41,180 bases of DNA from Bacteroidales bacterium (GTDB lineage: Bacteria; Bacteroidota; Bacteroidia; Bacteroidales; Bacteroidaceae): assembly GCA_030528885.1 (NCBI GenBank), contig JAUMXY010000026.1:223-41402 (forward strand), written 5' to 3'. The position numbers and the translations under genes were made by a program. The stretch's first letter is position 1; the number at the start of each line of letters is the position of its first letter. Positions 1 to 41,180 of this stretch are shown in pieces. A model generated the notes under the pieces. That model saw nothing but the letters and a program-made list of their open reading frames with translations, was not told the origin of the DNA and ran no database searches.

Positions 1-1125
1 CCCATGGCAGTAACCCCCCTCATCCCCACACCATTCACTTCCCCACCTGAACGCCAGCACCCTTCCCCCCGCCACCCCATCAACTTCCTTGCCCTCATCT
101 CTGCAACCCTCTCAACACCAAACCATTCCTCTCCACATTCTCCCATCTTTAACCCTTTCATCCTCACCCCGTCAACTTCCCCACCCTCACCTCTGCAACT
201 CTCCCGTCCTCACATCATTCACTTCCCCATCCTCTTACCAACACCCTTCCCATCCTTACACCATCCTCTCCCACCCCACCTCCCCGGCACTTACACATTA
301 TTATATATATAAGCCCTGCCACCCTCACCGTTTCCCTTCTCCCTCCTCCAGACCCTCCCCCACCCTCAAACCATTTCACCATTACCACACACAAACGTTA
401 CTACACTACAACACAAAAACATAAACACATCATAACAATAAACCCAAACACCATTAACACAAAACAACGAAAAAACATAAAAACAGAAAACCAACAAAAC
501 AAAACAACAGAAATAACAAAATAAAATAAATACAGAATAACAATACCATCAAATAAAGATAATAAAGTAATAACAGAATAACGGAACAACAAACAAAACG
601 AAATAACAATAATACAATTATAAGATAATAACGTATTAACAATAATATCGTTTATACGTTAATATCATTATAACGGAATAACCATTATTCCATTTATTCG
701 TTATTACCATTAAATCTTTATACCTTTATATCATATAAACGAAATAACAACTACCTCCGCCATGCAGGCGTATTGCCCCCAGCCACCCCGAGCGGTCGCC
801 CCTCCTCACCGGCAGCGGCTGTCAGTGCAGCTGGCAGGCCATCCGTCAGCAGGGTAGGGGAGGAAACTGCAAGTGGTGGCAAGCTGCGTGGCAGGTGTGG
901 AAGTCACAGAGGTGACGATGGGTGAGGGGATTGGAAGAGGGTCAGGAAATGAATGGTTGGGGGATGATAGGGTTAGTGATGTGGAGGCGTGAGGTTTACT
1001 GACGTGAGAGTGGGGTAGTGGATGGTTGTGGGATGAGAGGGGTGGCGATGTGGCGGCGAGAGAGTTGCTGACGTGAGGGTGGGGTAGGGGAGGGAGCGGT
1101 TGAATGTTGAAGAAACAAATCATTC
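1..1125. repeat. Low-complexity non-coding region: C-rich arm, AT-rich core, inverted G-rich arm
   Basis: No convincing gene is present. Bases 1 to about 370 are C-rich and nearly free of G. Bases about 380-560 are A-rich and nearly free of T and G. Bases 560-760 are plain AT-rich. Bases about 850-1120 are G-rich and nearly free of C. The reverse complement of the right arm resembles the left arm: the stretch at about 172-240 aligns with the reverse complement of about 1022-1090, roughly 70% by eye. The right arm contains two tandem 69-bp units. Open frames run through both arms, but they encode only Pro/Ser/His/Thr-rich low-complexity sequence and have no start signals, so they are not called as genes. 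A short inverted repeat (GGAATAA-CCA-TTATTCC) lies at about 675-691. Confidence 0.7.
953..1090. repeat. Two tandem 69-bp G-rich repeat units
   Basis: Unit 1 is 953-1021 and unit 2 is 1022-1090. Aligned by eye without gaps they differ at about 12 of 69 positions. Diverged relatives of the same unit occur in opposite orientation in the C-rich arm at about 80-240. The unit length of 69 bp equals the repeat length of the LRR gene at 33 kb, but the sequences are unrelated. Confidence 0.75.
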
Positions 1126-1161
1126 AGCACTCGCTACGCCAAAGCGGAAAGAGGTAATCCC

Positions 1162-1311
1162 TTATGCCATTTGCAATATCGCGCCCAATGCAGGATCAGC
1201 ATACTGTGTGTGGTGAAATCTTTGATAGACAGTTTCAGCCCACTTGACAATGCTGGCCAAGAACATTGCATAAGCCACAAAAGGAAGATTGTTAAAAAAA
1301 TCTTTATACAT
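1162..1311 (-). CDS. Possible small protein, 49 aa, unknown
   Basis: An ATG-started frame of 49 codons runs leftward, with an in-frame stop a few codons upstream of the ATG. The product has a hydrophobic, helix-like middle (about residues 9-24) and a mixed polar C-terminus rich in aromatic residues. Its composition looks like protein, unlike the low-complexity frames next door. A TAAATTTG box (reverse strand, 1327-1334) matches the Bacteroidetes -7 element, but it would give a leader of only a few bases, and no clear ribosome site is visible. It could also be the decayed end of a larger gene. I do not recognise the family. Confidence 0.3.
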   Translation of the reverse strand: MYKDFFNNLPFVAYAMFLASIVKWAETVYQRFHHTQYADPALGAILQMA

Positions 1312-1612
1312 ATTATGTTGATTTTACAAATTTATTATTAATTTTGCATCGGTTAGAGGCAACTCTTTCCGTGGCATATTAAAAAAAGAGGCGTTATGTC
1401 TTGTTCTTGTATGTGAAAAGCCTAGGAAACTTGCTCACACTGAAAACAAGAAATGATATGACGGTCTCCGCGTTTGACGTGGGGCTGTTATTTCCATATC
1501 TGTTTTCAGAGGTTATCCTAGCACCTTCACATAGAGATGTGGCATACAGTTCCACGCTTCTTATAACCGATTTTAAGCCTTTGTGGTAGCTGGGAGGCAT
1601 TATGAAAAATAC
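1312..1612 (+). other. Intergenic leader upstream of the first secreted protein
   Basis: This 301-bp stretch carries a TAATTTTG box (1339-1346), and the rest would be a leader of about 260 nt. Frames of about 60 codons exist on both strands at 1394-1600. They overlap each other, have no ribosome site and no family resemblance, so I left them out. Confidence 0.4.
1318..1346 (+). promoter_or_regulatory. Candidate promoter for the 1613-6082 gene pair
   Basis: TTG at 1318-1320, 18 bp, then TAATTTTG at 1339-1346, which matches the Bacteroidetes TAnnTTTG -7 element. The spacing is 1 bp shorter than usual. It lies back to back with the TAAATTTG box of the reverse strand. Confidence 0.45.
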
Positions 1613-2599
1613 ATGAAAAGATTAGTATTCTTAATGGCCGTCGTGCTGATGGCCATAGGTGTTAAGGCGCAAGTCGCTCAGATTGCAGTTCTTTCTAACG
1701 AAGGCAAACTCTCGTTTTTCTATGGTGGTTCGGGCTTGATAGATGCTTATGAGAAGGCTGTTGATGGTGATGTCATCACGCTTTCGTCCGGCAGTTTCCA
1801 TGCGGTGGACATCAAGAAGGCAATTACTGTGCGTGGTGTCGGAATTGTTCTGGAAAACGATAAAACGCTGTCCCCCACATACATTAATGGCGAAATGGAA
1901 GTAGACCTGCCAGAAGAGTCTGCTGACCGCCAGCTGAATTTCGAAGGGTTGACGTTCATGGAAAGTGTTGGCGTAATATACGTGAAAGATGTAATTTTCC
2001 AGAAGTGCGAGTTTCTGGGAGGCGTGTATGGAGACAATGATCCTGATAGAGCGGAAGAGCAGAAAACGTGCCAGTATAAGTTCATCCATTGCCTTAGTAC
2101 CGCGGAGCATCATGTCTTTGGATTCCGTTATGGGAACCTTTCGTTAATCAACAGCGTAGTGACGAATCTTGATACAGAGGGCAATAAGTACCAGAATTCC
2201 TATATCGTGAACAGCGTGGTGAGAGGTCGTTCTTATCTGTATAATTGCAATTTCAATAACTCTGTCATTTTTAGGAATGCCAGCGATTCTTTTGGTCAAA
2301 TCCAAGACTCCAGTCTTGGTTCCAACAGCATCGTTGCCGGCAAGGACATGGGCTTCAAGTTTGGCAAGAACATCACCTTTGTCGACAGCGTTGAAGGCCT
2401 GTTTAAGGAGGGCTCCTTCTATGAGTTGACCGACAAGGCTGCCGACATTCTGGGCACTGACGGCAAGCAAGTAGGCATCTATGGCGGCGTCTTCCCGTTC
2501 GAAGCGGCAGCGTCAGGTCCTAAGGTGAAGAAGTTTGATGTTTCTCCTAAGACTACGGCTGACGGCAAGCTGAGTGTAGATATCGAGATAGCAGAATAA
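1613..2599 (+). CDS. Secreted right-handed beta-helix-like protein
   Basis: A 328-residue exported protein. An N-terminal signal peptide (about residues 1-20, ending VKAQ) decides the start at 1613; the frame stays open further upstream to about 1583 without signal-peptide character. Residues about 35-70 (DAYEKAVDGDVITLSSG, then ITVRGVG) have the pattern that opens pectin-lyase-like parallel beta-helices. Short strand-like repeats rich in Asn, Val and Phe follow to about 270. The C-terminal 25 residues form a separate segment (KVKKFDVSPKTTADGKL). No catalytic residues were identified, so it may bind or display rather than cut carbohydrate. Its stop codon directly abuts the start of the next gene, so the two are almost certainly co-expressed. 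Confidence 0.75.
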   Translation: MKRLVFLMAVVLMAIGVKAQVAQIAVLSNEGKLSFFYGGSGLIDAYEKAVDGDVITLSSGSFHAVDIKKAITVRGVGIVLENDKTLSPTYINGEMEVDLPEESADRQLNFEGLTFMESVGVIYVKDVIFQKCEFLGGVYGDNDPDRAEEQKTCQYKFIHCLSTAEHHVFGFRYGNLSLINSVVTNLDTEGNKYQNSYIVNSVVRGRSYLYNCNFNNSVIFRNASDSFGQIQDSSLGSNSIVAGKDMGFKFGKNITFVDSVEGLFKEGSFYELTDKAADILGTDGKQVGIYGGVFPFEAAASGPKVKKFDVSPKTTADGKLSVDIEIAE

Positions 2600-5500
2600 A
2601 TGTTCATGCGCATGAAACGTTATTTCTTTATTTCATTCCTTCTGCTTCTGTTTGCGGTCAATGTCTCTGGCCAGTTGCAGTACCGCTACTGGTTCGACGA
2701 TGACTCGCATCTGGTGACAGGCAGCCTTTCAGGCGGTTCGCAGCGAATCGTTCTGGATGTTCCCGAGCTTGCCGGCTCGCTGCATCAGCTGAACTTTCAG
2801 GTATGTGACGAAACAGGCCGCTGGTCTTCTCCGCAGTCAGCGTATTTCACCGTGCAGGACAGCGCAGAAGCTTATACGCACCATTTCTGGTTCGACGACT
2901 CTCCTGAGCTCATGACCATTCCTGGCGGCAACTCGAGCATGACGTTTGACGCGTCAAGCCTTTCTCTGGGACTGCATACCTTGAACTATGTCGCAGCGAG
3001 CAGCAAGGGAACGACGCAAGTGAAAAGCGCGGTGTTTGCTCGGCTGATGGAGTTTGACTCTAACGACTTGTCTGGCATGAAGGTGCATGCTTTTGTGAAC
3101 AATGACTCTTTGAGGCAATACCCTTGCAGCATAGTGGGCAGGCTGGTTCATGTTGATATGGACTTCAGCTCCTTGAAAGACGGTCTCCACAAACTGACTG
3201 TCATACTGGAAGACGAGGCTTCAAAGGCAATCTCTGTGCTCAGCAGCTCTTACTTCTTCAAGGTGTCTTCAGAAGACAGCAGCATCAGCAAGTTCATGTA
3301 CTGGTTCAACGACGACATGGAGTCTGTGGTTACGGTCGACGTGAATTCGCAGGAGACACCTTATCACATCTACGGGCTGTGGGACGTGAAGTCGTACCCC
3401 TTCCGTTCTGAGTCATTCTCACTGTCGGTAGAGGAGGGCAGGCTCGTGGCTTATGCCGTCAATCAGTTCAATGCCTTTGCGCTGAACGGGGATGGCGTCA
3501 TTGCCTCTCCCGTCATGACATCACCGTTCAGCGACATGAATGTGAGCAGGGATTATCCCCTCAGCGAGGTGAATGCCCTTGCCCCTTGCGAGGGCAAGAG
3601 CATCGGCTGGATAGAGGAGAACCAAATCAAGTGGTTCTCCCTTCAGGCAGGCGTGGGCGATTCGCTGACTTTCAAGGCAAACACTCCTTGTGCCATGGAC
3701 TTGTTCTCCGCCTCGGGCAAGAGACTCTGGTCGTGCCAGGGAGGCGATGCCACCTTCGCTTCTGGCTTGCACGTTTGGGAGGAAGGCACCTGCTATCTGG
3801 CTGTCCATGACACGCAGTATGCCGACGAAGTCACTCTCGACTATACCCTCATCGACCGCTACTGCCTGCTGGAGCACACGCCCGACAGTTCGGCTAAGGG
3901 TGACATCTTGGTACTCGACCTCACGGGCAACGGCTTCGAAGACTTGAAGCACGTGGAACTGGTGGCTACCGACACGGCTGTTGCGGCCTACGAGGTGGAT
4001 GTCAAGGATTACGGCAAGGCATACGCCAAGTTCAACCTGCTGAAGTATCCGAAAAAGGAGGATGTATTCGACTTGCGCCTCACCTTCGGAGAAAATGGCG
4101 AAGATGAAGTTCTTGTGAAAGATGGCTTCACGCTCATGGAGATGAGGAAGGGAGAGATAAAGGTGGAGGTTTTGCCTTCTTACAGGGTGAGCACGCCTTA
4201 CGACGTGACCATCAGGATTACCAACACCGGCAATGTGCCTTACTGGGGCGTGCCGTTCAACATCGGTCTTGACAAGACGGGAGCCGGCTCTGTCATGGAC
4301 TTCAAGAACTTCACGCCGTATGTTGACGAAACGCTGGCTGACAGCATTCCGATAGGCTACTTCACCGAGAACTTCCTGGGCACCAAGGAGCACGGATGGT
4401 TCTTCCCCATGATGATTCCTTATATTGGTGCAGAAGAGGTCATAGACTTGACGATAGGCTTTGTGGGCGAAGCGCACAAGAGAGTCAACCTCTATGCATG
4501 GACGGGCGAGCCTTGGAGCGAGGGATTCCAAAAGTTTACTACGCTTGACCACTGCTTTGCCGATTATCTTGATCCTAAACTCAACTACATCACAGCTGGG
4601 CAGGTTTGCTACTACAACATTCTTGCTATGGCTTCGGATACCACATCTGCAGAGGTCCCCAACGAGGCAAACCAAAGGGCGACAGACTACTATGATGAAG
4701 CAGTAGATCTGACTCAAGACTATATGCAAGGGCGGATAGAGGATTTGGCAGAAAAACAAATAGAAAAAGGAATGGAGAAGACTTTTGGCAAGCAAGCGAC
4801 CAAGGCATTCAAAAAAGCGAGTCAATTGGCTGAGGCGAATGCGAATGTGGCGGTAGCTACAGGTATGGCTATTGGAGGAACTATTAATGGTCTTCGTCTC
4901 AGAAACTCCGATCCTTCGTTGTATGGCATTGACCCAAGTGATGAGACCTATAGCGCTTTGTTTGAATATAGGGATAACTTGAGGAGGAATATGCCACATC
5001 CATCTGCAATCTTAATGAGAGCATTTGGAATGGAGATACCTGACTGCAGTGAGAACCCTAATCCGCGCCCAAGACCACATGAAGTGGAGATTCTTCAGGA
5101 ATTTGACCCTAACGACATCTACGGCTACAAGTCAGAGAGCGGTTCGGAATACATCGGCATCGACGTGGAGGAACTCCCTTACTGCATTGAGTTTGAGAAC
5201 TCGCCCGAGCTGGCCAATGCCGCTGCCAACCTGATTGTGGTGGAGGATGTGCTGAATCCTGAGATTTTCGACTTGGATACATTCAGTCCTACAACGGTGA
5301 CCTTCGGAAAGTATGAGGTGGCACTGCATGGAGAGCAGGAGTATGCGGGAACTGTGGACATGCGTCCAGCTGTCAATGCGCTGGCCGAGGTCAAGCTCTC
5401 CATCGACAAGAAGACGGGCAAAATGACTTGCAGCATCAAGTCGCTCGACCCGATGACGCTGGAGCACACCACGCATTACCAGCAAGGTGTGTTGCCGGTC

Positions 5501-6082
5501 AACAAGGCGAATGGCGAGGGCATCGGCACCATCAACTTCACCGTTGCGCTGAAGAAGAGCCTTGGAGATGGCGTTTCTGTCGACAATGGCGCGTCTATCG
5601 TCTTTGGCACTCATGAAGCCATCAAGACTCCAGTATGGCACAATGTGACCGACTTTGTTAGGCCAACAAGCCGCGTTTCGGACATTGAAGTGCTTTCTCC
5701 TTCAGAAATAGAGCTGACGCTCGACAGCTACGACGCTGGCAGCGGCATTTGGAAGCTTGACTTGTACTGCAGCACCGACTCATGCAAGACGTGGACCTGC
5801 ATTGCGCAAGGATTGAACGCTTCAAAGCATAAGGTGTCCGTCGCCGAAGCGACTGACTATCGCTTTGCTTGCCTTGCGACCGACCACGCCGGCAATGGCG
5901 AAGTGAAGGAACTGCGTTCAGAGGCATCCTACAAAGATGGGGTAGTGGAGACTTCCATTGCTACTGTGCAGCAAGGCACAGTGTCTGATGAAGGATGGCA
6001 TAACCTGCTGGGGCAGAAGGTGAAGGGTACTTTGCTTCCTGGTGTGTATATTGTGGGTGGCAAGAAGGTCGTGGTGCGGTAG
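2600..6082 (+). CDS. Large secreted multidomain surface protein with YWFDD repeats
   Basis: An 1160-residue exported protein. Its ATG follows the previous stop without a gap; a start at 2606 or 2612 would also keep the signal peptide (about residues 5-25). At the N-terminus a repeated module begins with Y/F-W-F-D/N-D near residues 30, 96 and 235. Residues about 525-600 look like a CARDB-type beta domain (VTIRITNTGNVPYWGVPF). Residues about 690-825 are helical and more AT-rich than the rest. Residues about 835-960 fit the DUF7619-type domain (DPNDIYGY, IEFENSPELANAAA). Residues about 1030-1110 look fibronectin-III-like. The last 30 residues (NLLGQKVKG, PGVYIVGGKKVVV) resemble Bacteroidetes C-terminal sorting tails. 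The specific function is unknown; cell-surface display is an inference. Confidence 0.8.
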   Translation: MFMRMKRYFFISFLLLLFAVNVSGQLQYRYWFDDDSHLVTGSLSGGSQRIVLDVPELAGSLHQLNFQVCDETGRWSSPQSAYFTVQDSAEAYTHHFWFDDSPELMTIPGGNSSMTFDASSLSLGLHTLNYVAASSKGTTQVKSAVFARLMEFDSNDLSGMKVHAFVNNDSLRQYPCSIVGRLVHVDMDFSSLKDGLHKLTVILEDEASKAISVLSSSYFFKVSSEDSSISKFMYWFNDDMESVVTVDVNSQETPYHIYGLWDVKSYPFRSESFSLSVEEGRLVAYAVNQFNAFALNGDGVIASPVMTSPFSDMNVSRDYPLSEVNALAPCEGKSIGWIEENQIKWFSLQAGVGDSLTFKANTPCAMDLFSASGKRLWSCQGGDATFASGLHVWEEGTCYLAVHDTQYADEVTLDYTLIDRYCLLEHTPDSSAKGDILVLDLTGNGFEDLKHVELVATDTAVAAYEVDVKDYGKAYAKFNLLKYPKKEDVFDLRLTFGENGEDEVLVKDGFTLMEMRKGEIKVEVLPSYRVSTPYDVTIRITNTGNVPYWGVPFNIGLDKTGAGSVMDFKNFTPYVDETLADSIPIGYFTENFLGTKEHGWFFPMMIPYIGAEEVIDLTIGFVGEAHKRVNLYAWTGEPWSEGFQKFTTLDHCFADYLDPKLNYITAGQVCYYNILAMASDTTSAEVPNEANQRATDYYDEAVDLTQDYMQGRIEDLAEKQIEKGMEKTFGKQATKAFKKASQLAEANANVAVATGMAIGGTINGLRLRNSDPSLYGIDPSDETYSALFEYRDNLRRNMPHPSAILMRAFGMEIPDCSENPNPRPRPHEVEILQEFDPNDIYGYKSESGSEYIGIDVEELPYCIEFENSPELANAAANLIVVEDVLNPEIFDLDTFSPTTVTFGKYEVALHGEQEYAGTVDMRPAVNALAEVKLSIDKKTGKMTCSIKSLDPMTLEHTTHYQQGVLPVNKANGEGIGTINFTVALKKSLGDGVSVDNGASIVFGTHEAIKTPVWHNVTDFVRPTSRVSDIEVLSPSEIELTLDSYDAGSGIWKLDLYCSTDSCKTWTCIAQGLNASKHKVSVAEATDYRFACLATDHAGNGEVKELRSEASYKDGVVETSIATVQQGTVSDEGWHNLLGQKVKGTLLPGVYIVGGKKVVVR

Positions 6083-6112
6083 CCAAGTCCTTCCATTGCT
6101 TTCTCTTTTGAT

Positions 6113-6159
6113 GAATTGCGGAGAAACGGTCTAAACAGATGACCGAATCTCCGCAATTC
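6113..6159 (+). terminator. Strong intrinsic terminator after the surface-protein pair
   Basis: A perfect 12-bp outer stem (GAATTGCGGAGA at 6113-6124 with TCTCCGCAATTC at 6148-6159) encloses, after an AA/AA internal loop, a second 5-bp stem (CGGTC at 6127-6131 with GACCG at 6141-6145). A T-rich run (TCATTTCTTTGC) follows. It begins 31 bp after the stop codon. Confidence 0.8.
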
Positions 6160-6509
6160 TCATTTCTTTGCTTTCTTGATATTTGAGTGAATTAAAGAAG
6201 CATTCAGAATTGCATAAATATCCTGTCTGTGTATGGGGTGAAAAAGGATAAAAAAGGATAGGGTGAAACAGTTGGTGGGGAATGAAAGGTTCAAAAGGCA
6301 TCAAAAGGCGGCGTCAAATGTTAGGGGTTGTTAAATGATGCTGGTTTGTTAAAAGAGGGTGTGCCACCATCGGCACACCCTCTTTGCTGCTGCTGCCCTG
6401 CTTGGCTGCTGCCGCAGCGCGAAAATGTTATATGTGGATGGTAAACAATCGGAAAATGAAGAAAATTAATGGGGGGGGGTAAAAAAGGATAAAAAGGATA
6501 AGGAAAAAA
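6160..6509. other. Intergenic region with purine repeats and a G9 tract
   Basis: No gene seen. A purine-rich motif built from AAAAAGGATA units occurs twice, at about 6239-6263 and 6477-6501. A run of nine G lies at 6471-6479. A hairpin (listed separately) lies at 6352-6385. Confidence 0.6.
6352..6385. terminator. Perfect 14-bp hairpin, possible terminator
   Basis: AAAGAGGGTGTGCC (6352-6365) pairs perfectly with GGCACACCCTCTTT (6372-6385) across a 6-nt loop. On the plus strand no T-run follows; on the minus strand TTTTAACAAACC follows, which is a modest terminator tail. It may be a second terminator behind the surface-protein pair or an intergenic palindrome. Confidence 0.5.
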
Positions 6510-6541
6510 TTTGGCAGTGTGGGAAATATGTTGTATTTTTG
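6510..6541 (+). promoter_or_regulatory. Consensus Bacteroidetes promoter
   Basis: TTTG (6510-6513), exactly 20 bp, then TATTTTTG (6534-6541): a full match to TTTG-N19-21-TAnnTTTG. Transcription would begin near 6548 and cover the 42-aa peptide gene and the DUF362 gene. Confidence 0.8.
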
Positions 6542-6713
6542 CAACCGCTGTGCTGAAATGGGCATGGCGGAGAAGTAGGGAGGAGGATTGTTGATAGGAA
6601 CTTTGTTGACTTGGGCGTGGCTCGATGCGCTGCTGGTGCGGTGTGGTTGGCTGTCGCCGCGGAGCAGTGATAATTAACGTGGAACTAATTAATGATGTAT
6701 AACTGAATCTACT

Positions 6714-6842
6714 ATGATGAAACAAGAAACAACACAAATGGGAATGAAGCAGTCGGTCTCGCAGATGGCGATGGGCTGGCGAGTCGTCTGCGTATTGCTG
6801 ATGCTTGGCATGGCTGTGCTGAGCAGCATGATGGCGTTCTGA
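6714..6842 (+). CDS. Small single-span membrane peptide, 42 aa
   Basis: A frame of 42 codons starts at ATGATG; 6717 is the alternative start. The first 22 residues are polar and rich in Gln and Met. Residues about 23-41 (VVCVLLMLGMAVLSSMM) would form one membrane helix at the very C-terminus. It is the first frame behind a consensus promoter at 6510-6541 and lies 75 bp upstream of the DUF362 gene, which supports translation. The family is not recognised. It could be a leader peptide or a small membrane protein partnered with the DUF362 protein. Confidence 0.5.
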   Translation: MMKQETTQMGMKQSVSQMAMGWRVVCVLLMLGMAVLSSMMAF

Positions 6843-6917
6843 TTGGCCGGTCGGTCGGGTAGGGCGCTGTTGGGTGCTCTGGCGGTCTTTTTATTGGCTC
6901 TTTAATTTGCTTTTGTT

Positions 6918-7973
6918 ATGAAGATGAGACGTTTTTTGTTGGCTTGTGCGCTGGCGGTGCCGGTGCTGGGCTTGCTGGCTTGGGGGGATGGTGGCGCTGA
7001 TGCTGCTTGTTCTGCCGAGGGGGATGGTGTGCCTGGCGCTGAGGTGCGGGGCGGTTCGGCTGTGGCTGTGCTGTCTGCTGATGTGCCTAAGGTGTATATG
7101 ACGCGGGATATTTCGGCTGATGGGCTGGTGCGTGTGTTTGAGGCTCTTGGGGTGAGGCCTGAGGGCAGGGTGGCGGTGAAGATTAGCACGGGTGAGCCTG
7201 GCGGTAAGAATTTTTTGCAGCCTTCGCTGATTGGCAAGCTGGTGCAGCGGCTGGAGGGGACGATTGTGGAGTGCAATACGGCTTATGGGGGCAGGAGGAG
7301 CTCGACGGAGGAGCATCTGAAGGCGGCTCGTGAGCATGGTTTCTTTGATGTTGCTGAGGTGGATATCATGGATGCGGAGGGTGACTTGCGCCTGGCGGTG
7401 CGTGACTCGTCGCACATTAAGTATAATTTGGTGGGCTCTCACTTGGAGCGTTATGAGTTTATGGTGAATCTGGCTCATTTTAAGGGGCATGCGATGGGTG
7501 GCTTTGGCGGTGTGCTGAAGAATCAGTCGATTGGTGTGGCTTCGGCGAGTGGCAAGGCTTATATTCACAGTGCGGGGGTGACGACTGATGTGGGTAGGAT
7601 GTGGCGGCATACGCGTGACCAGATTGGTTTTCTGGAGTCGATGGCTGCTGCTGCTCAGTCGGTGCATGAGTATTTTGGCGGCGGGGAGCGCATTGTGTAT
7701 ATTAATGTGATGAATAACATGTCGGTTGACTGTGACTGTGATGCTCATCCTGCGGCTCCGCTGCTGAGGGATGTGGGCATTTTGGCGTCGTGCGACCCTG
7801 TGGCGCTTGATCAGGCTTGTCTTGACATTGTGTTTAGCATTGTGCCTGAGCCGGGCAATGATAATGGTCCGCTGCTGGAACGTATCAGGAGCCGTCATGG
7901 CACGCATATTGTGGAGTATGCGGAGGGGATTGGCTTGGGCAGCCGCAAGTATGAGCTGGTGGAGATGGAGTAG
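6918..7973 (+). CDS. DUF362 family exported protein
   Basis: A 351-residue protein. It begins with a basic, then hydrophobic segment (about residues 4-23), probably a signal peptide. From about residue 55 the sequence fits DUF362: VYMTRD near the start, VAVKISTGEPGG, the VECNTAYGG strand, VNLAHFKGHAMGGFGGVLKNQSIG and CDPVALDQACLD near the end. Other DUF362 proteins often carry a ferredoxin-like four-cysteine cluster; none is seen here, so electron transfer is not supported. The coding strand is very rich in G and T at third positions. The gene sits behind the 42-aa peptide and ends against a bidirectional terminator. The biochemical function of the family is unknown to me. Confidence 0.85.
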   Translation: MKMRRFLLACALAVPVLGLLAWGDGGADAACSAEGDGVPGAEVRGGSAVAVLSADVPKVYMTRDISADGLVRVFEALGVRPEGRVAVKISTGEPGGKNFLQPSLIGKLVQRLEGTIVECNTAYGGRRSSTEEHLKAAREHGFFDVAEVDIMDAEGDLRLAVRDSSHIKYNLVGSHLERYEFMVNLAHFKGHAMGGFGGVLKNQSIGVASASGKAYIHSAGVTTDVGRMWRHTRDQIGFLESMAAAAQSVHEYFGGGERIVYINVMNNMSVDCDCDAHPAAPLLRDVGILASCDPVALDQACLDIVFSIVPEPGNDNGPLLERIRSRHGTHIVEYAEGIGLGSRKYELVEME

Positions 7974-8002
7974 TTTTTTCTTTTTTTTGCAATGATGTGA
8001 AG

Positions 8003-8030
8003 GCAGGGAGACTCGTGTGGGTCTCCCTGC
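8003..8030. terminator. Bidirectional terminator between convergent genes
   Basis: GCAGGGAGAC (8003-8012) pairs with GTCTCCCTGC (8021-8030) across an 8-nt loop and is followed by TTTGTTTG on the plus strand. It lies between the end of the DUF362 gene (rightward) and the nitroreductase gene (leftward). Confidence 0.75.
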
Positions 8031-8113
8031 TTTGTTTGTGTGCGCGTGCGGTGTGTGCTGCGCGTGGTATGTTGCTGTTTTTCTGTTGTGTGTGTTGGTG
8101 TGTCGGGTGTGTG

Positions 8114-8629
8114 TCAGTCGAGTTGTGTGACGATTTCCTGGATGGGCTTTCTTGTTGTGCCTCTGGGCTTGTCGTCGGGGTGTGGGTGTCCGATGGGTAT
8201 GAGGACTGCCGGCTCTTGGTTGTCGGGCAGGTTGAGCAGCTGCTGGCAGAGCTTGGCGTCGAAGTTGCATATCCAGCATGTGCCGAGTCCTATTTCTGCT
8301 GCTGCGAGGCAGATGTGTTCGGTGGCGATGGCTATGTCGATGTCGCCGTGGTCTTTGCCGTCGATGCGTCGGTGCCATGACTGGTCGTGGCAGATGCAGG
8401 CTACGATGCAGAGGGGCGCGGTGGCCAGCCAGTCGCGGTTGTAGGTCTGCTGCAGTTTCTGTATGGTTTCGGGTGTGCGCGCGATGTAGAAGTGCCAGGG
8501 CTGGAAGTTGACTGCGGATGGCGCTGTGCGTGCGCATTCGAGTATGTAGTCGAGCTGCTCCTGTGTGACGGGCTCTGGGCTGTAGAGCCTGACGGAGTAG
8601 CGTTTTTTTGCTAGTTCTTGGAAGGTCAT
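8114..8629 (-). CDS. Nitroreductase family FMN-dependent oxidoreductase
   Basis: A 171-residue protein, the usual length for a compact nitroreductase. The FMN-phosphate-binding start RYSVRLY is at residues 10-16. APSAVNFQPW is at 36-45, and the IGLGTCWI region near 113-120 is where this family binds flavin. Such enzymes reduce nitro groups, quinones or flavins with NAD(P)H; the substrate cannot be told from sequence. The start lies 14 bp after the stop of the small ParA-partner gene, so it appears to be the last gene of the leftward parA operon, an unusual companion for a partition gene. Confidence 0.88.
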   Translation of the reverse strand: MTFQELAKKRYSVRLYSPEPVTQEQLDYILECARTAPSAVNFQPWHFYIARTPETIQKLQQTYNRDWLATAPLCIVACICHDQSWHRRIDGKDHGDIDIAIATEHICLAAAEIGLGTCWICNFDAKLCQQLLNLPDNQEPAVLIPIGHPHPDDKPRGTTRKPIQEIVTQLD

Positions 8630-8643
8630 GTTGCTGTGTGTGG

Positions 8644-9039
8644 TTAGCTTCTTGTCTTGTATTCTTTGATGATTTTCTCTACTTTCTTGGCTCCGCTCTC
8701 GTCGAGTCGCATGTCGCGGTAGTGGCGTTCCATGAATTCGTGTATGGCGGTGAAGATGACTTCTTTGTAGTCGAAGTTCTGGAATGTCTTGATGAGCCGG
8801 AGCTGCAGTTCGGTCTCGTCGTCGATGTAGACGAGCTTGGCGAGCTTCTTGCTGAGCAGTGTCTGCTTTCTGGCTGGCCTTCCCACTTGCTGGTAGGCTG
8901 CTGCCGCCATGGTCTGCTCGGCTGGCTGCGGCTCGGGTTCTGCTGCCGGCGATGGCTTTCGCTGGCTGCCTGTGCTGTCGGCTTTGACTTCGTCGAGGAA
9001 GCTGCCTATGCCGAGGTCTTTTCTTTTGTTGTTGGCCAT
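8644..9039 (-). CDS. Small ParA-partner protein with ribbon-helix-helix-like C-terminus
   Basis: A 131-residue protein encoded 15 bp downstream of parA. The N-terminus is basic (MANNKRKDLGIGSFLDEVK). A Pro/Ala/Glu-rich linker spans about 28-50. The C-terminal half (about 64-131, with DDETELQLRLIKTFQNFDY and KEVIFTAIHEFMERHY) has the strand-helix-helix look of ribbon-helix-helix or DUF3408-like proteins that partner ParA/TraA in Bacteroidales. I infer a centromere-binding (ParB-like) role and possibly autorepression. Direct proof of DNA binding is lacking. Confidence 0.6.
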   Translation of the reverse strand: MANNKRKDLGIGSFLDEVKADSTGSQRKPSPAAEPEPQPAEQTMAAAAYQQVGRPARKQTLLSKKLAKLVYIDDETELQLRLIKTFQNFDYKEVIFTAIHEFMERHYRDMRLDESGAKKVEKIIKEYKTRS

Positions 9040-9054
9040 GTTGTTGATGGGTGT

Positions 9055-9861
9055 TTAGTCGTTGTTTTCTTCTTCAGCCTTTCGGGCTATGGTTTTCCAG
9101 TTCTTGGGTCTCTTCTCTCCGGTCAGCTCTTCAGCCAGGCGCATGTAGTCTTCCGCTCCGTTGCTTTCGGGGGCGTACTCGAAGATGGTCTGGTGGCCGA
9201 GGGGCGACTCGTCGAACTTGACGCACCGGCGTATCTTGGTCTTGAGGGTCGGCACCTCGTCCTGCCGCTCGAAGTATCGGCTCACTTCCTTGGCTATCTT
9301 GGTCTGCTTGTCGTACTTCACGAGCAGGTATCCCTCTATCTTCAGCTCGGGGTTGATTTCCTGCTGTATTTCCTTGATGGCGAGCAGCAGGTTCTGCATG
9401 CCTTGCAGTGAGAATCCGCTGCACTCGGTGGGGATGATGACGGCGTCGCTGGCCGAGAGGGCGTTGTCGTTCAGCACCGAGTCGCCCGGCGCGCAGTCGA
9501 TGACCACGTAGTCATACTCCGCCTTCACCTGCTCCAGCTTCCTGGCCAGAATCGTCTCGCGGCTCCGCTTGTTCAGCAGCTCCGCCTCCATGTTGCGCAG
9601 CGCCTTCGATGCCGGGATGTACTCCAGCCCGTCATAGCGTATGTAGATGGGCGGGCTGACCGGCTCCTTCAGCCAGTCGCTCAGCGTGGGGTCGCCCTCC
9701 TTCTGCGAGAAACCGAGCACGCCCGACAGGTTGCACTGCTGGTCCGTGTCGATGATGAGCACCTTCTTGCCCATAATCCACAGCGCCGTAGCCAGGTTGG
9801 CGCACGTCGTCGTCTTCGCCACGCCGCCCTTATGATTCAGAAAACTGATGATTTTTGTCAT
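9055..9861 (-). CDS. parA: ParA family partition ATPase
   Basis: A 268-residue ATPase. The deviant Walker A motif KGGVAKTT is at residues 11-18 with the signature lysine K11. The Walker A' motif IIDTDQQ is at about 36-42, and the Walker B region DYVVIDCAPG is at about 116-125. There is no N-terminal helix-turn-helix, as in Soj / TraA-like short ParA proteins. ParA dimers bind DNA with ATP and segregate DNA together with a centromere-binding partner, here probably the next gene. A consensus promoter and a GC palindrome lie upstream, and an AGGAG site precedes the ATG. No replication or transfer genes are adjacent, so it may be an orphan chromosomal or relic-element partition cassette. Confidence 0.9.
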   Translation of the reverse strand: MTKIISFLNHKGGVAKTTTCANLATALWIMGKKVLIIDTDQQCNLSGVLGFSQKEGDPTLSDWLKEPVSPPIYIRYDGLEYIPASKALRNMEAELLNKRSRETILARKLEQVKAEYDYVVIDCAPGDSVLNDNALSASDAVIIPTECSGFSLQGMQNLLLAIKEIQQEINPELKIEGYLLVKYDKQTKIAKEVSRYFERQDEVPTLKTKIRRCVKFDESPLGHQTIFEYAPESNGAEDYMRLAEELTGEKRPKNWKTIARKAEEENND

Positions 9862-9885
9862 GTCTGTCTTTCTCCTTTCGTTTAG

Positions 9886-9897
9886 CCCCCGCGGGGG
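9886..9897. promoter_or_regulatory. 12-bp GC palindrome in the parA leader (possible operator)
   Basis: CCCCCGCGGGGG is a perfect palindrome between the parA promoter and its ribosome site. In mRNA it is too tight to form a good hairpin, which makes a protein-binding operator more likely, perhaps for autorepression. This is inference. Confidence 0.4.
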
Positions 9898-9927
9898 TTA
9901 TTTCCTCATTTACAATTAGAATCGTTG

Positions 9928-9958
9928 CAAATTTACTCTTTTTCTGTGAAACGACAAA
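9928..9958 (-). promoter_or_regulatory. Consensus promoter of the parA operon
   Basis: On the minus strand TTTG (9955-9958), 19 bp, then TAAATTTG (9928-9935). This is a full match to the Bacteroidetes consensus, with the start expected near 9921, about 60 bp before the parA ATG. Confidence 0.8.
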
Positions 9959-10030
9959 ACATTTAACCGAAATTATTTTATAATGATATTCCTCACCCTC
10001 CTCCTCCTTCCTCCCCGGCTCTCTTTTCCC

Positions 10031-10265
10031 CCTCCTCGCCGTCCCTCATCGGCGTGCGCTGCCCCCCTCTTTTTCGGTCAGCCTTCCCCTCCCTCAGCCT
10101 TCAGCCGCCTCCGCCTTATGGCGAACACAGCCTCCCTAATATTTGCGACATGGTGTTCCAAATATTATGCAGGCGGTGCGCGCAAGCCGCCAGCGCGGGG
10201 TGGTGGCATGCAAAAAGCGCCCTGCACCGTCGATTCGGTGCAGGGCGCTTTGCGCTGGCGGCAGG
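10031..10265 (-). repeat. 235-bp structured intergenic repeat, copy 1
   Basis: This is nearly identical to 20387-20621 in the same orientation. Parts in minus-strand order: an outer stem (10252-10262 with 10186-10196, perfect 11 bp) enclosing an intrinsic terminator; a GC-rich spacer; an imperfect hairpin built on AATATTT / AAATATT at about 10138-10169; CGCC-TTAT-GGCG at about 10114-10125; and a pyrimidine-rich end on the plus strand. It lies downstream of the fimbrial operon and upstream of the parA promoter. Confidence 0.85.
10214..10251 (-). terminator. Intrinsic terminator inside repeat copy 1
   Basis: A perfect 15-bp stem (10214-10228 with 10237-10251), an 8-nt loop, and a T-run on the minus strand (GCGCTTTTTGC). 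It is oriented to stop leftward transcription coming from the fimbrial operon. Confidence 0.85.
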
Positions 10266-10287
10266 GTGGGCTGGTTTCTTCCTCTGC

Positions 10288-10449
10288 CTGCTTGTTTTGC
10301 GATTGCAAAAGGCGATGGTAATACTGAGATGCAATGTTTCGGTCAAGAGTCCTCACACTCCACATCTCATGAACAGACTCTTGCAAGTACCAGTCTCTGA
10401 CCTCTTTATCTGTCACTCTCAGCAAGGTGCGGTAATGTGACCATGATAG
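10288..10449 (-). pseudogene. Fragment of a DUF1016 (YhcG-like PDDEXK nuclease) gene
   Basis: The minus-strand frame encodes about 54 residues beginning LSWSHYRTLLRV and continuing DKEVRDWYLQESVHEMWSVR, then TLDRNIASQYYHRLLQSQNK. This is the characteristic N-terminal part of DUF1016 proteins, where LSWSHYR and W-S-x-R-x-L-x-R-x-I are conserved. There is no start codon in a proper context, and the frame runs into repeat copy 1 within about 25 bp of where the similarity ends, so the rest of the gene (about 300 residues) is missing. Full-length members are nucleases linked to DNA repair and defence. The remnant suggests a deletion next to the repeat. Confidence 0.7.
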
Positions 10450-10485
10450 GATTGGGGAGTCCGATGATGTGGATGCAAAAAAATG

Positions 10486-13400
10486 TCACTCGTTGGGGTT
10501 CCAGTCGCGCACGGAGCGTATGCCGTTCACTCCGCCCTGTCCGATGGTGGCGTTGTTGTGGATGAACTGCCAGCTTGGGCTCTGGCCGTCCTTGCCGTTG
10601 CCCAGCAGTCCGTTGGAGTAGTAGGTGCTGACCATCGTATATCCGTTCCACCAGCTGGTGTTCTTGCAGTATAGGTACATGAGCGCAGCTTCGCGTACGT
10701 TGGGCACTCGGTAGCCGTCGGCACAGGGCGAGTTGCCGTTTTCGAGCGATGCTTTCAGGTCGAGGTAGGCCTGGTATCCGCTTGCTGTGCCGAAGGAGGT
10801 GAGCGGCCCTGTTTCGAAGCCGTAGAAGGTGCGGCTTATTTCGGAGTGCTCGTCGGCAGGTTCCAGTTCGCGTGTGGTGTAGAAGCGGATGGACTTGTCG
10901 TTGATGTTCGACAGGTCGAAGCGGAAGACGGTGTTCTGGTTCACAGTGCCTGTGCCCACTTGGCTGAATTTGATGAGCGATTCGGGTGTGTCGGTCAGAA
11001 TGGCGCTTCTGGCTTCCGCTTCAGAGGCGTAGTCCATGCCGAGGTTGCGCACGCAGCGGACGGAGTAGGGACCGGGCTTGCTGTAGCCGATGTCGGAACG
11101 GTAGGGGCTGGTCGAGATGCCCTCCTCGGCCCACAGGATGAGGGGGTAGTTGCTGCTGCTCTTGGTGCTGGCGATGATGTGGTTGCGCCACGGGTGCGCT
11201 CCGGGGTAGGGGCTGGTGGTCTGCGCGCCTCGTGCCGAGGAGTAGAGGCAGGCGTCGCTGGTGAGTCCCTGCTCACCCATGTAGAGTCCGTAGAGCTGGT
11301 CGATGGAGGCGATGTACCACCGCATCTCGCTGGCGTCGATGATGCCGTTTCCGTTGTTGTCGCGGTTGCGCATGAGGGGTGCATAGCGCAGCACGGCATA
11401 GTTGTCTTTCAGGAAGTAGGTCTTCTTTTCGGCCGTGGCAGGGTAGTCGTTCTCGCGGCTAAAGTTGAGATAGTCGTCCCATCTGACTGTGCCTGTGTAG
11501 CTGCCGCCACTTATGAGTCCCCACAGGCAGGCGGTGTTGTAGAGCCCGTTGGTCTGCGAGGTGTTGCCCACGTTGGTTTGCGTGCCGGGTTCATTCGAGC
11601 TGGTCTCGCTGGTGGTGTAGAACCACAGTCCCGAGCTGGCTGTTTCGTCGTCTGTCTCGCAACCCCATGCAGTGGTGAGCGCATCCTTGTGCAGGTTGTA
11701 GGGTGTCTGTATGGCACGCTGCACGATGGAGATGACGCTGGCCGTGGTGCTGCTTGCGCCGTCGAGGCTCACTCTGTTGTCGCTGAGGATGTGCATGATT
11801 CGGTTGGGCTGGTTCACAAACTCCTTCCACAGTCCTTCGCGCTTCTCGCCCGTGATGGGGTCTTCCTCGTAGTAGAACTCGTTGATGAATGCCGTCACGT
11901 AGAGTCGGTAGCGGTTCTGCTCCCCCTCGGGATAGCTGGTGTCCACTTCCGGCTTGAAGGCGCTGGTGGCGGGATTGGACAGGAGCTTGTTCCTCTCGTC
12001 CTTGACAAAGCGTGTGAACTCCAGCACGTCCATCAGGCGGCTGTCATCGTCGCCCGGATACCACTGGTTGGCTTGGCTGTAGCTGCCGCTGGCAGCCACG
12101 TCGTTCACCATGAACTGCACCCACTTGTAGTCCATGCCGGTCGGTATCTCCACGCCGCCTACCTTCTCGGGTGTTCCTTCGCGTCCGAAGGGTGTCTTCA
12201 CATACCATGTGAGTGCTTCAGAGCTGATCATTTCCGAATCGAACACAAAAACGCGCTGTCCGTAGTGGGCATCGAAGGTGTGCACGACTTCTCGGGCCAC
12301 ATAAACCGATCCTGTCGCTCCCGGCTCGTCCTCCTGCACGTCGTCGGCCGTTCCGTTGGAGGTGTTCACCTCCAGTTCTATCTTGTTCACGCCCTTGATG
12401 GTGATGGTGTAGGTGTAGTGCGTGTTGCGCTCAATGTCGTAGTTGTCTTTCGATGTGCTGATGTCGCCCAGATGGATGTAGTAGGTGACGTTGGCCTCGA
12501 GGTGTTGCTGCTGCTGTCCGGTCACATCGACATCCATCTTCACTGTTCCCTTGATTTCCAGGTATGTGCCTTCCTCGGGAGCGTACTTCCACTGATTGCC
12601 CGAGGTCATGTACTTGCCGTTGGCATCCTTGGTCCGCATGTCGCGCAAGTGGAAATTTCCGCCCACGGTCTGCTTCATTGTTTCGCGGTTTTCCAGCATG
12701 TAGAAGGAGAATCCGTTCATATCCGATGTGACGGTCTGCTGATTTCCCTGCTGGTCGGTGTAGGTGAATGTGCTTTCCTCTGCTGTCTCAAATCCTACAG
12801 CTTCAGAGTTGAAGTAGCCTGCCTGATTGTATTCATAATCAGCAGGGTAGCTTGTGCGGCTGCGCTCCATCACATAGGCAGCCTTGGGTAGATTCATCAC
12901 TCTCCACGACTCGGGAATAAAGGCTGTGAGCTTCTGCATGGTTGTCACCTCGCCCTCTTTCGTCGAGAGCTCGTTGCCTGTTGCCACACGAACATAGACT
13001 TGCACTTTGGCGTCCATGCGGGTGAGGTCGGCGGTGATGTTGCTGCCGTCCTTCACCATTTCGCCGCTTTCCAGAATGCTGACTCCTTCCACGCAGGCTG
13101 TCATGGGGAAGTAGCCATTACGGCTCGTAATCTCTTGCCTCAGCGTGGCATCCAGCGCCCACAGCTCGTTCACGGTGCGCACGGTGTTGAGACGCTCGGG
13201 CGAGATGTTCACCATGTCGGCATCGATGTTGGCTATCAGGTACAGGCTTCCGTTGGTCAGTGCTGGAGCCTTGATGCGCACCGTGCCTGAGGTCTGCGCT
13301 CCGCCAGCCGTCGTCATGTTGCTGACTGTCCAGCAGTTGGCATCTGTCAGCTGGGCGGTGCTGCCGTATTTGTTGCTGTTGTCGAAGTAATGGGAATAGA

Positions 13401-13650
13401 CGCGCTCGCCATTGGCGGCAAAGATATAGACCATGAGATTCTGCACACGCGACTCGGGCACTACGTCCAGAGTGGCGCGCGTGGTCAGTTCAACCTCTTC
13501 AAAATCAGTCTGCCCGAAGTTGATGTCAACGGTCACCTCCTGGTTGCTCACTGTGCCGTCGCGCACCAAGTCCTCGTCGCTGCATGCTGTGGCCATGCCC
13601 AGCAGCAGAGTCATGCAGAGCGCATATATGTATAATGTGTGTCTTTTCAT
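10486..13650 (-). CDS. Fimbrial tip / adhesin-like lipoprotein (DUF4906 type)
   Basis: A 1054-residue protein when started at the ATG at 13650. An upstream in-frame ATG at 13671 overlaps the previous gene and lacks signal-peptide character. The signal peptide ends in the lipobox GMATAC (Cys about 23). Fimbrillin-like beta domains fill the first half. The middle and C-terminal parts match large DUF4906 proteins of Bacteroidales pilus operons. A calcium-loop-like stretch (RDNNGNGIIDASEMRWY) and a C-terminal GYRVPNVREAALMYLY resembling FISUMP/lectin-like folds follow. As the last and largest gene of the operon it is the likely tip subunit that contacts host or partner cells. Its ligand is unknown. 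Confidence 0.75.
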   Translation of the reverse strand: MKRHTLYIYALCMTLLLGMATACSDEDLVRDGTVSNQEVTVDINFGQTDFEEVELTTRATLDVVPESRVQNLMVYIFAANGERVYSHYFDNSNKYGSTAQLTDANCWTVSNMTTAGGAQTSGTVRIKAPALTNGSLYLIANIDADMVNISPERLNTVRTVNELWALDATLRQEITSRNGYFPMTACVEGVSILESGEMVKDGSNITADLTRMDAKVQVYVRVATGNELSTKEGEVTTMQKLTAFIPESWRVMNLPKAAYVMERSRTSYPADYEYNQAGYFNSEAVGFETAEESTFTYTDQQGNQQTVTSDMNGFSFYMLENRETMKQTVGGNFHLRDMRTKDANGKYMTSGNQWKYAPEEGTYLEIKGTVKMDVDVTGQQQQHLEANVTYYIHLGDISTSKDNYDIERNTHYTYTITIKGVNKIELEVNTSNGTADDVQEDEPGATGSVYVAREVVHTFDAHYGQRVFVFDSEMISSEALTWYVKTPFGREGTPEKVGGVEIPTGMDYKWVQFMVNDVAASGSYSQANQWYPGDDDSRLMDVLEFTRFVKDERNKLLSNPATSAFKPEVDTSYPEGEQNRYRLYVTAFINEFYYEEDPITGEKREGLWKEFVNQPNRIMHILSDNRVSLDGASSTTASVISIVQRAIQTPYNLHKDALTTAWGCETDDETASSGLWFYTTSETSSNEPGTQTNVGNTSQTNGLYNTACLWGLISGGSYTGTVRWDDYLNFSRENDYPATAEKKTYFLKDNYAVLRYAPLMRNRDNNGNGIIDASEMRWYIASIDQLYGLYMGEQGLTSDACLYSSARGAQTTSPYPGAHPWRNHIIASTKSSSNYPLILWAEEGISTSPYRSDIGYSKPGPYSVRCVRNLGMDYASEAEARSAILTDTPESLIKFSQVGTGTVNQNTVFRFDLSNINDKSIRFYTTRELEPADEHSEISRTFYGFETGPLTSFGTASGYQAYLDLKASLENGNSPCADGYRVPNVREAALMYLYCKNTSWWNGYTMVSTYYSNGLLGNGKDGQSPSWQFIHNNATIGQGGVNGIRSVRDWNPNE

Positions 13651-13657
13651 TCCGTTC

Positions 13658-15406
13658 TCAGTTAAACTCAATGTTTCCGTCCTTTTTGTTCCAAGGATTG
13701 ACCTTGAACATGAACTCTCCGTTCTCGTGGTTGTACGATGCAGTCACCAGCACGTCGATGAAGTCGTTGCGGCGTATGCTGGTCACGTCAGACGGGCTTC
13801 CTGTCGTGGGGTTGATGGTGGCGAGGGTGATGGGCGAACTGTGGCCTACAGCTCCTCCGCTGATGGCCACGGGATAGAAGCGGAAGCGCGTTCCCCGGCC
13901 TATGCTGTTATCTCCGCTCACATAGCTGCTGCTGCTGATGGAGATGTAGCGGTTTCCGCTGCCGCTCGACTGCATGTTGATTCCGCTGTTGCTGGAGAAG
14001 GTGAAGTATACGTTCTGCAGCGGGTCGAGGGGTAGCGAGTTGCTGGTCGGATTCTCGATGAAGTATTCTGTTGTGCTGGCGGTTTGCAGGTAGTACTGGT
14101 TGTTTGCGTGCTTTTTCAACCTCCACACGTAGTTCGCGTCCACTTCCATGTCTTCATAGAGGCTGCTCAGCTGTCCTGCCGCTGCGCTGTTGCCGTTCGC
14201 TATGAGGTAGCGGCTGCGGTTGGAGTTGTATATCAGGTAAAGTCCCTCGTCCGACACTCCGCTTGGCTGGGAGATGTAGTAGATGCTGCCCAGAATGTAA
14301 GACTTCTGTCCTGTCTCATACTCGAGGCCCAGCGTGTAGGTGTACTTATTCGTTTCGTCTCTGTTTTCAAGAATGTAGGCATCGAACACAGCAGCCTGGT
14401 TCTTGCCGTCGCCCACTTTGTTGATGCTGAGTGCTCCGCTGAAGGGCACAATGGCGTCGGATGAACTGACTGTAGGCGCGCCTTTCTCCAGCGTGTAGTC
14501 CTCGCGGAAGAGGTAGATGTAGCGTGCAGCGAAGTTGCTGCTCAGACTGAGGCTGTTGACCTTCAGCTCGTGTGTGCCGCTGTGGTTCTCTGCCTCGATG
14601 CGGATGCGAGCATAGGTGCGCATCAGCTGCACAGCCACGGCATTGTCGCCTGGGTGCAGCTCTATCTGTTGTGTGAGGGTGAGCGGCTGTGGCGTGCGTG
14701 GAGCCACATAGTCGGTGCCGGCGTCAAGCCTGAAGTTGCTGAGGGTGCTGCCGTCGGTGGTGTTCAGGAAGTTGGCAATTCCTGTATTGGGGTTAGCGGC
14801 AAAAGCCGTCTTGATGTTGCTGATGGCTGTTTCGAGAGCAGACAGTCCGTTGTAGGTTCGTGTGCCGTTTGTGCCGTCTTTTGCCATGAAGGAGCTGTAG
14901 TTGGCGACGGCCATGAGCGTGTAGATTCCTCGGCTCAGGCGTTCAATGCTGCCGTTCATCGGCTGTCCATGGCTGAAGTTTGCCACAGCTTCAGTGCAGG
15001 TGGTGGCGGTGTCTGCCACTGTGCTGCCGTCAGATGCGAGAAACCCGTTGGCTCCGTATCCGCTGCTGCTCTGCTGGATGTGGCTGCTGCCGGTGTAAAA
15101 GTCGCGGATGGCAACCAGCGTTCCCTTGCTGTCGATGAGAAACAGTGTGAGGCGATAGATCAGCTGTCCGTCCACGGCCTTTTCCCATTCGCTCCATTCT
15201 TCAGGACTATAGGGCGCATCTGCCACACCGCGTGTGCCTGGCTCTATCTGCGGATGCATCATGCTGATGCTGAGACTTGCCGGCTGCGGGTCAGTTGGCG
15301 GTTCCATGCCGCAGTCTGCCTCCTGGCTGCACGAGGCGGCGAGGAGCATGACGGCAGTCAGTGCCACAGCGGCGATGTATCTCCATGTCTTCATGTTTTT
15401 TCGCAT
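13658..15406 (-). CDS. Fimbrial subunit-like lipoprotein with a ricin-like insert
   Basis: A 582-residue lipoprotein. The signal peptide ends LLAASC (Cys about 26), and a start four codons later (15394) is possible. Residues about 45-330 resemble Mfa2/FimB- or fimbrillin-type accessory subunits, with conserved strand patterns such as IYRLTLFLID and GIYTLMAVANY. Residues about 375-500 (GLYLIYNSNRSRYLIANGN, YYLQTASTTEYFIENPTS, NRYISISSSS) look like a beta-trefoil / ricin-type lectin segment. The start lies one base past the stop of the upstream gene, which implies translational coupling. It is probably an accessory or tip-proximal subunit. Confidence 0.65.
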   Translation of the reverse strand: MRKNMKTWRYIAAVALTAVMLLAASCSQEADCGMEPPTDPQPASLSISMMHPQIEPGTRGVADAPYSPEEWSEWEKAVDGQLIYRLTLFLIDSKGTLVAIRDFYTGSSHIQQSSSGYGANGFLASDGSTVADTATTCTEAVANFSHGQPMNGSIERLSRGIYTLMAVANYSSFMAKDGTNGTRTYNGLSALETAISNIKTAFAANPNTGIANFLNTTDGSTLSNFRLDAGTDYVAPRTPQPLTLTQQIELHPGDNAVAVQLMRTYARIRIEAENHSGTHELKVNSLSLSSNFAARYIYLFREDYTLEKGAPTVSSSDAIVPFSGALSINKVGDGKNQAAVFDAYILENRDETNKYTYTLGLEYETGQKSYILGSIYYISQPSGVSDEGLYLIYNSNRSRYLIANGNSAAAGQLSSLYEDMEVDANYVWRLKKHANNQYYLQTASTTEYFIENPTSNSLPLDPLQNVYFTFSSNSGINMQSSGSGNRYISISSSSYVSGDNSIGRGTRFRFYPVAISGGAVGHSSPITLATINPTTGSPSDVTSIRRNDFIDVLVTASYNHENGEFMFKVNPWNKKDGNIEFN

Positions 15407-15407
15407 T

Positions 15408-16541
15408 TCATTCGTTCAGGTCGAGGCCAACTGACGATTTCAGCAGGTTCCAGGGCGCGATGCTCAGCTTCACTTGCAGATTGGTCTCGGTGATGATGAT
15501 GGTGTAGATGTATTGGTGTCCGGGAATGAACTGGCTGTTGCCGACTCCGGTTCCTGTTTCCTTAGGTATGGGCACGCGGTACACCGTGCTGCCGCCGTTT
15601 CGTGTGGTGAAGCAGAGATTCACTGTCCCGTCCGAATTTTGCGGGATGATGAGCAGGTTCCCGTTGTTGGTAGCATATTCCGTTCCCTTTGTGGTGCCTG
15701 CTGCTGTGTATGCCACGGCCACGGTGTCGGTCGAGCCGGCATGGCTGTCGAACAGCAGTCCGCTGTTTTCCCAGTAGTATATCTTCTGGCTCTCGAGCGG
15801 CTGGTATGCCTCCTGCCAGTCGATTTCGTTGGGGTTATCTTCTGTTCCGTATATGAGCAGTCCTACACTGGCAAAGTCTCGCTTGTCGCTGTTCTGCAGC
15901 CAGAACGAGGTGAGGTGGTCGGCATCCTCATAGCCCTTTTCGAAGCGGAAGCGGAACTGCAGGGCTGCCATGGCATGCTTCATGTTCAGCTCCACAGGGA
16001 TGTAGAGGTTGTCGTAGTTGGTGTTGACCTGCTTGTATGCCACCAGCACGTCTTCCTGCATCGTGGCGGTGTTGTATTCCTCGATGACAAAAGTGGTGGC
16101 GTTGCTGGTCGAGAGCACGTAGTCCTTGATGGAGCGGGGGTAGTAGGCGCGGAAGCGGTAGGTTCCGAAGCGGCTCCAGATGAGCGGTTCGCCCGGATAG
16201 TTCCAGTAGCTGTAAGGATTTCCGTCCTCCTTGTCCTGATAGATGAGCTCCACGTCGGAAAAGATGTTGTAGAGGACCGACTCGCCTGCGTTCAGGTCTG
16301 CCCAGATGCCTATGCTTTGTCCGCCAAGCCCTGGCGTGCAGGCCTCCTGCAGCACCTTGTCGGCAGTCTTGCCTCCGCTGCTTTCTATCATGGCGCGGCT
16401 GCTCATTACCTCCTCCGGCTTCACATGCCAGCAGATGGGCACAGCCTCGGCTGGCGGTGCCGTTTCGGTGGCATCGTCATTGGTGCAGGCGCATACAGCG
16501 GTGAGCAGCAGGTTGATGATGATAGGGTTAAAGTTCTTCAA
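15408..16541 (-). CDS. Fimbrillin family lipoprotein (Mfa-like_1 type), minor subunit
   Basis: A 377-residue lipoprotein with a short signal peptide and cysteines at about 17 and 19 (LTAVCAC), either of which could be lipidated. The fimbrillin pattern is clear: IWSRFGTYRFRAYYPRS, VELNMKHAMAALQFRFRF, LLIIPQNSDG and a C-terminal HQYIYTIIITETNLQV followed by PWN. These are hallmarks of the Mfa-like_1 fold. It is second of the two fimbrillin-like genes, separated from the first by a strong stem-loop, and so probably a less abundant subunit. Confidence 0.8.
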   Translation of the reverse strand: MKNFNPIIINLLLTAVCACTNDDATETAPPAEAVPICWHVKPEEVMSSRAMIESSGGKTADKVLQEACTPGLGGQSIGIWADLNAGESVLYNIFSDVELIYQDKEDGNPYSYWNYPGEPLIWSRFGTYRFRAYYPRSIKDYVLSTSNATTFVIEEYNTATMQEDVLVAYKQVNTNYDNLYIPVELNMKHAMAALQFRFRFEKGYEDADHLTSFWLQNSDKRDFASVGLLIYGTEDNPNEIDWQEAYQPLESQKIYYWENSGLLFDSHAGSTDTVAVAYTAAGTTKGTEYATNNGNLLIIPQNSDGTVNLCFTTRNGGSTVYRVPIPKETGTGVGNSQFIPGHQYIYTIIITETNLQVKLSIAPWNLLKSSVGLDLNE

Positions 16542-16559
16542 TGTGCAGAATGGATGGGC

Positions 16560-16649
16560 ATCAGCTCATGAAGTGCCGCGGCATGCTGCCACACCTTGTG
16601 TGCGAGCAGTGTGGCAACATGCCGTCAGCGTTTCATGTCATGAGCCGAT
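16560..16649 (-). terminator. Intercistronic stem-loop between the fimbrillin genes
   Basis: Inner stem: 16579-16594 with 16609-16624 (16 bp, one mismatch). Outer stem: 16560-16571 with 16638-16649 (12 bp, one mismatch). No T-run follows in the leftward direction, so it is more likely an mRNA-processing or stability element, or a weak attenuator, than a complete terminator. Confidence 0.6.
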
Positions 16650-16666
16650 AGTTCTTGCTGTTCAGA

Positions 16667-17758
16667 TTAGTTGTTGATGGTGTACACAGCTGTTCCGCCG
16701 CTCTTCCACTCAGTTACAGATGGCTTGAAGTAGATGTGTGAAGTCTCGCCGAAGCTGATGCGGTAGATGTAGCGCTTGCCTCTTTCCCATGTCTCGATGG
16801 TGTTGCTTGCATTGTCCACCAGCTTGAAGTCCTTCAGCTTGATGACTTGAGTGTGCTCTGTAGTGGTGATAGGAGCAGTTTCTGTCGTTGCTTCGTATTG
16901 AACAGTCACCTGCGCGTCATCAGGGATGCTCTGTGGAATGAGCAGGAGGGCAGACTGTCCGGCTGTGAAGATGGTTGGAGAAGTGGTTACAGTTATGCCA
17001 GCAGCGGGAATTTCCGGACTGTAGTTAACAGTAGTGCTTCCGCTGGTGGCCCATGTGGGACTATCGGTTTTAGTGCTCTCGTTGTAATTCTGCTTGAATG
17101 TTCCGGTTGGATGAATGGTGCCCTGGATGGACAGGTCGGTAATTTTGTACGACATGCCCTCTGCAGCTTCCGATGTAGAGAACACGATGGATGCCAGCGC
17201 ATGGTGGAACGTGAGCGCAACGTGGCTGTTGCCGTTGTTTGCCTTCGTAAGGCCAGATACGCGGTCGCTGTACATCAGGTCATACTGGTCTTCTGAGTCA
17301 GCAGCGGGGCTGAAGTTGGTGATGGTCAGACCGTCAGCGCCGTAGGTTACGGTTGCTCCTGCATTCAGTCGGTCCTGGGCAGGCGAGTAGGCGGCAAATG
17401 CCAGCGCATGGCCGGCAGATGGCCAGTAGTGCTTGGTACTTGTGCTCCAGTAGCTTCCGTCGTGCGAAGCTTTTTCGCCTGCAGCATCAAAATAGTCTTT
17501 TGTAATGTAAGTTCCGTCAGTTTCCCATCCCTTGAATCCGGCATCATCGTTGTAGATGCGGCAGAACACCTGGAATGACTCGTTTTCTGGATACACCACT
17601 CCGGCAATTTCTCCGGCATAGGCTCTGGTCTGAGTCTTCACGCTGGGCGCTTCGAAAGTCAGGGGAACTGGAGCGTCGATAGTGTTGTCGTTCTCGTCGT
17701 TCACACAGCTGGCAAGTGCTACGCTTGTCAGGGCTGCAAAGAATAGATACTTTTTCAT
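16667..17758 (-). CDS. Fimbrillin family lipoprotein, probable major pilin
   Basis: A 363-residue lipoprotein, lipobox ALASC (Cys 18). Fimbrillin features are YWPSAGHALAFAAYSP, HVALTFHHALASIVFST, LLIPQSIPDDAQVTVQY, RGKRYIYRISFGE, and a final beta strand after W-K-S-G-G. TQTRAYAGE near residue 43 provides an arginine where type V pilins are commonly cut by a trypsin-like protease so that the next subunit's strand can insert; that cleavage is inference here. Its position ahead of an intercistronic hairpin favours a major-subunit role. Confidence 0.82.
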   Translation of the reverse strand: MKKYLFFAALTSVALASCVNDENDNTIDAPVPLTFEAPSVKTQTRAYAGEIAGVVYPENESFQVFCRIYNDDAGFKGWETDGTYITKDYFDAAGEKASHDGSYWSTSTKHYWPSAGHALAFAAYSPAQDRLNAGATVTYGADGLTITNFSPAADSEDQYDLMYSDRVSGLTKANNGNSHVALTFHHALASIVFSTSEAAEGMSYKITDLSIQGTIHPTGTFKQNYNESTKTDSPTWATSGSTTVNYSPEIPAAGITVTTSPTIFTAGQSALLLIPQSIPDDAQVTVQYEATTETAPITTTEHTQVIKLKDFKLVDNASNTIETWERGKRYIYRISFGETSHIYFKPSVTEWKSGGTAVYTINN

Positions 17759-17830
17759 AATCTCTGTGTTTTTAATGTTAACAATAAATTTTTTCTTTCT
17801 TCTCTCTATATTTAATTTGTATGGTTATAT

Positions 17831-18889
17831 TTATATGGTTATCTCTCCTTCCACTTGTTCCCATTCGCTCACGCCCGGTCCCAGTCCTCCGGTGCTCTCT
17901 GGAGTTTCGGGCGGAGTGATTTCGATGGTCTTGTCGATGATGATCCACTGCTGCTCCTTCACCTGAGGCGTCTCGAACAGGTCGGTGACGCGTATTTTCT
18001 CTGTCTGCACTTTGCCGTCGGTGGTGTTGAACTCGAAGGTGATTTCTATGTATCCCTCCACATTGGGCAGCTTGCCAAACGTGTTGAACGAGGCATATGC
18101 CACGTGCGTGTCCTTGCCGCTGCGGGTCTTGGTGAGCCCGTTCTGCAGGCCGAAGTAGATGCTGCTCTCCATCTCGGGCACCATCGAGCGGTCGTGCAGG
18201 CGGATGGCGCCCGACATGCCTGTGATGTATGCCACGGCTGAGTGCACATGCTCGGCACCCTTCACGTTCACCTGCATGTAGTAGGTCTTTGTCACGCTCC
18301 TCGCCACGAGCGGCTCTCGGTTCAGTGTGCGCAGCGTGTCGCTTTCAGCCGTGCGCTCCAGGCAGATTCCCTCGGCCGATGCCACAAACACGTGGTCGGG
18401 CTCGTAGCGCACCTCGCCAGTCCGCGTGTAAGGCTCTTCTTCAGCCTTGATGGACTGCAGGCGGCTTTTCAGCGACTCGGCAATCGGATTCGTGTACACC
18501 GTCATGCGCTGGTAGGAATCGTCGTCGGCAATGTGCGTGGCCTCAGTGTCGTAGTTGTAGGCTATCAGGTTGTAGATGCCCGGCTTGGCATAGATGTGTC
18601 CGTGCAGGTAGCTTCCTCTCTCGTCGCGTCCGCCCTCAGTCAGATTCTTCTGTGCTGTCACCTCTCCGCTGGCAGGGTTGCACAGCGTCACGCATACGCC
18701 CCGTGGAGTCTGGTAGGCAGGCCTTTCCTTCGTCTCGTCGTAGAAGCCGTAGGTCACGTTGCGGATGTCCTCGTCCAGATAGACGCGCACATAGCGCAGA
18801 TTCGAGTCGTCCACCAGTTCGCGGTGCTCGCAGGCCCAGAGCAGACAGGCAAGCAGTGCCGTCAGGGCTGCCGATGCTCCTCTTCTCAT
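17831..18889 (-). CDS. DUF5119-type fimbrial accessory lipoprotein
   Basis: 352 residues from the ATG at 18889, chosen because it follows GGAGGAACACG and begins a clean lipoprotein signal (LLACLLWAC, Cys 20). The longer frame to 18979 lies entirely inside the upstream gene. The ATG overlaps the upstream TGA (ATGA), implying translational coupling. The body (VRVYLDEDIRNVTYGFYDE, GIYNLIAYNYDTEA, the later SGAIRLHDRS) matches DUF5119 / Mfa2-like anchor proteins that sit beside DUF3575 genes in Bacteroidales pilus operons. The likely role is anchoring or assembly at the outer membrane. Confidence 0.75.
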   Translation of the reverse strand: MRRGASAALTALLACLLWACEHRELVDDSNLRYVRVYLDEDIRNVTYGFYDETKERPAYQTPRGVCVTLCNPASGEVTAQKNLTEGGRDERGSYLHGHIYAKPGIYNLIAYNYDTEATHIADDDSYQRMTVYTNPIAESLKSRLQSIKAEEEPYTRTGEVRYEPDHVFVASAEGICLERTAESDTLRTLNREPLVARSVTKTYYMQVNVKGAEHVHSAVAYITGMSGAIRLHDRSMVPEMESSIYFGLQNGLTKTRSGKDTHVAYASFNTFGKLPNVEGYIEITFEFNTTDGKVQTEKIRVTDLFETPQVKEQQWIIIDKTIEITPPETPESTGGLGPGVSEWEQVEGEITI

Positions 18890-20217
18890 CGTGTTCCTCC
18901 TTTCCCTTTGAGCGTTCGGCTGATGTTGATGGGGATGACGAGCGAGGCTTCGGCCTTGGTGGGTCCGAAGTAGCTCCATGTTCCCTGCTTGTCGGGGTCG
19001 CGCAGCAGCTGGCTGTAGTCATCAGTTGGCGTATATCCACGGTAAGGTATGCTGGCGTATCCTGCCGACAGGGAAAACTCCATGTTGGCCCAACGTCCGA
19101 TGGGCAAAGCGTAGCCGATGCTGAGTCCGGCACTCCAGAATTCCCCCTGGTGGCATATGTCGCGCTTCCACTGGAAGTCCCACTTTCCGCCCATACCGTA
19201 CACGCCGGCAAACCAGCCCGTCAGGCAGTTCTCTCCTGCTCGGCTCGTGGCAGCCTCAGTCATGCCCGGCTTGAACCACCAACGCAGCTCGCCTCCCATG
19301 CTGAGGAAGCGGATGCAGTGCTCGTTGTCGTTCTGTCCCCATGTCCACCACGGGAAGTGATGCTGGTAGAGGACTGAGAATTTCTTGTCTTGGATGGTGA
19401 ATGGCACTTCGGCCGACAGGTTCACGAGGGAGGCCAGGTCGTAGAGCAGGTTGGTCTTCACGACAAACAGCGTGTGCCGCTGCGTCTGCACTGCAGGCAG
19501 GGCAGGAGTGAGCGGAAGCATGGGCAGCGTGTCGCGTGTGCAGGTGTCGGGCTTCAGTTTCTCTTGCACGGTGTCTGCCATGCAGGTGTCAGCAGGCAAT
19601 ACTTCCGGATCGGCAGGCGCGCCCACCGTTGTCCATGTGGCATAGCGCAGGCGCGGCATGATATGGCGCAGCAGGTAGTTCCAAGCCTTGCGCCCGTTCA
19701 GCTTCATGAGGCGCTTCTTCTTCTCGGCATCGGGCAGGCTACTGTCCAGCACGGCCAGCACGTCGGCTCTGTCGTCGCCGTGATAGTGGAGCAGCACCTC
19801 CTCGCGCAGGCCATCCCAGTTCTCAGCCTCGGGGCGCAGGTGGATGACTGAGTCCGGCAATGTCGTTCCTGGCTGCATATGTCTCAGAATGTACTGCTTG
19901 GCAGCCTCGCCGCGTTGTGCCGCCATTTTGCGGTTAAAGGCCAGAGGTCCCTCTGGCGAGGCGTATGAGTAGATGACAAGGCTGTCAATGCGTGGCGATG
20001 CAGCCAGAAATTCGCGTATGACAGACAGGTTGTCGCTGTTTGTCATATAATCCTCGCGTATGTCAGTTTGATTGATGGGGTAGTAGATGCGGAAGTGGCG
20101 CACCTCGCTGCTATCGGCTACAGCTGCCTTGTGATGGCTTGCAACAGAATCAGGCTGAGCCCAGCAGCCCGGCCAAGTGAGAAGTATCGTTCCAATGATA
20201 CTTGCAAGTCTCATCAT
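18886..20217 (-). CDS. DUF3575 outer-membrane protein with OmpA-like N-domain
   Basis: 443 residues from the ATG at 20217, selected by the AAGGA site upstream and a signal peptide ending GCWAQ; an ATG at 20214 is equally possible. Residues about 40-140 (FRIYYPINQTDIR, SPRIDSLVIYSYASPEG, NRKMAAQRGEAAKQYI) resemble the OmpA C-terminal peptidoglycan-binding fold. A Thr/Pro/Asp-rich linker follows. The C-terminal half (VVKTNLLYDLASLVNLSAEV, FSAGYASIPYRGY) is DUF3575, predicted to be an outer-membrane beta-barrel. First gene of the fimbrial operon, it may form the outer-membrane base or help anchor the pilus. Confidence 0.8.
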   Translation of the reverse strand: MMRLASIIGTILLTWPGCWAQPDSVASHHKAAVADSSEVRHFRIYYPINQTDIREDYMTNSDNLSVIREFLAASPRIDSLVIYSYASPEGPLAFNRKMAAQRGEAAKQYILRHMQPGTTLPDSVIHLRPEAENWDGLREEVLLHYHGDDRADVLAVLDSSLPDAEKKKRLMKLNGRKAWNYLLRHIMPRLRYATWTTVGAPADPEVLPADTCMADTVQEKLKPDTCTRDTLPMLPLTPALPAVQTQRHTLFVVKTNLLYDLASLVNLSAEVPFTIQDKKFSVLYQHHFPWWTWGQNDNEHCIRFLSMGGELRWWFKPGMTEAATSRAGENCLTGWFAGVYGMGGKWDFQWKRDICHQGEFWSAGLSIGYALPIGRWANMEFSLSAGYASIPYRGYTPTDDYSQLLRDPDKQGTWSYFGPTKAEASLVIPINISRTLKGKGGTR

Positions 20218-20245
20218 GATGTCCTTCAAGGTTAATAGTTTTCTA

Positions 20246-20277
20246 CAAAGGTACGCTTTTCCAGCGAACCGAACAAA
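20246..20277 (-). promoter_or_regulatory. Consensus promoter of the fimbrial operon
   Basis: Minus strand: TTTG (20274-20277), exactly 20 bp, TACCTTTG (20246-20253). The ATG of the first gene lies about 30 bp downstream. It is the only strong promoter seen for the six genes. Confidence 0.8.
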
Positions 20278-20386
20278 TAATTGCAATAAAAACATACGCC
20301 TTTATATATCATAATATAAAAATCCGCTGGCCAGTGACAGTCAGCATCCTCATGAATCCTTTTTCCGCGGCGAAGCTACCGAATGT

Positions 20387-20621
20387 CCTCCTTGCCTTCC
20401 CTCATCGGCGTGCGCCGCCCCCCGCTTTTTCGGTCAGCCTTCCCCTCCCTCCTCCTTCAGCCGCCTCCGCCTTATGGCGAACACCGCCTCCCTAATATTT
20501 GCGACATGGTGTTCCAAATATTATGCAGGCGGTGCGCGCAAGCCGCCAGCGCGGGGTGGTGGCATGCAAAAAGCGCCCTGCACCGTCGATTCGGTGCAGG
20601 GCGCTTTGCGCTGGCAGCAGG
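20387..20621 (-). repeat. 235-bp structured intergenic repeat, copy 2
   Basis: Direct repeat of 10031-10265, same orientation, with only scattered substitutions. The outer stem is 20542-20552 with 20608-20618 (one G-U pair). It lies between the end of rmuC and the fimbrial promoter, so the two copies bracket the fimbrial operon exactly; the period is 10,356 bp. Confidence 0.85.
20570..20607 (-). terminator. Intrinsic terminator inside repeat copy 2 (ends rmuC)
   Basis: The same perfect 15-bp stem as in copy 1 (20570-20584 with 20593-20607), followed on the minus strand by a T-run. It starts 25 bp after the rmuC stop codon. Confidence 0.85.
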
Positions 20622-20631
20622 GGAGTCACAG

Positions 20632-22038
20632 CTATTCCCCTTCTGTATGTTCTGGAATGCCGTCTGCCTCCCTCTCCTCCGTTGTTTCGGGCATGGCCTC
20701 GATGGCGGCGATGTCGTCGATGTCAGTCAGCTGAGGCAGGGGGTGGCGGTCGCTCTGCTTGGCGCCGAGCTTCTGCAGCTTGGCGCAGGTGGTGAGGATG
20801 CTCTGCCCTTGCGGAGCGAGCTTTCTGCCGCCGTCCTGATGGGCTTTCAGCGCCTTGTCGAGGGCGGTGCCTATTTCATCGTATTTCTTCATGAACTGCC
20901 CCACGCGGTCGAGCATCTCGTTGGCGAGGGCATACACTTTCTCGTGGTTCTGCGCCTGGGCTATCTGTGTCCATGTGAGGTTGATGATGCGCAGGGCGGC
21001 GAAGAGGGTCTGCTCGTCGGCTATGAAGACGTTTTGCGCCATGGCGTTGCGCCACAGGTCGGGCTGCGCGTTGAGGGCTGTCCACAGGGCGGCAGAGTGG
21101 GGGACGAACATGATGACGTAGTCCATGCGCACTTTGGGCGGCTGGATGTAGGCTGAGTAGTCCTTGGCGGAGAGGCTTCTGACGTGTGCCTTGATGCTCT
21201 CGATGTGTGCCTTCAGGTGCCGCTGGCGCTCGGCGTCGGTGGCGGCGTTGGCGTAGTCCATGAAGGCTGTGAGCGACACTTTCGAGTCGATGATGACCTC
21301 GCGGCGCTGGTCCAGGTGCAGGATGATGTCGGGGCGCAGGGTGGTGCCGTCTTCGGTCTTCACCACGTTGCCGCTGGCATCGCGGATGTAGGGCTGCGTG
21401 TCGTAGTGTATGCCTCGCTTGAATCCTTGAGCGTCAAGCAGTTCGGCCAGTATGGTCTCTCCCCAGTCGCCCTGCACGCGGTTGCCCAGCTTGAAGGTGC
21501 GCGCCAGCTCTTCGGCGCTCTTCCGTGCTGCTTCGCTCTGGCGTATCATCTGTTCGAGGTTGGCTTTCATCTCGCCGCCCATGGCGGTTTGCTTCTCGGT
21601 GTTGTCGGCCATGGCTTGCTTCATCTTGTCGATGGTTTCGCGAAGCGGGTTCACTATCTGTCCCAGGTTGGCGGTGCTGGCTTCGCTGAACTCCTTCTGG
21701 CGCTGCTTCAGCATCTCGTCTGTTGTGTTTTTCAGCTGTGCCGATACTTTGGCCATGGTTTCGTCGAACTGCCGCTGCTGCATCTCGAGGGACTCGCGGT
21801 GCTGCCGCTCTGTTTCCTGCTTTTGTGCAAGCAACAGCCGTTCTGCTTCTTCCTTCTGCTGCGCGAGCTGCTTCTCTGTTTCCTGCCTGCTGACCTGTGC
21901 CTGTTCCTGTGCGAGCTGGAGCTGTGCCTCGAGCACATCGGCTCGTGTCTGCACTGCTTGGTGCCGCTGCTGCATGATGAGTGCGGTGACGAGCGCGCCA
22001 ATCAGGGCTGCGATGATGGCGATGATGATGGTGGTCAT
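20632..22038 (-). CDS. rmuC: DNA recombination protein RmuC
   Basis: 468 residues from the ATG at 22038, where the membrane anchor MTTIIIAIIAALIGALV begins; the frame extends upstream without protein-like sequence. A long Gln/Glu/Lys-rich coiled coil covers about residues 25-175. The conserved RmuC core follows, with GDWGETILAELLD, PDIILHLDQRREVIIDSKVSL, YVIMFVPHSAALWTAL and a QNHEKVYALANEM helix. RmuC proteins are inner-membrane-anchored, nuclease-like proteins that limit inversions at short inverted repeats. It is a single-gene unit between two terminators. Confidence 0.92.
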   Translation of the reverse strand: MTTIIIAIIAALIGALVTALIMQQRHQAVQTRADVLEAQLQLAQEQAQVSRQETEKQLAQQKEEAERLLLAQKQETERQHRESLEMQQRQFDETMAKVSAQLKNTTDEMLKQRQKEFSEASTANLGQIVNPLRETIDKMKQAMADNTEKQTAMGGEMKANLEQMIRQSEAARKSAEELARTFKLGNRVQGDWGETILAELLDAQGFKRGIHYDTQPYIRDASGNVVKTEDGTTLRPDIILHLDQRREVIIDSKVSLTAFMDYANAATDAERQRHLKAHIESIKAHVRSLSAKDYSAYIQPPKVRMDYVIMFVPHSAALWTALNAQPDLWRNAMAQNVFIADEQTLFAALRIINLTWTQIAQAQNHEKVYALANEMLDRVGQFMKKYDEIGTALDKALKAHQDGGRKLAPQGQSILTTCAKLQKLGAKQSDRHPLPQLTDIDDIAAIEAMPETTEEREADGIPEHTEGE

Positions 22039-22090
22039 GAAATCCGTTGTTTTTGTGGTGAATGCATATTTGCAATGAGCAAAGAAAAGG

Positions 22091-22127
22091 AGGCTGTGCG
22101 CCGTTTTATCCTGATGCACAGCCTTTT
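22091..22127 (-). terminator. Terminator after the GH51 gene
   Basis: AGGCTGTGC (22091-22099) pairs with GCACAGCCT (22116-22124). On the minus strand the stem is followed by CCTTTTCTTTG. It lies 10 bp beyond the GH51 stop codon. Confidence 0.65.
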
Positions 22128-22134
22128 GAGAGGA

Positions 22135-24585
22135 TTATTTCTTGTCTTCCTTTATTCTGACGATGTTCAGCGAGTAGGGCGGCACGTCGAGTGCTACGCT
22201 GCTTTCTTCGGGCGAGAGCAGCTGCTCTACCGGATGTATCGTGGTTGGCGCGTCAAGCGTGTTCTCCTCCATGCCGTCGTTGGCTGCCAGACGTATGGCG
22301 CGTGCAGTTCCGGGCTTGAAGTTCTTCAGGTTCAGGTTGGCTGTGGTTGCTGCATCGCTGGTGTTGACTACCTTCACGATGAGTTCGCCGCTGGCCTCGT
22401 CGATGGTGGCTGAAGAGAAGATGCCTTTCGTGTCGTCGTGCTTCAGCACGGTGTCGAATACCAGTCTGTCGTTGAGCCATGCCTTCACGCTGTCGCCCGC
22501 TACCTCCAGGGTGACGTCGTACCAGCGTCCTGGCGCGATGCGTCCGCGCTTGCTGTCGGTCAGCAGCTTGCCGCCATTACTGATCTGCTCGATGGCGTGC
22601 TGCGTGTTGCCCCATCCGCCGAAGTTCACCCAGCAGTAGTTCTTCTCGTCCACATAGTTGAAGGTGATGATGAAGCCCTCTGCGCCTTCGTCTTTGCGGG
22701 CACGGAACTTGCAGGTGTAGTGGTCGCTGCTGATGATGTTCTTCTCGATGCAGAGCGTGGCTTCCTTGCTGCCTGTCTGCTTCACGGTGTTGCCTTCCTT
22801 TGTCCAGTCGCCGTAGATGAAGTCAGCCTCCTTGTCGGTTTCGAACGTGGCGCGTGTATTCCATGTTCCGACTCCCACGCGGTTTTTCAGAGGTGTCAGC
22901 TGCTTGCGTGCCTTGTCCTTGTAGGGGTCGGTCTGCTCCACCTTCACCACCTGTGTGCCCAGATGCTGCGGCATGAGCTGCTGCACATAGTAGCTGGGGG
23001 TTCCCATCACGCGGCTGCTGCTGAAGCGTATCATGTCGGGGCGCCAGCGAGCGTCGTTCTCGTTGACGAAGATGGGGGCATAAGAGGCCAGCTCCACCAC
23101 GTCAGAGTTGTTTTCCATGCCCATCATGTAGACAGCCTCGCCCAGGGCGGCGTTCATGTTGCCCAGATTGCCGTATCCGTTGGTCACGGCATATTCGCCC
23201 ACATAGATTTTCGGTCCTTTTCGGTCGTAGCTGTCATATTTGCGGAAAGCAGCGGCAAACCAGTCGGGCGAGCGATAGAAGTGCTCGTCAAGCAAGTCAA
23301 CAGGCAGGGGACTGTTCCACTTGGGGTTGTCGTCGCCCCATGACACCACGTTGCCGATAATCTTCATGTTGGGGTACTTGGCGCGGATGGCCTTGTAGAA
23401 TTGCTCGTAGCGCTCGTAGTAGTGGTCGCTCTGCTGTCTGGGGTCGGGCTGGTTGTTCTCGTTGCCAATCTCCAGATACTCAATTCCGAAGGGTTCTGGA
23501 TGTCCGTTCTTGGCACGCATGGCGCCATATTTGGAAGTGGCCGGTCCGTTGGCATACTCGAGGGCGTTCAGGCACTCGTCAATCCATGGCTGTATGCTGT
23601 CGTAGGGTGTCATGCCTCCGTGCCAGATGCCCACGTTCACCACATAGAGCGGCTTGGCGCCCAGGTCTTCTGCCAGCTGCAGATACTCGTGGAAGCCGAG
23701 TCCGTCGGATGTGCGGTAGCCCCAGTTCACGTTCCAGTGTCCCTCGCGCTCTTCTATCGGACCGATGGTGCGTTCCCAGCGGAAGGCGTTGTCAGGGCTC
23801 TCCTGTCCTTCTACGAAGCATCCTCCGGGGAAGCGCATGAACTTCGGATGCAGCTGCCAGAGCATATTGGCCAAGTCGGGACGCATGCCGTTTTCGCGGT
23901 TCTTGAACGTGGGGGGGAAGAGGCTCACCATGTCAAGCTGTACCTGTCCGGCACCGTCGAATACCAGTGCGAACTGTGCCTGAGGGTCGTTGTCGTGAGC
24001 CGTGAGCTCAGCCTCATACTTCGCCCATCCCTTGACCTTGGCGGAAGGGAATCCTTCGACTGCTGTCTCGGCATAGATCTGCGACCCGTCCTTTGAGCGG
24101 AGGATAGCCTTGACTGTGCCTTGATACTTCAGGTTCTTTGCCCAGAATGCCAGGCGGTAGCTGCGCCCTTGCACGGCGTTGATGCCCCAGTAGCCTTCGT
24201 TCAGCAGGCTGACAGGCGCTGCAGGCGATGCCTTGATGCTCAGTTCCAGGGCGTTGTGCTGCACGCTGTTGAGCAGCGGTGTCTTTTTCGAAGGCTGTAT
24301 GAGCTGTGCCGTGAGCTGCGAGGGGGCAGCGGCAAGCGTGCTCCACGCCTGCATGTCGGCAGGTGCGCCATAGCGCGGACCGTCCTCAAACGAACGGTTG
24401 CGAATCAGTTCGGCATAGATACCGCCGTCGGCGGCGTGGTTGATGTCTTCATAGAAGATGCCGTAGAGCATGGGGCTCACTTTCGGTCCGCGCTGCTGGG
24501 TGTCGATGTCGATGGTCACTTGTGCCTTCACGGCGGTCGAGAAGATTGCGCATCCGACCAGGAGCAGAATATTTTTGCAAGTCAT
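22135..24585 (-). CDS. GH51 alpha-L-arabinofuranosidase, secreted
   Basis: An 816-residue exported glycoside hydrolase. The signal peptide covers about 1-21 (ending VKAQ). VSPMLYGIFYEDINHAADGGIYAEL (at about 37-61; quoted in part as YGIFYEDINHA) is the GH51 N-terminal signature. Residues about 75-220 form an inserted carbohydrate-binding-like beta domain. The catalytic barrel has the acid/base in EIGNEN (E376) and the nucleophile in YVGEYA (E464). The C-terminal beta-sandwich carries a LamG-like insert (about 595-720). It releases arabinose side chains from arabinan or arabinoxylan, probably in the periplasm. No SusC/SusD pair is adjacent. A GH27 gene lies 148 bp upstream on the same strand. 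Confidence 0.92.
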   Translation of the reverse strand: MTCKNILLLVGCAIFSTAVKAQVTIDIDTQQRGPKVSPMLYGIFYEDINHAADGGIYAELIRNRSFEDGPRYGAPADMQAWSTLAAAPSQLTAQLIQPSKKTPLLNSVQHNALELSIKASPAAPVSLLNEGYWGINAVQGRSYRLAFWAKNLKYQGTVKAILRSKDGSQIYAETAVEGFPSAKVKGWAKYEAELTAHDNDPQAQFALVFDGAGQVQLDMVSLFPPTFKNRENGMRPDLANMLWQLHPKFMRFPGGCFVEGQESPDNAFRWERTIGPIEEREGHWNVNWGYRTSDGLGFHEYLQLAEDLGAKPLYVVNVGIWHGGMTPYDSIQPWIDECLNALEYANGPATSKYGAMRAKNGHPEPFGIEYLEIGNENNQPDPRQQSDHYYERYEQFYKAIRAKYPNMKIIGNVVSWGDDNPKWNSPLPVDLLDEHFYRSPDWFAAAFRKYDSYDRKGPKIYVGEYAVTNGYGNLGNMNAALGEAVYMMGMENNSDVVELASYAPIFVNENDARWRPDMIRFSSSRVMGTPSYYVQQLMPQHLGTQVVKVEQTDPYKDKARKQLTPLKNRVGVGTWNTRATFETDKEADFIYGDWTKEGNTVKQTGSKEATLCIEKNIISSDHYTCKFRARKDEGAEGFIITFNYVDEKNYCWVNFGGWGNTQHAIEQISNGGKLLTDSKRGRIAPGRWYDVTLEVAGDSVKAWLNDRLVFDTVLKHDDTKGIFSSATIDEASGELIVKVVNTSDAATTANLNLKNFKPGTARAIRLAANDGMEENTLDAPTTIHPVEQLLSPEESSVALDVPPYSLNIVRIKEDKK

Positions 24586-24604
24586 TTTTCTTTTATTATT
24601 TAAT

Positions 24605-24635
24605 TAATGGCAGGTTATTTTAATGGCAGGTTATT
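24605..24635 (-). repeat. Tandem 15-bp repeat in the GH51 upstream region
   Basis: TAATGGCAGGTTATT occurs twice (24605-24619 and 24621-24635), one base apart, 20-50 bp upstream of the GH51 ATG. It could be a paired regulator-binding site or a simple duplication. No TAnnTTTG box was found here, so the gene may be read from the GH27 promoter. Confidence 0.5.
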
Positions 24636-24733
24636 GCCGTTTCGCCTCCTTCTTCAGCGTCTGCTTTCTTGATGCAGGGCAGACTTTCCGGAGCGTGGCG
24701 ACATCGGCGTGTTCTTGTTCTGTTATGTGTGTG

Positions 24734-26527
24734 TCAGAAGAGCACCTTCTTGCCCTGGTGCACGTAGATTCCCTTCTCGGGCTGCTCAGCCTTGCGGCCG
24801 TCGATGGTGTAGTAGCCCTCCTTGCTGCCGTCCTGCTGAGCCGATGGCGTCTCGGCCTCGGGAGCGCGGATGGCAGTCACCTCGATGCGCTCGTCGCTGC
24901 CCACAGGCTTCAGCGTCATGCAGTCGATGTTAGGCATCCATGCCGACGACGACTTGCCGTAGAGGCGCACCGTGTTGTGTCCCGGCTCCAGCTCGATGGT
25001 GAGCGTCTGCTTCGCCACGCGGTCCCAGCCGCCCGAGTTGCACGAGCTGAACGTCTTCACGTCCTTGCCGTTCACGTTCACCGTGATGGCGCGCGTGTCG
25101 CCCGACAGGTAGCTGATAGTCATCGTGTACTCGCCGCCCTTGTCGCTATAGACATTGCGCCACTGAAGGTCGTTCTTCGGGTCGCTGCCCAGCCAGCCGG
25201 CATACATGCCGCCCGAGCAAGCGCCGCTGGCCTCGTAGATGCCCGACTTGTACGACTGGTTGTTCTTGATTTCCTGATACTTGCCCAAGTAAGCCGTCTC
25301 CGCCTCGTAGAGCGCGCGCTCCAGTCGGCCCTCAGCAGTCAGGCGGTAGATACGCGTGCCATGAGCAGGCACCTTCACCGACAGCCTGCCCTCCATCACG
25401 CCCAGATCCTCCTTCTGGTACAGGTCGCGCACCTCGACAGCGCCCACCAAGTCCAGGTCCACAAAGTCAATGCCCATCTCCACCGCCTTGTCCGTCGGGT
25501 TGTACAGCGCCACCGCACGCGTCCTGCCATGATGCTCATACAGGTCCTTCGTCAGCACATACGTGCCCCCCTCATGCTGCACCACATGCGCCTGGATGCA
25601 GAGCGTATCCTGATTCAGCGCAATCAAGTCAGCGTTCCTCAGCAAGTTCAGCGCCTCCGCCTTCAGGCTCGACATGTCGCAGCCAATCAGCAGCGGGCTC
25701 GACATGATGCACCACATGCCAAAGTGCGTGCGGCCCACCTCCAGCATATCCATGTCATTGTAGCGTCCGCCAAAGCAATAAGCCGACATATACATATTCT
25801 CCTCCAGAATGCTCTTCACCGAGCCCCACGAGCAGTTGATGTCGCCCGTCGTGCGCCACGAAGCCGCAATCTCATGCGCCCAGTTGCCCGGATAAGCCCA
25901 GCGGCAGATGTTCATCCTCACATCCTCCCGACCCGTATTCTCAATCGCCTTCGCAATCGCCCTGTAGCGCTTCTCCTCATCCAGATTCAGCTTCTCGCTG
26001 TTATGATAGTCCACGCCGCCGCAGAAGTCAACCTTGATGAAGTCAAAGCCGCACTCCTTAAAGAAAAAGTCACAATCCTCCTGGTCATGCTCATACAGCC
26101 CCACACCCTCGCCCAGCTTGTCGCCGCCGTGGTAGTTGCCGCACGTGTTATGCCCCGCATCCGAATAGATGCCCGCCTTCATGCCCAGCAAGTGAATATA
26201 GTTCACCACCGGCTTCAGCCCGTTCGGGAAGCGCGTCGGGTGAATCAGCAGCTCCCCCGTCTGCGGGTCGCGCCCGCCGAAGTACCCGTCATCAATGTTA
26301 ATGTGGTTATACCCCGCCTTCAGCAGACCCTGCCTCTTCATGGCCGTCGCCTGATTCTTGATGACCGACTCGCTGATGTTCAGCGCAAACGTATTCCACG
26401 AGCTCCAGCCCATCGTAGGCTTCTCCTGCGCCCCGGCAGGGAGCGAGCACGCCGCCGCCACCAGACCGATGGACAAGCCCGCGCGCATCTTCATGAATCC
26501 ACTCATGTTCTTCCAGCTATTCTTCAT
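24734..26527 (-). CDS. GH27 alpha-galactosidase with CBM-like domain, secreted
   Basis: A 597-residue exported enzyme. The signal peptide ends near AGAQ (about 34); starts at residue 8 or 12 are also possible. The GH27 barrel spans about 36-330: MGWSSWNTF at 39-47, NIDDGYF at 77-83, the nucleophile Asp in FIKVDFCGG (D167) and the acid/base Asp in SWRTTGDI (D229). A beta-sandwich domain follows. Residues about 405-540 fit a CBM35/CBM6-type module (YEAETAYLG, YTMTISYLSGD, NIDCMTLKPV). The last 25 residues (GYYTIDGRK, KGIYVHQGKKVLF) resemble a C-terminal sorting tail. It removes alpha-linked galactose from plant oligosaccharides or galactomannan and is a plausible partner of the GH51 enzyme. Confidence 0.92.
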   Translation of the reverse strand: MKNSWKNMSGFMKMRAGLSIGLVAAACSLPAGAQEKPTMGWSSWNTFALNISESVIKNQATAMKRQGLLKAGYNHINIDDGYFGGRDPQTGELLIHPTRFPNGLKPVVNYIHLLGMKAGIYSDAGHNTCGNYHGGDKLGEGVGLYEHDQEDCDFFFKECGFDFIKVDFCGGVDYHNSEKLNLDEEKRYRAIAKAIENTGREDVRMNICRWAYPGNWAHEIAASWRTTGDINCSWGSVKSILEENMYMSAYCFGGRYNDMDMLEVGRTHFGMWCIMSSPLLIGCDMSSLKAEALNLLRNADLIALNQDTLCIQAHVVQHEGGTYVLTKDLYEHHGRTRAVALYNPTDKAVEMGIDFVDLDLVGAVEVRDLYQKEDLGVMEGRLSVKVPAHGTRIYRLTAEGRLERALYEAETAYLGKYQEIKNNQSYKSGIYEASGACSGGMYAGWLGSDPKNDLQWRNVYSDKGGEYTMTISYLSGDTRAITVNVNGKDVKTFSSCNSGGWDRVAKQTLTIELEPGHNTVRLYGKSSSAWMPNIDCMTLKPVGSDERIEVTAIRAPEAETPSAQQDGSKEGYYTIDGRKAEQPEKGIYVHQGKKVLF

Positions 26528-26832
26528 AATAGTATTGATTAGATATTGATTGTCAGCAGTGTAATGTGTTCTGTATCCAGCTCACCCATTCCTCCTCACG
26601 TCCACCTTCCCTCCCTATGTGTCACCCCTTCACTTCATCCTTCCCACCATCTCCATTCCGCCAGCGCTTTGCAAAGATAATAAAAATTCGCCACTCCATC
26701 CGCCTCCCTCTCCCTTTTTTTTCTGGCGACGGTGAAAGGGGAGAGACTTTAATTGTAGAACCTCATTCAGCCGTCCCCTGGCAGTCGCTATTCCTGTGCA
26801 TTAGGCAGGGTTGCGAATGGCGCTGTGTAGTG
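26528..26832. other. Intergenic region with GH27 leader
   Basis: No gene seen. Bases about 26575-26665 are pyrimidine-rich on the plus strand and recall the C-rich arm at the window start in style, though not clearly in sequence. A -7 promoter box lies at 26672-26679. An imperfect stem of CTCTCC / GGGGAGAG with a long loop occurs at about 26707-26746. Confidence 0.5.
26672..26679 (-). promoter_or_regulatory. -7 promoter box for GH27 (and probably GH51)
   Basis: TATCTTTG on the minus strand matches TAnnTTTG exactly, but no TTTG is found 19-21 bp further upstream, so an activator may be needed, as is common for carbohydrate genes. It implies a leader of about 140 nt. Confidence 0.5.
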
Positions 26833-27372
26833 TTACTCAAAGAATTCCTTGAAAAGCTTATCGAAGAAGAGCCTGTAGGTGATGAGCGAGCCGATGCCCA
26901 TGCAGATGCCCATGAAGATGATGCCCTCGAGAATCTGCTTCCAGAACAGCAGCAGGATGATGGCGCCTGCGATGAGGAAGACGACTCTGCCCCCTTCCAG
27001 CACATCGTCCCATGCCGAGCTGAGCCATTCGCCCGTGCTGCGCTCCACGTCCACGTTCTGCTGCTCTTTCGGCGGCTCATTCGCTGGGGCAACGTGATTC
27101 ACATAGCGCATGCTCACATAGCCTTTCTCGCCTCGGTAGTTCACCTCGCCCCAGTCCATGCTGCTGCCTTGCACCACGCTGTATATCGTGATGCGCTCAT
27201 TGGCTTTCAGCGTCCCCGCCTTCGCATACCCCGTGCCAGGTCCCTTGCGTATGTTCAGGTTCGTCGTCACCCGATATTCAGCAGGGTAGTCCACTGCCAT
27301 CGCTTCCACGCCCATCCCCAGCAGGACGAGCAGCAGAAAGATTTTCAGGTTAGTTAACAGGCTGTGTTTCAT
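26833..27372 (-). CDS. SH3b-domain protein with C-terminal membrane helices
   Basis: A 179-residue protein. The signal sequence is about 8-26 (ending EAMA). An SH3b domain covers about 32-93 (TTNLNIRKGPGTGYAK, ITIYSVVQGSSMDWGEV, KGYVSMRYV). A polar linker leads to two hydrophobic segments, about 129-144 and 148-168, and a basic/aromatic C-terminus. Bacterial SH3b domains usually bind peptidoglycan stem peptides. The topology places SH3b in the periplasm. The start is 14 bp after the stop of the TIR-WD40 gene, so the two form a unit and may act together as wall sensor and signalling receptor, which is inference. Confidence 0.75.
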   Translation of the reverse strand: MKHSLLTNLKIFLLLVLLGMGVEAMAVDYPAEYRVTTNLNIRKGPGTGYAKAGTLKANERITIYSVVQGSSMDWGEVNYRGEKGYVSMRYVNHVAPANEPPKEQQNVDVERSTGEWLSSAWDDVLEGGRVVFLIAGAIILLLFWKQILEGIIFMGICMGIGSLITYRLFFDKLFKEFFE

Positions 27373-27386
27373 GTTGGTGGTATAGG

Positions 27387-29018
27387 TTAGAGGTCGGAGA
27401 TGTCCCAGATGCGGACAATATCGCCGGGAGATGCAGACACGATTCGGCTGCCGTCAGGGCTGAAGGAGGCAGACCAGACACCCTCTGTATGTCCTTCGAG
27501 CGTTCTGAGGCATTCGCCTGTAGCTGCGTCCCAGATGCGGACGGTCTTGTCGTAAGATGCAGACACGATTCGGCTGCCGTCAGGGCTGAAGGAGGCAGAG
27601 AGGACAATACTTGCATGCCCTTCGAGCGTTCTGATGCATTTGCCTGTAGCTGCGTTCCAGATGCGGACGGTATAGCCATATGCAGACACGATTCTCTTTC
27701 CGTCAGGGCTGAAGGAGGCAGACAAGACAGCAAATGCATGTCTTTCGAGCGTTCTGATGCATTCTCCTGTAGCTGCGTTCCAGATGCTGACGGTCTTGTC
27801 CTTGTCATCAGATGCTGAGACGATTCGGCTGCCGTCAGGGCTGAAGGAGGCAGACCAGACAGCACCTGTATGTCCATCGAGCGTTCTGATGCATTCGCCT
27901 GTAGCTGCGTCCCAGATGCGGACGGTTTCGTCCACAGATGCAGACACGATTCGGCGGCCGTCAGGGCTGAAGGAGGCAGAGTTGACATCCTCTGCATGCC
28001 CTTCGAGTGTTCTGATGCATTCTCCTGTAGCTGCGTTCCAGATGTGGACGGTCTTGTCCTGAGATGCTGAGACGATTCGGCTGCCGTCAGGGCTGAAGGA
28101 GGCAGAGCGGACACTATTTGTATGTCCTTCGAGTGTTCTGATGCATTCTCCTGTAGCTGCGTTCCAGATGCTGACGGTATTGTCGTAAGATGCTGACACG
28201 ATTCGGCTGCCGTCAGGGCTGAAGGAGGCAGAGATGACATAGCTTGTATGTCCTTCGAGTGTTCCGATGCCTATTTGAGGTGTTGAACACTGAGATATTC
28301 CCCAAAATATCAGGAAAATCATTGCTCCGATGCCCACAATCCATCCAATTGCCGATTTCTTCATCTTTCGGAATGGAGAAATGCACTTTGCAAACAGAGC
28401 GGCGGTCTGCTCTTTCTGCTTTTCCATTTCCAGTTCCGCCTTTCTTCTCTGTTCTGCTTCTGCCTTTCGCTGGGCTTCTTCTTCACGCCTCTTGCGCGCT
28501 TCCTCTGCCCGTTGTTGTGCTTCGGCTTCTGCCAGTGCCAGCTGTTCCTTCTCCTTATTAGATTTTTCTAATTTGGCTTCGTAGTTTGTCCATACTTTCA
28601 GCCAAGAACGCAAGTCTGCATAAAAGTGTTCCAGCTTGGTGGTGTCCAAAGCATCTATCTCCAGCTGGTTGGGGAACATGAACTTGAACCAGCGAGGCAG
28701 AGGGGTGTTGTCTAAGCTGATGAAGATAATGCGTTTCTTCTCTTCGAGAGCATAATTGACCTCTCTGATGGTCCAGTCGGTGCTGTGGTTGGTAATGTTG
28801 TTGTGCTCCTTTGAGCGCATAAAAAGGAATACTTCGCATTGGTCGATGGCTTTCATGATGACCTCGACAAACTGGGCGTCACTCTCGATGCCGTCACTAT
28901 CTATCCAGCACGGCTCGCCTGTTGCCTGCTCAATGTCCTTTCGGAGCGCATCCACACGCTCCTTGTCCACTCTTTTGTATGAGATGAAAATCCTTTCGTT
29001 TTTCTTTTCCATGTTCAT
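27387..29018 (-). CDS. TIR / coiled-coil / transmembrane / seven-blade WD40 protein
   Basis: 543 residues. A TIR domain spans about 9-140: it opens RIFISYKRVDKERV, and E86 in DWTIREVNYAL is at the place of the NADase glutamate of active TIRs. A charged coiled coil rich in Glu, Arg, Gln and Ala spans about 148-205. One transmembrane helix lies at about 223-240 (IGWIVGIGAMIFLIFWG), preceded by FRKMKKS, so the TIR end should be cytosolic and the propeller periplasmic. Seven WD40 blades of 41-44 residues begin at 253, 295, 337, 379, 423, 464 and 506. The blades are nearly identical except at a few positions. The domains suggest a sensor-effector protein, possibly for defence; this is not demonstrated. 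The start could also be two codons later. Confidence 0.85.
   Translation of the reverse strand: MNMEKKNERIFISYKRVDKERVDALRKDIEQATGEPCWIDSDGIESDAQFVEVIMKAIDQCEVFLFMRSKEHNNITNHSTDWTIREVNYALEEKKRIIFISLDNTPLPRWFKFMFPNQLEIDALDTTKLEHFYADLRSWLKVWTNYEAKLEKSNKEKEQLALAEAEAQQRAEEARKRREEEAQRKAEAEQRRKAELEMEKQKEQTAALFAKCISPFRKMKKSAIGWIVGIGAMIFLIFWGISQCSTPQIGIGTLEGHTSYVISASFSPDGSRIVSASYDNTVSIWNAATGECIRTLEGHTNSVRSASFSPDGSRIVSASQDKTVHIWNAATGECIRTLEGHAEDVNSASFSPDGRRIVSASVDETVRIWDAATGECIRTLDGHTGAVWSASFSPDGSRIVSASDDKDKTVSIWNAATGECIRTLERHAFAVLSASFSPDGKRIVSAYGYTVRIWNAATGKCIRTLEGHASIVLSASFSPDGSRIVSASYDKTVRIWDAATGECLRTLEGHTEGVWSASFSPDGSRIVSASPGDIVRIWDISDL
27390..28262 (-). repeat. Tandem 123-132-bp repeats encoding WD40 blades
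   Basis: Seven tandem units, mostly 126 bp, cover the C-terminal half of the TIR-WD40 gene. Long runs are the same between units at the DNA level. Such arrays change readily by unequal recombination or conversion. Confidence 0.9.
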
Positions 29019-29097
29019 AAAATTCTTTGTTCCATCTGTTTCTCCTATAAAGCGAACAGGGAAGGTGAATCTATCAGGCTAAAGTAAAAAATTATCC

Positions 29098-30396
29098 CTA
29101 CACCAGGCAGCCGTCGAGCGCCTCCTTGAGGAAGGCTTTCATGTTGGCGTCCATGTGCTGGCCGATGAAGACGAGCTTCTGCATGCGGTCGCCGTAGGTG
29201 GCGTCCCAGTCTTCGCGCAGCTTGGGCTCGGCAGCCAGCAGGCGGTCGAGCTGGTCCTGGGGCATGGTGGCGTACCACTGTCCGCAGTTCTTCAGGCCAA
29301 ACTGGCGGCCTGCCTGCTCGAAGAGGTAGCAGATGTCTTCCTCGCCCTTGAAGTAGCAGATGCCCTTGGCGCGGATGATGTCCTTGGGCCAGTGGCGCGC
29401 CACGAAGGCGTCGAAGAGGGTCAGGTCCATGGGGCGGCGGGCGTAGTACACCCAGGTGCCGATGCCGTACTCCTCGCCATGGCTGTGACCCTCGCCGTGG
29501 CAGTGGCCGCAGGTGCAGCCTTCGCCGTGGTGGTGATGCTCATGACCGTGGTCATGGTGGCAGTGCTCTTCGCTGTCGTGATGGTGGTGGCCGTGGTCAT
29601 GGTCATGGTGATGTTCGTGGTGGTGCCCTTCGTGCTCTTCTTCTTCCTCTTCCTCTTCGGCGTGATGTCCTTCCACTTCGGCTATCCAGCGTGCCGATGT
29701 GGCTACTTCGTCGAAGTTGAACATGTTGGTGCTGAGCAGCTTGTCGAGGGGCACGTCTCCGTAGTTGCACTCGATGATGTCGGCCTTTGGCTGGAGGGCG
29801 CGGATGATGTTCTTGATGCGCTGCAGCTCTTCAGGCTCCACTTCGGCGGCCTTGTTCAGCAGGACGATGTTGCAGAACTCAATCTGCTGTATGACGAGGT
29901 TCTCGATGTCTTCTTCGGCGATGTTGCTGGCTGTGAGCCTTTCTCCGCTGGCGAACTCGTCCTTCATGCGGAGGGCATCGACCACGGTGGCGATGCAGTC
30001 GAGTCGCGCCAGCCCTTCCTTCCAGTAGCGCGGCTCCATGGTGGGTATGGCGTCGATGGTCTGCGCGATGGGGGCAGGCTCGCAGATGCCGCTTGCCTCG
30101 ATGACGATGTAGTCGAACATGCCCGTCTTGGCGATGTCGCTGAGCTGCTCCACCAGGTCCATCTTCAGCGTGCAGCAGATGCATCCGTTCTGCAGCGCCA
30201 CGAGGCTCTCGTCCTTCTCGTCCACGATGCCTCCCTTCTGTATGAGGTCGGCATCGATGTTCACCTCTCCTATGTCGTTCACGATGACTGCGAACCTGAT
30301 GCCCTTCCTGTTGTTCAGGATGCGGTTCAGCAGTGTGGTCTTGCCGCTGCCCAGATAGCCTGTGAGCAGCAGCACGGGAATCTCCTTGAATGCCAT
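29098..30396 (-). CDS. COG0523 (CobW-like) GTPase with histidine-rich metal-binding insert
   Basis: 432 residues. The P-loop GYLGSGKTT is at 13-21, NDIGEVN at 40-46, and the family CxCC motif (CICC, 72-75) follows ALQNG. The guanine-specificity motif is NKAAE (about 181-185). Residues about 243-306 are an insert extremely rich in His, Glu and Asp, plus CTCGHCH, which should bind zinc or a similar metal. A CobW C-terminal domain spans about 311-432. Family members move metals, chiefly zinc, into client proteins under scarcity using GTP. An AGGAG site precedes the ATG. No Zur-type operator was identified with confidence. Confidence 0.92.
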   Translation of the reverse strand: MAFKEIPVLLLTGYLGSGKTTLLNRILNNRKGIRFAVIVNDIGEVNIDADLIQKGGIVDEKDESLVALQNGCICCTLKMDLVEQLSDIAKTGMFDYIVIEASGICEPAPIAQTIDAIPTMEPRYWKEGLARLDCIATVVDALRMKDEFASGERLTASNIAEEDIENLVIQQIEFCNIVLLNKAAEVEPEELQRIKNIIRALQPKADIIECNYGDVPLDKLLSTNMFNFDEVATSARWIAEVEGHHAEEEEEEEEHEGHHHEHHHDHDHGHHHHDSEEHCHHDHGHEHHHHGEGCTCGHCHGEGHSHGEEYGIGTWVYYARRPMDLTLFDAFVARHWPKDIIRAKGICYFKGEEDICYLFEQAGRQFGLKNCGQWYATMPQDQLDRLLAAEPKLREDWDATYGDRMQKLVFIGQHMDANMKAFLKEALDGCLV

Positions 30397-30449
30397 TTCT
30401 CTTTTTCTCCTTATATATTATATAATATGTGTATTTTCTTTCTCTTTTG

Positions 30450-30457
30450 CAAAGTTA
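30450..30457 (-). promoter_or_regulatory. -7 promoter box for the COG0523 gene
   Basis: TAACTTTG on the minus strand, 54 bp upstream of the ATG. No good -33 partner is present. No promoter of equal quality lies in front of the TIR-WD40 gene (79-bp gap), so it may also drive the two genes behind it. Confidence 0.55.
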
Positions 30458-30583
30458 GCACAAAAGCTTGAAAGATTGTCCTTCTTCGGCAAAAAGTTCT
30501 TCAAAAAGTTAGCTTGTCATTAAAAAAGATTGCTTTTCGTGAAAAAAACTTTCATTTTGTTCGCACAATTCGCATAAAAAGCG

Positions 30584-30591
30584 TACCTTTG
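30584..30591 (+). promoter_or_regulatory. Promoter box of the first LruC-type lipoprotein gene
   Basis: TACCTTTG at 30584-30591. A TTTTGTT-like stretch lies slightly farther upstream than usual. The upstream sequence (a CGTGAAAAA-like element, then TTTTGTT, then CATAAAAAG) resembles that before the promoters at 34442 and 35011. Confidence 0.6.
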
Positions 30592-30681
30592 TAATCTGTT
30601 AGTGCTGCCAACACTCAAAACTGGCTCAAGTAGGCTATTTTTAACAAATCATTATTCAGTTTTTTTAAGGTTTTTTTATTT

Positions 30682-32061
30682 ATGAACGTTAGAACTTTGG
30701 CAGCAGCAACTGTTGCATCCTTGTGCTTTGCTGCCTGCAGCGAATTCGATCCTGTAGAAGACACGTCTTGGAACTACAGCGACGAAGAAGAATCAATCAT
30801 CAATTCATTCAACGAGAACTTTGTGCTGCGCTACGGCGCCATCGACCCTGTCCACACATGGGGATTCGAGGAACTTTCTGCTGAGCCAGCGGAGATGAAG
30901 ACACGATTAACAACAGACTTAAACGGCAACGAATGGGTTGCCAATGGCTATGACATTCCTCTCGCCATTACAGACGCAGAGCGTAACGCTGTGGTTCATG
31001 CCTTCAGGACTATAACCAGCTCCAACTTCGAGCTGTCTGAATTCAAAGAATTCTTTGCTCAGCAGGTTTACTCAGGCGGCAATGACTACAGCAAGGTCAA
31101 CCTTGGTCTGACGCAGAACGACTACAAGTACACACCCAAGCAGCAGAATGGGGGGAATCCTGACCCTGTTCTGTCATCAGAAAAGATGAACCAGCTGACA
31201 TTCGACACGGGACACATTAATAACTTCAACGCATCTGACAATAAGGATTGGAATGGATGCACTCGTGTTCTCGATTTCAAGAACACAAACATTGCCTACC
31301 ACAATTCATATGATGGAACGTACTATAACAAGAAGGACGTGGATTATATCCTTCTTACTGTTACTTGGGAAGAAGGTGGTGTGACTCGTTCAGGCTCATA
31401 CCTCGGCTTCGACTTCCGTTCTGAATCTCAAAATGGGATCATAGAGAAAGACAACAAGTTCGACGACTGGATTATCAAGCTTACACCAGCAGATCCTAAT
31501 CCTGGAGCGGTAATTCCTAATCCTGAACAGACCAATCCTGTGCGTGTAATGTGCGAGGACCTCGGCAACACTTACGACTTCGACTTCAACGACCTTGTGT
31601 TCGATGTGTACTTCATCAAGAGCAGTACAGACGCAAAGGCAATCAAGGCAGTGATTACTGTGCAGGCGGCCGGCGGTACGATGCCTATCTACATCGGTTC
31701 GGAAATCACTTCAGAGCGTGAGGCGCACCATCTGTTGGGCGCATCCATCACCTCTAAGGCCATCAACGTTGGCGCTGGCCAAACCAGAACACCAAGGAAG
31801 TTTGTCATCCCTGCTACAAGCACCAATGCTGATGACATCGAGATTTACGTTGGAGGTGTCAGCAACAAGGCAACAGTGACCATCCTGCCAAAGTCTTCAA
31901 CCACTTCCAACCGTGCACCACAGAAGATAGCGACCGACCAAAACACTCGTTGGCTCAAGGAGAACCAGCAGATAGAGTGGGGTTATCCTGACTTCGCAAA
32001 ATGGGTCAACGATCGCAATGTGGTGTGGATTAACAACAAACAAGAGAGCTACCTCTATTGA
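30682..32061 (+). CDS. LruC / DUF4842-type surface lipoprotein, paralog 1
   Basis: 459 residues with a lipobox CFAAC (Cys 19). Near the N-terminus, FVLRYGAIDPVHTWGFEEL has the typical RYG...WGF pattern. Near residues 288-310, VMCEDLGNTYDFDFNDLVF is the acidic motif of LruC-domain proteins, thought to bind calcium. The C-terminal part ends in IEWGYPDFAKWV. It is clearly paralogous to the gene at 35189 (same order of motifs, moderate identity). Proteins of this kind are outer-membrane lipoproteins of unknown exact role. A terminator of the 57-bp repeat type follows about 70 bp after the stop. Confidence 0.8.
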   Translation: MNVRTLAAATVASLCFAACSEFDPVEDTSWNYSDEEESIINSFNENFVLRYGAIDPVHTWGFEELSAEPAEMKTRLTTDLNGNEWVANGYDIPLAITDAERNAVVHAFRTITSSNFELSEFKEFFAQQVYSGGNDYSKVNLGLTQNDYKYTPKQQNGGNPDPVLSSEKMNQLTFDTGHINNFNASDNKDWNGCTRVLDFKNTNIAYHNSYDGTYYNKKDVDYILLTVTWEEGGVTRSGSYLGFDFRSESQNGIIEKDNKFDDWIIKLTPADPNPGAVIPNPEQTNPVRVMCEDLGNTYDFDFNDLVFDVYFIKSSTDAKAIKAVITVQAAGGTMPIYIGSEITSEREAHHLLGASITSKAINVGAGQTRTPRKFVIPATSTNADDIEIYVGGVSNKATVTILPKSSTTSNRAPQKIATDQNTRWLKENQQIEWGYPDFAKWVNDRNVVWINNKQESYLY

Positions 32062-32111
32062 TAACGCATTCTCCTGCAACCGCTCTGCCAGCGCGCGGAG
32101 CGGAACGGGGG

Positions 32112-32168
32112 AAAATAAGAGTGCAACGCAATGGTGCGGACGCTTCGGCGCCCGCACTTTTTTTGTGC
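32112..32168 (+). repeat. 57-bp direct repeat with terminator, copy 1
   Basis: Identical over 57 bp to 34150-34206. It includes the hairpin at 32134-32157 and the T-run. Together the copies bracket the BspA-like gene with a period of 2,038 bp. Confidence 0.9.
32134..32164 (+). terminator. UUCG-capped intrinsic terminator after LruC paralog 1
   Basis: GTGCGG-A-CGC, loop TTCG, GCG-C-CCGCAC (32134-32157), then seven T. The C(UUCG)G cap is an unusually stable tetraloop. Confidence 0.9.
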
Positions 32169-32450
32169 CAATTGCTGAGAAAAACGTCAGTTCAATATAA
32201 GAACGTGAGTCCGACGTAAGCTTATTTTGTTTTTTCTTCGGAATTATTAAGAATTGACGACAGACAACGGACTACGGACCGCATAACCATCTATCCGTAA
32301 AATCCCAAAATTTGGCTTAATTACTCTAACTATTTTAACTACTCAAAACAAACAGGCGACAGCTACACATTCGCTCCTTTAACTTCTTTTTAACTCCTCC
32401 ATAACTCTTACATCGACTCAAGTTAAAAAAATAAAAATAAACGGGGAAAA

Positions 32451-32482
32451 GTTGTAACATTCCATACAATCTATTATTTTTG
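32451..32482 (+). promoter_or_regulatory. Promoter of the BspA-like gene and leader
   Basis: GTTG (32451-32454), exactly 20 bp, TATTTTTG (32475-32482). It is about 280 bp upstream of the BspA-like ATG and leaves a long leader. Confidence 0.7.
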
Positions 32483-32517
32483 CAAATGAAACTTTAGAAC
32501 TTTTTAATTTTTTGCTT

Positions 32518-32625
32518 ATGACAAAAGTCGTACCCAACAACGCATTAACTTCCTATTGGGAGTTATGGAAATTCTTCAAGCAACTTACCTCCGAAGAAAA
32601 GCAAGGAAGCGTAATATTCCGGTAA
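32518..32625 (+). CDS. Possible 35-aa leader peptide
   Basis: A 35-codon frame begins about 30 nt past the expected transcription start and ends before the stem-loop at 32666. The product is hydrophilic with an aromatic middle (SYWELWKFFKQL). No run of regulatory codons is obvious, and no strong ribosome site is seen, which is normal in this group. It may be a leader peptide or the relic of a gene. The family is not recognised. Confidence 0.35.
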   Translation: MTKVVPNNALTSYWELWKFFKQLTSEEKQGSVIFR

Positions 32626-32665
32626 CGTGAAGGCATGATAAAGTCTAAATTAATGAGAGATTAAC

Positions 32666-32733
32666 CTGTTGGCAGAATTCATAACCCGTTAAGAGAATGA
32701 ATACGCATCCTATTCATTCTGCCAGCAGTTTTT
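32666..32733 (+). terminator. Attenuator-like stem-loop in the BspA-like leader
   Basis: Outer pairing: 32666-32678 with 32716-32728 (13 bp, one G-U), followed by TTTTTATT. Inner pairing: 32694-32703 with 32711-32720 (perfect 10 bp). The two share 32716-32720, so the full forms compete. It sits 25 bp before the BspA-like ATG. Confidence 0.5.
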
Positions 32734-32758
32734 ATTCACTATCAAATGACAAAATAGC

Positions 32759-34156
32759 ATGAAACAATTCAAGAACTTGGCAACGATTATAATGGGATTA
32801 TGGTGTTGCGTGGCAGTGGATGCCCATGACTTTGAGGCGGATGGGGTTTATTATAATATTACATATGAAGGAGATTTGGAAGTGACATATAAGGGAGAAA
32901 GTTATGACTCTTATAATGAGTATATAGGAGAAGTGAATATTCCTGAGAAGGTGGAATTCGAATCGAAGGTTTATTCTGTGACAAGCATTGGAGATTATGC
33001 ATTCAGAGGCTGTTCCAATCTTACAAGTGTCACTATCTCCGGCTCTGTGACAACCATTGGTGCAGGGGCTTTCAACGGTTGTACCGGTCTTACCAGCGTC
33101 AAAATACCCAGTTCTGTTAAAGCAATCTTTAATAGTGCATTCTATGGCTGTACCGGTCTTACCAACGTCAAAATACCCGACTCCGTGACAACCATTAGAG
33201 AACATGTGTTCAGCGGTTGTTCCAATCTTACAAGTGTCACAATCCCCAGCTTTTGGACATGCATTGAGGGTGGGTTATTCAAAGATTGTACCAGTCTTAC
33301 CAGTGTCAAAATACCCGACTCCGTGACAACTATTGAAGCTCATGCATTCTCGGGCTGTTCCAGTCTTACAAGCATAACCATTCCCAATTCAGTAACAGAA
33401 ATCGGGCAGTATGCATTTAACCTGTGCTACCGTATCACCAGCGTTACTGTTCCCAATTCAGTGACCAATATTGAAGTGGGTGCATTCAGAAGATGCACCG
33501 GTCTTAAGAGTGTCACGATTCCCAATTCTGTGACAGCATTTGGGAAAGAAGCATTCGCTTATTGTACAGGTCTTATCAGCTTCACAATCCCCAACTCTGT
33601 GACAAGCATTGGAGATTATGCATTCAGCGGTTGTTCCAATCTTACAAGTGTCACAATTCCTAGCTCTGTAACAAGCATTGGAACCGATGCATTCAGAGAT
33701 TGTACCGGTCTTGCCAGTGTCACAATCCCCAGTTCTGTGACAAGTATTGAATATGGAACATTCATGGGTTGTACAGGTCTTACCAGCATCACAATCCCCG
33801 GCTCTGTGAAAAGTATTGACTATAAAGCATTCGAAGGTTGCAGCAGCCTGACGGATGTCACCATTGCTTCGTCGGAGCCCCCTGCTTTGAAAGAGAACTC
33901 CTTCAATAAGACCTCCTATATATTAACGACCATCTATGTACCCCAAGGCTCGTTGATAACATACCAGGTTGCAGATTTATGGGAGAAGTTTAGGAACATC
34001 AAAGAATTCGATCTTGTTGGAATTGAAGAGGTAGTTCCTGATTCTGAATCCCTCGATGACCCTGTCTTCAACCTGCAAGGTATACAGATGGAGGGAGCGG
34101 ACAATCTCCCCGGCGGCATCTACATTCAAGGCGGCAAGAAATTCATGGTAAAATAA
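32759..34156 (+). CDS. BspA-like leucine-rich repeat surface protein
   Basis: 465 residues. A signal peptide covers about 1-22 (ending AVDA). A short beta domain follows. From about residue 73 there are 13 consecutive 23-residue LRR_5 units (consensus NSVTSIGxxAFxGCTGLTSVTIP) to about 372. A cap (AFEGCSSLTDVTIASSEPP) and a linker lead to a C-terminal tail (FNLQGIQ, PGGIYIQGGKKFMVK) like those on the surface protein at 2600 and the GH27 enzyme. BspA-type proteins are surface adhesins that bind host matrix proteins or other bacteria. The gene is more AT-rich than most neighbours, and its last codons lie inside the second 57-bp repeat copy, which suggests a transferable cassette. Confidence 0.88.
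   Translation: MKQFKNLATIIMGLWCCVAVDAHDFEADGVYYNITYEGDLEVTYKGESYDSYNEYIGEVNIPEKVEFESKVYSVTSIGDYAFRGCSNLTSVTISGSVTTIGAGAFNGCTGLTSVKIPSSVKAIFNSAFYGCTGLTNVKIPDSVTTIREHVFSGCSNLTSVTIPSFWTCIEGGLFKDCTSLTSVKIPDSVTTIEAHAFSGCSSLTSITIPNSVTEIGQYAFNLCYRITSVTVPNSVTNIEVGAFRRCTGLKSVTIPNSVTAFGKEAFAYCTGLISFTIPNSVTSIGDYAFSGCSNLTSVTIPSSVTSIGTDAFRDCTGLASVTIPSSVTSIEYGTFMGCTGLTSITIPGSVKSIDYKAFEGCSSLTDVTIASSEPPALKENSFNKTSYILTTIYVPQGSLITYQVADLWEKFRNIKEFDLVGIEEVVPDSESLDDPVFNLQGIQMEGADNLPGGIYIQGGKKFMVK
32975..33875 (+). repeat. Tandem 69-bp repeats encoding LRR units
   Basis: Thirteen in-frame units of 69 bp. Several neighbouring units share long identical stretches, so copy number can change by slippage or recombination without frameshift. 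Confidence 0.9.
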
Positions 34157-34206
34157 GAGTGCAACGCAATGGTGCGGACGCTTCGGCGCCCGCACTTTTT
34201 TTGTGC
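34150..34206 (+). repeat. 57-bp direct repeat with terminator, copy 2
   Basis: Identical to 32112-32168. It starts inside the last codons of the BspA-like gene, so the stop codon (34154-34156) is part of the repeat; in copy 1 the same bases lie outside any gene. Confidence 0.9.
34172..34202 (+). terminator. UUCG-capped intrinsic terminator after the BspA-like gene
   Basis: The same hairpin as at 32134-32157 (34172-34195 here), then seven T. It starts 16 bp after the stop. Confidence 0.9.
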
Positions 34207-34380
34207 TTGTGCCTGTGGCGGAGCAGGGGAGGCGCGCGGCGAGGGGATGATGCTGATGCGCACCCTCGGGGCATGGGCAGGCGTCTTCCGCTGCTGGAAG
34301 CGAATCATGTTTCCGCACAAAATGTGACAGACGGATATGTTTTTAGGCTCAAATGGGGGCGTTGACGAACGAAAAAGGAA

Positions 34381-34520
34381 GAAAAACGTCTTTTTTTGTG
34401 AAATAATTATCGATTTTGTTGTTTGGTGTACATAAAAGCCGTAACTTTGCATCAGAAACATAAAAAGACCTACGAAAACGAAAAACAGAGAGAACCGATT
34501 TGTTAACAATACATATAGTT
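34381..34520 (+). repeat. Promoter-leader unit A
   Basis: It aligns with unit B (about 34949-35090) at an offset of about 569 bp: GAAAAACG, a T-rich stretch with TTTGTGAAA, TTTTGTTG, ACATAAAA, the -7 box, CAGGAAACATAAA-like sequence and the identical 18-mer AGAACCGATTTGTTAACA (34491-34508; 35061-35078 in unit B). Confidence 0.7.
34418..34449 (+). promoter_or_regulatory. Promoter A, with no gene behind it
   Basis: GTTG (34418-34421), 20 bp, TAACTTTG (34442-34449). No open frame of note follows before the hairpin at 34649-34673, so the product would be a short non-coding RNA of about 215 nt or the leader of a lost gene. Confidence 0.65.
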
Positions 34521-34648
34521 GATTAATGAGCGGTTGAGGAGAATGCTGGCGTGAACACGCCTACTTGACAACAACAATAGAGCCAGCAGCTCTCCAAAGG
34601 ACCTTAAAATACTGAAAATACACTGACAATAAACCTATTGATCCTGTC

Positions 34649-34673
34649 ATTGGCCGCCGTGTTGGCGGCCAAT
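34649..34673 (+). terminator. GC-rich hairpin, possible terminator of the orphan transcript
   Basis: ATTGGCCGCC (34649-34658) pairs with GGCGGCCAAT (34664-34673) across 5 nt, followed by GGTGTTTG. The tail is weak for an intrinsic terminator. Confidence 0.5.
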
Positions 34674-34948
34674 GGTGTTTGTATGCACCTCTGCGGCTGC
34701 CGAATGCCGAATGCGTCTGGCGGTTTGTGGCGGCAGCGATGGAGCATGCGCCGACCGGCCGCCTCCTGCTGCGCTTTCCCTTCCCGAGGCGCACTACTTG
34801 GGCGGCTGCTGCCGCTGTTGCGGTGACAGGACTTTTTGCAGCTGCACGGACAGGCGGCGAGCGGAAAGAAAATGTTTCCTGCGCGAAAAAAGCAACAAAT
34901 AAGGGTGTAAAAGGGGTTGAAAAGGTGGGAAACGGAGTGAAAAAGAAA

Positions 34949-35090
34949 GAAAAACGACCTTTTTGTGAAAATAATTTGCTTTTTTTGTTGCATGGAATAC
35001 ATAAAAGGTATATATTTGCACAGGAAACATAAAGGGGCTTACATGAAGAAATTGGGCTGAAGAACCGATTTGTTAACATGATATACTGAT
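34949..35090 (+). repeat. Promoter-leader unit B
   Basis: Second copy of the unit described at 34381-34520, here directly upstream of LruC paralog 2. Confidence 0.7.
34987..35018 (+). promoter_or_regulatory. Promoter B of LruC paralog 2
   Basis: GTTG (34987-34990), 20 bp, TATATTTG (35011-35018). The leader to the ATG is about 165 nt. Confidence 0.7.
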
Positions 35091-35188
35091 GATGACGTGC
35101 GGAGGAGAGCCATGGCGGCATTGCCTATTTGCCACTGCGCAATGACCGGCTGCCAGCTCATTAACCTTTAACTTTAAAAAAGAAAAGT

Positions 35189-36652
35189 ATGATGAAAGTT
35201 AGAAATCTTTTGATTCCAGTCTTGGCTGCCGGCGCTCTGGCTGCCTGCAATGACTATGACCCAGGACTGTCGGACACTGTCATGGACAACACCGAAGACG
35301 AACTTGCAACCATTTCGGCTTACACGCACAACTTTGTTGGCCGCTACGGCGCTATGGGCGCTGAGCAGGACTGGGGTTTCAGCGAGCTGGAGGAGGCGCA
35401 GCAGACGCGCTATGCTGACCCTAATGCCAACATGTGGGCTACTCCCTACGGTTACCTGATGCCTCCTGCTATCAGCGAGGCTGAGCGCAAGGCTGTGGTG
35501 AAGGCTTTCAGAGTTTATGCCAACAGCATCTCGCACGAGGCGCCTGACTGCACTGACTTCTTCATTCAGGACGTGTACAAGGGCGGCAGAGACTATGCTT
35601 CTATCGGCACGCTTTCTACGGGCGAGGTGATTACGCAAGACACTTACAGATATACAGCTGCTGACGGGGTGACTACACATTTGTCTTCCGACAAGCTGAG
35701 CCAGATTTATTGTGTGAAGGCTGACGGCACGCTGGACGAGGTGAACCGCAACAACTTCAACAAGAATGCTTCTGAGGATTGCGAGTATAACCATGCGATG
35801 CTGATGCGCGAATCGGGCATCAAGGGCTTCACCTACCACAACTCCGCTTCGGGCGGACTGATTCAGGCTAAGGAGACTTACATCTTCCTGAACATCTCGT
35901 GGAACGAGGATGGCGTGATGAAGTACGGCACTTATGTGGGCATTGATTTCTTTGCCAACGGGCAGAACGCGAATGAGCAGGTGGCTGGCGACGGCAAGTT
36001 TGACGACTGGATTTTCAAGGTCACTCCTGCCATCGAGAGCGGCACGGGCAACAACAGCGCGGCTGGCAAGCCTACGGTGAGCCCTGACGACACGCCTGCC
36101 GACCCTAACCGCCTCACGTCTGAGACGAAGCGCGTGATGTGCGAGGACCTTGGCAGCACGTATGACTTTGACTTCAACGACCTCGTGTTTGACGTGTACT
36201 ATACTTATAATGAGGAGAATGGCGTGAAGAGCAACATCACGGCGCATGTGACTGTGCAGGCTGCCGGCGGTACGCTGCCCGTCTATGTGGGCAAGGACAG
36301 CGATGAGTATGAGGCTCACAAGCTGCTGAACAGCTCTGCTACCAACACTGCCATCAATGTGGGCGGTCTCAGGAAGGATGTGGCTTACGTGACGCTGGAG
36401 AACTGCGAGTCAACTGACCCGAACGACATTGCCATCTATGTGGATAAGGGTGGCCGCCACATGGCGCTGCCTAAGTCAAAGGCTGGCAACAGCTATGCTC
36501 CGCAGAAGATTTGTGTGCCTCAGGAGGTGCAGTGGCCTAAGGAGGGCCAGCAGATTGAGTGGGGCTATGGCGATTTCACTCACTGGGTGAGCGGCACTGT
36601 GAACGAGTTCTGGGGCCAGAACGTCAATCGCGAATACCTGTTCGTGTTCTGA
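35189..36652 (+). CDS. LruC / DUF4842-type surface lipoprotein, paralog 2
   Basis: 487 residues; the start could be the second ATG at 35192. Lipobox ALAAC (Cys 20). FVGRYGAMGAEQDWGFSEL near 49-67 and VMCEDLGSTYDFDFNDLVF near 316-334 match paralog 1 at 30682, as do DVYKGGRDYAS, GKFDDWIFKVTP, VTVQAAGGTLPVYVG and the final IEWGYGDFTHWV. The coding strand is richer in G than paralog 1, and the leader belongs to a duplicated promoter unit. The probable role is an outer-membrane lipoprotein with a calcium-binding-like acidic motif; the exact function is unknown. Confidence 0.8.
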   Translation: MMKVRNLLIPVLAAGALAACNDYDPGLSDTVMDNTEDELATISAYTHNFVGRYGAMGAEQDWGFSELEEAQQTRYADPNANMWATPYGYLMPPAISEAERKAVVKAFRVYANSISHEAPDCTDFFIQDVYKGGRDYASIGTLSTGEVITQDTYRYTAADGVTTHLSSDKLSQIYCVKADGTLDEVNRNNFNKNASEDCEYNHAMLMRESGIKGFTYHNSASGGLIQAKETYIFLNISWNEDGVMKYGTYVGIDFFANGQNANEQVAGDGKFDDWIFKVTPAIESGTGNNSAAGKPTVSPDDTPADPNRLTSETKRVMCEDLGSTYDFDFNDLVFDVYYTYNEENGVKSNITAHVTVQAAGGTLPVYVGKDSDEYEAHKLLNSSATNTAINVGGLRKDVAYVTLENCESTDPNDIAIYVDKGGRHMALPKSKAGNSYAPQKICVPQEVQWPKEGQQIEWGYGDFTHWVSGTVNEFWGQNVNREYLFVF

Positions 36653-36883
36653 TGGATTGCTGAGAGATTATTACCTTATCTATAATGTCCGTGAGGATAA
36701 CTTTCATAATAGATTGAATTTTCGTTTTTTAAGTTAAAGAATTTGCAGGATGGTTACCTGCATATGGTTGAAAGTCCGTGAGGATGAAGTATTCCAAGGG
36801 AGCCCAGGCCAAATAGGCTTGGGCTCTCTCTTTGTGTGCGGCCGGCTGATGGGGCGCGCCGCTGTCAGGGCTGTGCGGAGGGT
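36653..36883. other. Intergenic region with short direct repeat
   Basis: GTCCGTGAGGAT occurs twice, at about 36687 and 36773, 86 bp apart, before the terminator at 36800. No gene seen. Confidence 0.5.
36800..36830 (+). terminator. Terminator after LruC paralog 2
   Basis: GAGCCCAGGCC (36800-36810) pairs with GGCTTGGGCTC (36816-36826; one G-U), followed by TCTCTTTG. Confidence 0.75.
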
Positions 36884-36917
36884 GCCTTCCCCAGTCGGCA
36901 GAGGGGCTGGGGAAGGC
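36884..36917 (-). terminator. Hairpin after the HU-like gene
   Basis: GCCTTCCCCAG (36884-36894) pairs perfectly with CTGGGGAAGGC (36907-36917), just past the stop of the leftward HU-like gene. A T-run is lacking, so confidence is moderate. Confidence 0.5.
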
Positions 36918-36922
36918 GGCGT

Positions 36923-37360
36923 TTAGGCACCTGCCTCGGTGTCTTCCTCAGGCTTCTCCTCCTGCACGCTGAGGGCTTCGGCGGCGCTGGTCACGTCGAG
37001 GTCCTTGAGCATCTGCTTGAATGCCTTGCCCGGGTAGAACTGCACCTTCTTGACCTTGATGGTCTCGATGGTGGCCTCTTCGAGGGTGGGGGCAGACTTG
37101 CAGGTGAAGGTTGGCTTGAAGGAGCCGAAGTCGCCCATCCTGACGCCGTGGCCTATCTCCATGTAGTGGACGAGGCGGTTGACGAGGGCGTCGATGACTG
37201 ACTTGGTCTGTGCGGGGTTGATGCCGCAGGAGGTGGCGCACTCGCCGACGAGCTGCTCGAAGGTGACGGCAGGGTAGGTGAGCTGCTGGAGCTTGAACAC
37301 TTGTGGTTTCGTTTCACGGTAGTTGAGCGTGATTTTTGCTTTACGGTACTGGATTCCCAT
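36923..37360 (-). CDS. HU-like DNA-binding protein (HU-HIG type)
   Basis: 145 residues. The N-terminal strand region (YRKAKITLNYRETKPQVFKL) and the core FEQLVGECATSCGINPAQTKSVIDALV, then GHGVRMGDFGSFKPTF with a beta-arm, match the long HU-related proteins of Bacteroidales rather than canonical 90-residue HU. An acidic tail (EEKPEEDTEAGA) follows. Such genes are often found with amidase or lysozyme-like genes in phage-derived modules, as here. It is the last gene of a leftward trio. Confidence 0.8.
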   Translation of the reverse strand: MGIQYRKAKITLNYRETKPQVFKLQQLTYPAVTFEQLVGECATSCGINPAQTKSVIDALVNRLVHYMEIGHGVRMGDFGSFKPTFTCKSAPTLEEATIETIKVKKVQFYPGKAFKQMLKDLDVTSAAEALSVQEEKPEEDTEAGA

Positions 37361-37396
37361 GGTTAGATGTTGTTTTTAAGGGTTAATAATAGGGGT

Positions 37397-37819
37397 TTAT
37401 GGTTTTTGCGCGGTCACTTCAAGCGTCATGGGCTCGCCCTTGGCGAATGCCTCATAGACTTGGGTGACGAAGCGGCTGAAGGTTTCCTGCTGGCGCTGGA
37501 GGGTGCGCTCCTCGGGCGGCAGGGAGGGGGAGGACTGGCCGATGCAGATGGTGTCGCTGGCTGTCTGGCGGAAGAGGGACCAGCCGAAGGTGACGCGCGG
37601 CAGTCCCTGGCTGCGGCACACCTTGAGCGACATGGGCGACTGGCTGGTGGAGACGGGCTGGCAGCGGTAGGTGCCAGGAGAGAGCAGGGGAGCAGAGGGG
37701 TGGTGGCGAGTGGCGGGAAGGACGGGCTCGCGGGCTTCGCCAAAGGGGAGGGAGTTGATGAGCAGGGTGCTTTTCGCCACGCGGCGGTCGCTATAGTAAC
37801 GGATGAGTTGAATGTGCAT
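37397..37819 (-). CDS. Small phage-module protein, DUF5675-like
   Basis: 140 residues. MHIQLIRYYSDRRVAKSTLLINS and PLLSPGTYRC resemble the opening of DUF5675 proteins, found in phage lysis or tail regions. The match rests on a few motifs and is uncertain. It lies between a lysozyme-like gene and an HU-like gene on the same strand with short gaps (54 and 36 bp). No signal peptide is seen. Confidence 0.5.
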   Translation of the reverse strand: MHIQLIRYYSDRRVAKSTLLINSLPFGEAREPVLPATRHHPSAPLLSPGTYRCQPVSTSQSPMSLKVCRSQGLPRVTFGWSLFRQTASDTICIGQSSPSLPPEERTLQRQQETFSRFVTQVYEAFAKGEPMTLEVTAQKP

Positions 37820-37873
37820 AATTCCTTTAATATTATTGCGTTAATGTTTATTGTCACGCCCCTCTGCCCGAGG

Positions 37874-38281
37874 TCAGAAGGCGAGCAGGTAGGCTCTCTT
37901 CACCAGCCCCACGTCGAGGTCAGCCATGTGGCTCTCCACCCATGCCATGGCGCAGACGATGGCCACCATGGCCTGCTCGTTCTCGAAGGAGAGCTGCTCG
38001 TAGGGCTTGACTTGGCTCCGCTCGCTCACGATGGCGATGTAGGAGTCGGTGCAGTTGCCGTCTTCGGGCGGCGCCCAGCGGTAGATGATGTCGTGCAGGG
38101 TGGTCAGGTGGTGCAGCCTGATGTAGGTGCGCAGGATGCGGAAGGCAGCGCGGAACCCGAACAGCAGGCTCTGGAACTGCACGAACTCCTTGTCGTGCTG
38201 CCGCCGCGTCTGCCCCAGCCAGCGGGTCTTGTCACTCCTGCGGATGTTCAGCGGGTTGTTGTTTCTTTCTCCTCTTGTCAT
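37874..38281 (-). CDS. Lysozyme-like protein (structural protein P5 type)
   Basis: 135 residues. RGERNNNPLNIRRSDKTRWLG, then FVQFQSLLFGFRAAFRILRTY, LHDIIYRWAPPEDGNCTDSYI and VSERSQV follow the pattern of small phage lysozyme-like proteins often called structural protein P5. The likely role is cutting peptidoglycan or acting as a virion-associated muralytic subunit. No signal peptide is present, so export would need a holin-like partner, which was not found nearby. It is the first gene of the leftward trio. Confidence 0.6.
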   Translation of the reverse strand: MTRGERNNNPLNIRRSDKTRWLGQTRRQHDKEFVQFQSLLFGFRAAFRILRTYIRLHHLTTLHDIIYRWAPPEDGNCTDSYIAIVSERSQVKPYEQLSFENEQAMVAIVCAMAWVESHMADLDVGLVKRAYLLAF

Positions 38282-38380
38282 AGGTGCAGATGATTTTCAG
38301 TAAATAATAAATAATGTGTAGGATTTTGATGAGCATAGCATTTCATGTGTTAAGGTTTGTGCTGTTTCTGATTTCCGATG

Positions 38381-38388
38381 CAAAGTTA
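38381..38388 (-). promoter_or_regulatory. -7 promoter box of the leftward phage-like trio
   Basis: TAACTTTG on the minus strand, about 100 bp upstream of the P5-like gene. A TTTG lies only 16 bp further upstream, so the -33 match is poor. Confidence 0.5.
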
Positions 38389-38466
38389 CGACAATGCGCC
38401 GGCACAAATGTGCATTAGGATGCGTTACGGTGCGTAAAGAGGAACTGCCCGCCATCCGCCGCAGAT

Positions 38467-38503
38467 GCACACCATGTCGCAAATATTAGGCAGGCTGTGT
38501 CGG
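38467..38503 (+). repeat. Partial inverted copy of the 235-bp repeat
   Basis: ACACCATGTCGCAAATATTA followed by GGCAGGCTGTG matches the reverse complement of the central hairpin part of the 10-kb and 20-kb repeat copies with few differences. The terminator half of the repeat is absent. Confidence 0.6.
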
Positions 38504-38651
38504 CAACATTCAGACAGCGGCGCGCGAAACAAGGCGCAGGCGGTGTGCATGCGAAGGGGCTGGCGAGCCGTGCCAAAGCCTCCTGGCGGTGTCCGTCAGA
38601 AGAGGAAAAACAAAGAAAAATGCACAAAAAGAGAAAAAAAACACATAAGTT

Positions 38652-38682
38652 TTTGTTTTTGAGTAATTTTGTGTTAACTTTG
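38652..38682 (+). promoter_or_regulatory. Consensus promoter of the HU gene
   Basis: TTTG (38652-38655), 19 bp, TAACTTTG (38675-38682). The leader is about 140 nt. Confidence 0.8.
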
Positions 38683-38826
38683 CAAACGCTTTCCGAAAGG
38701 AGGACACACAAAGGGCAGTTTTCAGCGCAGCGAGCAACCCCCAAAAAGGCACAGCGCCAAGGGCTGCACAGGGCAGGGAACACCCGTGTAAAACAAGGTT
38801 AATCACATAAAAAATAAGCATTCATT

Positions 38827-39102
38827 ATGACTAAAGCAGAAATCGTTGCTGAAATCAGCAAGCAGACAGGTGTAGAAAGAGAGAAAGCGCTCAAGATTGT
38901 AGAGGCTTTCATGGTAACAGTGAAGGAACAGGTAGTAGCAGGAGAGGACATCTTCCTCCGCGGCTTCGGCACATTCACAACAAAGACTCGCGCTCAGAAA
39001 GTCGGCCGACTCATCAAGGAGAACAAGTCAGTCGTAGTGCCAGAGCACAAGATTCCTTACTTCAAGCCATGCGAAGAGTTCAAGGCACAGCTCATGAAAT
39101 AA
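38827..39102 (+). CDS. HU family DNA-binding protein
   Basis: 91 residues, the canonical length. MTKAEIVAEISKQTGV, the FMVTVKEQVVAGEDIFLRGFGTF core, and the arm region with IPYFKPCEEFKAQL are classic HU/IHF features. It bends DNA and organises the nucleoid. A consensus promoter and a stable terminator make it a single-gene unit. Codon choice is unlike the A/C-rich genes to its right, as expected for a highly expressed gene. Confidence 0.93.
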   Translation: MTKAEIVAEISKQTGVEREKALKIVEAFMVTVKEQVVAGEDIFLRGFGTFTTKTRAQKVGRLIKENKSVVVPEHKIPYFKPCEEFKAQLMK

Positions 39103-39122
39103 TCTTGGCCACAGGCAACACA

Positions 39123-39155
39123 GGCGGGAGGAACGCAAGCAGCGTCCCTCCCGCC
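39123..39155 (+). terminator. Terminator after the HU gene
   Basis: GGCGGGAGGAACGC (39123-39136) pairs with GCGTCCCTCCCGCC (39142-39155; one mismatch) across a 5-nt loop. It also lies just past the stop of the convergent DUF4248 gene. Confidence 0.65.
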
Positions 39156-39172
39156 TTGCGTCATGCCCCCAC

Positions 39173-39403
39173 TCACGGCTCGCCCAAATGCTCCACAATC
39201 AGCTCCACCTGACGAGCCGACAGCAGCCGAGACCGCTTCTGATAGCCCGTCTTCAGCAGCTCAGCCGTCAGCGTAGGGTGCATCCCCACCCAGCGCATCA
39301 GCCTGTTCACAGCAGCACGAGGCGACAAGTCAGGCGCATACAGCATCGCCAGCTCCTGCTTGCGCATAGGCACAATCTCCATGTCATAATCATACCGCGA
39401 CAT
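39173..39403 (-). CDS. DUF4248 domain protein
   Basis: 76 residues from the ATG at 39403, preceded by a GGAGG-like site; the longer frame to 39454 overlaps the upstream gene. MRKQELAMLYAPDLSPRAAV, LMRWVGMHPTLTAELLKTGY and ARQVELIVEHLGEP fit DUF4248, a small helix-turn-helix-like family found beside primase/VapE-like and HU genes in Bacteroidales. The DNA-related role is inferred from its neighbours. Confidence 0.75.
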   Translation of the reverse strand: MSRYDYDMEIVPMRKQELAMLYAPDLSPRAAVNRLMRWVGMHPTLTAELLKTGYQKRSRLLSARQVELIVEHLGEP

Positions 39404-39404
39404 A

Positions 39405-40292
39405 CTACACACCCCCCTCCTTCCGTACAGCAGGAAGACCCGCATCCGACTCAATCACATCCCTGAACTGCTCCATCACACGCAAAGCATGAGGATCACC
39501 CGCAGCCGCCTGCTGCTGCATCTCAGCCTTCACACGCAGCCAAGCCTGACGGCTCTCCTCCTCACGGCGAGCCTTCTCCAGCTCCTCCTGCCGCAGCTGC
39601 TCATCACGCTGAGCCGACAGCTCAGAAGCCCTCGCAAGCCGCTCCGTCTCCTGGCGCATCTGCTGCAAAGCCTGACGATTATACCAATGCCCAAAATGAC
39701 AATAAGCGTCAGACACCTCCTTCTCCACCACACCCGAATTGCCCAGCTTACGCGCAAACAGCACCAGCAGCCCATCCAGCTCAGCCTCCGACAAACCATT
39801 CGACTCGCAAAACAAACGCCGCCACACCTCATTACCCCTCATCAAGCGAAGCATCTCATCGAGAGAGACTCTCTCTTCTCTCTCTTCTCTTTTTCTTATA
39901 TCTTTCTCATTTAAAAATGTGTCTCCGCTGTCATTTAGCAGCGCAAGCTCATCGCAAGCAGCAGCACAGACAGCATCATCACGCCACGCCGCAAGACGGT
40001 AAAACCACTGACGGCGATTGCCAGCACCCTCCTGACGGCACCTCACCAAACCAGCCCCCACCAGCTCATCACGGCAACGACCCACCGTCCGAGCAGTCAT
40101 CCCACACGACACAGCCAGCACACGGTCGCTCACACACAGCCACTCACACCAGCCACGGCGATTCTGCAACGCCAGCAAATGAACATACAAATGAGAAGAA
40201 GAAGCAGACAGCGACCCCCGCAAGCTGGCATCAAACAGCCGAAGGACATTCTGCACAAAAGGAGAAGAAGCACGAGACGACACAGTTTTCAT
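39405..40292 (-). CDS. Winged-helix replication-like protein with C-terminal coiled coil
   Basis: 295 residues from the ATG at 40292; the frame extends to 40355 without protein-like sequence. Residues about 15-110 look like a winged helix of phage replisome-organiser type (YVHLLALQNRRGW, LAVSCGMTARTVGRCRDELV). A charged linker (NEKDIRKREEREER) follows. Residues about 150-210 resemble the helical domain that contacts DnaB/DnaC-type partners. A long Glu/Arg/Gln coiled coil covers about 215-270. Probably a replication initiation or loading protein of a phage-like element. Its promoter faces that of the S24 repressor. Confidence 0.6.
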   Translation of the reverse strand: MKTVSSRASSPFVQNVLRLFDASLRGSLSASSSHLYVHLLALQNRRGWCEWLCVSDRVLAVSCGMTARTVGRCRDELVGAGLVRCRQEGAGNRRQWFYRLAAWRDDAVCAAACDELALLNDSGDTFLNEKDIRKREEREERVSLDEMLRLMRGNEVWRRLFCESNGLSEAELDGLLVLFARKLGNSGVVEKEVSDAYCHFGHWYNRQALQQMRQETERLARASELSAQRDEQLRQEELEKARREEESRQAWLRVKAEMQQQAAAGDPHALRVMEQFRDVIESDAGLPAVRKEGGV

Positions 40293-40343
40293 GGCAATAA
40301 TAAAAATATTTTTCAAACGAAACACTTTTTCAGACAAAAACAC

Positions 40344-40374
40344 TTGCAAATACAAGACTTAAGCCGTATCTTTG
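40344..40374 (+). promoter_or_regulatory. Promoter of the S24 repressor gene
   Basis: TTG (40344-40346), 20 bp, TATCTTTG (40367-40374). It directs transcription rightward from about 40381, toward the start at 40478. Confidence 0.7.
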
Positions 40375-40399
40375 CAGCGAAAAGTTTCAAACGCAACGC

Positions 40400-40430
40400 A
40401 AAGGTACACATTTCCCAACAATCACCCAAG
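40400..40430 (-). promoter_or_regulatory. Promoter of the replication-like gene, facing the repressor promoter
   Basis: Minus strand: TTG (40428-40430), 20 bp, TACCTTTG (40400-40407). It directs transcription leftward from about 40393, so it and the repressor promoter point at each other with overlapping starts. Confidence 0.65.
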
Positions 40431-40477
40431 CAAAACAACAAAAAAAACATACCCAACCAACAAAAAACCAAAACAAC

Positions 40478-41137
40478 ATGAACGACAGAGAAAAACTCAC
40501 AGCCCTCGTCGACCAGTTCGCCAGCGGCAACCAACGCATCTTCGCCCAGCTCATCGGAGTGCCACGCAGCAACATCGCCACATGGATGCACCGAGGCAGC
40601 ATCACAGCCAACGGACGAGAAGCCATACTCGACGCCTTCCCGCAAGTAAGCCGCGAATGGCTCATCGGACGCAACCCAAGCCACACCCCAGCACCCATGC
40701 TCAGCACACAGCCACAAACCATACACTTCAGCCGCCACGAACTCATACCATACTTCGAAGACTGCCGCGCCTCATGCGGCATCATCGAACAGCTCGACAA
40801 CCCCGAGCACGCCGAAGACCACATACACGTGCCAGGCATCAAAGGCAAAGCAGCCATCACAGCACAAGGCGACTCCATGCAGCCCACCATCCACGAAGGA
40901 GACCTCTGCATCATCGGCGACGAGACACCCCTCAGCGACATCAGCACACGCACCATCTACCTCATCGTCACACGCCAAGGGCACTGCATGTTCAAGCGCA
41001 TCTACGACGAAGGACCCACATCAGAGAAAATACTCGCCCTCTCCGAAAACCCCGACTACACACCCCACGCACAGCCCATCCACAAAGAAGACATCCTCCG
41101 CATCTACCCCCTCCGCAGCGTCGTCCACGTCCTCTGA
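40478..41137 (+). CDS. S24 / LexA-CI-like repressor
   Basis: 219 residues. The N-terminal helix-turn-helix is about 5-65 (FAQLIGVPRSNIATWMHRG, EAILDAFPQVSREWLIG). The C-terminal S24 peptidase domain is about 118-215, with the Ser in GDSMQPTI (S133) and the Lys in MFKRIYDE (K173), the catalytic dyad of self-cleaving repressors. LexA/CI relatives cut themselves when RecA-ssDNA filaments form. It probably represses the replication-like gene to its left through the shared promoter region. Third codon positions are almost all A or C, opposite to rightward genes such as the one at 6918. Confidence 0.85.
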   Translation: MNDREKLTALVDQFASGNQRIFAQLIGVPRSNIATWMHRGSITANGREAILDAFPQVSREWLIGRNPSHTPAPMLSTQPQTIHFSRHELIPYFEDCRASCGIIEQLDNPEHAEDHIHVPGIKGKAAITAQGDSMQPTIHEGDLCIIGDETPLSDISTRTIYLIVTRQGHCMFKRIYDEGPTSEKILALSENPDYTPHAQPIHKEDILRIYPLRSVVHVL

Positions 41138-41180
41138 AAAGCAAGAGGCACCCTAGGCAATTCCAGGTAGGCCCTCCTAT

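What the first reader, a model, noticed from the sequence alone, without database searches (positions are those of the whole stretch)
26833..29018. TIR / WD40 transmembrane receptor with a periplasmic SH3b partner: candidate undescribed sensing or defence system
One protein joins a cytosolic TIR domain (Glu 86 at the NADase position), a coiled coil, one membrane helix and a seven-bladed WD40 propeller. Basic residues just before the helix put the propeller in the periplasm. The next gene, 14 bp away, encodes an exported SH3b protein with two membrane helices. Known bacterial TIR defence proteins are mostly cytosolic; an outside-facing propeller tied to a probable cell-wall binder suggests a receptor that senses envelope damage, a phage component or a neighbour's surface and signals through NAD+ cleavage or TIR assembly. 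The domains are seen in sequence; the system is inference.
Basis: partly seen in the sequence, partly recalled or inferred. Interest (0 to 1): 0.8.

Follow-up and report, generated by a model that had tools for sequence, protein, structure and literature searches.

The report
Membrane TIR receptor with hypervariable propeller
A gut Bacteroidales bacterium carries a membrane protein with an immune-type TIR domain on one side and a seven-blade propeller on the other, whose near-identical blades differ most at the positions that usually touch a partner, as in fungal self/non-self receptors.

Summary
In detail: 27387-29018(-) is TIR, charged helix, one membrane helix and seven WD40 repeats; an exported SH3b protein follows after 14 bp. 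The blades are near-copies (median 85% DNA identity, 5 of 7 repeats) and vary most at repeat positions 5, 6, 7, 9, 25 and 27. Three of these are known top-face binding hotspots; all six match sites under diversifying selection in fungal HET-D/HET-E, and the same set is variable in nine other arrays from relatives. At least eight more TIR-TM-WD40 proteins exist in relatives, also STAND-type-TM-WD40 beside TIR genes, and TIR-WD40 without TM. At one syntenic site the TIR-TM part is 98-99% identical while repeat number is 11, 8 or 3 (assembly collapse possible). TIR resembles SARM1/tir-1 NADases (weak E) and Glu86 is invariant in 24 rows. Best reading: a membrane-anchored conflict receptor whose variable face binds a changing ligand and switches on the TIR. 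Outside-facing topology is predicted only; Cys content does not support it. The SH3b partner is mostly unsupported. Repetitive WD40s and TIR-linked WRAP propellers are in print, so this is a new variant of a known kind.

The parts
27387..29018 (-). TIR - charged helix - TM - 7x WD40 receptor-like protein (543 aa)
28695..28991 (-). TIR_2 domain (res 10-108); Glu86 codon at 28761-28763
28374..28586 (-). Glu/Arg/Ala-rich charged helix, probably coiled coil (about res 145-215)
   Evidence: read by eye from the translation printed; no coiled-coil predictor was run
28296..28352 (-). single membrane helix (res 223-241), basic residues before it
   Evidence: hydropathy script
27390..28259 (-). seven near-identical WD40 repeats (res 254-543), most variable at repeat positions 5,6,7,9,25,27 (also 30)
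26833..27372 (-). exported SH3b protein with C-terminal membrane segment(s) (179 aa); same strand, 14 bp downstream; partnership unproven

Best explanation
A membrane-anchored biological-conflict (immune-type) receptor. The seven-blade propeller is a diversified sensor: blades are kept near-identical by repeat amplification and recombination while top-face residues are driven to differ, giving a mosaic binding surface for a changing ligand (phage or competitor component, or a neighbour's surface; which one is unknown). Binding clusters or re-orients the protein through the membrane helix and the charged helix, bringing TIR domains together to cleave NAD+ and stop growth or kill the cell. Shown: domains, blade identity, position of the variable sites, recurrence of the pattern in relatives. 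Inferred: selection rather than drift, propeller outside, ligand type, NADase output, abortive outcome.
For: Variable columns 7, 9 and 25 coincide with the R1-2, R1 and D-1 top-face hotspots (definition, mapping mine). By offset 5 (best of 7 offsets in 10 of 10 arrays) the variable columns coincide with the HNWD high-dN/dS sites. The six columns chosen on the window are the more variable ones in nine other arrays (p 0.00005 to 0.011; G113 and G206 are near-identical, G101 and G200 orthologous). Window HV pN 0.60 against pS 0.158 elsewhere (all 7 repeats). TIR nearest solved relatives are SARM1/tir-1 NADases (E 0.0024-0.007); Glu86 invariant in 24 rows. Relatives combine TM + repetitive WD40 with TIR, or with a STAND-type NTPase beside TIR genes. 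The G113 and G206 copies lie within 1 kb of a D5_N/DUF5906 gene (that such genes belong to mobile elements is recalled). Repeat number 11/8/3 at one syntenic site with 98.4-99.3% N-terminal nt identity.
Against: No phenotype, ligand, assay or structural model. pN/pS is a count, not a likelihood test, and HV pN exceeds background pS in only 7 of 10 arrays. The propeller has 6 Cys, not expected for an oxidising periplasm, and TIR-WD40 relatives without TM exist. G113 and G206 arrays are 99.7% identical, so this array is not changing fast there. Arrays in short-read assemblies may be collapsed. No defence gene was recognised among the neighbours scanned with Pfam; PADLOC was run on the two genes only, and its hits to the TIR part are weak.
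Confidence: 0.5

Rival explanations
1. Young propeller without immune role: repeats amplified recently and tolerant surface positions drift neutrally; the gene is a transient product of propeller amplification and decay.
For: Amplification from single blades is widespread and disrupted young propellers are common (PMC9218822 discussion); TIR and WD40 parts fall in separate ORFs in G239 and G210. Three of 10 arrays show HV pN below background pS. In the window 94 of 200 differing pairs lie outside the six columns.
Against: In the window HV pN is 3.8 times background pS, and 11-17 of 21 repeat pairs differ by two or more bases at five of six HV codons. The same columns vary in other arrays and match those of fungal receptors.
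Confidence: 0.2
2. Membrane-tethered cytosolic sensor or scaffold: the hydrophobic segment does not place the propeller outside (or the TIR is an adapter), and it senses an intracellular ligand as APAF-1 or HET-E do.
For: 6 Cys in the propeller, one in each of six repeats; 10 of 22 WD40 proteins listed lack a preceding TM, seven of them TIR-WD40 and at least two fragments.
Against: Strong 19-residue hydrophobic segment with K/R 5 before, 0 after; same bias in 12 of 12 TM-WD40 proteins and in 30 of 34 other single-TM TIR proteins (4 ties, 0 reversed; some rows near-duplicates). A single TM must put TIR and propeller on opposite sides.
Confidence: 0.2
3. One reading: TIR-WD40 receptor with SH3b cell-wall partner.
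For: Same strand, 14 bp gap; in L068, home of a 63% TIR relative, an SH3b-TM gene follows a TIR-TM gene by about 120 bp in the same order; G221's SH3b gene lies 0.85 kb from a TIR gene with a HAD-like gene between.
Against: The other 13 of 14 SH3b loci show no TIR in the stretch examined (shortest flank 1.0 kb); G113 and G206 gave no SH3b match; the 44-46% homologues (G221, G225, G079) are 521-553 aa with several membrane segments, at other sites.
Confidence: 0.1

Closest known systems
WRAP propellers (Nostoc 2ymu and relatives; STAND-WRAP coupled to TIR-STAND)
   Same: Nearest solved WD40 (2ymu, E 4e-177); recently amplified near-identical blades; TIR link; suggested innate-immunity role (PMC9218822: passages, discussion section)
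   Different: No STAND NTPase here; TIR is on the same chain; a membrane helix separates TIR from propeller
Fungal HNWD NLRs HET-D/HET-E
   Same: Near-identical WD40 repeats with hypervariable sites at matching positions (PMC12222747, passages)
   Different: HET + NACHT NLR, fungal; here TIR + TM, no NTPase; similarity of pattern, common ancestry not tested
Highly-repetitive prokaryotic WD40 proteins (Hu 2017)
   Same: Conserved repeats with diverse hotspot sites already noted (PMC5587647, section 11)
   Different: The terms TIR, immun and Bacteroidetes do not occur in that text
Thoeris ThsB and other bacterial TIR NADases
   Same: TIR_2 match, Glu at the catalytic position; weak ThsB-type hits
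   Different: ThsB-type hits below cut-off; no ThsA-like partner among ORFs scanned; membrane anchor and propeller
DUF4062 TIR-like NADases (Swarozyc; TEP1 with NACHT and WD40; PMC13174449 preprint, passages)
   Same: TIR-like NADase, in TEP1 on a chain with WD40; window TIR has a DUF4062 hit at E 0.0033
   Different: That hit is below the Pfam cut-off; no NACHT; no membrane helix mentioned in that text (terms searched)
DGR-diversified antigen sensors (PMC10907252)
   Same: Hypervariable sensor joined to TIR/STAND effectors (passages)
   Different: CLec sensor and reverse transcriptase; here no template copy in the genome and RT hits only on other contigs

Membership tests
TIR NADase domain | TIR fold match | tested here: met
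   TIR_2 E 1.3e-13, above cut-off
TIR NADase domain | catalytic Glu in place | tested here: met
   E86 invariant in 24 rows; DW..E aligned to SARM1/tir-1; that this Glu is catalytic there is recalled
TIR NADase domain | NAD+ hydrolysis | not testable with these tools
   needs assay
HNWD / high-internal-conservation NLR | near-identical WD40 repeats with hypervariable sites | tested here: met
HNWD / high-internal-conservation NLR | NACHT/STAND NTPase between effector and sensor | tested here: not met
   no NTPase hit in res 1-230; residues 109-253 read as charged helix and TM
WRAP | internal blade identity above 60% | tested here: met
   median 0.75 aa, 5 of 7 repeats
WRAP | fused STAND ATPase, gene coupled to TIR-STAND | tested here: not met
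   no STAND gene among the ORFs scanned
Thoeris | adjacent ThsA effector | tested here: not met
   adjacent genes match cobW and SH3_3, next one Melibiase_2
Toll-like receptor (analogy only) | sensor outside, TIR inside, one TM | tested here: inconclusive
   K/R bias supports, Cys content does not
DGR target | template repeat and DGR reverse transcriptase | tested here: not met
   only the 7 repeats themselves match in the own genome; two RVT_1 hits on other contigs, one over the cut-off, type not determined; genome 89% complete, so absence is not strict

The most novel reading that the evidence does not exclude
A bacterial analogue of Toll-like receptors with a germline-hypervariable ligand face: the propeller sits in the periplasm, its mosaic top face recognises foreign or non-self envelope or phage proteins, and recognition crosses the inner membrane to switch on a TIR NADase. 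The gut Bacteroidales would then use the TM plus repetitive-WD40 module as an exchangeable outside sensor on TIR and STAND effectors.
Probability: 0.3. Interest if true: 0.85.

Novelty: new variant of a known kind. Interest (0 to 1): 0.55.

Why it matters
A membrane-spanning TIR receptor with a diversifying propeller would be an outside-in bacterial immune receptor, and the match of its variable sites with fungal incompatibility receptors makes a testable case that unrelated lineages diversify the same propeller face for non-self recognition. The six variable positions give a direct handle for binding and allele-swap experiments.

Tried and rejected
SH3b as conserved partner: rejected as a general rule. 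An SH3b domain that I saw by eye at the C-terminus of L071 was not confirmed by Pfam at E 0.001 and is not used. My first guess that the genes before STAND-type proteins are plain SIR2 genes was corrected: all six scanned have a C-terminal TIR_2 match (one, in L203, below the cut-off) and 2 of 6 also have SIR2_2. DGR origin of the variation: no template copy. Plasmid or phage carriage: no TIR match in plasmids or phages at E 1e-5, none in viral contigs with a single-sequence query (1 of 8 scans used). Cys content as a topology test gave a mixed answer. A 1119-aa nSTAND1 protein of G206 (L120 12275-15634) showed no WD40 repeats by my pattern and is not counted. Arrays left out for too few usable rows: that one and G257. 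Paper searches for a bacterial TIR-WD40-transmembrane receptor gave no description of one in the rows listed or the passages read; one search listed 15 of 45 and 12 of 22, most papers were seen only as listings, and the library lacks most subscription journals.

Full report
What is there. The window (contig C5 of a 2.62 Mb, 73-contig assembly) belongs to a Bacteroidales genome. Its family also contains G124, whose contig C46 has the same length (149,100) as JAEEZX010000031.1, titled a Bacteroidaceae MAG. ORF 27387-29018(-) encodes 543 aa: TIR_2 at 10-108, an Ala/Glu/Arg/Lys-rich helix at about 145-215 (by eye), a membrane helix at 223-241 and seven WD40 repeats from 254 to the end. ORF 26833-27372(-) encodes an exported SH3b protein, 14 bp downstream.

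The unreported feature. The seven repeats are near-copies at the DNA level. With the five repeats that have no indel, median identity is 0.85 nt and 0.75 aa; framework columns average 0.88 aa identity and the six variable columns 0.13. The best blade in the other arrays compared (G206) reaches 0.78 nt, against 0.91 within the window; in amino acids the two maxima are equal, 0.83. With all seven repeats aligned, 106 of 200 differing repeat pairs fall in six of 36 columns (5, 6, 7, 9, 25, 27); the most that any six columns could hold is 108, with column 30 (14 of 21 pairs) in place of column 5 (12 of 21). pN in the six is 0.60 against pS 0.158 in the rest, and at five of the six codons 11-17 of 21 pairs differ by two or more bases. 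These columns were picked from the window, so I tested them in nine other arrays from relatives: the set is more variable than random sets of six columns in all nine (p 0.00005 to 0.011). The nine are not all independent: G113 and G206 are near-identical and G101 and G200 are orthologues. Repeats with indels were left out (window 5 of 7, G200 7 of 8, G252 10 of 12, G239 5 of 6 used). HV pN exceeds background pS in 7 of 10 arrays including the window, and not in G252, L078 and G239.

What the positions mean. Wu et al. 2012 (PMC3419727, passages) define R1 (start of strand a), R1-2 and D-1 (before the tetrad Asp) as the top-face hotspots; here these are positions 9, 7 and 25 (my mapping). Ament-Velasquez et al. 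2025 (PMC12222747, passages) list positions 10, 11, 12, 14, 30, 32 and 39 as the high dN/dS sites of HET-D/HET-E repeats. Sliding this set along our columns, offset 5 scores best of seven possible offsets in 10 of 10 arrays; positions 10, 11, 12, 14, 30 and 32 then fall on our six columns, and 39 on column 34, little variable in the window. Hu et al. 2017 had already noted hotspot diversity in highly repetitive WD40s, about half of them bacterial (PMC5587647, section 11), and Pereira and Lupas relate WRAP propellers to TIR/STAND proteins and innate immunity (PMC9218822, passages and discussion). The pattern is known in kind; this protein is a new form of it.

The TIR. A profile of six TIR domains finds nine solved sequences at E <= 0.01, all SARM1/tir-1 (E 0.0024-0.007, so weak), with our DWT.RE aligned to their DW..KE. 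Glu86 is invariant in 24 rows. PADLOC and NCBIfam give only weak Thoeris-like and SAVED-TIR hits to the TIR part. A scan of genome contigs returned 51 loci. I printed 38 of them, of which 37 showed the TIR ORF (the other 13 were not read for layout). C-termini are very diverse by eye (Sel1, FGE-sulfatase, Fib_succ-type, WG, LRR, vWA, DUF805-like); one (L078) is TIR-FGE-WD40 without TM, and none of the 37 is TIR-TM-WD40.

Relatives with the same layout. In 399 family genomes, 17 (own included) match the propeller at E <= 1e-30. TIR-TM-WD40 proteins other than the window's are in G113, G206, G101, G200, G257, G144 (cut by a contig end), G360 and L083 (Candidatus Limimorpha caballi), eight in all; in G239 the parts lie in two ORFs. 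By eye their TIR is another subtype. A TM-preceded WD40 on a STAND-type protein occurs in G206, G272, G248 and G124; nSTAND1 was confirmed by Pfam for the G206 one, the others by eye, and each follows a gene with a TIR_2 match (below cut-off in G124). TIR-WD40 without TM: G252, G124 (three), G033, L078 and L118. The G113 and G206 TIR-WD40 genes lie within 1 kb of a D5_N/DUF5906 gene.

Array dynamics. At one site in genus g20, with shared flanking genes by eye, G101, G200 and G257 have N-terminal parts 98.4-99.3% identical in DNA but 11, 8 and 3 repeats. Short-read assemblies fail on such arrays, as the Podospora paper warns, and G144's array is broken by contig ends, so repeat counts, the window's seven included, need long reads. 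G113 and G206 show the reverse: N-terminal part 92.9%, array 99.7% identical, which fits recent exchange of the array.

Topology. K+R in the 15 residues before the TM exceed those after it in 12 of 12 TM-WD40 proteins including the window (5 against 0), and in 30 of 34 other single-TM TIR proteins (4 ties, none reversed; some rows are near-duplicates). This predicts TIR inside and propeller outside. Against it, the window propeller keeps 6 Cys (2.05%); among the 12 TM-WD40 proteins Cys is 0-0.2% in six and 1.4-3.7% in the other six including the window, so the test is mixed.

The SH3b gene. Homologues of the window SH3b were found in 12 of 201 family genomes and 4 of 45 genus genomes, own included in both. 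Of 14 non-window loci from these searches, one (G221) has TIR genes in the stretch examined (shortest flank 1.0 kb). The 44-46% homologues (G221, G225, G079) are 521-553 aa with more membrane segments, so the window's is a short form. In the 51 TIR loci, SH3b appears once at E < 0.01, in L068, directly after a TIR-TM gene of the same subfamily and in the same order as in the window. I read this as an occasional association, not a defining partner.

Site. In four genus relatives examined (G225, G014, G081, G210), parA follows cobW with 0, 1, 4 and 2-3 ORFs between. In the window 19.2 kb lie between them, with fimbrillin-like, carbohydrate-active and rmuC genes, the SH3b gene and, next to cobW, the TIR-WD40 gene. 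rmuC lies on the other side of cobW in three of these relatives, so the window was also rearranged. The pair sits at a variable chromosomal site.

Verdict. A membrane-anchored TIR receptor with a diversifying propeller is the best-supported reading (0.5); ligand, sidedness and output are untested. It is a new variant of a known kind.

Noticed in passing
window 9055-30396: The cobW-parA interval is a variable site in the genus: 0 to 4 ORFs in four relatives examined, 19.2 kb in the window.
   Followed up: partly
L120 3704-6619, L122 5999-8911: TIR-TM-WD40 genes of two species: arrays 99.7% identical in DNA, N-terminal parts 92.9%; suggests exchange of the array.
   Followed up: partly
L193 13236-13679; L048 3038-3325; L083 9196-9480; L118 6129-6416: RyR-domain genes recur near TIR/WD40 clusters (Pfam for the first two; the others by eye).
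   Followed up: partly
L200 4553-6770; L123 about 7022-7848: TIR and WD40 parts in separate ORFs in G239 and G210, apparently disrupted copies; described only.
   Followed up: no
window 29015-29035 (-): A mini-ORF (MEQRIL, stop) overlaps the TIR start codon and by eye resembles the usual start of its TIR relatives.
   Followed up: no
window 27350-28240 (-): A second frame stays open through the repeat array (296 aa); probably a by-product of the repeats.
   Followed up: no
L068 415-5810: Cluster of three TIR genes with an SH3b-TM gene in a Paludibacteraceae MAG from sheep colon; home of the closest TIR relative.
   Followed up: partly
window 32759-34156 (+): BspA-type LRR_5 protein, E 4e-101.
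   Followed up: no
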